Positions 1 to 64,000 of a stretch of 64,000 bases of DNA are shown here, in pieces. Below the pieces are notes generated by a model. It saw only the letters and a list, made by a program, of their open reading frames with translations. It ran no database searches and was not told the origin of the DNA. The translations under genes were made by a program, and so were the position numbers. The first letter of the stretch is position 1. Each line of letters opens with the position of its first letter. The DNA is from Reticulascus tulasneorum (lineage: Eukaryota; Ascomycota; Sordariomycetes; Glomerellales; Reticulascaceae): assembly GCA_001557505.1 (NCBI GenBank), contig LSAX01000006.1:3224001-3288000 (forward strand), written 5' to 3'.

Positions 1-949
1 GACCCACACTCACCTCGGCATCACGATCACTTCGGTCAAATAGCACAACTCCACCAAAGATTTTGGCTTCCGCCCAGTATCCGACTATGTCGGATATGCT
101 ATGCGGATATTGCTCATGTACCACGTATGCTCGATGATAGAACGGAACAGGAGGTTCGATTGGGTAGAATTGGAACTTTTCGCACCCAGCATCCATTTGT
201 CGTTGTTCTTCCGAGATCCAGATGCTATACTCCTCGGCATGACTACTACCTTCAAGTTGATACAAGAGTCTGGCAATTTGATGGCAAGCCACTGCGGCCA
301 TCTCAATTAATGCAAGATAGAAAGCTCTGCTTCCGGGTGTCGCATTTTGAAAAGCCTGGAGGACCTTGTTTTCGTCACTCCGTTAGAACCATGATTTGAT
401 ATTAGAGGATTTATGGAATTACTTCTGGCTCGAACGTGAGTGACAAAGGATCGAAATCTGATCTGAAGGTGCGGACTCTATCGGTAATTCCTTTACATAG
501 CGCATGGTGCTTCTGGGCAGGGTGATCCTTGGTCTTCCCGAGTGAATGAAAGTCATAGAACGACTCGATCGTTGGGAGCCCATCTATTATTTGACCAAAC
601 GTAAATTCGGCAAGGTCTGTCCTGAGAATGTTGGACACTGCAGTTTTAAAAGCCTCCAAATGATCTCCGTCCAGGTTTTCTGCTGCTAGGGTGTCGGTAA
701 TCGGGGCTCGAGGAGACGGCACCAGAGGGGTGATCTCTCCCTCTCGCAGAGCACGCATGATGAAGATATTATCTGAGAATGGATCTAGTAGTCTTAAGAA
801 TGCTGCTTGAAGTTGAGCCGGCAGTATTGGCATCAGGCCGATATAAGTAACAGCATCTTGTGGTTCGGTGACATGTCGCGAATTGTCGAGTGAAGCAGAA
901 GGCCCGTGCAGCCAAGGTTCGAGTTACCGCCCACAGATTCGGTCGCCAT
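1..949 (-). pseudogene. Conserved fungal protein of unknown function, 5' part, apparent frameshift
   Basis: I do not recognise the family. Two exons splice cleanly on the minus strand, 949-423 and 364-14, with a 58-nt intron (365-422) in phase 0. A further GTGAGT donor at 13 carries the gene out of the window. The joined reading contains strongly protein-like stretches such as AFLRLLDPFSDNIF, ESFYDFHSLGK and VGYWAEAKIFGGVVLFDR. The natural start (MATESV, codon at 949) lies in a different frame from the rest. That frame hits TGA at about 836-838, exactly where the downstream frame takes over (LMPILPAQ), which looks like a single missing base. It is either a young pseudogene or a sequencing error. 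Alternatively, translation starts at the ATG at 833. No function is claimed. Confidence 0.45.
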
Positions 950-960
950 CTGCTGGCAGT

Positions 961-1438
961 TGCTCGGTTTCCATGATAGGCGGGACCATTGTGTCCTGTA
1001 CCACGACGAAATTTGAATAATTGCACACCGATATCGGGGTTGAATCCAATAGCTTGAACGATATCTGATGGAGGGATCACTTCAATACCTCTGAGGCAAT
1101 GAACGGGGTGTGAACGAAGAAGTAAAAGCATCATAATTATCGAGTGCCAAAATCATGTGGCTCAGGCGTAACTTACTTTTCATTGTCCAGGATTGCAATC
1201 CTTCAAGTGAAATAATGCTTGGACTGGTAGGATCCAACTGGATGGAGCGGTAAGAAACGTTGTCCCTCTCTGGCACTATCAATACAAACGTTGACAATAG
1301 ACTTGCTGTGAATAAGGTGTTGAAGCCGGATTCTACTCGCCCGTGTTTGGTCGGTCTTATAGAAGCAAAATGCCGCTGTTGCCCCCTTTTCAAGGTTTCC
1401 TGCCTTACTTTCTGATCTATGTATGTAAACAGCATCAT
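961..1438 (-). CDS. Possible fragment of an unidentified gene
   Basis: A weak candidate. An open frame from 1438 to 1177 ends in a good GTAAGT donor. An acceptor at 1089-1090 (88-nt intron) joins it in phase to a second open stretch that reads IEVIPPSDIVQAIGFNPDIG. The amino-acid texture is plausible, but there is no recognisable domain, no convincing start context and no clear 3' end. The second exon runs into the start of the neighbouring minus-strand gene, so the two may be one misassembled or decayed locus. Treat it as a relic unless transcripts show otherwise. Confidence 0.2.
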
Positions 1439-1532
1439 GCCGGCAGGCGAACTCCCCTAACCACGACACATTGTAGCTAACCAGCGTGGTCAGGATGGTA
1501 TCTCGCCACTTGCGTACGGGCTGAGCTGCTAC

Positions 1533-1817
1533 TTGCGATCGCCAACCTCAACACTCAGCATATTCTCTGGACCGGCTCGGCCGGCGCCTAGCGCAGCACT
1601 TGCCCACTTGCTGGGCATATCCAACTTGTATGCGGCGGCCATTCGCTTGTGCACAGCATATAATGTGACGGACCCAAAGCTCTACTACCTGTCGATGTTT
1701 AGCCTTGTCATGGTAGTGTTCATGTGGGGCACTGAGGCGTTCGTTTACAAGTCCATGGGAAAGCCCGTGGCAGTCTATTCGGTTTCTGTTGCGGGCTCGG
1801 CCTGCGTTTGGATGTGA
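1533..1817 (+). CDS. Erg28-like membrane protein fragment
   Basis: Residues of this frame resemble the central and C-terminal part of Erg28 proteins, the small ER membrane scaffold that holds the C-4 demethylation enzymes of sterol synthesis. The spacing R-L-x-x-A-Y-N-V-x-D-P-x-x-Y, then a membrane segment, E-x-x-V-Y-K and a terminal VWM match what I remember of the family. The usual N-terminal membrane segment is not visible in frame and there is no ATG at the open end. A TGA follows VWM directly, where family members normally run a few residues further. This is probably a truncated or incompletely modelled copy rather than the housekeeping gene. Erg28-like paralogues also occur in fungal terpenoid clusters, but no such cluster is visible here. 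Confidence 0.45.
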   Translation: MRSPTSTLSIFSGPARPAPSAALAHLLGISNLYAAAIRLCTAYNVTDPKLYYLSMFSLVMVVFMWGTEAFVYKSMGKPVAVYSVSVAGSACVWM

Positions 1818-3584
1818 CTGCAGCGCGATTGGTATCTTGGTTGAGCTGGGAAGTTGATGGATTTGGCTTCTACATTGGATACTACCCATCTATTACATTC
1901 GGTGAAACCTGTGGACCCTTTAAACAGCTGGCTAGCAGTGAAGAATGACCTGTGGATTCTCAAGCAGCTGAAAACCTGGAGACATTTATAGGCTTCGGTA
2001 ATTCACTTGTTTAGCCTGTGTTAAAGGGATAGTTCATTCTAGATAGTAAAGGTTTGCGGATTCTAATTCTAGTGGGAGGCCAAAAACTAAACACTTTGGA
2101 ACTGCAAACCAATGTAACCGAAACCATAGCCAAGTTGAGGTTCCGCACCATTAAAGGCAAGTTGCTGGCTCAGCTTCACTACTAGATCATGTTGTTCTTT
2201 TTCATCTCCCCACTAGATGTAGAGAAGCTTGCCGTCCGATCGTCAATTTAGCACCGACACTACCCCCACAATCATCAACAGCCTCTGATCTGGGTCATTA
2301 AGTTCCCCATATTAGGAAGGACCACCACCCCCATGGGTAACAATAGTTATAAGGCCCCACTCGTTGCCGTTGAGAGAGATAGGCCCAGCCGAGACCCCCG
2401 TCAACAAACACTCAACATGAACGTCGATATCGCCGCAAGTGTCAGTTACAATGCTATCCGAGATCCTCACGGTATTAACACCGGTCCTCTTGGCTTCGGC
2501 ATTCAACTTAGGGGGCTGCTTGCCGGAGAAAAATCTTTCGACACGCTTCGCCAGAATGATGTCAGTCGTCAACTCAGGGGTCCGCGAATCGACTCCCTTC
2601 GTGGGCTTGCTCAAAGGCATAGGCGTAACTTAGAGGGCTAGTATCTTCGTGTGCTTTGGACGCAAAGGTCAGGTCGACGGGCATCTTGATAGATAGCCGG
2701 GATCGAGTAAGAATAGATAAATAAGTTTTGTCCCCTAACTTTTGTTGAGCTTTTGGAGATTATCAGTGAAGTGCCAAGTTGGAGAACGATACTGGATACC
2801 GAATAAAGCTGACCGAGAATCATATGCTTCTGAAGTTTCGCACTAGCTTCTCCGGATATAATTCAACTCTGTTCATAGCCGTGAGGCCCCAGATGGTGGA
2901 TCATAGAACGGGGCTTTTAAATGATACCCAGAGTTATATGCCTGTACCAGAGCATAGCAGAGCCGCATCACACTAACACTAGACTGACCATGAGGAAATC
3001 GAGGGGTAGAAAGAACCCTGGGCTGAGCTGCTTGGACGGTAAACCCATGGAACTGGATGCGCGGACAAGCTGCCTTTTACTCCACAGCAAAGAGATAACT
3101 AGGTCAGTTACCTTTTGGACGGCACCTTTAGCCAGCCTAGCATTCCGTATCCCTTTTGTGTGCCATACTCTACCTCCCTGCCAGATTGTCTTTACAGCGG
3201 AGACCATTTACTACTCCCCATAACACATGGCTGATCCGTGTAACTGCAAAGAAAGGGACTAGGAATTAATGGCCGTTATGCAGATACTGGCTTGGCCTCA
3301 CACAATCAAGTTCTCAGCGAGCTTGGGCGACAGGATCCAAGGTCGGGAAACCTATCTCAAAGGCGGGAGAGCCATCCTAGATCGAGCAATCCAATCTAAG
3401 GAATGGAAGAACTTCGTTATCGGAACGCATTATAAGAACAATGTCCCAGATTTTGACGGGCATGTGATTCATATGATAGGTATTAAACTTCGGCTTGCAG
3501 ACATGGTGGATCTAGTTTCAATTTGCATCTGCGACGGGAATATGAACTTCAGGAACCTCAACAACGTTCAGAGAGGCGCATATG
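1818..3584. other. Gene-poor stretch, only weak open frames
   Basis: Several open frames of 60-145 codons occur. Those most like protein are a minus-strand frame at 2312-2620 (contains ELTTDIILAKRVERFFSG) and a plus-strand frame at 3269-3706 (contains GGRAILDRAIQSKEWKNF). Neither has a recognisable domain, a splice model that I could close, or a promoter signature. Nothing else is supported. Confidence 0.3.
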
Positions 3585-3858
3585 AGAAACAGGGCCCGGA
3601 CACTCGCCCGGAACCTGTCTCCATGGTAGTATTTGTTATCTTGGACTCTTGCAAGGACGAGGGCACGCAACCCTGGGACTTCCGCCACACATCTCGAACA
3701 ACCTAAACTTCCTCTTTGCGGGCGAGAATATCACCACCTACCGCCTGGGCGACAAAGGGCGGCTGATTTTAGCTGGCGGACGGGACTTCATTTGCCATAC
3801 CGATCGGGACTGCTCTGGCAGCGCTCATTCTTGCGTTTGCACACCTGGCTCTGTGTAG
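3585..3858 (+). CDS. Possible 3' exon of a small Cys-rich protein
   Basis: The frame is open from 3585 to a stop at 3858 and ends in a Cys-spaced segment (FICHTDRDCSGSAHSCVC). That spacing is knottin-like and resembles the mature part of small secreted proteins. There is no ATG in this frame, and an in-frame TGA lies just upstream, so an upstream exon would be needed. I found no signal-peptide exon with a matching splice pair. Function unknown; it may be a relic. Confidence 0.2.
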
Positions 3859-5870
3859 ATAGTTGAGGAGGCAGAGAGATATGTCGATACACATACACTA
3901 TGAGAATCTTGGGGGTTGGGGGTAACACATGGGCAGGACATCGTGAAGTTGTCTTGTATATCTATTCCCTGTCCAGGACAGCTTAGGGGTCATTCATCAG
4001 CAATCACCTCAAATCCTCGATCCGCAAGACTGGACTAATAACTACACTTCCTAGTCTTAGGAAGGGCAACAACCAAGTGCCTTGGCCACGCAATCCTGAT
4101 GCAGCAACTGCCACCTGTCTGGTCAAGTGTGTGCAGTTTGCCTGGCCCCGATGTGGGACTGTTTGAGGCTATCCGGTTAGCCGGGAAAGGCAGAGCTGCT
4201 TCTTAAAAAGTAGACAACTCAAAACGGGTTCGGAGGCGCATGCGAATGACGACAACAAACTGGCAGATGTTTAGATGGACTGAAACACACTCTACGCTGG
4301 GGAGCTTCGGGATGTCAGCCAGCGTCACGTCATTCTCCTTGCAGCTGGGTATGAGCGGAACGGAGCTACCAGCTCGGGAGATAGCTGATTTGGAGAGTCG
4401 CAATCATGCTTGCAATGACTTCACATGTCCGATGATGGCAATAATGAAGGAGTTGATTGCATCTACCAAAGCGCCGAACAGTAAGCTTGATGAAATACTA
4501 TCTATGCCCCCATTGATAGGCCGACGGCATATCCGGCCTTCACTCGAGACCTTGATTAGTCGTCGCGTCGCCACTCAAAGCATGAAGCCCTTCAGTACGG
4601 TTTGTGTGGTGTGTCGCCACATTAGCTCTGTCTGGTCGGAATGCAAGTCGCGTTCGAGGACATGGCAACCGAGGCATTCTACTTACATGCCTGACATGAG
4701 CGAGCCGACGGTCAATGGGACTTATGCACTTGCAGATCATAACCGACATCCATCCCGATGGCAGCGTAGCAGGAACATTCTCATCCCGTCGTACCATTCA
4801 CCACCTGTCGTACCTTCAGAGCATTACCGTGCCACTTTCAGCAGCCGAAAGGAGAATTCGAATCGTCGTCGAACGCGTTTGGACACGCGCCCGAGGTCCG
4901 CCATCCACATGAGGCACGACCAGCGATCGCCCTGTGCTACCCAAGGCACGGAGCAAACACCCATCCCGTTATCGCATCGCGGGGGAGGGCGCTCCACCAA
5001 GCCCGTGCCCAATCTCCACACTTGCACGACCTCTGGCAGCCAGGTATTCTGCAATTTCACTCGTGAACGACAACGAACCGCCCGTGGCCTCGCGCGAAAC
5101 CGCCATCCCTCCGGCTCATTTGCTCCTCTGCGTGCCACGGATGTGACGGCGATGTCGTATGCATTTGCAGGGCATGGTGGCGTGGTCAGCCCGCGGCTGA
5201 CGAGCACAAAAAGGTTAGATTTTTAACCTTACCCCGCGATTTGCCATGCGAGGCGCGGATCAGACGCGCTATCTGGGAGGAGGAAATTGGGTAAACAAAT
5301 GAACGCGTTCTGCCCCGCGTTGGCGTTGAATACATACAGTATGTGATTAAGGATCGATGGGCTTGCGGCGATGCTGCACTTGCAAATGACTCTCGTGATA
5401 GATAGGAATTGTAAGATGGAAAGTAACTTAGGTCTGGATAGAGAGATTCAAAGACATGCTTACGTCACTGGCTGGGCTGCAGGCGGGATTCCCGTTGCCG
5501 CTGCATCTGCCCGTCAAGCTTTGCTCGCATGGCAGTTGGCCGCAGACCCGGTAAAGCTTTTACTTTCTTTGCACTTGGCCATCTTGGCCGATCTCTCCAA
5601 ATACCACTACTGTACGGAGTACCGCCGAGGTAGGAGATTCCCAACAACCAACAACCACCGTGTCGACACTTTGATTGTGGACGGATTGTTCCTCCACTTA
5701 CAGCTGCGACAGATATTACAAGGCCCAGCTGAGCGTGATGAAATTTTAATTTAGCAGCTCGAGCCGTGCGGTTGGGATTCAACTTTTCCAGGGCCAAACG
5801 CCGAGATTGCAGCCAGAGTGGGGTGTGCTGTCGCCGTCCCTGCGGTAGCGAAACGAAATAAGCCTGACAA

Positions 5871-5889
5871 GGGGGGGGGGGGGGGGGGG
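5871..5889 (+). repeat. Poly-G tract, 19 nt
   Basis: An uninterrupted run of 19 G sits in intergenic DNA. Two longer G runs occur at 21507 and 22595. Runs like this can form quadruplexes and are prone to length error in sequencing. Confidence 0.9.
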
Positions 5890-8800
5890 AGCGTGTGAAT
5901 ATCAAGGGTCTATTCCATATACGGAGCATGCTGAATGCAACGTATGAAATAGATGAACGAAGCCTTCTAGAAATCTGATCGCTTTCCCTTTGTGTAAGGA
6001 GCCTGTCTTCGTCTGACTTTGGGCTGAATGACGTCTTCCGTGGTGCGGGATGGGTGCCTGATGGTGATCATCAACACGAACTCACCAGGTCGAGGCATCT
6101 CAAATTTAGCTTGGGACTGCCGGCATGAATGCTGACGAAGGATCTCAGCAAATCGCAGAAGTGGGATTCGCCAAGTAGCGGAAGGATGGCAAAGTCTTCC
6201 TGACACAAGCCACCCATTTGCTACTGTGTGGTGTCGTGAATTGGGGCTCTGTAGTTCCGCAGTTGGGTTTCCAACCCGTCTCTGGCGATACCTCGAATGC
6301 TTCAACTTCCAAACCGAAAGCCATCTACGTAGCATTCCTCCTCCCACGCAGTCCAGGCTGACAGGGCGCCCCAGCTTACTCTGTGCATCTGCAGATTAGC
6401 CGGTGCAGCAGCCAAAAGAATAGAAGGTGGCATTTCGTTTAGAAGGTTTGACGTCAAAGTCAGACGAAACCCCACAGTTCCTGGCCAAGCAATCAAACTG
6501 TAACCGCCTCAATGCGCGGCTCTGCAGCTAGGGATGGGCGGCGCAAGCTGACGGCGGACCATGTCATCACGACGACGGGGGAAAAGCAATTTGCAGATCG
6601 GCAGGGAGGCTCAGGCAAGACATCGCTGTCTCGTCCGGTGGGGTTTCGTCGCCAGCAGGCCGAGACATTCTCATCGCTTAATCGCCAGGCAAATGCTTCA
6701 TCACCGGAGCACGACAAGGCCGGAGGGCGAGATATTGGTCTCGACCCGAAGGAAACGCGATTGTGGATGGCGGAGAGCTAGCGGAGGCGCAATCTCAGGC
6801 AAACGGCCGGGTTGCGCACTCGCGGCTTGTAGGCTCCACAGAATCGAGTTTCCGATAGATATTCTTTTGCTGTTTAAATGAGAGCGCTAGCACTCGAACA
6901 ATTTTCGTAGGCTTACGAGCGGTCTACGTTGCCTGCATGCAGTTATTAGACAACTGGGAAGGTAGGTGATGTTTCAACGTTTGAATGTCCCGAAGATGGA
7001 GACGACGGCTCGGCGATGCGAGGCTAGAGGAATCTGACATTGCCCATCCTCATGACGGCAATGTCTCGCCGCCTCCGCTGGGCTGGGGTTCGGAAGGGGG
7101 AGATGGACGCTGAACCCGTCGCCTTGGATCCAGCAGCCGCTAGCTGGCATGATGCTGGGAGGGTCGTGGACGTCAGATGTCATAAAACTTTACACGGGGA
7201 AGGGGGGGTTTGTGTGGGATCAAGAATCAGGAACCAGGGATGGGGCCTGATGAGAGATGCCCGAGAACTGGCCTTTGGCTTTGACTTCCTCTGCTTTGCT
7301 TTTTGTGCTTTCTTTTGTCCCGTCACAATTCGCAACATCCAGTTCTTATCCGAGTCAAACGATACTCACGTGTGGGTCGATGAAAGCGATCAACCCCCTT
7401 CCCCCTGAGAGCACGTCTCCCTCTTTGACTTTGCTTCTTTTACAGCAACAAAGTGTTGATTGACATACCGACCGGTTGGACATGCCACCCACCCTCTTCA
7501 AATCATGAAGAACAGAAAAAGAAAAGATCCAGGGGTGGCACGACCTCGGACAAAAGAAGCAAAGCGCCAGGAACAGAAGGCTGATTGGCCGCGGCACGCT
7601 GGCTGCCGATCCGCTTGTGTGGGCCGAAGCTGGGCTGCTTCTCCACAGCCAGCTTAAAGGGGGGTGTGCTGAAAATTCGAGCCACGTTTTGCGATTTGGG
7701 GGTCACTTTTGTGCCGGGTGGTACCTTGTTTGCACCCGCTGAATAAAATTGTGCAATTTATCACTTGCCTCCAATGAGCCACATTCCTGCCTCTGAATCT
7801 CACGCGGTGGGAGGCGTCAATGGATCTGAATAGCGATCGGTGAAGAGGCGGCACCGCGATGCATCTTTCGGTGAGACCGCAGTCGGGATAATACAGATTA
7901 AGTTGAAGTCAGAGGCACCCCGAAGGAGGAAGCCCGGTGAAAATTGTAGCATCCCACGATTAACAGTAGCTGCTGCCCTCGAGTTCTTTCATCCAGCCGT
8001 TCGCAGGTCCCAAGACGGTACACGGAGCATGCGACCACCATGTGGTGATACTTCTTCAGCCGATGGACAGACACTCCATGCGTGGGACAGAGTGCAGTGG
8101 CACTCTCGCTCTCGGCCCATTAAGACCAGAGCGGTATTGTGGCAAGGACCAATTCCACAGAACAGCGGCAGGAAGAAGCATCTCTACCTCCATGCCCCCT
8201 TATGTCGGTCGACCATGATGCCCCTCAGTTTGCACTGCATCGGACGCCCGTTCGATGATTTCTTCTGCGGAGTATTGCTTTTTACCAGCAACTGCTCTGT
8301 AACTTGATTTAGCAACAGGGTCCCGCAGCTTGTAAATACCATGCTGGGGTGTTGATCCAAGAGACATCGACAAACCAGCGGCGCCGTGGTACTTGGATGT
8401 CGGGGCCACTGATACTTCCTGCGCAGCGTCCTGCCCTGGGCACGTCATGCTGGGAACGCACCGACAACGGGAACATCCCGTGACGTGGAAACGGGGTGTG
8501 TGGGACAGCGGCCCCTATCTCGCATGAGCCGTCTGGCCGCTGCACATAAGGGAGCCAAGTCCATCAACGCCTGCTCGGACTTGCAAGATATTGGGAGAGA
8601 CTGTCTCGGTGTTTCTGTACCTCCTCAGACAAGAGCGGAGACAGAAGGTTGAAGACTGCATGAGACGCAGGAGAATGAAAAACAACTCACAAGCAAGACT
8701 TGATTCACTTGAATCCGATATTTCTCGTCCGTTGTCTGCACTGCAATGCGGCTCGAGTCAGTGGACTACACCTGCTGCGGTCCCAGGCGTATCGAATCCA

Positions 8801-11475
8801 AAAGAAAGCAGAATGGGAGGTCCAGCCACGCGGCATGCCTCCATCGAGGCTGGAATAGCGCTGAAAGGCTCTTCCCGTCTGTACACAGTAATTGGGAAGG
8901 GCGAAGAAAGGTGGCCTATTGGAAAGCACGCATTTGTCGCCGAACAGTAAACTAATCAGGCCCACTGATGGCGGGGGGTGGGGTATGGGTGTGTGTGGCG
9001 GGTGATTTCCGGGGCATGAAGGGCGAATACTGGCCTGGGGAAGCATAGCAGAACGATGATTCGAAGATCAATGCAGCCAATCCCGGGAAAGTCGCAAATG
9101 TCGAAGGGGCCGGCTTCTGGGTTAGACAGATAGAGATGGCTCGGGATGGAGATCCAACTGATGATATCTGAGCAATCCGATGTACTACGAAATGCAAGCA
9201 GTACTATTGTGTGAGTGGCGCCTTGAGTGCACTGTTGGCCGTTACCTGATCTCCCTCCTCCCCCTACCGCTCAGATGATTAGCAGAACAGAAAAGGGGGG
9301 GTGGTGCGGGAGGAAGCGAAGAGAAGGGAAGGGCTCGGGAGTCTTTGGGGTGGCACCGGAGCGCCTCAGCGCCTTCACAAACGGCACAGCGAAAACCCCA
9401 AGCAACCTGACGAGTTAATGGAGGGTGAAGGGCAAAAGCTCTGAAATGGTTGGTTCCCGGACTGAGTCGTTCTGATGCTCGAGCTGCAGGAACTGCTGCG
9501 GTGATACTGAAAGTCGCGCCGGTGGGGGTGTAAAAACCAAGAAAAGCAAGCAAAGAGCAAGAGGGGAGAAGGGAGGAGACGATGGAGGGGGGAGGGGGGG
9601 ATGATGTGGCGATGGACGTGATAGATGTGATGAGTTCATGTTCATACGGACTAGTTAGTGGGTGACACAAGCCAGCAGCAGCATGGTTCTTTGTTCATTG
9701 TTCATTGTTTTGATTCTTTTCTTTTTTCTTCTCTTTGGCAAGTTGCTATGGCGGGACATGGACCTACATTTTCATTAAGACAGCTTGGCGAGGCTGAGGG
9801 CAGAGGTATGAGTAAGATCTTGGGATGAAGCGAGGGCAAAAGTTTGCGCGGAGGAGCATCAAGACAGCTTAAGGGAGCACTGAACCGGAACCTTAATTAG
9901 AGCCTGGAGGTAGTGGGGAGAAGATGGGTACAGACCGTTGATGCCCACTGCAGCGTCCACTGAACGCTCAAATTGAGTTTATGTAGGCCATGAGATTGCT
10001 GTCTCGTCAGCGGCCTTTGGGAACCCCCCCCCCCCTATTTTGTCCCATCCGCCTTACATAATTAGTAATTATTATCTTCCCTTCTTCTTCCTCCGTGGTT
10101 CGATTGGACGCGGACATTCTAGCGGGGTAGCGCTTGCGATGCAGTTCGAGCTCGGTGGTCAATGCGCAATATGCGGATTGACGCACAAAGTGTGCCTACT
10201 GCTGTCCCTTGAGTTTACCTGGATATTCCTACAGAAAAAGCACACTAAGGCAAGAGAAAGCTCGGATGCTGCATCGACGCGGGCGGGCGAACTCGTGGAT
10301 GAGGTGTTACTGCAGGTGGTAGACACCGTACCTGTGCCATTTTTCAAATTCAAGAACCGAACGGACATCCACACCCTAGCGTTGAACAATCCCCGTCGGT
10401 TCGCCCCCCCTTTAGGCCCCCCAATGGCAGCGTCAAGTGCCGCTGGAACGGGCCCCCTGATTTACCGTCTGCACTAACTACCTAGTGTGCCCCGTACATG
10501 TGTATGCGGGTACTTGTACCTACATGAATACTGACGTGCTAAAATGTAAGAGCATGCTGGGAAATGTGCAGGCAGGGGTTGTGCATGTCGGAGGGATGCA
10601 CTCGCTCTCGCTTGCATCTCATCTCCCGCGATTGATGGATTTACGCCCCTCGCCCATTTTTGAGTCGAGATTTGGTGGGCGATGATCGAGTTGCGGGAAC
10701 CGATGTAGAGGAGCAAGACAGAGGCTTTGCTTGTACATATGCTCGAGGTGATGTGAGAGAAAGTCGCAGTCTCACACAGATCTAGACGGGCATTGCGACC
10801 ACAGGCAAATGGCTACATCAGACCATACGGGGAGGATGGGCCTGGGTCTGTGTTTGTGCCCCGTTTGCCAGGAGGAGAACCGAAAGAGAGAGAGAAAAAA
10901 AAAAGGGTGAGACCAGACGTTATTAGGTCTCCCGCTTCAGCATTCCCGCCGCTGTTAGGCTCGCGAATTGACGTCTTGCCCAGGCTCCATTTCGCCTTAG
11001 CTTTGCGTACTCGCCCCCTAATCCGGGCCTAGGGGGTGATTAGTCCCCGTAGGGAGCACGCCAAACCGGTCCAAACAAAACAGCTGCCAGTGCTATTGAG
11101 CAGACTTGGAACAAGTTTGTGGTGTCTATTTGCCCCGGGGCCTAGCAAGGTCGCCCACACTCTCGCATGTTCATTCCGCCCGTGGGTCACGCTAAGAAAG
11201 AGCGCTAAGCAATGTAAGGTACAGAGGCAAACGCCCTCTCTCTACCCCTGGCTCCACACCACACTCAATTGATGGACCACGCCCCCCCTATCCGCCAATC
11301 GCCCGCCAACTTTCCAGTGGTAAATGTGCCTCCAATCCCCAGGCCATCAATAACTTAACTAGGGTCTTAATTTCACCCCCCATCACCCCCCCCTCACTTC
11401 CATCCCCCCCCTTCTTTCTCGTGGCGTACATTGGAAAAAGGTCCCGTCCAGGAACCAAAAGTTTAATCAACCAGG

Positions 11476-11700
11476 ATCTCTCTCTGATCTCTCTACCTGA
11501 GTCCCGGTCGCACCAGTCATGCCCTCTCTCTCTCGTCGCTCAGGTCTCCCAATTCTAGATTCGTTCTGTCCCTCCCTGTCCTCCACACACGCACCCCTTG
11601 TCGACATCCCATCAGAACGTTAACAAGACGCTTCCTCTCCTTCTCCTCCTCTCTGTCGTTCTTCTCTCTCCTGCTTCTTCTCCCCCCCCCTTCCGTCACT
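11476..11700 (+). promoter_or_regulatory. CT-rich promoter/leader tract
   Basis: A strongly pyrimidine-rich stretch (TCTCTC runs, CTTCTCCTCCTC) lies on the coding strand about 1.2-1.4 kb before the ATG at 12919. In filamentous ascomycetes such tracts commonly sit just upstream of or at transcription starts. With the intron predicted at 12391-12682, this suggests a long spliced leader for the downstream gene. Confidence 0.45.
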
Positions 11701-12390
11701 CCTTGAACCAGGCCAACTGTTTTCGATTCTTGCTTTGTCTTGTCTGAAGAGTTTATATCCTTCGTCCACTCTCTATCTGCCTACTCTTTTCCAAACTTGC
11801 AGCTGCCGCACCGCTAACCCGACACCAAACTTCGATATTTAAGACAGGCACACGCATCTCAGCGAGATCCAAACTGCCTCAGCAAACATTCCACAATCCC
11901 AGACTCGGACCCCGTGACATTCAAAACGAGTCGAACCAATTTCCCAATCCAGACTTTGGCCCTGGTCCCAAACAAAACTCCATCAGAGACCCAAAACACC
12001 ATCTCCTGCACGCCCACTGCAGTCGGTCACAAGACCCGCGGACGATACCCACGCACAGCTTGCTGTCGCCAGCCTATTCTGCAGGAATCCATTGCACTTT
12101 GGTGTGCCCTGTGTGGTGTGACGCGAAGACGGACCCTCCGCCCCACGCATCTCCAATATCTCTCCATCACCATCTGTCAAAACCCCATATCTGTCGTCGA
12201 CTCGACCTCGGGACACTTGACAGTCAAAGCTTTCTACTTATTTCTTTCTTATCCAACGAATTCCCATCTAAACCCACTGGGCTGCTGTTTTTGCTCCGGG
12301 AAGGGGGAACGATTCATGCGACTTTGACAGACAAACCGGGTCCGACTGCCCTGTTGAAACACTCCCGACACAGACCAACCACAATTTTAG

Positions 12391-12682
12391 GTACGTTCCC
12401 ACTATCTTCTTGCTTCCGCTCTATTATCTTCCCTGGAATTCATAGCGGAGATCGACATGTCTTGCGGATCAGAGTCATTTGCTCAACGCCAATTGCACCT
12501 ACCACCCAATCATTCCTGCCCTGTCTTGGCCAAAAGGAAAAAGAAAAGCAAATGTCCCAACTCCTACTTCCTCTACTTCCCCCCCACTCGTTGCGTCCCA
12601 ACTTGTCTGGAGCTGTGACCGGATGCTTTGATACACTCCGTCTAGTTAACTCCTTGCTGATCCGTATTTTTGTTTCGTGCAG
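12391..12682 (+). other. Predicted 5'UTR intron
   Basis: The donor is AG|GTACGT at 12391. The acceptor is a T-rich stretch ending GTGCAG at 12682, preceded by a branch-like GCTGAT about 28 nt upstream. The predicted intron is 292 nt, longer than the coding introns in this window, as is usual for leader introns. It would remove much of the upstream open frame at 12060-12704 from the mature leader. Confidence 0.45.
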
Positions 12683-12918
12683 ACATACCCCATACACTTC
12701 CTAATCCACCGCCTGGCCGAGGACTAGGTTCAGTGTCGTTCGAATAATACCCGTTCGGCTCGTCCTCCGAAGTCAAGTGTTTCCGTCACATCTATGGAAG
12801 CTACTTGATACTCCAGGCACCTTCGACACAACGCGCTACCATCTTGACGATCCGATAGAGCCTTGGATCAATCCATGAACTGCGCTTACCCGAGCTAAAG
12901 ACCGATAGCACATTCACA

Positions 12919-15900
12919 ATGAATCGCTTCCGAACCAAGAAGAAGGCGAAGGAGGAGGTGGTCGCGCCACGGCCCTCGCAGGAGGCAGAGCCTTCTGGCC
13001 CATTCAGAAGATTTGGCAAGAGCAAAAAGTCAATTGAGGAGCCAAAGAAGGAACTTGACATCGCTATGGCCCTCCCGTCGAGTGACGACTTCCGGACGAG
13101 TCTGTTGATGACTGGACTCTCGGCGCGGTTTTCCATGCTGAGGGAGCAGGATGACCCGAACACAAAGATTGGGAAGGCCAGCGACGACAGCGTGCTCTAC
13201 CCGAAGCGTCAGTCGAGGCTGATGGACTACGGCTTCACTACCGGTGGATTGTCGGACATCGCAGAGGTCGAGTCCATAAGAGCGCCGCCACCGTTCGCTC
13301 GGATGGATTCGATGTATTCGTCCGATGGGGAGTCGATGACCGGCAGCGTGATGAATCGCGCGAAGCCAACCGAAGGCAACAACCTGTTCGGTGGCCGGCA
13401 AAAGATCTACAAGATCCCAATCGGAGGCACATCGACGAAGAGTGGTGGCGGTGGCATGGGCGGCAGAGCATTGTACGAGGACGATGTTTCGGTGACCGCA
13501 TTCCAGAAGTGGAGGCAAGCCGAGAAGGAAAGGCAATCCTACGAACATCAGCGAAATAAGTTGTCCGCCGAGCTGAATCTCGAACTGCCCCGAGCGGAGT
13601 CTCCACCAATGCACTACAATCGGAAGCGCGAGACCAACTCTACCACCTCATCTGCTCCATCTGTTGGCCGAAATTCCACTGCAGGCACATCCTTCACCTC
13701 GCAGCCCACCCCATCCATCAAAGACTGGCAGTCCACAACAACCGCATCCAACTCTGCAAGTGGTACACCAGTGCTTGAGAGAAGCGTAACCAGGGCACGG
13801 AGGCTGTACGAGACTGGGCTGTCTACTGATCTCCACGAACAACAATCCTCGGCCTTGTCCCGCATCGATAATCTTTCTCGGCAACGAACGATTGGCTCTA
13901 GGACCCCAGACTTGCTTCAAAACACATCCTCGCCCACCGGCAGTCTTTTCAACGATCGCTTTGGCGATCGAAGACAGATAGCAACCAAGGCTAGCGCCCC
14001 AAACTTGCGATCAATGAGCCCGCCGACAACAGGGTCATCCCTTGGTACCATGGACACCAGCATGAAGGAAACCAGCACTACGGAGCAGAAGAACACGTAT
14101 GGCGGAGCGCCTCCATTGAGTCCCCCGATCAGTGAGAACGAGGAGTACCCCGTTCTTCCCATTCAACCTAACGACCGCGGGAAGGCGACTGCTTTGGGTG
14201 TCTTCCAGAAGCCCATGGCAGCGTACGACGAGTCAAAGTATGCCCAGAGGCAGCTCCAGCTGCAGCATGGTCGTGAAACACCCACCAATCGGTACCGCGC
14301 AGAGTCCAATGCCTCGTACAATACGGCTAGATCCCGGTCGTCGTCATCTGTCCACAGACAACCCTTCGAGAAGCCGGATTTGACGTTTCAGACAGAACCT
14401 ACTGTCAAGGAAGAGCCAATCATGACGTCGTTCCTAGATGATTCGGACGACTTGCCACTTCGCCTTGCTCCCTTTCAGCAAGCCGCGATTGTCGAGTCGC
14501 CCCTGAAGCGTCCCGCAGATCACGAACATCCCGCCTTTAGGGAGTCAGCGTTGCCCACTCCGCTGTCAATCAATACTAAATTGTCTGGAGAGCCGTCTCC
14601 AATCTCAGAGAAGCCGGAGCTGTCGGCCTCAAACTCCCATCAAGCTTCGCCTGAGGACTCGCCCACACTCGGCCCCAATGCTGGCCTGAGCGGCATGGTT
14701 CGCCAGCATCTTCGAACAGATAGCAATGCCTCGTCTGTTTACGGTGCTGCGCCCCATACGTCTATCCTGGCTACACGGTTCCCCATTGATCCTTATGAGC
14801 CCGGCACGTTCGAAGATCTGGGTGTGCCTTCGAACCCCTGGGACTCGCAAGCCCCAGACTGGACCATGTCTTACTATGGTCACCTTGATAGTCCGGATAA
14901 GAAAAACCCACCTGCCCCGGAGCGTTCAGCGCCACGACAGGCATCCGAATCTACACAAGACACAAGGTCAAGTGGCGAGATGGAGAAGGAGCATGATGAG
15001 TTCGCTAGTCAACTTGCCGACGGCGCACGCCGAGTGCGGGAGAGGCTTACTTCATACGTCGGGACAGAGAGTCGGGATGCATCGCCGCAACCTGCCGAGT
15101 CACCTCTAGAATATCCCGCTCGGGAACAGCAAAGTACGCGACCCAATGCTCTTGGCATCCTTAAGGCGAAGACTAGTCGTGGTTCCTTGATCGACCGAAA
15201 CCGTGAACCTGTCACTCAGTCATCCAAAGCTACGAAGTTGTTAGGTATCGGGGCCACAACAATGAGCACCTCTCCAAGTCCCAGCAGACCCAGCTTCGAA
15301 GAGAAGGACCCCTTGTCCCCGATGGAGGAGGAGCCCACACCCGCACAAATCCATGAGGAGCAACAGCTACAAGAAGAGAAGGACGAGAATATGCATGCTG
15401 GATTACGAGCTTTCAGACAAGCGAGGAGGGAACTTCAGAGACTCAAGGAGATGGAGGTACAGCAACGCCACCCTAACGCGCCACCTCCTCCCCCGGCAAC
15501 ATCGCGCACGACCCCTACCCGGGAGCGAACAGCGAGACAGCGAACACCATCCCGTGAACGAAAACCGCCACCGGTCTACTATCAGACCAGAGCGCCAAGC
15601 CAAGAGTCTAGCGACGCCAATTCTCGTACCGGGTCGCGGCCTCCATCGAGAACTGAGCGTGACAGGAGTGGCTCAGAAAACAGCAATGGCGGTCGGTCTC
15701 ATAGCCGCCCTGCTAGATTACGAACCGCATCATCACCTTACGAGGATCGCCAGCTTGGACCCAACGGCCCAGCGCGGCCCATGATGCGATCTCCTGGCCT
15801 GCCTGGCACTGACATTCGCCGATCGCCTATCATGCCACCTCAGGCATATCCCGGGTCCGCTCCATCGCCAAATTACTTTGACCGATCAGCATCTTCGGGC

Positions 15901-16629
15901 AACCTCAGCGTCCAACCCCGTCATCGAGGCTTCGAATCCGGCCAGCCTTCGCCAATCTCCCCGTTGAACGGAATGCCTTCGCCATATATGAACTCAAACG
16001 CATCGACTCCCACAGTGCTGCCTTCTCCACGTCGACCCTCTGCTCCGAGCACCCCTGGGCTTGACAGCGGTAGCAATGTAAGCCGCATCGATGAGACCAT
16101 GAGACGAGTGGTCAACAAGAGAGACATTTCCGAGCCGACATTCGTTTCGAGCACATCGCGAGTCCCCACCGTCAACCTCCCTCAGACCGAAGAGTCAGGC
16201 ATGCGCTCAAGAAGCGGTTCGAGATCGAGATCTGGCAGTCTCTTGGGATCTGCTTCTTCAACACCCAATCTTCATGCAAACCACGCTCCACCGTTGCCGC
16301 CTATCAACCCGAAGCGACGAAACATGCTTGGCAACTTCATGGGCCGCAAGGGTGAAGAAGACATGAGTGCAAGCTCGCCTTACTTGCCCCTGTCACCACT
16401 CAGTGGTGCGAGCGAGTACGGCGATGAAAACCGGAGCGCCTTCTCTGTTAGCGACGACGAAGAGGGCAAAGGATCCCGTGAACGGCGAAAGCTTCGAAAG
16501 GCGACCAGCGAGGCCAACGGAATGAATGCCCGAGCACGGCATACGAGACACGGCAGTCCCCCGTACGGAACCACGACTGCCTCTCCTCCAACCATCAATG
16601 CTCGTGGCGTGCCGAGCGGCATGATATAA
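12919..16629 (+). CDS. Large disordered Ser/Pro-rich protein of filamentous ascomycetes
   Basis: A single exon of 1236 codons begins MNRFRTKKKAKE. The protein is basic at the N-terminus and then almost entirely low complexity: rich in Ser, Pro, Arg and Thr with many SP, TP and RSRS-type sites. A short charged helical stretch (LRAFRQARRELQRLKEMEV, about residue 830) is followed by a proline run, and RSGSRSRSGS-like repeats occur near the C-terminus. No enzyme domain is visible. The style fits a heavily phosphorylated cytoskeletal, polarity or signalling scaffold, but that is inference. The ATG follows the CT-rich leader and a predicted leader intron, and codon use is even throughout, so the ORF looks genuine. 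I recall similar proteins in other Pezizomycotina but cannot name one. Confidence 0.85.
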   Translation: MNRFRTKKKAKEEVVAPRPSQEAEPSGPFRRFGKSKKSIEEPKKELDIAMALPSSDDFRTSLLMTGLSARFSMLREQDDPNTKIGKASDDSVLYPKRQSRLMDYGFTTGGLSDIAEVESIRAPPPFARMDSMYSSDGESMTGSVMNRAKPTEGNNLFGGRQKIYKIPIGGTSTKSGGGGMGGRALYEDDVSVTAFQKWRQAEKERQSYEHQRNKLSAELNLELPRAESPPMHYNRKRETNSTTSSAPSVGRNSTAGTSFTSQPTPSIKDWQSTTTASNSASGTPVLERSVTRARRLYETGLSTDLHEQQSSALSRIDNLSRQRTIGSRTPDLLQNTSSPTGSLFNDRFGDRRQIATKASAPNLRSMSPPTTGSSLGTMDTSMKETSTTEQKNTYGGAPPLSPPISENEEYPVLPIQPNDRGKATALGVFQKPMAAYDESKYAQRQLQLQHGRETPTNRYRAESNASYNTARSRSSSSVHRQPFEKPDLTFQTEPTVKEEPIMTSFLDDSDDLPLRLAPFQQAAIVESPLKRPADHEHPAFRESALPTPLSINTKLSGEPSPISEKPELSASNSHQASPEDSPTLGPNAGLSGMVRQHLRTDSNASSVYGAAPHTSILATRFPIDPYEPGTFEDLGVPSNPWDSQAPDWTMSYYGHLDSPDKKNPPAPERSAPRQASESTQDTRSSGEMEKEHDEFASQLADGARRVRERLTSYVGTESRDASPQPAESPLEYPAREQQSTRPNALGILKAKTSRGSLIDRNREPVTQSSKATKLLGIGATTMSTSPSPSRPSFEEKDPLSPMEEEPTPAQIHEEQQLQEEKDENMHAGLRAFRQARRELQRLKEMEVQQRHPNAPPPPPATSRTTPTRERTARQRTPSRERKPPPVYYQTRAPSQESSDANSRTGSRPPSRTERDRSGSENSNGGRSHSRPARLRTASSPYEDRQLGPNGPARPMMRSPGLPGTDIRRSPIMPPQAYPGSAPSPNYFDRSASSGNLSVQPRHRGFESGQPSPISPLNGMPSPYMNSNASTPTVLPSPRRPSAPSTPGLDSGSNVSRIDETMRRVVNKRDISEPTFVSSTSRVPTVNLPQTEESGMRSRSGSRSRSGSLLGSASSTPNLHANHAPPLPPINPKRRNMLGNFMGRKGEEDMSASSPYLPLSPLSGASEYGDENRSAFSVSDDEEGKGSRERRKLRKATSEANGMNARARHTRHGSPPYGTTTASPPTINARGVPSGMI

Positions 16630-17593
16630 AAGTCGCATGATCCACCATACACTTGCGACAATTCTAATACCTGTTCGATATTATACACATTACTGGGTGG
16701 AAATGGATGGCCATCATGATTCCACGAGTCGATACTCATCTCCTGTACTACTTTCAAGACCGGCACACACCTGGTAATACCCCGCGGTGTTGTACATTAC
16801 CTACTGTACATCTTTTATTTCCTGCGCACACGTCGTATTTCTAATTCGTCCACTCCTTCGCGATGATCCCTCAGGGGCATCTTTTCTTTATCTTTTCTCA
16901 CAGGCTGGGATGGGACGGGGATTGGACTGGAATCTGATCCTGAAAATTTTCAACAGCGTTCTGGCGGCGGATGACCTGGAGTCTTACTCGACCGAGAGTA
17001 TTGGGAGCAAGGTTGCATGGAGCCCACCATCTGAGGTATACCGGACGGTGTTTTATCTGGAGATGCTGAGAGCTTGAGGAAAATACGATGAGAATGGCCT
17101 GGTTGGGATATACCATGTATTAGAACGTAGTGTGAGCAATCGAATAATTCAAAAAGTACAAGTGTCCCCCTTCCGTGTCCCCTTTTTGTCCACGTCTGTG
17201 TTCCCTGCCTAACAGCTCTAAGAGTTATTCTGTCTTGGAGCATGTCGGTGTGAAGGCGTGTATCACACATGCTTCCCCTCATTCATAAGATATCCCGACT
17301 GCCGAGTTGCTCTTGGGGGAGGCACGGCCCGCAACGCCGAAAGCATAGCCCTCCACTCGCCTGCCAAACCCGGTGAGCCTTGTCCAGCCTGGTGGTGTGC
17401 CTATAAATGTCCTCGGATGTGAAAGGGCTACATGGTCGGATCTTAGCAGGATTCTGAAAAGACGAGTTTATGAACTTTGCACTGGCACACCTCACGTGGG
17501 ACACTCTGTTGCGGTCTCACCTTACCCCTCTTCAAGACTTCCGGAAGACGGCTTCTGACTTCACTCACCCTCAGAAGAAGATATACAAACGAA
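16630..17593. other. Intergenic, 3'UTR and promoter
   Basis: This gap lies between two plus-strand genes. I see no gene or structured RNA; small open frames here lack support. Confidence 0.5.
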
Positions 17594-18373
17594 ATGGCGT
17601 TTATCCGCCCATACAAGCCTTCGGACTTTGAGGGCGCAGCTCACATTGCAAGTCCCCACAGCAAATGCGAATCCCTCCAACTCCTTCAATCCTTAGTACT
17701 TCCCTGGCCTTGTTGCGCTAACTTGCTCCAGTGCCGCGCAACTCTTCCCCCGTCCCTCGAGCGCAGCGAGCCGGCAACCCGTCTGGCACCATACATCTGG
17801 ACACACCAGTACACCCTCCTCTCGCCTTCGACCTGCCACATCCTCGATGACGGCAAGGGCAACGTAGCGGGCTACTGCATCGGCTGCCCGAACGTGCCCG
17901 ACTTCGTCGCCGCGTACCCTCGCTACGTGTCGGAGGTCCTGGACCCGTCGACCGAGGTCACGAAGCCGCAGCTCGAGAAGCAGGCGGCGTGGTTCGTGCC
18001 GGGCACGGAAGAGGTGAGCGAGGAGTGCCTGCTGCAGCTGGCGTACCATCCCGAATGGTCGCTGGTCAAGGGAAAGGAGGTCCTGTGGGGGAGGTGGAAG
18101 GCGACGATGCACATTGATTTGCTGGAGGTGGTCAGGGGGCAGGGCTGGGGGCGGAAGCTGATTGAGAGGTTCGTGGAGAGCATGAGGGCTGCCGATGAGA
18201 GGGAGAAGGGAGAAGGGGGCGAGAACGGGGAGAGGGTGTACGGGCAGGGGATTCACATTGGGATTGCCGGGGAGAATGGGAAGGTGGTAGGGTTTTATGA
18301 GAAGCTGGGATTTAGGGTCCACGAGGGCGGTGAGAAGGAGGGGGGCATTTGGATGGTGAAGGATGTTGAGTGA
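17594..18373 (+). CDS. GNAT-family acyl-CoA N-acyltransferase
   Basis: Two exons, 17594-17647 and 17732-18373, give about 231 residues. It starts MAFIRPYKPSD, the usual N-terminal strand of GNAT enzymes. The acetyl-CoA site motif A is clear in VVRGQGWGRKLIERF (R-G-x-G-x-G/R), and motif B follows in GFYEKLGFRVHEGG. The substrate is not predictable; the family transfers acetyl groups to amines or proteins. The intron is a GC-AG type (GCAAGT donor, GCTAAC branch, CTCCAG acceptor). At 84 nt with no stop it can be read through, adding 28 residues rich in Cys and Leu that interrupt the first helix. The joined form (AAHI|CRATLPP) fits the family better. The ATG at 17594 is preferred to the upstream in-frame codon at 17477 because it places the conserved start right at the N-terminus. 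Confidence 0.85.
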   Translation: MAFIRPYKPSDFEGAAHIASPHSKCESLQLLQSLVLPWPCCANLLQCRATLPPSLERSEPATRLAPYIWTHQYTLLSPSTCHILDDGKGNVAGYCIGCPNVPDFVAAYPRYVSEVLDPSTEVTKPQLEKQAAWFVPGTEEVSEECLLQLAYHPEWSLVKGKEVLWGRWKATMHIDLLEVVRGQGWGRKLIERFVESMRAADEREKGEGGENGERVYGQGIHIGIAGENGKVVGFYEKLGFRVHEGGEKEGGIWMVKDVE

Positions 18374-18817
18374 CTGAGGAGACGAGCGGGAGTTGATGAG
18401 CGCTGGTTATGACCGTGCTAGTATTGTTCCTGAACAAATCTCGATTTCTGTACTACTTCAAGTGTCTCGTCTACTTTACGAATTTCAAGCTGAGTCGTCT
18501 GTTTCGTTGTCATTCTATCTGCCTAATGCATGGGTGACGTGATGCTAGGCATACCAGGATGCATACATTGCTTGTTGTCGGAGGCAGTTTGAGAGCTGTT
18601 ATCATGATGGGCAGGCGATGTAGGGTTAGATGTGGCAGAATTGGATTTACAGGGGTATGTGGAGCGAGCTGGTCTGTCGAGATCCATGGAGTTGGCAATG
18701 CTTCTAGCGACGGACCAGATCAGATCGAGCTCGTCAAATGTTTCGGCCAAACTGAGGCGTCAGAAATATGTGCTTGTTTCCTATATGCAACACTCAATAC
18801 ACCCGAGCAGCTAAAAA
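18374..18817. other. Convergent intergenic gap
   Basis: The 3' ends of the GNAT gene (plus) and the VWA-Hint gene (minus) face each other here. I see no further feature. Confidence 0.5.
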
Positions 18818-21205
18818 TCATGCCTTCTGGCTCCGTAAGCTCCCTCGCAACGGCGCGTTGAACCCCGATATGTACCCCGTCCGAGCATCCCTCCTAGCCC
18901 CTCCTCCGACCACGACTCCGCTCTTTCGCACGCCGATCCCTCTCAGGCTCTTGACCACGGAAGCATAATCACCGAAGAAGGCATGGGCACGGACATCTCG
19001 CCCAGAAGTCAGACCGTGGCCCAGCGTGACGCCCCAGAAGCCCGCGACGTTGAGCGCGTGCGCGGCGCAGTTCCTGTCGGGCTGTAGGAGGATCGAGTAG
19101 ATGCTGCCGGTGTACCACACCGGCCGCTCAGCAATGTGGGCAGGGAATACGAACGTCTTGCCGTTGGTCGAGATGGGGTGCCAGGGCGTGACGATGAGGG
19201 GGCCGACTCGGCACATGATCTCGTGCCGAACAGGTGTCTTCAGCACGGCCATCACGCGGCGGGGTCCAGCTGGTGTCTGCACCGCCACCCCGCGTCGTAG
19301 GTTCCGGATCGGGACGGTCTGTCCCGAGGCCAGGCGGACTGGGGTGGATGCTGCGAAGCACACGCCCGAGGAGTTGTTGTACATGCTCATGCTGACATGG
19401 CCACGGTAGGTGGTGTGGTTCGAGGGCTTGGGTGCGGGGAGAGCATCGAATGCGGCGTCCAGCCTATCGCGGCACTTGATGAACAGCGGGCTGTTGACAC
19501 CGTACTGCAGCGGCCCCGGGTCCTTGAACGAATTGCAGATCTGTCTCGTGTGCGCGTTCAGGAGGGAGGGCAGGTAGTGGTGTCCCCACTTGTGGTAGTA
19601 ATCCGGGTTCCGCACCGCGAGCGAGATCTGGCCTTTTGGTTCTGGGCCGCAGAGGTCCTCGACCAGGGATTTGTTTTGCGCGTCGTCGTAGCCGTGGCAG
19701 GGAGCATTATCGACGAGGTAGGAAAGTTCCATCAGTTTCTCGTCAGGGACAGTTTTCAGTGCCTCGTGCTCTCCGTCGTCTTTGAGGGGGATCATGGATG
19801 AGAGGAAGGCACAGATTGCAGATCGTGACAGGTGGTATGCTATCTCGGCTGATGACAGAGCGGTGATGTCGTTGACGCCGCATTGCGTGGTTTGCTTGTA
19901 AATGTTTCGCGTCAATCTTGAGTATTGGAGTACTGCCGTGATGGTTGGGGCGTCTCCTTTCTCCAGGAGGATCTCTTTCAGGTTCACATTCTCCTTGTAG
20001 CGAAGATACATATCCCGGGATTGGCCGTACTGTATGTTCCCGAGGGAAATGGTCAGTTGCATCCGCTGGCCCTTCTCGTCTGGGATTTGCGTCGGTTCCT
20101 GCTTGTCAACCGAGTCGCCTGTGGTCTCCTCCAGCTGCAGCTCCGACGGGTATGTGAGTGTGACGGTCGCGTTATTTGCGTATGTTGCCTGGAGGTTGGC
20201 GACTGCATGGACAAAGACGGTTCCCTAGATGAGACGATATTTAGCATCTGCGTAAGTGTTCCCGGGAGAAGACTAGTTTCCGACTTACGATCATGCCAGC
20301 GTCAGGGATGAAAGCGTAGTTACCGCCGCCGATCTCAGCAATGGACTTCAAGAGCCCTGACCTGAGGTTGTATCCAAAGCCAAAGGTGTGAATGCTCGCT
20401 GGGAGCTCCTCCATCGATCGAATCTTGGGGACGTATCCCTGCGCAGGACACCTGCCTCCGTTAGTGGGGAGCCGTGCTGCTGGATTAGCCGGACCTACAT
20501 ATGATTTGGCATGCCGTCGGTCAGAACCATCAGTGCGGGAACTCTCCCGGTCTTTGCCTCGCCGTTGAACAATTTCAAGGCCTCGAGAATACCGTGCCAA
20601 AGGTTGGTGGCATCGATAGGTCGCATGCCGTCGATGTTTTTGGCGGCAAGAGCCTTGTTGCTCCTGGTCATGGGGATGAGCTTCTGGACGAGCTTCGCCT
20701 TGGACGCGAAGGTCACTATTCCCAGTCGGTCGTTCTCGCCCATGGTCTCCAGGATGGTCCGGGCTGCATGCTTCGTCAAGTCTAGGACCGAGAGACCGAG
20801 ATTTTCGGTTTCTTCGCCAGGATTTGCCGGGACCGGCGCATTGCAGGCCATGCTGCCGGAGACGTCGATGACCAGGACGATGTCGCATGGGGCATGTGAA
20901 TTTTGCTTCTTGGGGAGTCGGGGCGGCTGGATCTTGACCAAAAGCCCTTCCCTGGACGGTAGAGGGTGCAGAGAGACGGCGGCATCATCGGAGCCATTAT
21001 TTGGTTCTGGTTGGAGAGATGCGCTGGAAGTGCTGATGGTCTGCTGACTCCAGCTGGTGGAGCTGGTGTCGGAGCGAGTCCTCATACTCAGTTCGCCCTC
21101 GTTGGGGCCGCCAAAGAGGTAGTTGGAGACCTTCTTGATCTAGAAACGATGTCAGTCGGCTAACCAATTTTGACCGTGGTCTGAGTGGGATTGGCATACC
21201 ACCAT
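18818..21205 (-). CDS. VWA domain protein with C-terminal Hint (Hedgehog/intein-type) domain
   Basis: Four exons on the minus strand (21205-21200, 21139-20499, 20451-20289, 20224-18818) give 738 residues with all phases consistent. A VWA domain has its MIDAS motif DVSGSM at about residues 94-99 and a conserved TDGMPN loop. A linking region corresponds to the fungal Vwaint type. The C-terminal Hint domain begins at Cys559 (SSGVCFAAS) and contains the B-block T-P-W-H (Thr616, His619). Hint domains cut the chain at the N-side of the first Cys through a thioester. Here that would release the VWA part with an activated C-terminus, or attach it to something. This VWA-plus-Vint arrangement is known from fungi, with poorly known biology. 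No signal peptide is visible. The first exon is only 6 nt (ATG GTG), a tiny-exon start worth confirming. Confidence 0.88.
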
Positions 21206-21506
21206 GGCGATGGTTCCTACTGAGGTATGAAGTTGTGTTGTGTGGCGACTACAAATAAGGGACTTTGGTGTCGGGGTTGGCGGGATGGTGGAGAAATAGA
21301 GGATGTTGAGGATGCTAGCTGGAAAGCAAGCGTCTTATCCTTCCGTACCTACGGAGACGGAGGTCGCCCGCGATGCAATGCGATGCGATGCGATGAGTGA
21401 ACAAAAGAAACAGCCTCGCCGGAGCCTGACTGTGCGATCGTGTGACACTCCCTTTCTCGCGACGACAAAGGGAGGATGATGATGCGAAAGATGGAGCAGA
21501 GGAAGC

Positions 21507-21526
21507 GGGGGGGGGGGGGGGGGGGG
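21507..21526 (+). repeat. Poly-G tract, 20 nt
   Basis: An uninterrupted G run lies about 300 nt upstream of the VWA-Hint start codon. As C run on the minus strand it would be in that gene's promoter. Confidence 0.9.
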
Positions 21527-21612
21527 CTGTGAGGCTGATGCTGGGTTTAGTACGTTTTTCTACATACTCTAACACCTCCCTTTGCAGACGAAATATCCAT
21601 TTTGGGTGCTAG

Positions 21613-21631
21613 CTAAGGTAGACTACCTTAG
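21613..21631. repeat. 19-nt perfect palindrome
   Basis: CTAAGGTAG and its exact reverse complement flank a single A. A third copy of the arm occurs at about 21675. It is compatible with a regulatory dyad or a transposon end remnant. Confidence 0.7.
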
Positions 21632-22594
21632 GTGGTTTCGATGGCGCACTGCGCTTCAAGGCACGCTGCACAACTAAGGTAGCCGAACTGCTGGTGGTCC
21701 AATAGTGGCACGCTGATAAGGGGGTCACTAGCCAGGACTTCACTAGCATCGCAGCTCTAACCTCTGCCGATGCCTGCATTGATCTGGCTCTAACCCGCAG
21801 CTGAAAACAAAGTCGATGATATGCAGCGTGTCAAAATTGAAGTGGTCCAGGATATCTACGCCCTAGCTAATTAAGAGGGCAATCCGATCTCCAATAGAGC
21901 CGTTACCGAACTCTGCTCCGTCTGCTAGAGTAGTAGCGCATTCTCGGCGTCACCTATTACACTTGACATCCCGGCTGCCTGGCTCCCTCCAGGGCTCTTT
22001 CAACCAGGCACTAATTAAGTGAATCGCCTCCGACGGGCCCAAGCATAGGCGGCAGTGATTGCAAGCTTATTAGCTTGGTGATCACCTAGGTCAGGCAGCT
22101 TTACCTGGGCACCATCGTGGATATCCACATCATAGGTCACTTCGCACCGCATCCCGCCCCAGGTAAGCGGGATTTTAGTGGGACTTTAGGCATCTGAGCC
22201 CTATAGCCCCAGTGGAGTCCCCTCGGGCAGTGAGTCAATTGAAGCACCTCGTCTCGCAAACCGAACAGCCTGTCCACGGTACTGTCAGCGTTTTCCGAGT
22301 TGGGCTCGGATGCCGCGAGCTCTCACCGCATGTCTTCCTTTTTACTCGGTTTCGAAGGACCAGTGATATCGCCCAGGTAGGACAGGATCGAGATGCAATC
22401 CTGCAGACACAGGGCGGCCGGTTGTGGCTATCTTCTGCATCTCTTCATTGGATCGAATCCGAGCCGGCGAGGTCCTAGGGCTGAGCTTCACAGTTGACAT
22501 GTCCCATGCATCTGGGAGAGTGTGGCAGTGATCAACGTTTAGTCTCAGGTTTTAGTCCACTTTTTCGTTTTAGCGGGGCAGGAGGGCGGGAGGA

Positions 22595-22617
22595 GGGGGG
22601 GGGGGGGGGGGGGGGGG
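22595..22617 (+). repeat. Poly-G tract, 23 nt
   Basis: The longest G homopolymer in the window, in intergenic DNA and preceded by GGAGGGCGGGAGGA. Confidence 0.9.
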
Positions 22618-23558
22618 CGGCCAGGCGTTCCAGGCTGCCTCGTTTCGGGTGGGTGTCGAATTTGCGAGTAACTTATCACCAGCTTCTTTTTTCTTGCAAA
22701 AACTAGGACTTCATCAACATTCCGGAATTTCAACTTCCTCAACGTCCCCCAGTAGAGGAGATGCGATCATCCCGGGCACATCGTAAATTGACCGAGAGTT
22801 TTACTTCGAATCTGCCTAGCTAAAGCCGAGTTGGCTTTCCCGAAAGAAGTGAACGTCGATGAAACATGGTAAATTTGTCCGGCCTTGTTTCGAGAGTTGG
22901 TTACTCTTCCACGACTTTCAAAGAGTTTCCGCCGAATACATGAGCATTGGGTCATCTCAACGGGTATCCTCGGTCTGCTGCCTTGCCCTGGATTGCGGCG
23001 AAGACATCAGGCTTCCTCCGACGTGCCGTATTACATGCTGTACTGAATTGCCTGAGATGGCCATCCCTTGCTAAAATGGATAGCTTAGGCAGTTATTTTG
23101 ATATTGATATCCATAACCCTTCGTTACCATGAAACGATAAGTAGTTGAGCTTCACATACCTTCCCGACATTGCCGCCCACTCGGATATCTAGGAGGAATG
23201 ACACATGGAGGATCCGGTACATTGTGTGCGGACAAATCAGCGTCCTTGTATTTGATACTGGACTAAGAGCCATCAGACAGACAGCTGTGGCCAGCCTTCA
23301 AGCTAGGGTATATAGATTCTACCATACAGAAATTCTGCCTGGTCGGTAGGGAAAACGGTATTTATGTCCTTACCCCATCACGGTCGGATCTGATGTAGGC
23401 TGAGCTCTACGCCGTAGTCACTCATCATAAGCTGACAGGTGACAAGACAAACATAAAGGACTAGATATGTCACTGCATACACGTACTCGTACACAGCCGT
23501 ATTCCCCTCCCCCAGCACCCGAGCTGGCCACCATACAAAAGCAACAGCGACATCCAAA

Positions 23559-26500
23559 CTAGCACGCCCATCGACAGTCCATCTGACGGTTCTGTGTCGC
23601 AGTATTAGTAGAGAGCGTAAACTGGAGGTTAGAAGAAATGAGGCACTCACGGGCAGATCCCCGGGTTTGAAGAAGATCCTCGTAATTTCCGTAAATGGAT
23701 CCCAGGCTGCATTTGTATCCCACCCGCCAACCTCGCAGCGAGGAACCTTCTTCCGATCCTCGTCAATGTCGTTGGTTGACCATTTGGTGTCTCCTGCCTC
23801 GATGACAATGTCGTAGCCCATATACGCCAGTGGCCGCTTGTCCCCCCACCCTTTTTCGCCTGGCGGAGGCCTGTCGCGTCGCCTCTTCGTCTTGAGTCCT
23901 TCGTCCAGAAACTTGAACATGAGATCGTAGGGCAGCTTGGTGCTATCTCGAGATATACTCACGAAGTCGCCAAATTTCTTCATCTCGCTATCGAAGGGAT
24001 GCTTGTAGAGCTCCTTTTGCGCACCGTCGTACACCTTGATCTCGACCCGGAATCCATTGGTGCTGGGCCTCGCGATCTCCATAAGATGGGCAGTGCAGAT
24101 TCCTGAAGTGAAGGGCGGCCGTGGTGGAGAAGGAGCTGGCGGAGGAGGAGGAGGAGGAGGAGGAGGAGGAGGTGGTGGTGGTGATGGGGGTTTGGTGGGA
24201 ACAGGGTCCGCGGCAGGTGGAGGTGGTTCTGTCTTGGGTGGTTCGATGACCGTGGTCTCCGGGGTCGCGGCCGCCGTGCTGGAGCCCGGCTCTACTGTCT
24301 TGCTCTTGATAGCACACGCAGCAGCATCGGGCTCGGCTCGGCGTTGCGGTTCCCCTTGTGGCGTGAAAACTTGCCCGAAACGAGGCGCCCAAGCATCCTC
24401 GTTTCCATCCAGCGGTCGGCCCTCGAACCAGACTCTCCATTGCGCCTGGTCATTGCATGTTGGAGCTGGCTGGTACTGGACAAGGAGTTTACCTCTCTGA
24501 CTGAGGTAATTTGCATCGGCATAATCGAAGGTCTTTTTGTTTTGTGAGTCACCTTTTGGCATCCGTGGGGAGTAGTCGATTACTCTGATTGGAACATCGT
24601 ATGAGCCGAACAGTGTCCGTATCTCCCCATGAATTCGCCCGACCTGGATAAGGTACTCCAGCTTTCCTCTGTTCTGTTCCCGGTCCGCTCTCGGGTCATC
24701 GATTGAGGCGCGGTTTCGAGGAGTCATGATATAGACGCGCGGTTTCGCGTCGTCGTCAAATACATTCTCCATTCCAGGAAAGGGCATGCCGGTCGTTCTG
24801 AAGTTAGCAATGCCCGTGCTGTGTCTGCCGTCTCCAACCCCAATTCCATTCCCATGTCTCAACGCCTGGAGGACATCGGTTTGGAACAGGGCCTCGTCCT
24901 GGAAAGAATCTACCTCCCACATGTGCGTTGCCCAGGCACCACGTTGAGAGACCACGACCACGGACGTACAGCCGTAGAGACCTTTGACAGCTAGAGAGTC
25001 TACAGACCCACGAAAGAGGGAGAAGTGCGAAGTCGTAACTCCTCGGATTCCGTCGTCCCGATTTAGAACGGCTTTCAATGCATCTGCAGCTATGGCAACC
25101 TCGCCGCGCATAAATTTCTGTGCGCTGTCGCCATAGTTCTCTGGACCGGCCCACTGGTTCACAGGCGGCTCACTTTCCCGTTTAGGGGCCTTATTGGCCC
25201 TCTTGGATAGGAAGCCGGAAGATCTAGCGCTGAGCGAAATATTCAGCGACTCGGTGCCGCCATCCGGTCCGCTCTGAAGTTCTGATTTCGGGTGCCCTTT
25301 GAATGGTAAAGCTAGGTCGGGAAGACTCCGCCGTCCTTTTCCGCAGTCTGTACCACAGGTGTCTATACCGCATAGCACTGGCTTCGCCGATACTGTTGAT
25401 GTGGCAGTCGTCGCAGTGCCAGTCACCGTACAGCCCGCCACGGTGCTGTAAGCGAGAGTTGAGCACGGCAGCTCATCTCGACGCTGATTTGCTGTGCTTG
25501 TAACCGTGCAGAAGACGCTTTGATATGTTGCCGTGATAGTAGCTGTGCAAGAACTTGTTGAAGATGATTCGCTTGATGCCGTCGATGACGTTTGGTCTTC
25601 GTCTTGCTCCTCTTCCTCATCACCATCACCATCTTCATCACCATCACTATCTCCATCACCTTCTCCATCTCCCTGGCCATCACCGCCGCCGCCGCCTCCT
25701 CCTCCTCCACCACCACCACCACCACCACCACCACCACCATCATCATCACCACCATCGTCGCCGCCATCGTCACCACCGTCCTCACCGCCATCATCGCCGC
25801 CATCGTCGCCGCCATCGTCGCCGCCATCGTCGCCGCCATCGTCACCACCGTCATCGCCGCCATCATCGCCGCCATCATCGCCGCCATCATCACCACCATC
25901 ATCACCGCCACCACCTTCGTCGCCAGTTCCTCCTCCAGTTCCAGCTGTTATGTTACCAGAAAGATAATCAAGGTAAATGTCGATCTGACTATCTTCATCT
26001 CTTATTCCCTCAACCGCAGATGTGATAGTATCCAAGTCTGTGGATCCAGCCACCTGACGGAAATCGTCCAACAGCTCTAATACTTGACACATTATCTGCT
26101 TCAAGATTTCTAGAAGATCTGTGACTAAGTCACGTTTCGAAATGCTCTGAAGAGGTCCCTGGATTATTCCGCCAAGCTGTATTTTGACTAAACACCCACT
26201 TCCGAGACTCTCATCGCCACCTGGAAAGTCGTTGATCAGGCCTGCAACCTTTGGTAACAAGCCTTCTAAAGCCGCAACGGCAGCAGTTGATTGAGCTGGT
26301 TCGGGCTTGTCTAGCCAAGAGAAGATAACGGGCTGTATGGCATCATACTCAGCTAGAATTTCGGAAACTCTAGACTTGGCCAGCTCGCCTTCCGGGTCGA
26401 TTTCGGTTGGAGCAGGGGTAGGCAGGATAATAGGGTATGTAATATGGCCGCCTTGAAGGACCACGATCGTTGTTGTGACACCGTCTATGACTGTCGTCTG

Positions 26501-26824
26501 TTGAACAATGGCGGGAAAGCTCACAGCTGCGGGAAGAGAAGTTTGATCTGGAGGAGCAACCGACGAAAGAGTGGTGACCGGGGCCAGTGTCTGCGTTTCC
26601 GAAGGCTGTCCAGAGGTGCTGGAGATAGAGAGAGAGGCCGAGTCGGTGGCAGATGGATCGCAAAGTCCTAGTTGAATTTGACGTAGGAATTGACAGGGCG
26701 GCGCTGAGCCAGTTTTCGGAGGTTGTGTGTCACCATCGTTACTCTGATTGGGACTGGCAAAGCACTGGATGCCCATACATAGCACCAGCAAGGCTGGAAG
26801 CCTTCTGAAGCACGGCCGGAGCAT
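23559..26824 (-). CDS. Large secreted low-complexity protein, Asp/Gly tract, unknown C-terminal domain
   Basis: The start at 26824 gives a signal peptide (LPALLVLCMGIQCFA). One intron near the 3' end (23592-23650, 59 nt, CTAAT branch) leads to a stop at 23559, for 1068 residues. Reading through instead adds a long tail of poor composition. After an N-terminal helical region comes an acidic Asp/Gly tract (GGDD repeats, then a Gly run and Glu/Asp-rich stretch), then a Ser/Thr-rich region with several cysteines. Next is a folded-looking domain containing GLYGCTSVVVVSQRGAW and THMWEVDSF, a motif I recall from secreted fungal proteins of unknown function. A Pro run of about 16 residues precedes a last ordered domain (IVIEAGDTKW). 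It is likely extracellular or wall-associated; the acidic tract could bind cations. No catalytic residues are recognised. A (TC)8 run lies in the promoter at 26991-27006. Confidence 0.75.
24138..24182 (+). repeat. GGA/GGT trinucleotide run encoding poly-Pro on the minus strand
   Basis: A run of GGA then GGT triplets lies inside the secreted low-complexity gene. Being a multiple of three it changes only the length of the proline spacer when it expands or contracts. Confidence 0.8.
25677..25915 (+). repeat. Coding minisatellite (CCATCGTCGCCG-type units)
   Basis: About 240 nt of imperfect 12-nt units plus ACC triplets encode the GGDD repeats and Gly run of the minus-strand gene. Units differ mainly at third codon positions, which suggests selection on the protein. 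The plus strand is also open in more than one frame purely because of the repeat composition. Confidence 0.85.
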
Positions 26825-28117
26825 GCGGTCTGTTGTCTTTCTGACAGATTCGTGCGTATATTGAAACGAAAGTTGGAACGAGATGCGTTTGTACAAATAT
26901 GAGCAAGAACTATTGAGATCGTGGTGCCTTTTCAGGACCAGTGGAAACGGACCTGAGTTTATATGTTTACAGCTGCATCCGCTCCTGACATCTCTCTCTC
27001 TCTCTCTTGTGAAGATCATATCATCCGGCTTACCCCAGCATAGTATCGTGTTAGTCCAACTTCTAAGCCGTAGGCAAAGTGGCGGATGAAACAATTCATC
27101 ACATAATAACGACGATTTGGGGCTTGCAAAGACGGCCGCCATGGGAAGTTCATTCTCTCATGATAGGATACAACAACCAAACTACATATCAGCAAGGCAG
27201 GCCAACATCACTTAACCGGTGAATGCGCCTTCATGTTGGTGAGAGACGGACGCCTCTAGGCCAGCGGCTACGGGATGTTGGGAGACCCGAACAAGGTCAG
27301 GAATTGTTCCATCCCGATTTATTCCATCTCGATTATCGGAGAGCACATCATCGCTCTAGAGCTCCTATCGACCCGGCGTCGAGCTAGATACAACGGTAGA
27401 AGAGCCTGGAGTAGAAATAGTTATTGTCAGGTTCGCACTGTCGTCCGCGGTAAAGCGGTCTTGTATGTAGGCATTTGCTGAGTCTATGCTTTGGTTGGAG
27501 TGGGATGAAAGAAGTTTGCCAAGAAAACTGCAGAGCCGCTACAACCTAGCGGCATCATATGCCCAACACTACGTAGGGACTTGGTTAGGGATTGATGAAG
27601 TCCGGGTAGGATTGTATCACTCCTGTCTGTTGGCCTGGTTTCGGGGCGCTGAAGCATCCACTGTTAGTAAATCACGTTTGTGGCTGATCAGCCCTGCAAC
27701 CCTTAATTATTATTCTGAGTCGACTGATATGTGGGATTCCGGGCTGACTGGGGAGCCTACTATCACTCATGATTGCACCGGGAACTGTGTTTTGGGAGCG
27801 GACGAGAATTCGGGCGTCAATGAGGATTAGCTGATTGGCTATCCTTGTTGATAAAGCAGCAGATTCCATAAGCGCCTCGGGACCCAGTTCTGATCCCCCG
27901 CTGCGCAGTTTCAGGAGCTGCAGGAGCGCCAACAGCACGAGCTCCGAACTTTTGCTCCACCATTGCACTGCCAAGCCAACACGGCTCTAACTCATCGATG
28001 ACTCCGCAAACCCACCAACGCTTGTCTTCTTCTTTTGATTTACGTGAGTGATGAGGCGACCGATTTTTGCTTCTTGTCATTCAAGCATAACACCATTCAC
28101 TTTCAACGAGATCGAAC
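26825..28117. promoter_or_regulatory. Divergent promoter region
   Basis: A gap of 1.3 kb lies between the secreted protein (minus) and the ankyrin gene (plus). It holds the (TC)8 run near 27.0 kb and no supported gene. A motif resembling a TATA box was not found close to either start. Confidence 0.4.
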
Positions 28118-29319
28118 ATGTCTAACCGCCTGCGAGATGTTCCCATGCATTATTTCTCCGTGGTCAAGACAGGAGAATTTGAGCCCGGCCATCCTTTTTA
28201 TGGGGTCCCTAGTTTTGAAATCGGTCAAGAAGCATCCAGACGACAGCTCGAGACAATTAAGGCGGGCCTAAAGAATGAGAACCGCAGATTGGAAAGTAAA
28301 TTCGACAGTCTTCCCCCACTCCCGCCAAGACTGCCTCCAGGTTCCAGAGGACCAATACCAAGTGGCAACGAAGTCATCTCGACTTTCTACAAACTCTGCG
28401 AAGAAGGGAAAGTCCAGGAGATCCAGCAGCTAGCTGAGGGACAGAGCATTGCCCAAGATGTACTCCAAGATGTTATCCAATTCGGTATTTACCACGCAGC
28501 GGAGCAGAACCAGGCCGAGACCATGGACTACCTACTGAGAATCGGCGCCAAGCTAGATAGCTCTGTGCTCGAAACAGCGTGCGAGAAGCCATCCCTTGAG
28601 GTTTTCAGAGTACTCGTAGCTCATGGCTGGCATCCTAACCAATCCATGCAGGATTCCTCAGTCGCTCTGCGGTGAGTTTGCGTACTACTCCCGTCCTGCT
28701 TGTGATTTCGACTAAGTAAATGAGTTATTGCGTTCAAAACATTCATCTTCTGCGCTACCTCCTAGACGAGGGCGCAGACCCGAACCTGGGACGATACCAG
28801 CTGCTGAACCCGGGTGTGCCGACCGATCGCAGGTCAGGAGAAGCCCTCAACGCGGCGGCAGGATGGTGTGAGCCAGAAGTTTTCGATCTGCTGGTAGAGC
28901 GCGGTGCCAAGCTGGAGTATGCGTGGCCCTTGCACTGCGCAGCAATCAACTATCCATTCGCGCCCGGAAGCCTCGTTATGATTGAGCACCTTCTCAAATT
29001 GGGTGTCGACATCAACGGACTCGATAGCCCGCAACGCATGTCTATGTTTGCCGACGGTACGCCATTGCATTCCGCCGTCCGCTTTGGGGGAGCCGAGGCA
29101 GTCAAGTTACTTCTTGAGTTGGGCGCAGACCCAGCTGTAAAGAATAGGTTGGGTCACACGCCTTTCGATACTGCTATGAAGCAACAATATGGGGAATGGA
29201 GCTACGGAGATCCACACTCTCAGCCAACCTGGTTCTCGGAGTTAGTTGAGAAGATGGAGAGAAAGGGCGAAACGAAGGTAGCGCGACTAACGTCATTGTT
29301 GGAGAGTACAGAACTTTGA
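28118..29319 (+). CDS. Ankyrin-repeat protein
   Basis: Two exons, 28118-28671 and 28725-29319, are joined by a 53-nt GTGAGT...TGAG intron, giving 382 residues with exact phase. The N-terminal 100 residues have a basic/coiled segment (RRQLETIKAGLKNENRRLE) and a proline-rich stretch. After that come about five ankyrin units, the best being HLLRYLLDEGADPN, EVFDLLVERGAKLEYA and GTPLHSAVRFGG-AEAVKLLLELGADP. Ankyrin repeats are protein-binding scaffolds; there is no attached catalytic or NACHT domain, so the partner is unknown. It is probably cytoplasmic (no signal or membrane segment). Confidence 0.88.
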
Positions 29320-30103
29320 TATCCGAAATTCTAGGCATCGGATGAGTCATCGGAGCAAAGTAAGTTAGTTAAGTCAATTAATTTGGACCGTCAGCTCGAA
29401 GCCTTTACTGTGTTTTTATGTCCCCATCTTTTGGGTAACATGGATGATGATGGAGGGATGGTCTGGGATCTCGTTGGTCGTTCGGGACTGCGCACATGGC
29501 ACTCGCCTCTGATACATACTACTACATAGCATGGATCCCATTGGCATCTTGCAGCAGCGTGGCTGATTCCTTCGCGTGGGGAGAGCGCTAAAGCCCCTCA
29601 TTCATTCATTCACCATGCATCCCACTCGCTCTGACTCCGTCCCCTCTGCGAACCACCTCTCACGAACCGCAAGCTTCGCAGCTTACCTGATGGATGAGGG
29701 TAAAAGATTTCTCTGCGGGACCATGTCTCTTTCCTACCAACGTCAGTCATACGAGACATCCATACATTGCCTATCATGTGGTGTTCAAACCCAGAATTCC
29801 CTAGTAACGAGCGAGATTTTTGACTGTGGCTTTCCAATGGGGACCCTTGGAACCGCAAAAGCCTTGAGTGACCCCTCATGATCTCCGAAAGATCGATTCT
29901 GCCTGGCGCTCTGATCTCGCCACAGCCGCCTGCAATTCAGGGTCCAACCAGGGAATTCTTATAAGTCCATGTCAGTCACCACCGCCCTTCAATTTTCCCT
30001 CACCTCGTTTTTGTTGCCTTTCTTCCTACCCGCCAACATCATATTCCAACTATCAAATTACGATTAGACTACAATACCAAAGTCGTTCGATCCAAAATTC
30101 GCC
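29320..30103. other. Intergenic with a leader for the microprotein gene
   Basis: 29.3-29.9 kb shows no supported gene. From about 29960 there is TTATAAG followed by a pyrimidine-rich then A-rich leader typical of fungal genes, leading to the ATG at 30104. Confidence 0.4.
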
Positions 30104-30202
30104 ATGTCCACGTCCAACTATTGCTGCAAATGCGGAAGCATGATCGTCATCAGCACCTCGTGTCCCTCTTGCGGCCACAAGGAATGCAAGACTTGTTACT
30201 GA
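30104..30202 (+). CDS. 32-residue Cys-rich zinc-ribbon-like microprotein
   Basis: A short uninterrupted ORF starts MSTSNYCCKCGSM and ends CPSCGHKECKTCY. Cysteines fall in CxCG, CxxCGH and CxxC arrangements, which could hold one zinc ion (two knuckles) with a His alternative. The ATG follows a CT-rich and then A-rich leader and has a favourable context (GCCATG). Very short proteins with this CxCG...CxxCGHxxCxxC layout occur in Pezizomycotina, usually annotated hypothetical; function is unknown. Its size puts it below most gene-calling thresholds. Confidence 0.6.
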   Translation: MSTSNYCCKCGSMIVISTSCPSCGHKECKTCY

Positions 30203-30625
30203 GCAACATACATACTCTGACCCAGACCAAGAGCACCGGAGAGAAAGAAAAGTAAGGGAATCTTACGCCAGCCGCATGTACAAGACGAAGGATGAAAGCT
30301 GACGCGGTTTTACCCTAGAAGCCGATGGATTCCGAGAGCTGAGGCTGTGATGGGGGGATTCTAAGTTTCGAATGCGCGCGTGACTCTTTTGCTGTGGCGA
30401 CTGTGGCTTTTCATTGTTGCATTATGGATTATACCCTTTTTAGTCTTTGGCGTCGCTTTAGGGCTCGGCTTTAAGTATGCAATGTCAATTGAAATGATTG
30501 ATGGTTGGACATCGCATAAACTGATTACAGAGCCGTTGAATGATCCTTGGCCGATGTTACTAAACACCCCCAAGTACGATATGATATTGGCATTGCTGCC
30601 TCGGAGTACTTCCATTCCACCTTCT
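30203..30625. other. Convergent intergenic gap
   Basis: This gap lies between the microprotein (plus) and the 3' end of the permease (minus). A hydrophobic plus-strand open frame at about 30.38-30.68 kb overlaps the permease 3' end and is not supported. Confidence 0.4.
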
Positions 30626-32342
30626 TCACCGTCCCGAAATTCGCTTCTCCAACATCCTGAATGGTACATACAGTAGTCCGGTTACAACAAACGCCAACTC
30701 GAAGCCAATGTCGCCCGTCGTCTTCGCTATCGGACCCGTGTACCACACCTGCGACATGCTCGGCACCACCAGTCCGAACGACATGACGCTGGCCGTCAAC
30801 GCAGCGATGCCCGGAGGTAGAAGCTTCGCATTATCCCATGACTCGAGATCGTATGATGTACAATCTGCTTTACGGAACCAGAGGTGCTCGACAATGACCA
30901 CAGCAAGGAACGCGGCTGACCAGTAGCCGATGAGGGCGATGAAATACTCAAGAGTGAGGAAGAATTCGGCAGCTGCGCGGATGCCCACTGGGATGACGAC
31001 TATTGTGACGAGGATGGCGAAGAGGTAGCGAGGGACTTTTTTCATCACTGGCAGGAGAATCTGAAAGTTGAGCGTGACCGAGTAGCTCGTTGCCGCGATG
31101 TTGCCCAACAGACTGAAGGAGAGAATGACGGTGACGAACTTCCCAAAGCCCCCGGCTGGCGAAAGCATGGCATTCATGACACCCCCGACCAGATGGGAAT
31201 TGTACCCTTCATCCCAGGCAGGGACGCTAGGTCTGGCTCCAGCGATGGCAGCACCGAGCGTCATGAAAAGAATGGTCGGAAGGGCGAGACCAGCATACGT
31301 ATACATGAAGATGAGTTTCCTACAGTTATGGTTAGCTGAAAGTCCCTTGCAGTTTCGGATAGTCCAGTGCAACTGACGAGGAAGTCTTGGGTTCGAGATA
31401 TGTGGTGAAGTCGGAAGCCAAGCATGCCCAAGGGATCATATACGACGCCACAATCATGCCGAACGACATCACAGACGGGGCTGTGACTGGCCCAGCTAGA
31501 GGTGCCTGATCTTTCAGATGAGAGCCGCCGCAACCAACTGCGATGATGATCGATATGACAGCAGGAATCCACGCCCAACGCTCGTACATGTGCAGGACGT
31601 TAAATCCGCAGAAGGAGATCGCGAGCGCAAGCAGCGCCACAATTACGATGCCCACTGCCGGGCTCAGACTGCCGCCACCAACGGCCGAAAGGCACTGGCC
31701 GCCAATAACCGCCATGATCACACAGAAGCCAACTAGCGTGAGGACGTTCAATATGACTGGAACGGAGACGAGGTACCGGCTGCAGAGTGTTAGTCATGGA
31801 AGCTCCGATAGCCGCAATGGATTGTTTCGTACCCAAAGCTAAAACGAGCCTGGATCATCTGCCTCATACCCGTCTTCGGCCCCAGTGTAGACAAATAGGC
31901 TGGTATAGTGGTCGTCAACAGCGTGAAGAACAGGATAACCAGAGCCGAGTCTTTGATAGCGAGGCCATAAACTGGCCCAAGCATGCCAAACGTGATACTG
32001 TTATGAGTTCCAATTAGCTTTCTTGACATCTCATGGAATCGTCAACTCCGACTTCAACTAGACTTACGGTAAGATATTGGCATTCATGCAGCACCATAGG
32101 GTAAAGATGTTGACCGTTCTGGTCACGGTTCGCTCTTCGACGGGAATAGGCGCAACGCCCCGAACTTCAACGCGTCCGAAAGTGACGATCTTCTCCATGA
32201 TCCCACGCCACCCGCCGGCTGGCGCGGATCGGGCCTCTGCAATAGAGATGGAACTGTCTGTCCCATTTTTGGTGCCATGGAGTGATGAAGACTTTTCGGT
32301 GACATGACCGGCAGCCTTCCCGGCTTCCACATTATCGGCCAT
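30626..32342 (-). CDS. NCS1-family purine-cytosine-type permease (Fcy2-like)
   Basis: Four exons (32342-32068, 31997-31833, 31779-31378, 31319-30626) give 511 residues, the usual length for the family. After a hydrophilic N-terminus come RVEVRGVAPIPVEERT and NIFTLWCCMNANILPITFGMLGP, the conserved first membrane region of fungal cytosine/purine permeases. TRMRQ-like (GPKTGMRQMIQARFSFG) and ASDFTTYLEP motifs follow, in about 12 membrane segments. Such proteins are plasma-membrane proton symporters for cytosine, purines or related N-heterocycles (a few carry vitamins such as pyridoxine). It shares its promoter gap with a divergent MFS transporter, and two consensus TTGCCGG motifs sit there. The likely substrate here is a nitrogen heterocycle; which one cannot be read from sequence. 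Confidence 0.92.
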
Positions 32343-33225
32343 CGTGGTGTTCTTCGACCAGCAGGCAGAGTTGATTGGAGGTGAAGATGAGTCTCAAGGA
32401 CAATATCAAAGTAATAGCCAAACAGTTAGCTGATTGGAGGGTGAGAGAGGCTGTCTTAACAGAGATTTTCGACGCTCGCATGAGTCACTTTGAGAACGAC
32501 GATGGCCGCATGGGTCTGTTACTTATGCATGGACTGATGTCCAATGCCCGTTGAGATAATGATAATCAAGGCTGATCAATCTCATTATCGCATTCGACAC
32601 GGACTTTGACCTGCCATCTGGACTCAACACAGCTTGGACACGACGCGCTGGTGAGGGCTAGAGCGATAAGAGCATGTCTTGGTATGGGGGCAATTGATAA
32701 AGACGGATGTAATCTCAATCTTGCCAGAAATTCCGATAACAGGGCGCCATGGCCATGTGGATGCATCTACTGTAAAGGACCCGCACGATCCTCACTCAAG
32801 CGTCCAGGCAAACGACTTTGCCGGAATTGAGGTGGAGCAGACTGTGGGCGGAGCTATCTGCGCAGAAACTTCACTCTTGCCCGAACTTGCCGGATATGCC
32901 ACGGCTTTAATTTTGAGGCTCTCAAGTGTTCCCGCTTGCTCTGATTCTACTGCACTAATTGACCAGATGTGACGCCCTACCAAGGAATCTCCACACGAAC
33001 CCTTCGGCACAGCATGGCCGTTGTCGGAGCTGCCCGAGATGTCTCCGGTATGCAGGCGGTGGTGCAGAGCCGTCATGCCGGTTACGGACTTCGGTGAGAA
33101 CCAACTGAGTCAATCTGAGTGATGCAGAGCTGTTTCTCACGTTCGAGCATTGTAGGACAAGTGCCTGTCATGGCTGGGATATACCTTACGCAGCCTTCCA
33201 TACACCAGACCACGATTAACAGAGA
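32343..33225. promoter_or_regulatory. Divergent promoter of permease and MFS genes with TGCCGG sites
   Basis: The gap contains TGCCGG at 32819-32824, 32888-32893 (both as TTGCCGGA) and 33076-33081. About 0.4 would be expected by chance in 880 nt on both strands. The same motif is dense in the other promoters of this cluster. I interpret it as the binding site of the neighbouring Zn2Cys6 regulator. Confidence 0.5.
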
Positions 33226-35176
33226 ATGTCAGACCTTCAGCACCATGCTAAAGATGAGGTGCCCGGTGATAATAGCCCCGAGAGACTCATGATGCCCGTC
33301 ACGGAGGGTCCCCTGGAGGTACCATACAGTATCTATACACGCAGAGAGAAATGGTTCATAGTTGCCATGGTGGCGGTTGCTGGCTTTTACAGGTCTGTCT
33401 CAATGTCCCTGCAATGAACCAAAGGACAAATGGGCGCTCTTTGGCCGAGTTTGATACTTGTAACTAACGCATAATAGCCCCTTGCCTGCAAACATCTACT
33501 TTCCGGCAATCCCAGTGATGGCTGACGCTTTTCATGTCAGCACCGAGCTGTTGAACCAAACCGTCACTGCATATTTGGTCATGCAGGGAATATGTCCGTA
33601 ATCCCAGGGGCGCGGCTCAGTGCAATGCTAATTTGACTGAACTCACCACTAACACGTTGCCAGCACCGATGTTCTGGGGCCCTCTATCAGATCGTTTTGG
33701 GAGAAGACCCGTTTTCCTAGCATGCTTGGTCGTCCTTATTGGGTCCTGCATCGGGATTGCCCTTTGCCCGACAAACGCGTTCTGGCTTTTGATTGTGCTT
33801 CGGTGCATGCAAGCGTCAGGATGTGCCAGCACCATCGCACTTGGTAAGTACCACAATGCCTAGGCGCTTGTAAACCTTCAAAAGTATCAAATTTCTAATT
33901 ATATCATTCAAAGGTGCTGGTGTAATAGGGGATATCTCGACCCCCGAAGAACGAGGTGGTTACTTTGGCACGTTCAACCTTGGGCCTATGGTACGTACAC
34001 ATGGATTAATGAACCGACAAATCCGGAGCTGACATGGTACAGCTTGCCCCCTGCATTGGACCGGCAATTGGTGGTGTTTTATCAGAAAACCTTGGATGGA
34101 GATCTATCTTCTGGACCCTGGTGATAATGGCTGTCCTTTGCTTCGTGTTCATCTTCTTGTACGTAACTCCTTCTCTGCCTTCTCAGCAGCCCCTTCTGCT
34201 TTTAAGAACCCAGACTAAAGCTGCTATAGATTCTTGCCTGAGACTATGAGAAATCTTGCTGGCAACGGCAGCATTAGTCTCGGGGGCGTTTACAACCCGC
34301 TCCTCCCCATTGTGGGGCGCAAGTCAACCAAGCATCCGAAGCAACCTGGGTGCAAGGAGATGCTTATATCACTCAATCCATTTGTGATACTCGCCTACCC
34401 AGACGTTCTAATTACACTTATCTTCACTGGCATAGTGTACGCAGTTAACACCACGATTACTACCACCATTGCGTCTTCTTTCGCCGGGATCTACCCCTGG
34501 CTGTCCGAGACAGTCCTTGGTCTCTGTTACTTGCCCACCGGAGCTGGCATGATCGCTGGCAGTACCTTCACTGGAAAGCTTCTGGACTGGGATTATGCCA
34601 GAATAAAGAAAGGTGTTGACGTCCAGGACGGCACCATCTTGTTTCCGAAAGAATACGCCCGCCTGCGGACCATGCCAGTACACCTCGTGGTGTTTACAGC
34701 TTGCGTTATTTCCTGGGGTTTCTGCATCGAATATGCTGCCCCTATCGCGGTACCCCTGATCCTGCAGGTCATATGTAAGTGCTTGTCTGGTTGCTGGCTT
34801 GAAGAAAAAACTTGTGTCTGAACTATGAATTTGCAGTGGGATATACATCTATCGCAATTCTGAACGCCACCATGACGTTGATGATCGATATTCTCCAAAC
34901 AAGAAGCTCATCCGCAACCGCATGTGTAAGTGGCGTCTTGTATTCCTTGATTGCTATGATGGGTGCTAATCCCCGTAACAGACCAATCTTGTTCGTTGCT
35001 TGCTGGCCGCCTTACTGGTTGCCGTGATAGACAGAATGACGGCGACGCTTCGTGCGAGTTGGAGCTACGTACTACTCGGGGGAGTGTGCGCGTTGCTTTT
35101 GCCATTGATGTACGTCGAAATCAAGATCGGGCCAAGATGGAGGATACGGCGAGATTCCAAGGTGGTGGATAACTAG
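33226..35176 (+). CDS. MFS transporter, DHA1 (12-TM drug:H+ antiporter) family
   Basis: Eight exons (33226-33392, 33478-33593, 33664-33843, 33914-33990, 34043-34158, 34230-34774, 34837-34925, 34982-35176) all join in phase and give 494 residues. TM1 reads PLPANIYFPAIPVM. Loop 2-3 carries the MFS signature GPLSDRFGRRP, and the antiporter motif C region reads LAPCIGPAIGGVLSENLGWRSIFW in TM5. The SETVLGLCYLPTGAGMIAGS stretch is typical of fungal DHA1. Members export drugs, toxins, polyamines or metabolites. Divergent from the NCS1 permease, it probably exports a toxic intermediate or brings in a relative of the cluster substrate. The intron count (7) is far above its neighbours, which are intronless or nearly so. 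Confidence 0.92.
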
Positions 35177-35650
35177 GCATATTTGGTCAATGCGCTATAT
35201 ACAGCTCACGAGATTGATGCTCTTATAAAGTGATAACTGGGACATCCTGTATCTTGGCCGTCCATCGAGCCAATGATCATAGGAAGGAACAAAGGGTTGT
35301 TAGAGAGGAATGAAATGAAAGTATCCGGTGACCGTGATGTCTCGGAGTGTGGCCACAAAGGCTAGCTCAGAGGACATGAACACTAGAAGAGAAAGCTTGG
35401 TCTCAAAGAGAAGGGTATCCTGAGATCGGCTGGGAATCTGGGCCAAGAACACAAAGCTGAAGGAGAGAAATTGCACATTTGGGCTGGGTTTAAACAAGGC
35501 TCAGGGAACAATAGAACAGCGATGTGTTCTCAAGAGCGTAATATCATGATACACCGGTTTATCGTGGGACGTGGACCTACTCGAGTCACCACAAATAGAA
35601 ATAAATATTCCATATATTAGGCGAACAGCTCTAGGTAACTGGTATCACAT
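35177..35650. other. Convergent intergenic gap
   Basis: 3' ends of the MFS gene and the isochorismatase-like gene face each other. It contains no TGCCGG motif, which makes it a useful internal control for the motif seen in promoters. Confidence 0.5.
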
Positions 35651-36404
35651 CTATCTTGTTCCCCAACCTGCTTGCAAGCGATCCACGGCATCCTGTTCGG
35701 ATACGACATCTGCATACTTAGAATCGAGGTCGAACAGATTTGCCTTTTGAATCTCGGTACTTCTATCTCCACACGCTGCAGCCACAACCTACAAACAAGT
35801 TAGTCTTCAAGATATTTCCTAAAGAGGGAGTAGTGTCATATACCATGGGGCGGAATCCACTCTGCATCGCGTCTAATGTGGTCGCTCTCACGCAGCCGCT
35901 GGTGCTAACCCCACAGATGAAAACAGTATCGATCCCTCGACATGTCAACTCTGTCGCCAGCGTCGTACCGAAGAACCCGCTTGCGTACTTCTTCTTGACC
36001 ACCGCATCCCCTTCCTTAGGTGTCAAGTCCTCGTTCACCCAATCGGCCAATCCCTGTTGATGAAGCTCGCTGCCCATCTGCCACACAGCCAGCGTTTTTG
36101 CTTTGAGCCAGAAAAGCCCGGCGTCGGCCATGTCCGGTGAGGTATACTCGACGGCCGTCCACACAACGGGGACGCCACCTGCCCGGGCTGCGGCAACCAG
36201 CCGAGCCGCGGACGCAGGAACTGAGACGGCCTCCGGGTTAGAGGAGAGATCTAGTGGGGAACCCGGGGTCCAATATGCTTTGCAGATGTCGATCAACAAG
36301 AGGGCAGGGCATGAACCCCACCCCATGCGGTTGCCGTAGCCTGAGGCGGCATAAGAGGCTGCATCGCTGTGTGCGATCTTGGCGGAGTCGGGCTTGATTG
36401 CCAT
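35651..36404 (-). CDS. Isochorismatase-family cysteine amidohydrolase (N-carbamoylsarcosine amidase-like)
   Basis: Two exons, 36404-35844 and 35788-35651 (55-nt intron, phase 0), give 232 residues. The start is MAIKPDSAK. GWGSCPALLLIDICKAYW contains the catalytic Asp39, the AVVKKKYASGFFGT stretch the Lys (about 138), and GVSTSGCVRATTLDAM the nucleophile Cys171, so the Asp-Lys-Cys triad is complete. The K-x3-S-x-F-F-G-T spacing resembles N-carbamoylsarcosine amidases more than nicotinamidases or true isochorismatases. The family hydrolyses amide or carbamoyl C-N bonds to release ammonia, for example in creatinine and maleamate breakdown. With the ring-cleaving dioxygenase next door, a role in deamidating a ring-fission product is plausible. 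The promoter has a dense cluster of TGCCG sites. Confidence 0.9.
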
Positions 36405-36813
36405 GGCGTGTAACTAATTCTGATAGGGAGGACCTGATCTGCAGGGACAATTCAGGGCAGTCAAACAAAGTAGAGGATCTTGGTAAAGGCCATGCTCGGC
36501 ATTTGAACACGAATGTTTGAAGGCATATGCAACATGCCGATTAATTGCCGGGATTGACATGATGTGCATTGTGCCAGGGCAATGTGGAGTTTGGATTGCC
36601 TGCCGGACGGCTAGTGCCGAGAAAGAGCGGGCAAACGATCACTATCAATATTGCCGCTTATACCGGCAATACGTCGAACCCCACATTCGTTGGCGGAGAC
36701 TGAATGAGATGAGCTGGTATGGTAATGGATCGATCATATCTCAGTGCCGGGGCAACCCCGGTAAGAGTTGTTGTGCATCTGCATACCGCCTGCCTCTCAA
36801 AATTTAGTCCAGC
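36405..36813 (-). promoter_or_regulatory. Promoter of amidohydrolase gene with TGCCGG array
   Basis: Sites occur at 36497 (reverse), 36535, 36546 (TTGCCGG), 36601, 36615, 36652, 36664 (reverse) and 36744. TTGCCG at 36651-36656 and CGGCAA at 36664-36669 form a perfect inverted repeat with a 7-nt spacer, the geometry expected for a dimeric Zn2Cys6 protein. Confidence 0.6.
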
Positions 36814-39009
36814 TCACATGAGGAGTCCAGACTGGTTCCAATCATCTAGCAAACCGTAATGTAAATCGCCGCTGAGAAAGGCGGCAAGCTCAGCGTCGAA
36901 TAACTCGTTCGGAAATGCTTCCATTTCCGTGCACGGCGGTGCAGGTCTTCGACCATCATCGTCATCGGATTGTTGCCCATTCTTGCCCAGACCACCTGAG
37001 TGATTTTGGTGATTCAGAATCCGAGGTGATGGAGCATTGAAGCCAAGGCTTCCTAACGTGCCTCGCCGACTTGACTCGCCCTGGTCATCCTCCATAGTGG
37101 CCCCCTCGCTGCGGCCATCTAGTCTTGTAGCGGATGGACTGTCGATTGCAGATAGAGGGCTGGCAATGTGCTGCAATCCCCTTTGCCACTTCGCACTCGT
37201 CGGCCAGGCCTGGTGCAGCTCACTCAGCACGTTTAATGCGCGCATCGCCATGTCTTCTGCCTCGCCTGCAATATGCGGGCACAACTGGGGATGCCGCCAC
37301 AGGTACGATGCCAGTGAGCCGCACATGTAGACACAGAAAACCAAGATCGCTGGAAATCCCTCGTCCCTCGTACGCATGCTGAAGTAAGCGTCGACTTGTT
37401 CGTGCAACTCTAGAACGTTGTCGAACAGCTCATATGAAATAGATTTCCAGAATCCTTCTGGGGCTTGGGGTGTTTCCTCTTTAGCGGCAGGTGCCGACAG
37501 TGAAGTGGACAGAGCAGAAATAATATGATCTAGATAGATCCGCCTCGTGACAATGTTGCTGAGTCGTAGAACCATAACAACGGAGAGGTATGCCAGGTGT
37601 AAAGACTCTGCTCGCCAGCCCCGTAGATTCCATACGCTCCATTTGTGCTTCGGAGGCATGCTTTGCTCCCACTGTCGTAACGATTCCGTTAATTCTTCAT
37701 ACTTGCTTCCGCTTTCCCATGGTGGTGCACCAGAGATGCCGCTCAGCATCGGATCCGGAAGACCTGCTCGACGTGCTACCTGCCCCCACAGATTGTGAGC
37801 CTGAATAAGGGTCGCAAACAGACATCTCTGTGGGCTCGCTGCCAGATGCTGATGCAAGATCGCAGGAGGTGTGCCCGCCAATGTTGCTCTCTCTGCAGGT
37901 ATGACCCCAAACGAAAAATCGGCCTCGTCACAAGGAAGATACACTGTAATGTCGTCTACAGGAAATGGTGCTGGCGTCGTATATCCGGACTGAAGATTCT
38001 CCTGGCTCTGAATCATCCAAAACGTCCGCCGCGCTGATTCGGCGCGCACAACTTGATCAGCTGGCGCATCCGCTGGAAGAGTATACGTCTCCTCTCGGTG
38101 AAGTTTCAACAGAGCAGCCATACGAACCGCGACTCCCATATCCATCGAGCTTCGGTCTCGATCCCCATTTCCCCACTCAGCGATAGCAAGCAGGAAAAAT
38201 GCTTGCGTCCTGTCCAGTGATGGGCGATACATCTCCGTCGAAGCCATCGCTCGCGATTTCTCCAGGAAGAACTCTGTTGCTGCAGCGGCAGAGCCATAGC
38301 GGCGAACCAGCGACGGCGTGAATCGTGATGAGATTGAAAGGATACATGAGAGGAGAAAGCGGCTTGATGATGATGGATTGCGGATGAGGTTCTCAAGGAA
38401 GATGGCTTTTGGGATGAACCCTAGCTGGAAGTAGGAAGTTACAAAAGTCTTGCAACCTTCAACCACCTCGTCATGCGGAGGAAACGGGTCGTCATGCTCC
38501 TCGGCTGGTGAAATCTGATCCGCTGATCGAGGGTTGGCGGTAAATGGAGCCACTGGTCTCGAGGGAGTAGTCCTCACAGACGGAGTTGGCAACGATCCTG
38601 GCATAGGATTTGAAGCCAGATTGCTGTCATAACCATGCCGACTTGCAAGGGCAGTTCGCTGGACAGCCGTTGATGGGGATGATGCGGCAGCAGCATTCGC
38701 GGAACCACTGTGCCGCTCTTGAACAGTGCGCCGACGATAGTGCCGATCAACATCCTGCTGCCCTCGACGAGGAAAGCTGCATTCTGCACGAATTGAGCCA
38801 CCGGCATCTTGACAGGCGTCACAAGGAGCTTGCCCTTTGTGATTGATGCATTTTGATCGTAGCCGGCGGCAGCGGCGGCAGGCGACTCCTCCTCGTCGCC
38901 GGACTGGTGGCTGAGGAGGATCCGACTCGAGGGGCGGCTGGCCGAGGTGAGCCTCGGTGGGCTCCGGATGGAAAGCCACCAACGATATGGAATCGCGATT
39001 AGATGCCAT
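36814..39009 (-). CDS. Zn2Cys6 transcription factor, probable cluster regulator
   Basis: An intronless 731-residue protein. The zinc cluster lies at residues 44-77 (Cys44, 47, 54, 63, 66, 77: CRRCRRLRSKC then CDACQDAGG...C). It is followed by a basic linker (RHYRRRTVQERH) and a disordered region. A fungal-specific transcription factor middle domain runs from about 180 to 600, including MGVAVRMAALLKLHRE and ESARRTFWMI, the usual conserved helices. The C-terminus is acidic and disordered (SDDDDGRR, FDAELAAFLSGD), plausibly the activation domain. The spacing between the last two cysteines (10) is slightly longer than usual. Its own upstream region has two motif copies within 125 nt of the ATG, suggesting autoregulation. 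It sits centrally in the cluster, so it is the natural candidate to read the TGCCGG sites. Confidence 0.93.
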   Translation of the reverse strand: MASNRDSISLVAFHPEPTEAHLGQPPLESDPPQPPVRRRGGVACRRCRRLRSKCINHKGQAPCDACQDAGGSIRAECSFPRRGQQDVDRHYRRRTVQERHSGSANAAAASSPSTAVQRTALASRHGYDSNLASNPMPGSLPTPSVRTTPSRPVAPFTANPRSADQISPAEEHDDPFPPHDEVVEGCKTFVTSYFQLGFIPKAIFLENLIRNPSSSSRFLLSCILSISSRFTPSLVRRYGSAAAATEFFLEKSRAMASTEMYRPSLDRTQAFFLLAIAEWGNGDRDRSSMDMGVAVRMAALLKLHREETYTLPADAPADQVVRAESARRTFWMIQSQENLQSGYTTPAPFPVDDITVYLPCDEADFSFGVIPAERATLAGTPPAILHQHLAASPQRCLFATLIQAHNLWGQVARRAGLPDPMLSGISGAPPWESGSKYEELTESLRQWEQSMPPKHKWSVWNLRGWRAESLHLAYLSVVMVLRLSNIVTRRIYLDHIISALSTSLSAPAAKEETPQAPEGFWKSISYELFDNVLELHEQVDAYFSMRTRDEGFPAILVFCVYMCGSLASYLWRHPQLCPHIAGEAEDMAMRALNVLSELHQAWPTSAKWQRGLQHIASPLSAIDSPSATRLDGRSEGATMEDDQGESSRRGTLGSLGFNAPSPRILNHQNHSGGLGKNGQQSDDDDGRRPAPPCTEMEAFPNELFDAELAAFLSGDLHYGLLDDWNQSGLLM

Positions 39010-39758
39010 ATTTGACGGGCAATGAAGTCAGAGGAAGAGATGATCTGGCTCGCTGGCCATTGTTGCTCTACAGCAAGCAAGATTCACACGAGTGTCTGAA
39101 CCGGCAATGGCTCGGGCAGACTTATCGGCAAATGACTGGCCCCGCAAGGCATTAGGTTTGACACGAGACCCACTGACGAATGGCCTAACTACCTAAGGTA
39201 CCTGACCTCCTGATTAGGGGGGCAATAGAATCCGCTAGCAATAACCCTGTTGGCAACTGGAAGACCCTGCCCTGCAGCGATTTAGTGGCTACCTAGGTGG
39301 CCCATCCCTAAGAACACAGGCGTAATGGCTATTAATTTTATCGCAGTGACGGCACTGGGACCGCTTGCTGAGCCAATTCCACCTTTGAGTTTGGGTATGA
39401 TTGGAAGAACCTCACCCCGAGGGTCCTTCTTCTTATGTGCAGTACAAGCAGTCACTATCAATGTCAAGTCTACAAGAAAGGACAGACAGGAAAAGGAGTC
39501 CGGGGCGTTTTATATGGGAACTTCCACAGGACAAGAGAGCGAGGGATTACTCGGATCGAGATGCGGTGGGAGGATTCATCATCCAAGATCTCTGCCTCAT
39601 ATCAATCGCGGTCTATTGTCAGCTTCAACTGCCCAGCTTTCGGGCTCGTAAATCAATGCCCTGAGATTAATGTATGCTATTAATATAGTAGAGTACAGTC
39701 ACTAATTGAAGCTGCCGCTATGATATTCACTTCTTCCTCGTGCATCATATGCCGGGAC
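39010..39758. promoter_or_regulatory. Promoter of the regulator gene, then 3' region of the dioxygenase gene
   Basis: CCGGCAA at 39101-39107 and CGGCAA at 39126-39131 (TTGCCGG and TTGCCG on the gene's strand) lie 92-122 nt before the regulator's ATG. The rest, to 39758, has no supported gene. Confidence 0.5.
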
Positions 39759-41261
39759 TTAGTTTATACCCCCAATTTGTCGTTTGTTGTTTGTTTCCCC
39801 ATTTGTACAGCCGTTTACTTTTGCCCTTCCAAGCGTAGGTAGGCCGGCCTTGACAAGATCCGCATCAATCTCATCCAGGTGCTCCAGAAAATGCGCATGC
39901 GACCCATCCCACTGGTCCGCCGGGGATAAATGTAGACTCTTCGAACCGTCGCCCCGGATAGCCCACTCAGTAAGGAGCAATGGCACACTGATATGGAACA
40001 TAAAGGCCACGGTGCCCTCACATACCCGCTCAGGTTTCAGCTCCCTGGTCGTCGCGTTCTTCCATGTCTCGTACGTCTCTCCATGCGGCATGTAGCTTGC
40101 CTCGTAGCTCAGACCCCCCGGCTCGAGCACATGGCTGCTCCCGCCATATGTGCCATAGAGGAGTCCCATCATCTCTGTTGACATGTTGCGGTGGTAATAC
40201 GGTGGTCGGAAAGTATTGCTTGTGGAGATCCATTTTGGTGTGAAGACGAGAAAGTCTGTCAAGGACACACCCGGGATTTTGGATTTTGCTGTTAGGACGC
40301 AGTAGACTGTTGGATCTGCTTGGTCGTGCTCGACGTTCGCCACGTTGATGAACTTTTCTGTTGCGTACTTGTATGGGACAAGATTGCCTCGCCAGGCCAC
40401 GACGTCAAAAGGTGTATGCGCTTGCCGACATGAATGAAGCGAGCCGGCCATTTTGTAGACGATTTCCCAGTTTGTAGAATCTACGTCAAACGACGCCAGG
40501 GGGCTCTCAAAATCATGCGGGAGAGCCATGCCGTTAGATCCCAGAGGACCAAGCTCGGGTAGCTCGTAGTGTGCGCCGAAGATCTCTTGGATATAGCCTC
40601 GGCTTGGTCCATCTGGGAGAAGAACACGGAAACGGATTCCTGCTTGGATGACAGCGAGTTCGCCTGGCCGCACCATCATCCAGCCGAGCTCAGTCTGGAT
40701 GTTCAGCCTGCCATGCTGAGGAAGAATAAGAAAGTCGCCGTCGTTATTGCAGAACGCTCTGCTAGTCATCGATACACCAGCGGAGTACACGTGCACAGCA
40801 ATGCCCTCTTTTAGTGTCGGATCGCCTTGGCCTGCTACTGTTCTGATACTTTGTACGAAGTCGACACTGGGCGATGATTCCGCATCCGGACTCAGCAACG
40901 GGAATGGATCCCAAGCTTGCTGGCCAGCGACAAATTCCACCCGCTTGTTCAGCGGCGAGAAACAAGTCTCAAGATGAGGGTTTAGTTCTGCGGCAGACGA
41001 AACATCCCCGTGCGCGACGGATGGTTGTATACGGTACATCCACACATGCTGCAATGTGGCCCGCGAGCTGATGAACGAAGATCCATTGAGCTGTTCCGAG
41101 TAAAGATCATATTTGCATTTCTGAGGAGCGTTCTGACTGCGTGGTAGCACACCTGGTATTGCCTCAGATGCGAACCTGTTCGCAAACCCCGTCTGATATC
41201 CATGAGGGTCAGATGTCGTTGGGACGGTTGAAAAGGCCGTCTTGGCTGTGGCGCCGACCAT
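39759..41261 (-). CDS. Homogentisate 1,2-dioxygenase paralogue with altered active site
   Basis: An intronless 500-residue protein from MVGATAK (41261); an in-frame ATG at 41354 would add 31 residues. The whole length aligns by eye to homogentisate dioxygenases: PQKCKYDLYSEQLNG, SDGDFLI-type NNDGDFLILPQHG, RGYIQEIFGAHYELPELGP, TFRPPYYHRN, EGTVAFMF. The iron ligands are kept: His357, Glu363 and His393 (human 335, 341, 371), as is Tyr372. However, the base His (human 292) is Gln314, human His365 is Glu387, and the His of the usual VAWHGN is Arg291. The family cleaves the ring of homogentisate with O2. These changes argue for a different ring substrate rather than a housekeeping tyrosine-pathway enzyme. 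It is divergent from the P450 with a motif-rich shared promoter. Confidence 0.9.
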   Translation of the reverse strand: MVGATAKTAFSTVPTTSDPHGYQTGFANRFASEAIPGVLPRSQNAPQKCKYDLYSEQLNGSSFISSRATLQHVWMYRIQPSVAHGDVSSAAELNPHLETCFSPLNKRVEFVAGQQAWDPFPLLSPDAESSPSVDFVQSIRTVAGQGDPTLKEGIAVHVYSAGVSMTSRAFCNNDGDFLILPQHGRLNIQTELGWMMVRPGELAVIQAGIRFRVLLPDGPSRGYIQEIFGAHYELPELGPLGSNGMALPHDFESPLASFDVDSTNWEIVYKMAGSLHSCRQAHTPFDVVAWRGNLVPYKYATEKFINVANVEHDQADPTVYCVLTAKSKIPGVSLTDFLVFTPKWISTSNTFRPPYYHRNMSTEMMGLLYGTYGGSSHVLEPGGLSYEASYMPHGETYETWKNATTRELKPERVCEGTVAFMFHISVPLLLTEWAIRGDGSKSLHLSPADQWDGSHAHFLEHLDEIDADLVKAGLPTLGRAKVNGCTNGETNNKRQIGGIN

Positions 41262-42062
41262 GATTGGGATGAGAGCAGGTAATCTTGAGCCAAGCAAATG
41301 AGTTTCCGAAGTGTGGACGCTTACTACCGCGGTCGTCAATGATTCTAGGACCACAAAAGCCGTGAGTGTGTGGAATTGATGTTGAGAGGAGGTCGTGGTG
41401 TGGTACGAACGAAATTGACGCGACTGTCGTGAAACTTATCCGCGCCACTGCAGAATTGAGACTCCTTCGTTAAGATCTTATCATACGGGTGGCGTTGACA
41501 TCTACCAAGTAAACTCGGCTCAAACTGCAGAACTTGGTTTACAAAACGTCGGCCAAACCCATTGGCATGGAGCATGCATAGGTGCCATTGTAGCTGATGA
41601 CATGCAGTGGCGGCAATCGTTTTAGTGCCGATCTTGCCGATCTTGCCGGATTGTCCACCGGCAGGCAGGACATTTCTTGAGATCCATACAATACTGCCCT
41701 TTCCAGCAATTCCAGACGGGCATTGCTTGTGATATGCCGGAGATAGCGAGGACCCACCTAGTCTTTCGTCAGGCAAGGCAGGCAAGTCTTGCCGCCGATT
41801 AACTCCCTGACTCGCCAGTACCTCGGTGGGTTTGCCGGTGCGGGCAGTCAAATTCGTGCAGTAGGCTCTCATATGGCATCCAACCTTGCCGGCAGGCACG
41901 CTACGCAGCCTCATCGAACACGACAGCAAAGGGTGCGGATGGTTTCTCACGAGTGCAAATGACACACATGAATGTAAAGTGCCGTATATCTTGCAGGAGA
42001 TCTCGCATACTGAAACCGAGATCGTTGGTGTCCGCATCCCCTTGGCGTCTTACACTCCCCCA
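41262..42062. promoter_or_regulatory. Divergent promoter of dioxygenase paralogue and P450, dense TGCCGG array
   Basis: About ten TGCCG cores lie within 41611-41894: 41611 (reverse), 41626, 41635, 41644, 41658 (reverse), 41735, 41790, 41833 and the palindrome TGCCGGCA at 41887-41894. TGCCGG at 41644-41649 and CCGGCA at 41658-41663 form a perfect inverted repeat with an 8-nt spacer. Roughly 0.5 TGCCG would be expected by chance in this span. Confidence 0.65.
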
Positions 42063-43622
42063 ATGGCGCTCTTGCAATTACTCACCTCCAAGAACACCGG
42101 TCTGGTAGCAATACTGCTGGTCGCGTTTCTTGGATATAAATTTCACAAGCTTACGACACGATCAAGAAGAAATCCCCTGCCATTGCCTCCAGGACCTCCA
42201 GGCCAGCCCATTCTGGGTCACCTTCGCGTCATTCCGGCCAACAATCCTGAATTCGCTTACGCGAAGTGGTCGAAAGAGTACGACTCGGATGTGCTGTACT
42301 TTAATGTCCTCGGGCAGGATGTGGTGGTTTTGAACAGCGTTCGCGCCGCAGTCGATCTACTGGACAAGCGAGGCGCCAACTACTGCGATAGGCCGCGATT
42401 CGTGCTCTTTGAGGTTATGGGATGGAGGAAAACGCTCACATTCTTAAGATGGGGTCCTGCATTCCGCATGCACCGCAAGATCCTGCAAAAGAGTTTCCAG
42501 AAAAGCAACATCCAGGTGTACCGCACACTGCAGGAGAAGGAGGCATTGATCCTGCTACAGGGCATCATGCGCCAGCCAGAGGCGTGGGAAACGCTACTCC
42601 GGCGATTCGCGACTGCGATCGTGATGGGTATTGGTTTCGGGATCAACGTCAACAGTGACAAAGACCCTTATATCCAGATGGCCATTGACGCATCTTACGC
42701 ACTTGGACATGGCGGTGCGCCAGCGGGAACCTTGGTTGATTTCTTCCCCATTGTGAAGAACCTCCCTAACTGGTTGGTCCGAGATCGCTCGCTCAAGTTT
42801 GCGCGGGACTGGAAGTGGGCAATTCGGCAGATTCACGATGCCCCCTTCGCAGCCGTCGAGGCAGATGAGAACCGCGAGGATAGCCTGATCAAGGTGCTTA
42901 TGGACCAACGCCAGGCACAGCTGGAGAAAGGCGAATCAGAATTATCTGTTGACGACATCAAAGGCGCTGCGGGAGCCGTGTATGCTGCTGGGCAGGACAC
43001 TACTTGGTCGACACTGGTCGTCTTTGTGCTGAACATGGTGCTTCACCCTGAAGTCCAGTCCAAAGCCCAGAAGATTATCGATGAAGTTACCGGCGGCAGC
43101 AGGTTACCTACGTTTGAGGACCGACCGAAGCTGGTATACATCGACTACATCGTCCAAGAGACGCTGCGATGGTGCCCCGTGTCCCCCGTCGGCGTGCCTC
43201 ATCGATCACTGGAGGATGACACCTATAACGGCATGTTCATTCCCAAGGGCTCGTTCGTGTACGCAAATGCTCGAGCCATGACCCATGACGAGCAAACCTA
43301 TGAGGATCCAGACGAGTTTAACCCTGATCGTTACATTCCCGTTCAGGACGGAGGACGGGGCGAGCCATTCCCTGTCGGCCAGTTTGGATTTGGGCGGAGG
43401 ATATGTGTGGGCAAGCACCTTGCAGAGGCAAGTGTTTGGATTGTGGTGGCCGGTATGCTGGCGACACTGAACATCGAGAAAGCTATCGGTCCAGATGGGG
43501 AGGAGCTGATCCCGGAGGTTGTCCTGACGAATGGCCTGACGAGCCACCCTCAGGCATTCCCAAGCCGCATCTCACCTAGAAATCGGGAGAGTCAAGATCT
43601 TGTCACAAACAGCGTGCGATAG
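42063..43622 (+). CDS. Cytochrome P450 monooxygenase (O-methylsterigmatocystin oxidoreductase-like group)
   Basis: An intronless, 519-residue protein. The N-terminal membrane anchor (LVAILLVAFLGYKF) is followed by basic residues and the hinge PLPPGPPGQP. The I-helix oxygen motif AAGQDTT lies at residues 308-314, ExxR at Glu366-Arg369 (ETLRW), PERF-type FNPDRYIP follows, and the heme loop FGFGRRICVG has Cys448. All catalytic parts are intact. The overall look (PFPVGQFGFGRRICVGKHLAEASVW) fits the fungal OrdA-like class, many of which act in secondary metabolism or detoxification. In this setting it most likely hydroxylates the ring before cleavage by the neighbouring dioxygenase. The ATG at 42063 is chosen because it begins right before the membrane anchor; the frame is open upstream to 41886 through the regulatory sites. 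Confidence 0.93.
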   Translation: MALLQLLTSKNTGLVAILLVAFLGYKFHKLTTRSRRNPLPLPPGPPGQPILGHLRVIPANNPEFAYAKWSKEYDSDVLYFNVLGQDVVVLNSVRAAVDLLDKRGANYCDRPRFVLFEVMGWRKTLTFLRWGPAFRMHRKILQKSFQKSNIQVYRTLQEKEALILLQGIMRQPEAWETLLRRFATAIVMGIGFGINVNSDKDPYIQMAIDASYALGHGGAPAGTLVDFFPIVKNLPNWLVRDRSLKFARDWKWAIRQIHDAPFAAVEADENREDSLIKVLMDQRQAQLEKGESELSVDDIKGAAGAVYAAGQDTTWSTLVVFVLNMVLHPEVQSKAQKIIDEVTGGSRLPTFEDRPKLVYIDYIVQETLRWCPVSPVGVPHRSLEDDTYNGMFIPKGSFVYANARAMTHDEQTYEDPDEFNPDRYIPVQDGGRGEPFPVGQFGFGRRICVGKHLAEASVWIVVAGMLATLNIEKAIGPDGEELIPEVVLTNGLTSHPQAFPSRISPRNRESQDLVTNSVR

Positions 43623-44645
43623 CAAATATGATTTTTGCGTGTGAGAAAGCCCTGGCGTGGCTCATGACCTTGACACAGACGTCTGCAGGTAGGCAGGCAG
43701 CTAGGCAGATTGATAATGACAAAAGCCCTGCCCAATCGTCTCCTGCGGACACCAGTGATCATTGGAGCACTTGGGATGAACAAGGTTCAGGTTATCTCTC
43801 GATCGGGGCCTACCATGGGAATGTGTTGTCCAGCCATGGGTTTCCCTAAAGGCTGGCGGGACGCGACACAGTGTGCGAGATACGGTGTTGGGGTAAAAGA
43901 AATGACATCCATGATGCCAACAAACCCGATTTATACAGTCTTGTCGAGAACTAGAAAGCCAATACTACTTTGAAAATAGATTTAGCAACATAATGGAGAC
44001 AGAAGATACCAGTAACCACATGAGATGCGTCCATCGATGAATGTATCGTTCGCCTTGCACGAGATGTGGTGCTGCAAAGGCTGCTACTGGTGTGGATTAA
44101 CTTAGGTAATTCTTTAAGTTCAGGATGGTTCGGGGAGTTTTCACCTAATAATTGAGGCATCAACACATTTTCTCCGAAACCCCGCATTAGGCTAGCGCCG
44201 TGACAGCCGACCACTGCCAGCCTCCTCCCATACCCAGTCCAGGCGATGGATGTTCGTGATTTTCCCAGCCGTCCGCTCGGTTCGCTCTCCACAGCAACCG
44301 CCCACCTCCCATCACCAAAATCTGTGCGGCCGAAGTAGGTGTGATTGCTGAGACAGGAGCGTGCCTCTCTCCCTTATCGTTGAATATTCTCTCTTCCCTT
44401 CAACCCCCATTCTCCTGCAACGCTCTCTCTGCTCGCTCCTTCTCCCCGTCGCGCCATTCAAGTCGCTCGTTGATCGTTGATCCTTGACGTGGAGCTTCAC
44501 GACCCCTCTGCGGTTCACATCATTCACACCCCTCGACCCCGTCCGCGCTTTGACCTAAGAAACGACGGACGTTCTCTTGTTCGTCAGCTCCTCTCTCCTC
44601 AGGCTTGTTTCTTTATTTCAGCCTCGACTAACTTGCTGCAGTATC
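43623..44645. promoter_or_regulatory. Intergenic; promoter of the coiled-coil gene
   Basis: No gene. From about 44340 there is a CT-rich leader, and a CTAAC...CTGCAG acceptor-like sequence ends at 44641, five nt before the ATG, hinting at a leader intron. No TGCCGG sites are present, which marks the edge of the cluster. Confidence 0.4.
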
Positions 44646-46388
44646 ATGGCGTCTGATTCGGAGACTGCTGCCCAACGGGTCAATGGTGTCGTGGATCACA
44701 ACCGATCTGTGCTTCATGATGATCCAGCGACCCCCCAAGAGCTTGACGGTCTTGCACCCACATTGTCGCAAATAACTCTTCCATCGACAGAAGCACCGCC
44801 TTCCCCGATAGATCCTAACGAATCATTCAAGACGGAGGTCAATGATGACAGACTTCCGTCCACCGCTATCATCCCGTCCTCCCTCACTCCGCCGCCCTCG
44901 TCGCAAGTCCCCACCCACAACGGCAATGGTGCTCTACATTCGGCTTACCTTGGCTCTCAACGCTCCAACCTATTCTCCCCCCCCGCCACGACATTCAACA
45001 ACATCCGACGGGATGGAGTCTTGGGCATGGATTACGTCGCCCCACCCCCACAGCAGGTTCTTGAGTCGACCGCCGACGAACTCCGAGCCATGATGCAAAC
45101 GTGCATCGCCGAACATGCGAAGCTGAAGATGGAGGCCGCTCACCACAAGCTACAATACAATTTGTTGAGTCTGCAGGCTGACGAGGATGCCAAGCGCGCT
45201 GCTGTGGAACACGAGATGGCTAGACGGGAAGTTGACGCACTACGGACTGCCGAACATTCAAGACAGGCACGCCGCGAGTTGAGTGCGGTATCCGAGTCGG
45301 CACAGCTCAAATATGTGCAGATGAAGATGTGGTATGAGGCCGCCATGGAGGAGAATGACAAACTCAACGAACTACTCAGGCGAGCAAAGAAGGTGATACA
45401 CCAAAAGGAGGATGAGATCGTCGATCTCACTGAGGAGCGGGACATACTCCTCAATCGCATCCGGGAGAATCGAGAGCACTTTCACATGATGTGCAGCCCA
45501 GGAGGTATCTTTCACGGGGCCTTGACGCCGAAGCAGCAAACCGTTTCAACCCCGCAGCAATACCGAGCTACACCTAGACAGACTCCGAAGTCTGCCCACC
45601 GAGAATCCAGGACCGATCGCGACCATGGCCAGGAGCCGTTTGCGGCGTTAATTCAAGTGCTTAGCCAAGAGAATAACAGCGCTCCGTCCACGCCAACCAC
45701 CGCAAGCCGACCAGCACCACGGAACCCCCCAAAGCACACGCGTAACGTGCAATCCCTTTCCTCTCTGCCGACAACTCCAACCTCGAGACCTCGTGGGGAA
45801 CATGCGGGTCTCTTGCCATCCGTCGACCTCGTACCCCAGACCGAACCCATTAGCAGATACTCGAATAAGCATTTCGTTCCTGGAACACCCACTCCGACCC
45901 GTGATCGTCGCCGCAAAAGCCGAGAAAGCACTATTTCAGCGGATGATAACGAAGAACTTGCGCGACAAGCGCTTGCAAAGTCTGCATCTTTCCTCTCCCA
46001 AGCATCACAGACGTCCCGTGGATCTCGACGCCCGCTTCCCCGCAACGACGATGAGGAGGAGGAGGAGGTATTCGAAAGCCAGGCTAGCCAAGCCGCATCG
46101 GAAATGCTGCGCCGGGACCCGCGAGAGAGCTTTGAGGTCGCAAGCTCAGTTGGATCACGAGATATTACTCCCGCTCCTGCAGAAAAGAGTGCGAAGCTGC
46201 AAGCCAAGATCTTTTCTGGCATTACCAAGAGCGGAGCCGAGAAGCGAAAGTTCAGTGGTGCCGTGGATGCGCCGGAACAACCCCGTCGGGAAGTTCTTGC
46301 AAGCCCTACAAAGAAGATGCGTGTTGCAGGTGTTCTCGGCCCATCCCCAAAAGTGGGATTGGGAATTCAGTACGAGTACAACCAGTAG
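44646..46388 (+). CDS. Coiled-coil protein with disordered tails
   Basis: A single exon, 580 residues from MASDSETAAQ; the frame is open to 44577 but that part looks like leader. The first 140 residues are Ser/Pro-rich. A long helical coiled coil spans roughly residues 140-290 (repeated E/K/L heptads: HKLQYNLLSLQADEDAKRA, MWYEAAMEENDKLNELLRR, IVDLTEERDILLNRIREN). The rest is Ser/Thr/Pro-rich with basic patches (RDRRRKSR, EKRKFSG, SPTKKMRV), the last two possible nuclear signals. No named domain is recognised; structural or cytoskeletal/nuclear scaffold roles are possible. It is conserved-looking and probably a single-copy gene flanking the cluster. Confidence 0.85.
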   Translation: MASDSETAAQRVNGVVDHNRSVLHDDPATPQELDGLAPTLSQITLPSTEAPPSPIDPNESFKTEVNDDRLPSTAIIPSSLTPPPSSQVPTHNGNGALHSAYLGSQRSNLFSPPATTFNNIRRDGVLGMDYVAPPPQQVLESTADELRAMMQTCIAEHAKLKMEAAHHKLQYNLLSLQADEDAKRAAVEHEMARREVDALRTAEHSRQARRELSAVSESAQLKYVQMKMWYEAAMEENDKLNELLRRAKKVIHQKEDEIVDLTEERDILLNRIRENREHFHMMCSPGGIFHGALTPKQQTVSTPQQYRATPRQTPKSAHRESRTDRDHGQEPFAALIQVLSQENNSAPSTPTTASRPAPRNPPKHTRNVQSLSSLPTTPTSRPRGEHAGLLPSVDLVPQTEPISRYSNKHFVPGTPTPTRDRRRKSRESTISADDNEELARQALAKSASFLSQASQTSRGSRRPLPRNDDEEEEEVFESQASQAASEMLRRDPRESFEVASSVGSRDITPAPAEKSAKLQAKIFSGITKSGAEKRKFSGAVDAPEQPRREVLASPTKKMRVAGVLGPSPKVGLGIQYEYNQ

Positions 46389-46428
46389 TGAATACTGCCG
46401 AGTTTTGCTAGAGGTTGCTTAACAAGTA

Positions 46429-46484
46429 AGATGGCTATACGCAGATGGCTATACGCAGATGGCTATACGCAGATGGCTTTACGT
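46429..46484 (+). repeat. Four tandem 14-nt repeats
   Basis: AGATGGCTATACGC occurs three times exactly, then a fourth diverged copy (AGATGGCTTTACGT). It begins 41 nt after the stop of the coiled-coil gene, so it is probably in its 3'UTR. Confidence 0.9.
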
Positions 46485-46524
46485 AAAATTTAAGGCTTGG
46501 AGATGATTTCGCTTGCGTGCTTGT

Positions 46525-46545
46525 AGTATGCAGTATGCAGTATGC
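46525..46545 (+). repeat. Three tandem AGTATGC units
   Basis: A 7-nt unit repeated three times, close to the 14-nt repeat array and probably also transcribed in the 3'UTR. Confidence 0.9.
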
Positions 46546-47059
46546 TCTTACATCTCCGTCACATCGTCAGGCTATGGGATCACTTTGAACACTGTACTAA
46601 AAGATAACGACCTTTATGAATTAGGATATGGTTCCTAATAGGTATCAGGGCAGGAGGGCGTGCCTTTCTTCTTTCAGATGGTGTGTACAATTACTTGGAG
46701 GACCAGACAGCGAAGAATGAAACCAGAATCTACACTTGTCTTTGTTTGCACCATCACGCACCTCATGCTCCTTACCCTGTTGATGCCGATAACCATGTGC
46801 CACTCTTTGGGTCCGTTTACCCAACCACACGCTGGCCAAAGCCAAAAATATGAATACGGGTCTGTGGAGTTGGCAATGTGCGCTTTAGGTACGCCCGAAC
46901 CAAGGTACGGCCAGAGCAATTATCATCGCAACTAGTCCTTACAGAGTGTTCGCATATCTCCGTGACTGGGAATCAGACTTACGCACACCTACTTCAACTT
47001 ATCCTACCACAATCCAAAACGTTCTCTGCCCATCACCGCTTAGTCCTCCAAGTCCCATC

Positions 47060-48446
47060 ATGGAATCCAAGAACCGTACGAGCATCTCCAATGACTCTAT
47101 CTGCGAGACCGATCGTCCGTTGAGTCACTGGTTTAACCCTTCGGCTGCCTCCACGTCGGCCAAGTCCCCGCTTGCCGAACTTGCGCGACATCGAAGACAA
47201 CAATTTGAGCTTCGTAGTTTCAAGGGCTCGTCTGAGACCGATTTAAATGGGAGGATTCGTGCTTGTCTTACCAAGGCCCTTGAACAAGTCCCAGAGACGC
47301 AAGCCAGCTTTTCCATAAAGGCGAGTAAGAACAGCGACTTTGACCTTGAGAGCGACAACCACGAGTCTAAGACCGAGGAACTCAGTTCTAGTAAGGCTAC
47401 ACATCGCCCTCTTCTCAAAGTCGCAAAATCTCGGCTTGTGGAGTCTCGGCAGATGGAGGACCAGCTATCGAAGGTAAGAGGTGCCCTGATCTTCGTTCAA
47501 CGAACATCATCATAGCTTCGAGCCACTAACCCTTTACTCTAAGATCATCGACAACCGCGACTCTGAGATTAGCTCTTGCCTGCAGGCTCCAAGTTGGCCT
47601 GACCATTACGAACCTGTTGATTCCATGGACTCTGACGATGCTGGGATATGCACGCCGCTGTCATCGGTCGCCTCCGAAACTTCCATCCTGCCTCCCCTTC
47701 CATTCTCGCATCCTCTGTTTAGACAGAGCCACCCTGCAAGCCATAATCGGAACCAAGAGAGCCTCTCTGCGTCCGTCGCCGCTGGACTGAGCTTTGGTCC
47801 GCCTGCTTTGCGTTCGGAACAGCTGTCTAGAATTAATGAGGAGGTGCTGACAAACCAACATGGCAAGACGAAACTGGGTTTCGATGAATTTGGGGTGAAG
47901 TCGAGTCTGCACGCACGAGAGGGAACCAGCTATATTGGTGGCCAGAATGAGCTGGATGCAGCGTTCAACAATCGGCCGCCGCCGCCTAAAGAAAGTCCTC
48001 CTCGATATCCTCAGTTTATACACTTCGAGCGTGTACCGCAGCAGAAGATGACGACCAGACCGGCGTCTAGTGTACAGGTCGATAGCGTCCACGGCAGCTG
48101 TATCCATAGGCTTGGGAAAGCCACACATCTCAAAACTAGAGCGACATGCAATACGTGCGGAAAAGACACCAAGGCAATGGCATCCGGTCACAAGAAAAAA
48201 TACAAAGACAAGTTAAACGCGAAGAGGCAAGCGCGAAAGCTTGGTTCAAAGCCGCTGCGCAATATTTCAGTCCTGGAAACCCAAAATCGAGTCTTGGAAT
48301 GGTTTTGCGGCGTTCTTGTTGGTGTAATCATATCATGTACTTTGGCGTTCCCCGGCCCAAGTTGCCTTGAACTGGTTATCGTGGTTGGCAGCGCCGTGCT
48401 GGTTGGATGTTCAATTGCCAGAGCATCGAAGAAGTCACGCGAGTAG
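47060..48446 (+). CDS. Protein with C-terminal membrane hairpin, unknown function
   Basis: Two exons, 47060-47473 and 47544-48446 (70-nt intron, phase 0), give 438 residues. The N-terminal two thirds are polar and Ser-rich with little predicted structure. Near residue 340-375 a conserved-looking patch holds SCIHRLGKATHLKTRATCNTC, a possible metal-binding His/Cys group, then a Lys-rich stretch (GHKKKYKDKLNAKRQARK). Two hydrophobic segments follow (FCGVLVGVIISCTLAFPG and ELVIVVGSAVLVGCSIA) with a basic tail, which looks like a hairpin or tail anchor in an internal membrane. I do not recognise a family. Confidence 0.8.
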
Positions 48447-48894
48447 CGACAATGGAAGCGAGACAAGCCACAGGTTAGTTCTCTCGAGACATAGCACAGG
48501 GTTGGAGAGAGTGCTTGATCTGGATATGTTAGCGCGGCTCGTGGTGGTCTCAAAACCAGACTCAGAGTACCAAATAGACGTTAAAAATGAATCGCAGGAG
48601 TTGCAGGACTTAAATCATCAGTAAATTGTATATGGGAAGTTTCTCGTCTATTCTAATACCAAGCCTACCAGCAATCATGGCTTGCAAGTTGTCAATGCTG
48701 AGCAATTCAATGTCAGAGACAATCATAGCGAAACACTGTCTAGTAGTAAACGATAACCATTTATATGTTTAATTGTATAAAGCTTTTATTATCAGTCTGA
48801 ACACAAATGTTGCTAGGCTGTTCTAATAGAAGCATGCTGGTAAGTTCAATGCAAGCTTGCGGTAGACCATGACTGCCCTCTAAACCTCCGATTT
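48447..48894. other. Convergent intergenic gap
   Basis: Lies between the membrane-hairpin gene (plus) and the secreted Thr/Ser-rich gene (minus). I see no feature; 48.7-48.8 kb is AT-rich. Confidence 0.4.
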
Positions 48895-49594
48895 TTAACA
48901 GGTTGGCCTCGCCAAAGCATACGACGTCTTGCACCCAATCAAGTTGCAGACATTTGGAACGTTGCAGCCAAGATCAATGTTCACGGTTGCCAATACTTTC
49001 GGACAATCACAAGGGTTGGAAATGGCCGAGGTCGTAGTGCATCCTGGCACGAAGCAGCTCCTGCACGCGGTGATTGTAGCCGTAATCGTTGGGCAGACAA
49101 GTGCAACTGCGGAAGACTTTGTCGTGCTCGAGGTAGACGTTGTCTTGGTCGGCGACACGGGAGGCCAGTCAGGGGGGCCAGTCGGCAGGTCGGGTCTACG
49201 CGTAGTCGAAGTTGTTGTAGGGGTGGTTGACGTGGAAGTAGTAGACGTTGTGGACGTAGTAGATGTCGTGGAGGTAGTCGAAGTTGTACTTGTCGTACTT
49301 GAGGTTGTCGATGTGGAGGTTGAACTTGAACTTGTAGAGGTGGAGGTGGAAGTTGAGCTTGTTGATGTGGAAGTTGTGCTTGTAGTAGTGCTGGAAGTCG
49401 TCGTGGGCTTTCCGGTGGTGGACGATGTTTTAACCCTTGATATTGTTGTCGGCGTCAAAGTTACAGGAGGCCCTTGAGGAAGTGCGAATACGCGCCTAGA
49501 GTAAGGATGTCAATATTCATGAACAGCTACAGTCAGTATTAAAGTAGACTTACAATGTGGCTGCTGAGAGCACGATAAGAGATAAAAAATGCAT
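48895..49594 (-). CDS. Secreted Thr/Ser-rich protein with Cys-rich C-terminus
   Basis: Two exons, 49594-49554 and 49495-48895 (58-nt intron), give 213 residues. The first exon supplies a signal peptide (MHFLSLIVLSAATL, continuing RVFALPQ after the splice). A Thr/Ser region of about 80 residues (TSTT units) is a likely O-mannosylated stalk. The last 70 residues hold eight to ten cysteines (CRSCFVPGC, NPCDCPKVL, CNVPNVCNLIGC) and end with a Cys. There is no clear GPI site. The design is that of a wall or secreted stalk-plus-module protein. Function unknown. Confidence 0.8.
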
Positions 49595-51854
49595 CTTGTC
49601 TTCCGGTCTTGTTTTCCAGACTCAAGCACAGGAATTCCGATATCGTCGTTGATGAACACCGCGTAGTTGTCGTGCTTGCCTTTTGAATTGCTGGTGGAAA
49701 ATATACCCAACTGGCTGGGCTTTATTGAGAACTATATATTCAATCAAGCTGCTCTGGCCCTGGCCAGACTGGACCTGAATTGCCCGACTAGATTGACTGC
49801 AGTATGCAGTACCACTCGTATTGCCACTTTGATAGATGTGCGAAGAGAAATATCCAGCTGCAGTAATATACGACGGTTAAAGTCTCGGCGCAGCAAAAAG
49901 ATTGACCTGGAATTCGGATGGCCTGCACTACCATGCCCGCCCTGGAATTCAGAACCGGTTGGCCCAATAAAATTTCGACAATCCCCACCCACTACATTGC
50001 CTTTACATTGACCTTGGAGTCTAATTCAACGGCCCAGTAAGTTGACGTAGGATCAAGCCGGAGCGGAGATGGAGATCCGAATCGAGAGATCCCGTTTCGT
50101 GTCGCCACTCATCTGGGTGGCAAACGTGACTTCTTTCCGGCTGAATCCAGGGACTTGGGACCCCCGCCAAGTCCCATGTCACCATGACACTAAATATAAT
50201 CTTTGGACCAAGAATAGGTCTATGTAGCATTGAGGCTCGTCGAGACGGTAACGTCAGTTTACTATTGGATGCCAGAAGGACCTGTTCACAACTTTTTCAC
50301 GGAGCTCGCAGTACAATCCATTTCGAGGATCTCCGTTTAGTTTACTCGCCCCGTTCATTTCCAATTATCTCCAAAATATGGTTGCGGAGAAGCGAACGCA
50401 TCCATACGCTCCTAGCAATGTCGCAATTGGCATTGCAGTCTGCAAATACAAATCGTTTGCCGACATCTAGCAACGGGGCCCTAGCGTCCCAAGATGCGGA
50501 TGATAATCGCACACCTAGCTTAATTTTTATGAGATGCGCAAGAGTTTTGGTCAGATATTGAACTTATGGTCCCATTAGTCAAAGGTCTCCAGCTCGGGGT
50601 ATTAGAGTCTTCTTAGGGCCAAAATGCATTTTGTGTGGGAGAGGAATTGATTCTTTGTGCAGCTTTGGGGGCTAGTTCAAGGGAAGAAGCTGTCCCGAAA
50701 ACAATTACCAGCTTCTTTCTTTGCAACTTACAAGCAAACGGCTTCATGAACGCTCCAGGAATTCGTCCCCTCGAGTAGCGAATCCTCCTATGGTACATTA
50801 TACACGCTCCGCTGAGCAAGTGAACTACGCTCCGTCGCCTCGATGAGAACGTTGGGCTCAAAGTAGACGCCGACCGTGACTGTGTTGTGTCTCTTGTTAG
50901 TTTTGCCTAGCGGGCCGGATTCTTGAAATGGTTGGATAGATTGCGTATCAGTAAATGCTGCTAAACCCCCTCATGCCATCAAGCGACAGCACGAGTACGG
51001 ATATGGAGATTGTATGGCACAAGCTGGTTACATCCTAACCCGCAAACATCTTGGTGCTCCAAATGTTCTGCGCCGATCTCGCTGGGCCAAATTGTAGGTA
51101 GGCACGTAGCAATTAAGTATGAAAATAGCTTCCTTCACTCCCAGCCGAATCCTCGGAACGTAGTGGCCCAACGGTCAAATAGCTCAGAAGAGCGGGATTC
51201 ATAAGGTTAGAAACTAAAACCATTAAGTTTCGAAGGGGGAAAGCGAGCTCGACTTGCCCCCCCTGCTTTTTGCTGGTTCAACCCCTGATGTGATCATTTC
51301 TTTTTGTGGGATTTTTCTTTCTTAGGTACCTGAGTTTGAAGATTATGTGAAGATGATCTGATAAACAAGGACTAAATATCTGCGAGGAATCCCGGCCTGG
51401 CTGCTACAAAAAGCCAGCCCGTTTGAGACCTAATCCTCTTATCCTGTTCCATACAGAATGACAGCAATTGGAACTGCATACGTTGGCTTTCTTCTATTTT
51501 TCAGCTGTTCTGCACCTTCTCAAATCCGACAGTGTGGCATCATACAGCCCGAATCGTGTTTCTTTGTCTGCATCTATAGTAAACGGCATTGTCGACCCCG
51601 ATGTTACGAAACAAAGCCATTGCTATAGCCATATGCTACTTGATACTAGGCCTTGTGCTATATCCACGTTTATTGTTCCTAACAGACCGTTTATTTCAAG
51701 GCTGTTCAAGATCATTTACAGTTCGATGAAACTTTAGAACTAGTATAAGAGAGGCAATAATTTCGGAAAGATGTTTGCTCTCAAGGCAAGATCTAGTCAA
51801 ATTGAGTTTACAACAAGACCACCTTCTTTCCGGGAATCGACAACAACCGAGAAA
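49595..51854. other. 2.2 kb without a supported gene
   Basis: Short open frames only, none with domains or closed splice models. 51.3-51.8 kb forms the promoter and leader of the next gene. Confidence 0.4.
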
Positions 51855-52985
51855 ATGTCTCCATCAAATGAGTTTGAGTATACATCCGACAGAGCTTACT
51901 TCAATCCTCTTCTGACAGCACAACATAACCTACCGAAGATCGAAGTGAAGAACAAGCAAAAGCAACGAGTAAAGGACTGGCAGAAGGGGGAGCGGAAATA
52001 TGTGCCACTACCTCAACCTACAATTATTCGCGAAGCAAAAGCCTTCTCCCCTGTCCCTGCCATCTCATGGAAGGACATCACCAAGCAGTTGGCCCGAGAG
52101 AATCCAACCAAATGTAAACTAGTCTACATTACGCGACATGCTCAAGCCGAGCACAATGTGGAACAGGAGGCATGGGGAAAGGCTGTACTGTACGAACTTT
52201 TGGCATGTCTTCCTGGAACGAGAGAGCCACCACTAACAGAGAATGGTAAGAATCAAGCCTTGGAGACAGCTCAAATCATCCGAAATAGTGGAGCGCCACT
52301 GCCGAAATCAGTCTATTCGAGCCCGCTTAGACGGTGCTTCACGACTGCGATCGTTGCAATGCACGGGCTTGATCCAAACTCGGTGCCAGTGATACACTTG
52401 AGTGAAGATCTTCGCGAGTGGATGGGCTGGGATCACAACCATGAATCGGATGCCCGCGGCACTTTGGGGCAGATTAATCAATGGGCTGCGGAAGCTGGTG
52501 GGCGGACGGTGGTTGACAGCCAATTCACCGCTGCAGACGAGAAGTTCAACCATAAGCCACTGCGGGAGACATATACTGACGTCGACCAGCGAATGCGAGC
52601 CTTCTTGGGTGAGCTTTTCGCTAAGGAACGCAGCAATTGCGTGCAGGTCTTTCTTCACAACCGGTGTTTCCGCTCCTTCCTTCGTGCCATCGGCCATCAG
52701 CCATACTCGGAGGAATTCGACCTCGAAAACGCAGCTACAGTCCCATTCCTGGTGAGGCAAACACAATTGACCTCGGCTGAAGCAAACGAGCGACGAGTTC
52801 GCGAGCAAGAGCTCAGAGAGAGGGACCGGGCCATGATATTGGCGGAAAAGGCCGCTCTCAAGCACGATGCGGAGATGGATGTAGCTCAGATGCCGACTGC
52901 TAACCTGGAAGAACTGAAGAAGCTTCTCCGAAGCAAGGATGCACAAGTTCAACTCTCACGTGTCCAAAAGATACGTGGGAAATGA
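51855..52985 (+). CDS. Histidine phosphatase (phosphoglycerate mutase-like) superfamily protein
   Basis: Intronless; 376 residues from MSPSNEF, or 404 from the in-frame ATG at 51771. The phosphohistidine motif RHA appears in VYITRHAQAEHN, the second-motif Arg in VYSSPLRRCFTTA, and the late His in VQVFLHNRCFRSFLRA, so the catalytic set appears complete although RHG has become RHA. The segment EDLREWMGWDHNHESDARG is typical of fungal members related to phosphomutase-like PMU1 proteins. A charged C-terminal helix (ERRVREQELRERDRAMILAEKAALK) follows. The substrate is unknown; relatives act on small phosphoesters. It is cytosolic by appearance. Confidence 0.87.
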   Translation: MSPSNEFEYTSDRAYFNPLLTAQHNLPKIEVKNKQKQRVKDWQKGERKYVPLPQPTIIREAKAFSPVPAISWKDITKQLARENPTKCKLVYITRHAQAEHNVEQEAWGKAVLYELLACLPGTREPPLTENGKNQALETAQIIRNSGAPLPKSVYSSPLRRCFTTAIVAMHGLDPNSVPVIHLSEDLREWMGWDHNHESDARGTLGQINQWAAEAGGRTVVDSQFTAADEKFNHKPLRETYTDVDQRMRAFLGELFAKERSNCVQVFLHNRCFRSFLRAIGHQPYSEEFDLENAATVPFLVRQTQLTSAEANERRVREQELRERDRAMILAEKAALKHDAEMDVAQMPTANLEELKKLLRSKDAQVQLSRVQKIRGK

Positions 52986-53503
52986 GGTAGCAAAACAGGT
53001 AGAGCGCGATGAAGATTCTCTTAGAAACCCAACTTTGAGCTCTGATGCTCAAATCCCTAGATAGTGTTTAAGTACTGAAGTTTGAAGGTTCGTAATTCCA
53101 GCTCAACCAAAGGCGAAAGTCCGACCGAGGTTGTTTGAAACAAAGCCAGCGTGAAACATTGTCGCCATCTAACCGATTGAGGTAGAAGATCAGCGAACAA
53201 AGTGCATTCACGTGCCTACTCCGGCGAAGCCCCCTTTTCCTACTGGTTACATTTCCACTTCTGTTCCCGCATTTGCCTATGGCACGGCCTGCTGTTCCAT
53301 TGATTTCGGCGATGAACCCGCCGCGCAGCTGTCGCCAGCTGACATCCAAGCCTTTTCAACTTAGTAATTAAGCTAGCCAACGTCGCCCCGCGCGACAGTC
53401 ACATGGAGAACCCTTATTATGGCGCCCTTCCAGAATACCGAACCTAATGCATCGCACTTTGATAATCTGTTATTTTACTTCAGATTATAGACCAAGCCCC
53501 AAG
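52986..53503. other. Intergenic, promoter of methyltransferase gene
   Basis: No gene or clear motif was seen beyond an A/T-rich leader just before the ATG at 53504. Confidence 0.35.
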
Positions 53504-54400
53504 ATGACGAACATGTCATCGCAAGATGATATGCTTAGCGCGCAGCGTACCGAGAAAGCAAAGATTACACTCACCGGTGCGCAAGAGACTATGCTTGCGA
53601 CTCTTTACGCCAAAGCATCTGATGCAAGTGCAGCAAACCCCATCTTGGGCGATCGCTGGGCAGCGTACTTGATAGACCTCATCGACTACGACTTTGCCGG
53701 CGGCGCCGGTATGAGTACATCGGCAATGTATGCCGCGATCGCGCTGCGGTCCCGTACGCTTGACCGCTGGACGGCACAGTTCATATCGATGCATCCAAAG
53801 GTGACAGTTCTGCATCTTGCATGCGGGCTTGACGCGCGAGCTCTGCGACTGCTTGAAAATCCCGAAGTTCGAGAGGGAGGAAGAGCGATTAGATGGGTCG
53901 ATGTCGACTTACCAGACGTGGTCGAGCTCCGCAAGAAACTCGCCCTACCTGTGCCGCAAGGCGTCGATTATCAACTCATGGCATCATCTGTGACAGATGC
54001 AGCCTGGTTTGAGAAAATACCAGCCGACCGGCCCACTGTGGTTGTCTTCGAGGGTCTGTCAATGTATTTGCATGAAGAGGATGGTAAGGCGTTGATCCAG
54101 CGTATTGTGCGCCGCTTCCCGTCTGGCGAGATCCTGTTCGACTGTTTCTCTACTTTGAGTATCCAGCTCCAGCGGTGGAACCCTCTAATACGCAAGGCCG
54201 GCGCGATTGTGTACTGGGGCGTGGATGACGCCAAACCTTTGGAAGAGCTGCACCCAACCCTGACACTTGTCGATAACTGGCGCTGGGTTGATATGCCTGG
54301 CGTGGAAGACTTTCCCCTGCCGGGCCGTGTGCAGCTATGGCTTCTTTCGTGGGTTCCTCGACTCAGGGAAGTGGGTCGTATTCTCAGGTTCAGCTTCTGA
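53504..54400 (+). CDS. LCM/TcmP-type S-adenosylmethionine methyltransferase
   Basis: Intronless, 298 residues from MTNMSSQDD; an in-frame ATG at 53447 adds 19 less likely residues. It begins with the family hallmark (GAQETMLATLYAKASDA, then PILGDRWAAYLID). SAM motif I is VLHLACGLDARALRL, motif II lies in IRWVDVDLPDVVELRK, and motif IV is TVVVFEGLSMYL. This matches leucine carboxyl methyltransferase-fold enzymes of the polyketide O-methyltransferase TcmP group, which is common in fungi and bacteria. The acceptor is unknown; no biosynthetic core gene is nearby. Intronless and bacterial-like in family, so past transfer is possible but not shown. Confidence 0.9.
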   Translation: MTNMSSQDDMLSAQRTEKAKITLTGAQETMLATLYAKASDASAANPILGDRWAAYLIDLIDYDFAGGAGMSTSAMYAAIALRSRTLDRWTAQFISMHPKVTVLHLACGLDARALRLLENPEVREGGRAIRWVDVDLPDVVELRKKLALPVPQGVDYQLMASSVTDAAWFEKIPADRPTVVVFEGLSMYLHEEDGKALIQRIVRRFPSGEILFDCFSTLSIQLQRWNPLIRKAGAIVYWGVDDAKPLEELHPTLTLVDNWRWVDMPGVEDFPLPGRVQLWLLSWVPRLREVGRILRFSF

Positions 54401-56359
54401 GCTGGTGCCCTGATTCCCGAACAACGGAGTCGTTTGGGCACGATGGTAATCGATAAACTCTTATAACATACTGGGTGAGAACGCTGGTTCCGAATGGCGG
54501 GTTCGAGATGGTGCTTTCTCGATGAAACACAATCTGCAGGAACTCCGTAAAGGTCAGCTCGAATGCAGCAAAGGCTTATGCAAAGCATGGGAGACACATT
54601 ACCCAGTGGACAGTCACTGGCTGCCACCGAGTGGATGAAGTCACGGCGATGATATCATCCACTTGCAGCGTTGGAGAGAGCCTATGGTTGTGAACCTGAG
54701 AAGATGCTACGCGTCTTTTCTACCACTTGCGTGTGCGATACGGGTGTGAATCCTCGAGGTCGTGGTTTCCCCCACTATTGTTGTTCACTGCATCTATCAC
54801 ATACATACGCGATATTGCCTGGATAGAAATGAGAGTCTTTTAGAGAGAATTATAGAGGAATTATAGGCGTTGCTACGGCTCGGGTACTCAGCAAAACTTC
54901 AACGAGCAGATTATCTAACCACATCGGTCCAGGTTCCGAGATCCGGGTTGTTATGTAGTGATTCTCCGCCTTAAAACAAAGATATCGCGCATGTTGCTGT
55001 ACGACGCGGGCGCGAGTGTAACCCTTCGCCCTATGATAAGGATAGCGCATGTCTTCTTTGCACTATGGGAGTGTCAATTTTCTCGGAGAGGGCACCGATA
55101 CGACACTGATAGGGTACTGTGTTGAGAGATTAGACTTTAAAGATGAGCTTGTTGATGCAAGATGCGCTTCTACCTGTCGTGATTCGTTCCCACGCAACTG
55201 GATACCTCACGTGGGTTTAAAAGCTGGGTCCGGCTGCCAGTCAAGCCGCAATAATTAGTTGGTTGGTCGTGGGAAGCGATTCATCCACAGATTGACGAGG
55301 TTGCATTGGCGCATACCGTCCTGCTGCCAAGTTGAATCGTCCATTATTCAAATCCATCCGAGGCAGCCAAAACGAACAACCGGCATTCAATGCATGCGGG
55401 CCAGGGTACACGCACAATATTCTGCAAGGCCAGGCTCCTGACAAGGAGGTGGTAGCGCGCCGTGCTCTCAGTTCTCGGCAAATCTCTGTCCCGAGCGAAG
55501 GATAAAATCATGGAACTGGGTATTTGTCAGTTTACACAACTTCTACGCTAAGACTAAAAGATTAACGAGCTGGCGCTGCAAAATGGTTGCGCCTGCTATT
55601 GCCCACTATCAAAGGGCCGTTTACAAGTCCACCTCGAGGCCCCTGGAAATCCCTTCACAACCCATAGTGTAAATGACATGGGCCCATTGAACCAGACGCG
55701 ATATGGATAATTGCATACTGGTTCACGCGTCTCGGAGGAAGTTTGGAATCCTTCGAACCCAACACACGTCTTTGATGGCTGGCAGCAAATATTGGGGGAG
55801 TACGTAGCCTCTTGATCTGGCCTTTATCCATGAGTGACGGAAACTCCACCTGAATGTAACATGCTAGCTAGGTGGTGCCGAATCGAGGCCAACATGTTGT
55901 TCCAAGAATGTTCTAATGGAACACTTGGTCGGTGTAGTCCGTATGTGTTCTCGAATGCGTATCTTAAGTCCAATGGTTGCGGGCGGCGTGCGTTATAGGT
56001 TTCATTTGCCCCTGACGTATTTAGACATCGCCAGATAAACAGAGTTGGCTATTCACCACGCCTGTCTAGTCTCTTGGTGTTTAGTATTGAGCCAGACTTG
56101 GAGCATTCATACGTCCACCTTGAGCTGCAGCAGGTTGACCGTCAGCATTCCTCTTGGCAATGGGGCAGTATCTGTCATCCCATTGTTAAAATCATTGATC
56201 GCATCCGTAATCTGATTAAGGTACTCCGTGGTAGTTTCCTGCTTGATTCCCCGGAAATGTTAGGGTCAAAGTACTTCTTGAATCGGACAAACAAATGGAC
56301 TCCTTTCTTCGTACCGGTGGCGTTTCTGATTTAACATCAACTCACAGGGTGGGTCGCTC
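54401..56359. other. Gene-poor 2 kb
   Basis: No supported gene. The sequence has the look of decayed DNA with scattered stops. Confidence 0.35.
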
Positions 56360-56667
56360 GCGTTTACGGTAGATCTCTGTGGGCAGGATGTAGATCTCCG
56401 TGGGTAGGATCCGTGTTTTGCGGCATACGGATCTCGCCTAGGCACTTAACCAAGGGCCTGGGACCCCCACCCGTCCAACCTCGACGACCTCGCGCCCAGC
56501 ACAGTCCACAACGACGTGTTCCAAGCGGTACATCGTTATCTGGCGATTGGTGCGAGAAGATCTGGACGCAATTCGCCATTACGGAGGCGCCGTTTCGGAG
56601 ATTGAACCCGGCGCTCAATGCAAATTGTGAGTTGAGCATTTGACAGAATGTTTGCGTGGCCACTTGA
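56360..56667 (+). pseudogene. Broken LysM-domain effector-like gene
   Basis: A LysM domain is readable at 56540-56667: SGDWCEKIW, then ITEAPFRRLNPALNANC and a QNVC-type end. LysM domains bind chitin oligomers, and secreted fungal LysM proteins mask chitin. Upstream, in another frame, is a Thr/Pro/Ser-rich linker ending in a Cys and a YIV strand, the normal lead-in to this domain. At least two lesions are visible: a frame change near 56536-56540 between linker and domain, and an in-frame TGA at 56641 just before the last conserved residues, with the natural stop at 56665. Near 56370-56411 a stretch resembling the end of an earlier LysM repeat occurs next to a 21-nt imperfect duplication. No signal-peptide exon was found. 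It is non-functional as it stands. Confidence 0.6.
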
Positions 56668-58409
56668 GGTTGTGAACTAGCTGGAAATATTTTATCTGCT
56701 ATTACCCAATGCTAGATATTTTCGGACTCTGCAAACCAGGACAAACCAGACTGCACTAAGAGACGTGATGAGGAATATTCGCAGCGATGAGCAATATCAG
56801 CAACGAATTAAGAGTTCAAAATGAAATCGAGTGAGAAATTTCATCATAGGGCGACCAGGATGGGGCAAACCGGCGTTAGTCAAATATGCCAGCTATCGGG
56901 CGTTTGTAGAACTGGCTGCCTATGGTGTAGGAACAGGCAATGATAATTGACATCCTTCGCTGACATAACTGCTAGTGGAGCATTATGCGTGGATTTATTT
57001 GAACTCACAAAGCTCTGTCTAAGAAACAGTATGGGGTAAAGCGAAATAAAACTTAGGCTTCAGGTGGCTGACGGATATACCAGGTGAGAGATTGTTACCT
57101 TGGGGTGTGGCTGATGCCGAGGCCTGATTAAATGCCTTCCGTCACATAGGTAAGAAAGGCCATTCTTTATCACCAGAATGCCCCCTTCTCACGTATTCTG
57201 ACTCGCTGAATAACTATAATTCGGTATGCTAGGCCTTCACCGTGGGCTGTCAACTACCCACATTCAACGTTGTCGTGCAGCTATGTCGTATCTTGATCCT
57301 AACGGCTTACAGGATCTACACCAATAGAAAGCTCTGGATTATATTGACGAGCTTCCATTGGATTATTAGCTTTATCTCATGTCGATTTATGTCGACCCCA
57401 TTGATACAACTATGGACGACAGACAGATCAAGCCGGAATCAATCATATCTGAGGCTACCTAAGCCGAATTGAGCCCGCGCATAAGTAAGCAGGTAATGGG
57501 GGCTTCTCTTGGCCAGCTAAGCTTTCCAGTTAAATTAGGAGCTGCACATGTCATATGTGTGCATGCCAAATGATCTGAAAGATGGGGCATCTCTTGGTGC
57601 AGTCGAACCACCAGCGTTTCTGAAAATTGAAGCGGAGCACTTCGGCGCCATACGAATGCTTGTGCCCTGAGGGCTCAACGGTTGTTTTTGTTAGGCGCTC
57701 CGAGCATGACCGAGCGTTCCATGTTTTGAGGGCTACGTCCTTATCAAGATAATTTGGTTGTGGATGTGGGATTTCGAACCACGTGCAGACCTAGATTCAA
57801 GATAGAACCCTCTTCTTGACTGTGGGCTGTCAACTGGCCGCTCCCAACGTAGTAGTCGGGTGAACAAGCCGCATGCAGTAAATGCCGTGCATGTTGTGCC
57901 AGGGAACTTCCTTTTAAAGGTTGATTGGCCTGCGTCTTAGCTCAGAAATGGGACCCCGATCTCCACAAGCCTGCATCGAAAGATCTGATGTGGAGAAGAT
58001 GACGGATGGTGATTGGGAGATTCTCTGGGGGCCACTTGATTAATCTTGTCAGATCCACGATGACCGCTCCAGCAACTATTTGGTGGGCAGGGTCGACCTG
58101 GTTTCCGAATTTTGTTGTTCGCCTTTCATATCTGTCCAATTTGGGCAGGTCTACTTCATTTTCAATTGGTTAGCAAGCTCTTGGCAGGCACGAAACTGTC
58201 GACAAGCGGGATGGGCGGCGGGCGTTGCAAAAGCTTTATACGCTCGTGATTCGGATCAAATGTGGAGGCAGCAAATGACCTCAGTTGGTCTTCACGAGCG
58301 ACTGAACAATTTATAAATACAATGCCTCGACAGCCATTGCATAGGCTCAAGACTTCCTGTCATTGGTTCATTTGCATAGGTCCTGGGAAGTGAGATATCG
58401 ACTCTAGTC
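56668..58409. promoter_or_regulatory. Gene-poor stretch, then promoter of the protease gene
   Basis: No gene. A TATAAATA box at 58312-58319, about 91 nt before the protease ATG, is well placed. A diverged direct repeat pair lies at about 57.2 and 57.8 kb. Confidence 0.5.
57219..57875 (-). repeat. Diverged repeat pair, possible tRNA-derived (SINE-like) relic
   Basis: GTGGGCTGTCAACT occurs at 57241-57254 and 57822-57835, with similar flanks (AACGTTG versus AACGTAG) in both. On the minus strand the second copy is followed about 50 nt later by TGGTTCGAAATCCC, like a Pol III B box, while GCGGCCAGTTGA in the repeat is a rough A box. It does not fold as a normal tRNA by eye. It could be a decayed SINE or a chance similarity. 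Confidence 0.25.
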
Positions 58410-61400
58410 ATGGGTATTAAATCAGTCATTTCGGTTTCTTTGCTCCTTCTCTGTGGAGTCGCCCGCGGCCAGAACCCCCCTGCCGACGGTGTCCTTGGTC
58501 CGACAATCCCGCTGCCCCAGCAAACAGGAAGATATATTGTTGAATTCTCAAAGGCGGGCTCGGCCAAGTACAGAAAGCGTGATGGAAGTGCTGTATGTCA
58601 GAGGCGCTCCGGAGCTTCCCGGGCTGGCAGACTAACTGATCCTAGGACACTGCCGGCTTTTTCTCGACCCTCAGAAATGCTGGGAAAAGCGCATCCCCAG
58701 CCGTCAGCTTCACCTCGGATATATTCCATGGCGCCTCCTTCGACCTGAGTGGTGCTACCGACGATGCGTTAGCTGAGATCCAAGCTCTCTCTGATGTGGA
58801 GCGAGTATGGCCTGCTGCTATCTTCACAATCCCGTCGGTCGCCGAGGACGTTGCTGCTGCCGACGTTCTTGCTCGTTGGAGTCCACACAACCACACCAAT
58901 GTGGCTACTGCACACTCCCGTGGCCATTTTGGAAAGGATGTAATTGTGGCTATTGTGGACAGCGGCGTTGACTACAACCACCCAGCTCTTGGCGGCGGCT
59001 TCGGCCCCGGTTTCAAGATCGAAGCAGGTTTTGACTTCGTCGGCGATGACTATGAGATTGGCGATATATACATACCCGATTTTGATCCTCAAGACTGTGC
59101 AGGACATGGAACCCATGTCGCAGGTATCATTGGCAGCTCTGACCCTGATTATCCTGGCGTTGCTCCAGAAGCCCGCCTTCGTATGTACAAAGTCTTTGGA
59201 TGCGGGGGCTCTACATTCGAGGATGTTATTATGGCAGCGTTCATTGCAGCTCATGAAGACGGCGCTGATGTTATAAACGCGTCTCTGGGCTCAAACTCGG
59301 GATTCCCAGACAATCCTATTTCTAAGATTGTTTCAGGTATTCAAGCGGCCGGCGTTATAGTGGTAGTTTCTGCTGGAAACGCCGGTGCGAATGGTATGCT
59401 GGTTCATCGGGGTTTTCGTGAATAATTCTAACAGAGGAGTATAGGCCCATTCTTCAGCAGCAACCTTGGTAATAGTATCGATGTTACCGCCGTCGGAAGT
59501 GTTGAACATGACCAGGTCGTGGCCTTTACGTTCGTAGCCCACTCGACCAGCGGCGAAACACGGGAAATTGTTAGCTCCCCCAAATCAATGTTCTTTTGGA
59601 TCATACTGACAGATAATCTTCTGGTAGGCGTACGTGAGCGACAGCAGAACGCAGTGGGAGTTGAATGGCACAGTCCCCACTTACTTCCACCCCAACACCC
59701 GCAACGTCAACTCCTGCCGCTCAAGTGCTGCAACATCTGGCGATACCGTTGTAGTTCTGCCGTAAGTGGATTTCTCACACAATGTAATCAATCCTCTAAC
59801 TTTGCAGGCGAGGAAACTGCGTATGGCAGATTATGGACAGCGTCATGATTGGCAATGCGAACTTTCTCTTGTTTTACAACTATGAGGGTGCCGCTTGGGA
59901 GGTTCCCGACAGACAAGTGTATCGGGAAGACCAGCCATTTGGTTGTAAGTTATGAGCACATACCCCCATCTTCGACTATCTTCTTTATCACGAGTATGAT
60001 GTGATCCTGACTATTTGAAATGTAGTTGCCGTGATCAGCTATGAAGATGGTGACTGGCTTGTTAGCCAGAACGAAGCCGGCTTCACGACAACCTTTGATT
60101 TTGTGGCAGACTATGATGCAGCGGGCATCTCTGTTCCGGGTCTAGGACGAATGGACTTTTTCAGCTCTTGGGGGCCCACTCTAGATGGAAGAATGAAACC
60201 AGAGATATCAGCCCCAGGTACATATTTATCCTTCTTGATCCAAGCCCAACATCTCTAATATCTTGACTGCAGGAGGAAGCATCTACTCTACCTTGCCAAT
60301 CAACCAGGGTAGCTGGGGTACACTTTCCGGCACGAGCATGGCATCGCCTTACGTATGTCTTGCTTGGTTCCCAGATGAGACTAAAAACTAACTTGTTACA
60401 GATTGCGGGAGTGGCAGCGCTCTTTTTCGGCTCCCGGGGCGGACGCACAGCAATTGGCGAGGGCGCGGCAATCTTGGCACACCGTAGGATCGTGGCGAGC
60501 GGTAATCCAGTTCGCCATTATGATGGAACCGAAAACCTTGCGTAAGTTTACTACACTGTGCCAAATCTTTCAAGCAGCTTACCCCTTCTCGTAGGCCTGT
60601 CGCTCAACAGGGTGCGGGCCTTGTTGATGCCATCCGGGTCATAGAATATGATACGTCAGTCAGTCCGGCGAATATCAACCTGAACGATACCGTGCACTTC
60701 AGTGGCAGCCATGAAATTCATGTCACAAACTCGGGAAGCGACACTATCACATACCATATCTCTCACCTGGCGAGTAACACAGTGCACACTAAACCCGCAG
60801 GGGATGCTTGGGTTGCATTTGATCCACCATACTCATCATTGGAGGGGGATATCGCCGAGGTTCGATTTTCCACAGAGTCCCTCATCGTAGGGCCGGGCGA
60901 AACCGCAAGCTTCTCAGTTGCATTTACTGAGCCATCGACTATCAGCGCAGATATGCTGCCAGTTTATGGAGGTGCTATAATAATAGCTGGATCCAATGCA
61001 GAAGCTCTTCGAGTATCTTACATGGGTAAGTTGGATCTCTCCGCCAAGTTATCAATGCTAACGTGCCCCAGGTATCAAAGGATCAATTTACGACAGTGAT
61101 ATTTGGGAAATGGAGCGCGGTGTCCCATTATTCTTCAATGCATATGATGGCGGCTTACTGGTCGATGGGTCCAATTACACATTTGAGAATGACAACAACT
61201 CTCCACACGTATTTTTCAACGTCCTCTGGCAGACTAGACAGTTGAGCCTCGATGTAAGAATACGTTTGACGATTGGTTTGAATTGTTTGCTAACACTTTA
61301 ACTAGTATGTCGCGAGAGATTGGCAACCGAGTGATTGGAGCTATCCGCCAATTCCGGGACAGAGCAAGTTTCATGGCTTCTTCAAGACAATTCCTGGTGG

Positions 61401-62295
61401 GCTTGAAAGTACTGTAACCGACTTCCCGATTTTCAACGTCCTACGTAACACAGGTGGTTCTTTCCGTGCAATTCCTCAGGGTGTTTTTGCGACCGGCGAC
61501 AAGATTCCCAGTGGAGAGTACAGAATTCTTGCCAGAGTATTGCGAAACTTCGGAGACGCCAACAATCTAGACGATTATCAGTTCAGTCTTTCGCCCTGGT
61601 TCCGCCTCAACCCAGTAGATATCACAACCATAACAACAGCTTTACCAACTCAAACAAGTTTGGCGGTCTCGACATCAACATCAACATCAACAATCAGTGT
61701 CGATCCTTGCACCGCTACGTACACCCCAATCGCGTTGGATGTGTCAATTGAATCGCAAGTGGGCTCTTACAAATTCTACCAATACTCAGATTTCCTTGCA
61801 GTTGACCTACTGGATTCCCAGGTGCCATTGACATTTTACCTAACCGCGGACGGCCACCTGCAGACTCGCGTACCCAATGAGGCCGAATATGTCTATTTGG
61901 CGGTACACACAAACACCAATAGCTTGATTTATCTTTACCCACAGAGGCGAATAACTGGCGCGTGGTCATTCCTTTCATGTGCTATCATCGATGGCACGCT
62001 TCAGTGCACGTCAAATAGCAAGACAGCCTTCTACAGCTGCGGTGGCACCGATCTGGTGAGACATGGATTGGCTCCTCTTGAGAACTGCAATCTTATGAGC
62101 ATCGTGGGAGAGCTTAAACCGGACCTTAGCTGTAGCACCACTACAACTTCAGGCATCAGCTCAAGTGTCTCGGTCACATCGACGAGCTCAACTATGTCAA
62201 TAACTTCTGTTGCTAGTTCGAGTGTCTCAGTCACGCTAACGAGCTCTTCTTCAATATCATCCACCACGAGGCACTGCATTCCCCGCCCTCGCTAG
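58410..62295 (+). CDS. Subtilisin-like serine protease (S8, Vpr/Pr1C-like), secreted
   Basis: Eleven exons (58410-58592, 58646-59393, 59445-59569, 59628-59761, 59808-59944, 60026-60217, 60273-60352, 60402-60541, 60595-61025, 61072-61253, 61306-62295) all join in phase, giving 1113 residues. The signal peptide is ISVSLLLLCGVARG; an inhibitor-like propeptide follows (RYIVEFSKAGS). Catalytic residues are Asp166 (AIVDSGVDY), His215 (GHGTHVAGI) and Ser528 (SGTSMASPY). A PA-like insert lies between His and Ser (about residues 330-445), then Fn3-like domains after residue 600. This is the large extracellular subtilase layout (Vpr/C5a-peptidase type), including insect-pathogen Pr1C. The last 180 residues, after the usual end, form an extra Cys-bearing module between two Ser/Thr-rich stretches, which is unusual. 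A TATA box lies 91 nt upstream. Confidence 0.92.
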
Positions 62296-62727
62296 GTCGT
62301 TTTAGGTAGTGCCGGAATGCACACACGCGAATTACAGATGACTTGGGAGTGGGTCGATGTTCATGCTCTGTCTTCCATGTCTGTGTGGCCGGAGCATGCC
62401 GGAGATTCGGATAGCCTCAGAGAAAAGAAACCCCCAGTATTTAGGAAACAAAAAGGGGTAGCTAAGTTCGCGTGTAGCAAAATTAAAGCATGCCTAAAAC
62501 TGTCGAGTGCCGAAGGTTATGAGAGTCGATCAATACCAATAATCCAACCTGATTGTCAGAAAACAGGACAAAACATTTCACGATTGCTCAGGAGGCGAAC
62601 AGATTTGCGAAAGAAGTTGGGCTCTTCATTTAGTAAGCGTAAGGCATATGCGTGCTCTATCGATCCCAGCACACATTGCAAAGATTATCATCCATGCCGC
62701 TTCCAGGCCCTGCATCCTTCAACTTAA
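62296..62727. other. Convergent intergenic gap
   Basis: Lies between the protease (plus) and the small secreted protein (minus). No feature was seen. Confidence 0.4.
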
Positions 62728-63145
62728 CTAAGCAGTGCAGATTGGGCCAAGGAAATCCAAGATGTCCAAGAGCTCCTGCAAGTCCAAATCCACACCAGGA
62801 ATGGAAATGACAGGAATCGTAGGAATTATGCCAGTCAAGCAGTTGAGGCATCCACAAAGCTATTTGATAGGTTAATAAGAGATTACAACGGGCAGGAACC
62901 GCATTTTCCACTCTTTCACTTACTTCAACAGCTTTGTTGACGGCGCAAAGACCGGCGGCAGCCGGGTTTCCAGCAGCGAGGGCTGCTTCGATGCAAGTGA
63001 TTGTGGGACCGATTGAGAGGCAGCTGAGGATGCTGCATGCGCGCTCCTCAATGATTGGATTGGCTGGAGAGCTCCCAGGGGCAGGGGCAGCAAGACCAGT
63101 GCCGGCAATGGCGAGAGAAATGATTGCGGTGGTTGCGAAGTGCAT
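62728..63145 (-). CDS. Small secreted Cys-rich protein (possible fungal calcium-binding-protein family)
   Basis: Two exons, 63145-62924 and 62859-62728 (64-nt intron, phase 0), give 117 residues. The signal peptide is MHFATTAIISLAIAGTGLAAP. The mature part has eight cysteines: CSILSC, ITCIEAALAAGNPAAAGLC, then LCGCLNCLTG after the splice, and a final Cys two residues before the end. The spacing C-x-x-A-x(n)-NPxAxxxC followed by CxxC resembles small secreted proteins of the fungal calcium-binding-protein type, some of which are virulence-associated. That assignment is tentative. A TATATAAA box lies on the minus strand at 63270-63277. Confidence 0.8.
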
Positions 63146-64000
63146 TATGGTGAAGTGTTGCTTTCTTGTTTGAGATGATAATGTGAGGTTGAGGGATCTG
63201 TTCTGATAATGTAGCTAAGCCTGATGGGATGAAGAATAATCGAGACAGACAATAGAGAAAGGGAATGGGTTTATATAGCCTTTCTAATCTGTTCACGGCT
63301 TCGGCAACGCCGGTGTTCGCGTTGTGGGTATGCAACCATCTCATGTCATCAGACCAGACATCTCATGGTTTGCAGTTCGGGTAATACATCTCTCCGTCCC
63401 AATTGACAAGAAACCCCCTTGATCGGGAAAACCGATACATGATTCACTGCTACATCCCCCTTTCAACTCTTCGGAGCCAATAGAACTCTCACGGGTCTCT
63501 TATCTTGTCTCCTCTCTTCTGAAAGGGTGGCAAAAGCACTGCCCCATTAAAGTTCGTGTAAACATGGCGAGTAGACAAAAACTTATGATAACAACTAATA
63601 TTTGCGCCTTTGGCGACAATTGCCAAGATTACGATAGAGAAGTCCTTCAAGCCAGGTCCAGCCGGCCTCGCCTTGTAAAGGCTCATGGTCGAGACCTGGC
63701 CCCCCCACATCTTGTAGATTCTCAGGAGGCATGTTCAATGGATCACCTCGATTTATCCCTTCATATGCGGATTGGACCTGCAAACTCAAACTTGGTTGTC
63801 ACTCTGCTAGGGGAAGGGCGACAAGCTGGAGCGTAATGCTATCGTTCTTTGCTCTTGGAGAATTGGGCGAACTGGCTCTGACACTTGGTCATCCTGTGAG
63901 GCAAAAATAAGACTTCATGGTGGTACTCGAGGCATGTCTCGCATCCCACGTTCTTAAAAGTGGCTAAATTATGATACAATGCTCCATAGCAAGTACAACT
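63146..64000. promoter_or_regulatory. Promoter of the small secreted gene, then no gene to window end
   Basis: TATATAAA (minus strand) at 63270-63277 is about 125 nt upstream of the ATG at 63145, a good position. From 63.4 kb to the end only short unsupported open frames occur. Confidence 0.45.

Follow-up and report, generated by a model that had tools for sequence, protein, structure and literature searches.

Within a 64,000-nucleotide window of Reticulascus tulasneorum DNA (contig LSAX01000006.1), six intact genes lie side by side, and the composition that the first-pass annotation had read there was borne out when families were assigned with Pfam and TIGR profiles; the two divergent promoters that it described are also present. 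Gene models were read from the sequence, splice sites being picked from GT-AG and reading frame, and the exon structures are predicted models. The features are as follows.

32342-30626, minus strand: NCS1 nucleobase-type permease, 4 exons (32342-32068, 31997-31833, 31779-31378, 31319-30626; predicted splice model), 511 aa
32343..33225: divergent promoter NCS1/DHA1, with 2 TTGCCGG (32818, 32887) and 7 HGATAR GATA-factor-like sites
33226-35176, plus strand: DHA1-type MFS transporter, 8 exons (predicted splice model), 494 aa; TIGR00710 129 bits
36404-35844 + 35788-35651, minus strand: two-exon hydrolase of the isochorismatase family, in the group of maleamate amidases and N-carbamoylsarcosine amidohydrolase, 232 aa
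36405..36813: intergenic, hydrolase 5' / regulator 3', with 2 TTGCCGG (36545, 36663)
39009-36814, minus strand: zinc-cluster-type regulator with Fungal_trans (PF04082) and a six-Cys motif by eye, intronless, 731 aa
39010..39758: intergenic, regulator 5' / homogentisate dioxygenase (HGD) 3', with 1 TTGCCGG (39101)
41261-39759, minus strand: non-canonical HGD paralogue of 500 aa without introns, with the iron ligands conserved and the changes H292Q, H365E and K353S (human numbering)
41262..42062: divergent promoter HGD/P450, with 3 TTGCCGG (41643, 41832, 41886)
42063-43622, plus strand: cytochrome P450, CYP621-like, intronless, 519 aa

A Pfam scan of 20 of the 90 ORFs listed for the window found no catabolic genes adjoining the cluster; its left neighbour is an ankyrin protein, and the right one, without a Pfam family, is coiled-coil-like by eye. 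No match to MaiA or FAH was found near the six genes, maleylacetate reductase and isomerase are absent from them, and no carboxylesterase family occurs among them or the 20 flanking ORFs scanned. An 80-base DNA query returned the window itself as its sole match.

The permease matches most of the TIGR00800 profile with 175 bits (E 2e-51), the cut-off of 353.1 being that of a bacterial/archaeal model, and PF02133 matches one of its exons barely above its own cut-off; paralogues of this permease occur on two other contigs, C6 and C2. The MFS transporter has a Bcr/CflA MFS match (4e-37, profile search). In the regulator, Fungal_trans was matched at 1e-13 and six cysteines can be read by eye as C-x2-C-x6-C-x8-C-x2-C-x9-C. 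The last cysteine gap of the Zn2Cys6 consensus is usually 6-8, and here it is one above that range, with no Pfam match to the Zn2Cys6 domain. The P450 (p450 profile, 1e-65) is 69% identical to P0313, labelled CYP621A2 by its source. Identity above 40% to a named member puts a P450 in the same family by the nomenclature rule and, judged by sequence, the enzyme falls in CYP621, an orphan family. In two surveys CYP621 is assigned to a group labelled as xenobiotic metabolism (PMC10785452, PMC5985579).

A DNA motif shared across the locus had been noticed in the first-pass annotation, and TTGCCGG/CCGGCAA is indeed enriched: it occurs 8 times in the 2842 bp of the four intergenic regions (2, 2, 1 and 3 copies), where a background of 20 copies in 111 kb would give 0.51 (P 7e-8, or 6e-4 when corrected for all 8192 7-mers by multiplication). 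The 801-bp HGD-P450 promoter alone holds 3 copies, a number reached in none of 524 background windows of that length. GATA sites give a weak signal, with 7 in the NCS1-DHA1 promoter against 2.3 expected (P 0.009, uncorrected; at least 7 in 2 of 523 background windows) and 2, 3 and 2 in the other three regions against 1.1, 1.9 and 2.1.

The predicted ring-opening enzyme has both domains of its superfamily (HgmA_N 7e-98, HgmA_C 2e-41) but scores 480.4 bits against TIGR01015 (HmgA), under the equivalog cut-off of 510.75, whereas an HGD copy at C32:2316 kb in the same genome scores 631. Five of six relatives tried also fall under the cut-off (474-502); a mushroom relative without His365, P0088, passes it at 583 bits, and a score under the cut-off does not by itself prove a new substrate. 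All three iron ligands (H335, E341 and H371, human numbering) are present, but human His292, His365 and Lys353 align with Gln, Glu and Ser; the first two are second-sphere residues and the third lies at the active-site mouth, according to PMC4019311 and PMC12803184. Neither His365 nor Lys353 occurs in any of the 120 relatives among the matches listed (best 120 of 1044), while all three residues are kept in 76/76 bacterial HGD homologues analysed (80 loci kept of 259 confirmed, the 76 being those with a readable frame and the other 4 left out). At another position, His269 (AWHGN), the paralogue has Arg; Thr is found there in 43/76 of the bacterial homologues, and because the position also varies in bacteria the change carries no inference. 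On these residues the enzyme is not a homogentisate dioxygenase proper, and a role in homogentisate or tyrosine breakdown was rejected because the genome has a canonical tyrosine cluster (HmgA, MaiA, FahA) elsewhere, at C32:430-441 kb, and the active site of the paralogue differs. No relative was found on viral contigs.

The hydrolase, described at first as an isochorismatase-family amidohydrolase, does belong to that family: its first exon matches Isochorismatase (2e-23), and it has the cysteine-hydrolase fold with the Asp/Lys/Cys triad of the maleamate amidohydrolases NicF and Ami. It falls into one group with maleamate amidases and N-carbamoylsarcosine amidohydrolase, not far from the earlier guess, with sequence scores of 117 and 112 bits for the latter against 107 and 104 for the former. 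The predicted fold of its orthologue P0127 is like that of maleamate amidases, NicF and Ami being the best matches and N-carbamoylsarcosine amidohydrolase lying within 1 Z of NicF, among the folds in the result listing, which leaves room for others. The family includes urea-cleaving enzymes, and the hydrolase could instead act on a urea, or on an amide before ring opening. A bacterial operon pairing an HGD-type dioxygenase with such a hydrolase was also sought, and 0/80 bacterial HGD loci matched it (tblastn, E 1e-3).

Linkage in other fungi was judged from shared contigs and locus tags among 120 listed matches per family (the best 120 of 1044 for the HGD paralogue, 120 of 5570 for the hydrolase and 120 of 2265 for the P450). 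Among these, relatives of the HGD paralogue share a contig with a P450 relative in 22/118 entries and with a hydrolase relative in 12/118, sometimes a few genes apart; by named species, linkage is seen in 14/21 for the P450 and 11/25 for the hydrolase. The P450 lies on another contig in the other 7/21 (Ilyonectria destructans, Metarhizium rileyi, Cordyceps RAO-2017, Fistulina, Sarocladium strictum, Colletotrichum spinosum and Colletotrichum acutatum), the HGD listed for the last three being from another clade. In the remaining 14/25 species listed with both genes, a separate contig carries the hydrolase (Stylonectria, Cirrosporium, Thozetella, Verruconis, Pseudocercospora, Pleomassaria, Fistulina, Venturia inaequalis, Cladophialophora immunda, Aspergillus granulosus, Aspergillus californicus and three Xylariales isolates), some of which may be separate assemblies or other paralogues. 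Among the matches listed are plant- and insect-associated genera such as Colletotrichum, Ilyonectria, Venturia, Ophiocordyceps and Metarhizium.

A second HGD-NCS1-P450 set is found in the same genome on C2, where the order is PfkB, P450-2, NCS1-2 and a RIB7-like gene, together with an FAD hydroxylase nearest 4-hydroxybenzoate decarboxylase and vanillate 1-hydroxylase; the hydrolase is absent there. Because it is missing from C2 and unlinked in over half of the species with both genes, amide hydrolysis is not a constant part of the module, in which the hydrolase is a facultative partner. The refuting condition set earlier, an absence of synteny of the six genes in any relative, is contradicted for three families (HGD, P450 and hydrolase), and for NCS1 only by the second copy and a published Fusarium neighbourhood. 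Together with the second set, the recurrent linkage sustains the view that the cluster is not a chance run, and the six genes have the appearance of a genuine pathway maintained in evolution.

As to its function, we prefer to read the cluster as co-regulated and catabolic, acting on a nitrogen-bearing aromatic, and would give this reading a little less than an even chance. In the order of reactions that we infer, the NCS1 permease would import the compound, the CYP621 P450 would hydroxylate it to a para-diol (a 1,4-diol of hydroquinone type), and the HGD paralogue, adapted to a substrate that lacks the acetate arm of homogentisate, would open the ring between a C-OH and the adjacent substituted carbon. 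Should this carbon carry nitrogen, the ring-opened product would be a carboxamide, which the maleamate-amidase-like hydrolase could cleave to ammonia and a small diacid of maleylacetate type that would enter the 3-oxoadipate pathway; the local regulator would act through the TTGCCGG sites, and DHA1 may export excess or toxic intermediates. The most economical substrate would be an aminophenol giving 2-aminohydroquinone, because HGD-type cleavage beside C-NH2 gives a primary amide without a further enzyme. The fuller proposal of an undescribed eukaryotic route, in which the HGD paralogue opens an amino- or aza-hydroquinone beside the nitrogen and converts that nitrogen directly to a carboxamide, the maleamate-amidase-like hydrolase cleaves this amide and CYP621 serves as entry hydroxylase, is conceivable and on balance somewhat unlikely; a search of the open-access literature, with most subscription papers outside its scope, found no described cluster of like composition.

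The same module might instead handle a nitrogen-free hydroquinone, e.g. methoxyhydroquinone or plain hydroquinone from plant phenolics, with an MhdA-like HGD paralogue and a hydrolase serving another amide such as an amide-linked precursor. This is unlikely, even with several observations in its favor: MhdA of A. niger is described as an HGD paralogue with hydroquinone dioxygenase activity (PMC8336404), C2 carries the FAD hydroxylase nearest 4-hydroxybenzoate decarboxylase and vanillate 1-hydroxylase, and the hydrolase is missing from C2 and unlinked in 14/25 named species. On the other hand, the neighbour of MhdA is described as a carboxylesterase, a family missing from the six genes, an NCS1 permease and a maleamate-amidase-type hydrolase would be odd for a nitrogen-free phenol, and the P450 would be superfluous if the FAD enzyme makes the diol.

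A pyridine route appears quite improbable. In it, the P450 would turn a hydroxypyridine into 2,5-dihydroxypyridine, the HGD paralogue would form N-formylmaleamate and the hydrolase would be a maleamate amidase, a scheme that bacteria follow on nicotinate and nicotine with unrelated oxygenases. NCS1 permeases transport ring-nitrogen compounds, which would suit it, as would the best fold matches of the hydrolase orthologue. Moreover, Glu177 of NicX is described as bonding the ring nitrogen of dihydroxypyridine (PMC7910607), and the HGD paralogue has Glu in place of His365. Yet the cluster contains neither an N-formylmaleamate deformylase nor a maleate isomerase, N-carbamoylsarcosine amidohydrolase scores slightly above NicF by sequence and nearly equals it by fold, and a different cluster for fungal nicotinate breakdown is mentioned in PMC7842363.

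A role of the module in handling a compound like a purine, pteridine or flavin seems to us very doubtful. It would fit the urea-cleaving members of the hydrolase family and the Fusarium CYP621A gene, which is described near a ribokinase, a purine-cytosine permease and Rib7 and for which a hydroxylated riboflavin derivative was suggested (PMC12940212), an arrangement that the C2 order matches. However, when the genome was searched with the RIB7-like gene and with the PfkB kinase, neither gave a second match, so both are apparent housekeeping neighbours that stayed on C2; a riboflavin route was rejected for the window's cluster, which shares only HGD, NCS1 and P450 with the C2 set, and homogentisate is unmentioned in the main text of PMC12940212. 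That unrelated accessory genes merely lie side by side is a slim chance indeed: P450, MFS and zinc-cluster genes are numerous in fungal genomes and the linkage in relatives covers HGD, P450 and hydrolase, but HGD-P450 linkage recurs across fungi, and a second copy and a shared motif exist.

Under the preferred reading of a nitrogen-bearing aromatic, CYP621, described in 2026 as a family of unknown function (PMC12940212), would gain a concrete, testable job, and a large fungal clade that databases name homogentisate dioxygenase, lacking residues kept in the compared bacterial and human homologues, would gain a candidate role. If the amide step is true, fungi would release ring nitrogen by a route whose enzymes differ from those of bacteria.

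Among known systems, the Fusarium FDB1/FDB2 benzoxazolinone clusters (PMC4726666) were considered for their plant-derived aminophenol chemistry and set aside, a term search of the main text returning no isochorismatase, dioxygenase, amidohydrolase, permease, P450 or homogentisate. The canonical fungal tyrosine cluster has a dioxygenase of the same superfamily but also MaiA and FahA, of which no match lies near the present locus, where active-site residues differ and the score lies under the TIGR01015 cut-off. With the bacterial nic cluster (NicX, NicD, NicF) and Ami of P. putida S16 there is a common logic in the end steps, ring opening followed by amide hydrolysis, here a proposed sequence, and the hydrolase comes nearest in fold to NicF and Ami, level with N-carbamoylsarcosine amidohydrolase; neither a deformylase nor a maleate isomerase occurs here. 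NicX belongs to another oxygenase family than HGD. At the Fusarium CYP621A locus, a CYP621 P450 is accompanied by a purine-cytosine (NCS1) permease, as here, and the gene set matches C2 of this genome, but ribokinase and Rib7 are not beside the window's P450, and the published account of that locus names no HGD paralogue, hydrolase or known function (PMC12940212). In A. niger, the account of MhdA/OmeA, compared here by description, mentions no P450 or NCS1 beside mhdA (NRRL3_10111), and OmeA is an esterase, for an ester product, where the present cluster has an isochorismatase-family amidohydrolase; a scan of 9 ORFs around the C32:2316 kb HGD copy turned up no esterase. As described in PMC8336404, that system nevertheless shares with our proposal a hydroquinone-type substrate, has a separate HmgA-like gene in the genome, as is the case here, and, like the present locus, pairs an HGD paralogue with a neighbouring hydrolase presumed to strip the residual group from the ring-opened product.

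Six genes occupy positions 30626-43622 of the window (G000:C32:3224001-3288000; genome size 42.8 Mb), in the following order:

NCS1 permease, minus strand
DHA1 transporter, plus strand
isochorismatase-family hydrolase, minus strand
regulator, minus strand
homogentisate dioxygenase (HGD) paralogue, minus strand
cytochrome P450, plus strand

In the P450, the heme loop, the ExxR motif, and the I-helix motif can be made out by eye. The regulator has a Fungal_trans domain (Pfam) but no Pfam match for a zinc-cluster domain; six cysteines are visible by eye, the final gap between them being one residue longer than in the usual consensus. The top over-represented 7-mer in the cluster's four intergenic regions is CCGGCAA/TTGCCGG, a putative binding site for this regulator. 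No catabolic genes adjoining the cluster were found among the 20 flanking ORFs scanned, out of 90 listed for the window. By eye, a tiny Cys-rich frame (CCKC...CPSC; 30104-30202, plus strand) lies immediately to the left, and a short tandem repeat with a unit of ~14 bases (cagatggctatacg; 46438-46490) lies 3' of the gene to the right. Encoded at 18818-20224 (minus strand) is a fungal protein of intein-like fold, bearing a Vint Hint domain together with a Vwaint domain.

In human HGD numbering, the paralogue retains H335, E341, H371, and Y350 but carries Q at H292, E at H365, and S at K353. Among the 120 listed of 1044 fungal relatives found, the iron ligands are nearly invariant (H335 and E341 in 120, H371 in 119), H292 occurs in 14 (Q in 104), H365 in none (E in 107, Q in 11, V and K in one each), and K353 in none (two gapped). 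All three of H292, H365, and K353 are present in 76 of 76 bacterial homologues, a Pseudoalteromonas-rich set chosen via similarity (80 loci kept, of which four without a usable frame were dropped). PMC4019311 gives His292 and His365 a proposed role in managing homogentisate's two hydroxyl protons. Replacement this uniform across a clade speaks for a change of substrate, not for decay. Separately, 43 of the 76 bacterial homologues have Thr at the human His269 position (AWHGN), many of the loci overall being from Pseudoalteromonas, and these 43 may act on a different substrate. In the solved PDB entry 9pz4, named homogentisate 1,2-dioxygenase, H292 is kept but Gln aligns at His365 and Glu at Lys353, so homogentisate may not be its substrate either.

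Against the hmgA equivalog the paralogue reaches 480 bits, below the cut-off of 511, which was also missed by five of six fungal relatives tried, the mushroom protein P0088 being above it (583 bits); the copy at C32:2316 kb scores 631 bits. Canonical residues are found in two of the four HGD-type loci of the genome, which include the following:

C32:430-441 kb, MaiA/HGD/FAH tyrosine cluster holding one of the two canonical copies
the paralogue's own locus in the window
C2, HGD relative ~60% identical to the paralogue

A MaiA-like match adjoins a FAH-domain match at C34:1052653-1053643, possibly a gentisate-type lower pathway apart from tyrosine breakdown. A second fumarylacetoacetase-like match (C25:2236714-2238033) falls under the cut-off; read without splicing, it contains two in-frame TAA.

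Linkage in other fungi was read from contig sizes and locus tags of three protein searches (HGD, hydrolase, and P450; 120 listed per search, 90% clustering). At least 22 of 118 listed HGD entries (23 before exclusion) share their longest contig with a P450 entry and at least 12 of 118 with a hydrolase entry, the mushroom protein P0117 being left out of both counts because its contig size equals that of a metagenome contig; for each pair of lists, chance agreement in contig size is put at ~0.08 with the P450 and ~0.07 with the hydrolase. A shared large contig is by itself no proof of proximity, and contigs are <70 kb in eight of the 22 P450-linked entries. In Stylonectria, Cirrosporium, Conoideocrella, and Ophiocordyceps australis, the tags place HGD and P450 side by side or, provided that tags are sequential, a single gene away from each other. 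HGD and hydrolase tags differ by 3 or 4 in Diatrype, Stachybotrys, and Cadophora; in Anthostomella, where the tag step seems to be ten, they differ by 30. By an eye count of the named species that appear in both of the lists compared, the P450 shares the HGD contig in 14 of 21 and lies elsewhere in seven (Ilyonectria destructans, Metarhizium rileyi, Cordyceps RAO-2017, Fistulina, Sarocladium strictum, Colletotrichum spinosum, and Colletotrichum acutatum). For the hydrolase, with Sporothrix schenckii (two strains listed) left out of the count, the contig is the same in 11 of 25 and a different one in 14 (Stylonectria, Cirrosporium, Thozetella, Verruconis, Pseudocercospora, Pleomassaria, Fistulina, Venturia inaequalis, Cladophialophora immunda, Aspergillus granulosus, A. 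californicus, and isolates FL2044, FL0641, and PMI_506). Some of these different-contig cases may reflect separate assemblies or other paralogues.

A quick tree was built from 127 rows, made up of 109 fungal matches >440 aa, 13 bacterial rows, and 5 controls. The branch setting apart the non-canonical proteins has an SH-aLRT of 100; eight rows drew long-branch warnings, human HGD, 9PZ4, and the canonical copy among them. Of the 22 P450-linked entries, 18 had sufficient length to enter the tree, and 16 of these fall within the paralogue's 45-row clade. All 12 hydrolase-linked entries are in the tree: six in a neighbouring 34-row clade, four in the paralogue's clade, and two on early branches. 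Both links are seen on early branches, a pattern that fits an ancestral set with later losses.

The same genome holds a second copy of part of the set on contig C2. The P450 gave eight exon matches there (44-68% identity), the next relative being a single frame on C1 (33% identical), and an NCS1 relative (exons 46-52%, one piece 35%) sits between P450 and dioxygenase, all within 12 kb; a crude estimate puts the chance of coincidence at ~4e-7. TTGCCGG occurs three times in the 2.67-kb NCS1-P450 gap and in none of the other four C2 gaps checked. C6 carries a more similar NCS1 relative (exons up to 64-70%), and the 10 kb around it gave no matches to the other five cluster proteins. About 2 kb from the C2 dioxygenase is an FAD hydroxylase whose top solved relatives are 4-hydroxybenzoate decarboxylase (146 bits), decarboxylative vanillate 1-hydroxylase (134), an FAD-binding protein (133), and 6-hydroxynicotinate 3-monooxygenase (95). 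The locus also has a RIB7-like gene and a PfkB kinase, and because no second match to either was found elsewhere in this genome, both are taken as housekeeping neighbours. Among the matches listed, the window P450 is 69% identical to a relative labelled CYP621A2 by its source. PMC12940212 gives the function of Fusarium CYP621A as unknown and names ribokinase, a purine-cytosine permease, and Rib7 as its neighbours; ribokinase, CYP621A, permease, and Rib7 have counterparts on C2 in the PfkB kinase, the P450 and NCS1 relatives, and the RIB7-like gene.

As to chemistry, PMC8336404 describes an A. niger HGD relative, MhdA, that opens methoxyhydroquinone next to the methoxy carbon to give a methyl ester; omeA, an annotated esterase gene adjoining mhdA, is required next, its deletion leading to accumulation of the reduced methyl ester (PMC8336404). 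With an amino group in place of methoxy, MhdA-type cleavage would yield the primary amide HOOC-CH=CH-CO-CH2-CONH2, a close relative of maleamate, and, the product being an amide, the right partner of the dioxygenase would be an amidase instead of an esterase. Such a scheme would account for the P450, the dioxygenase, and the hydrolase and would cover every step up to maleylacetate. A nitrogen-free hydroquinone is a possible substrate as well, whereas a pyridine route via dihydroxypyridine would require a deformylase, which the cluster lacks.
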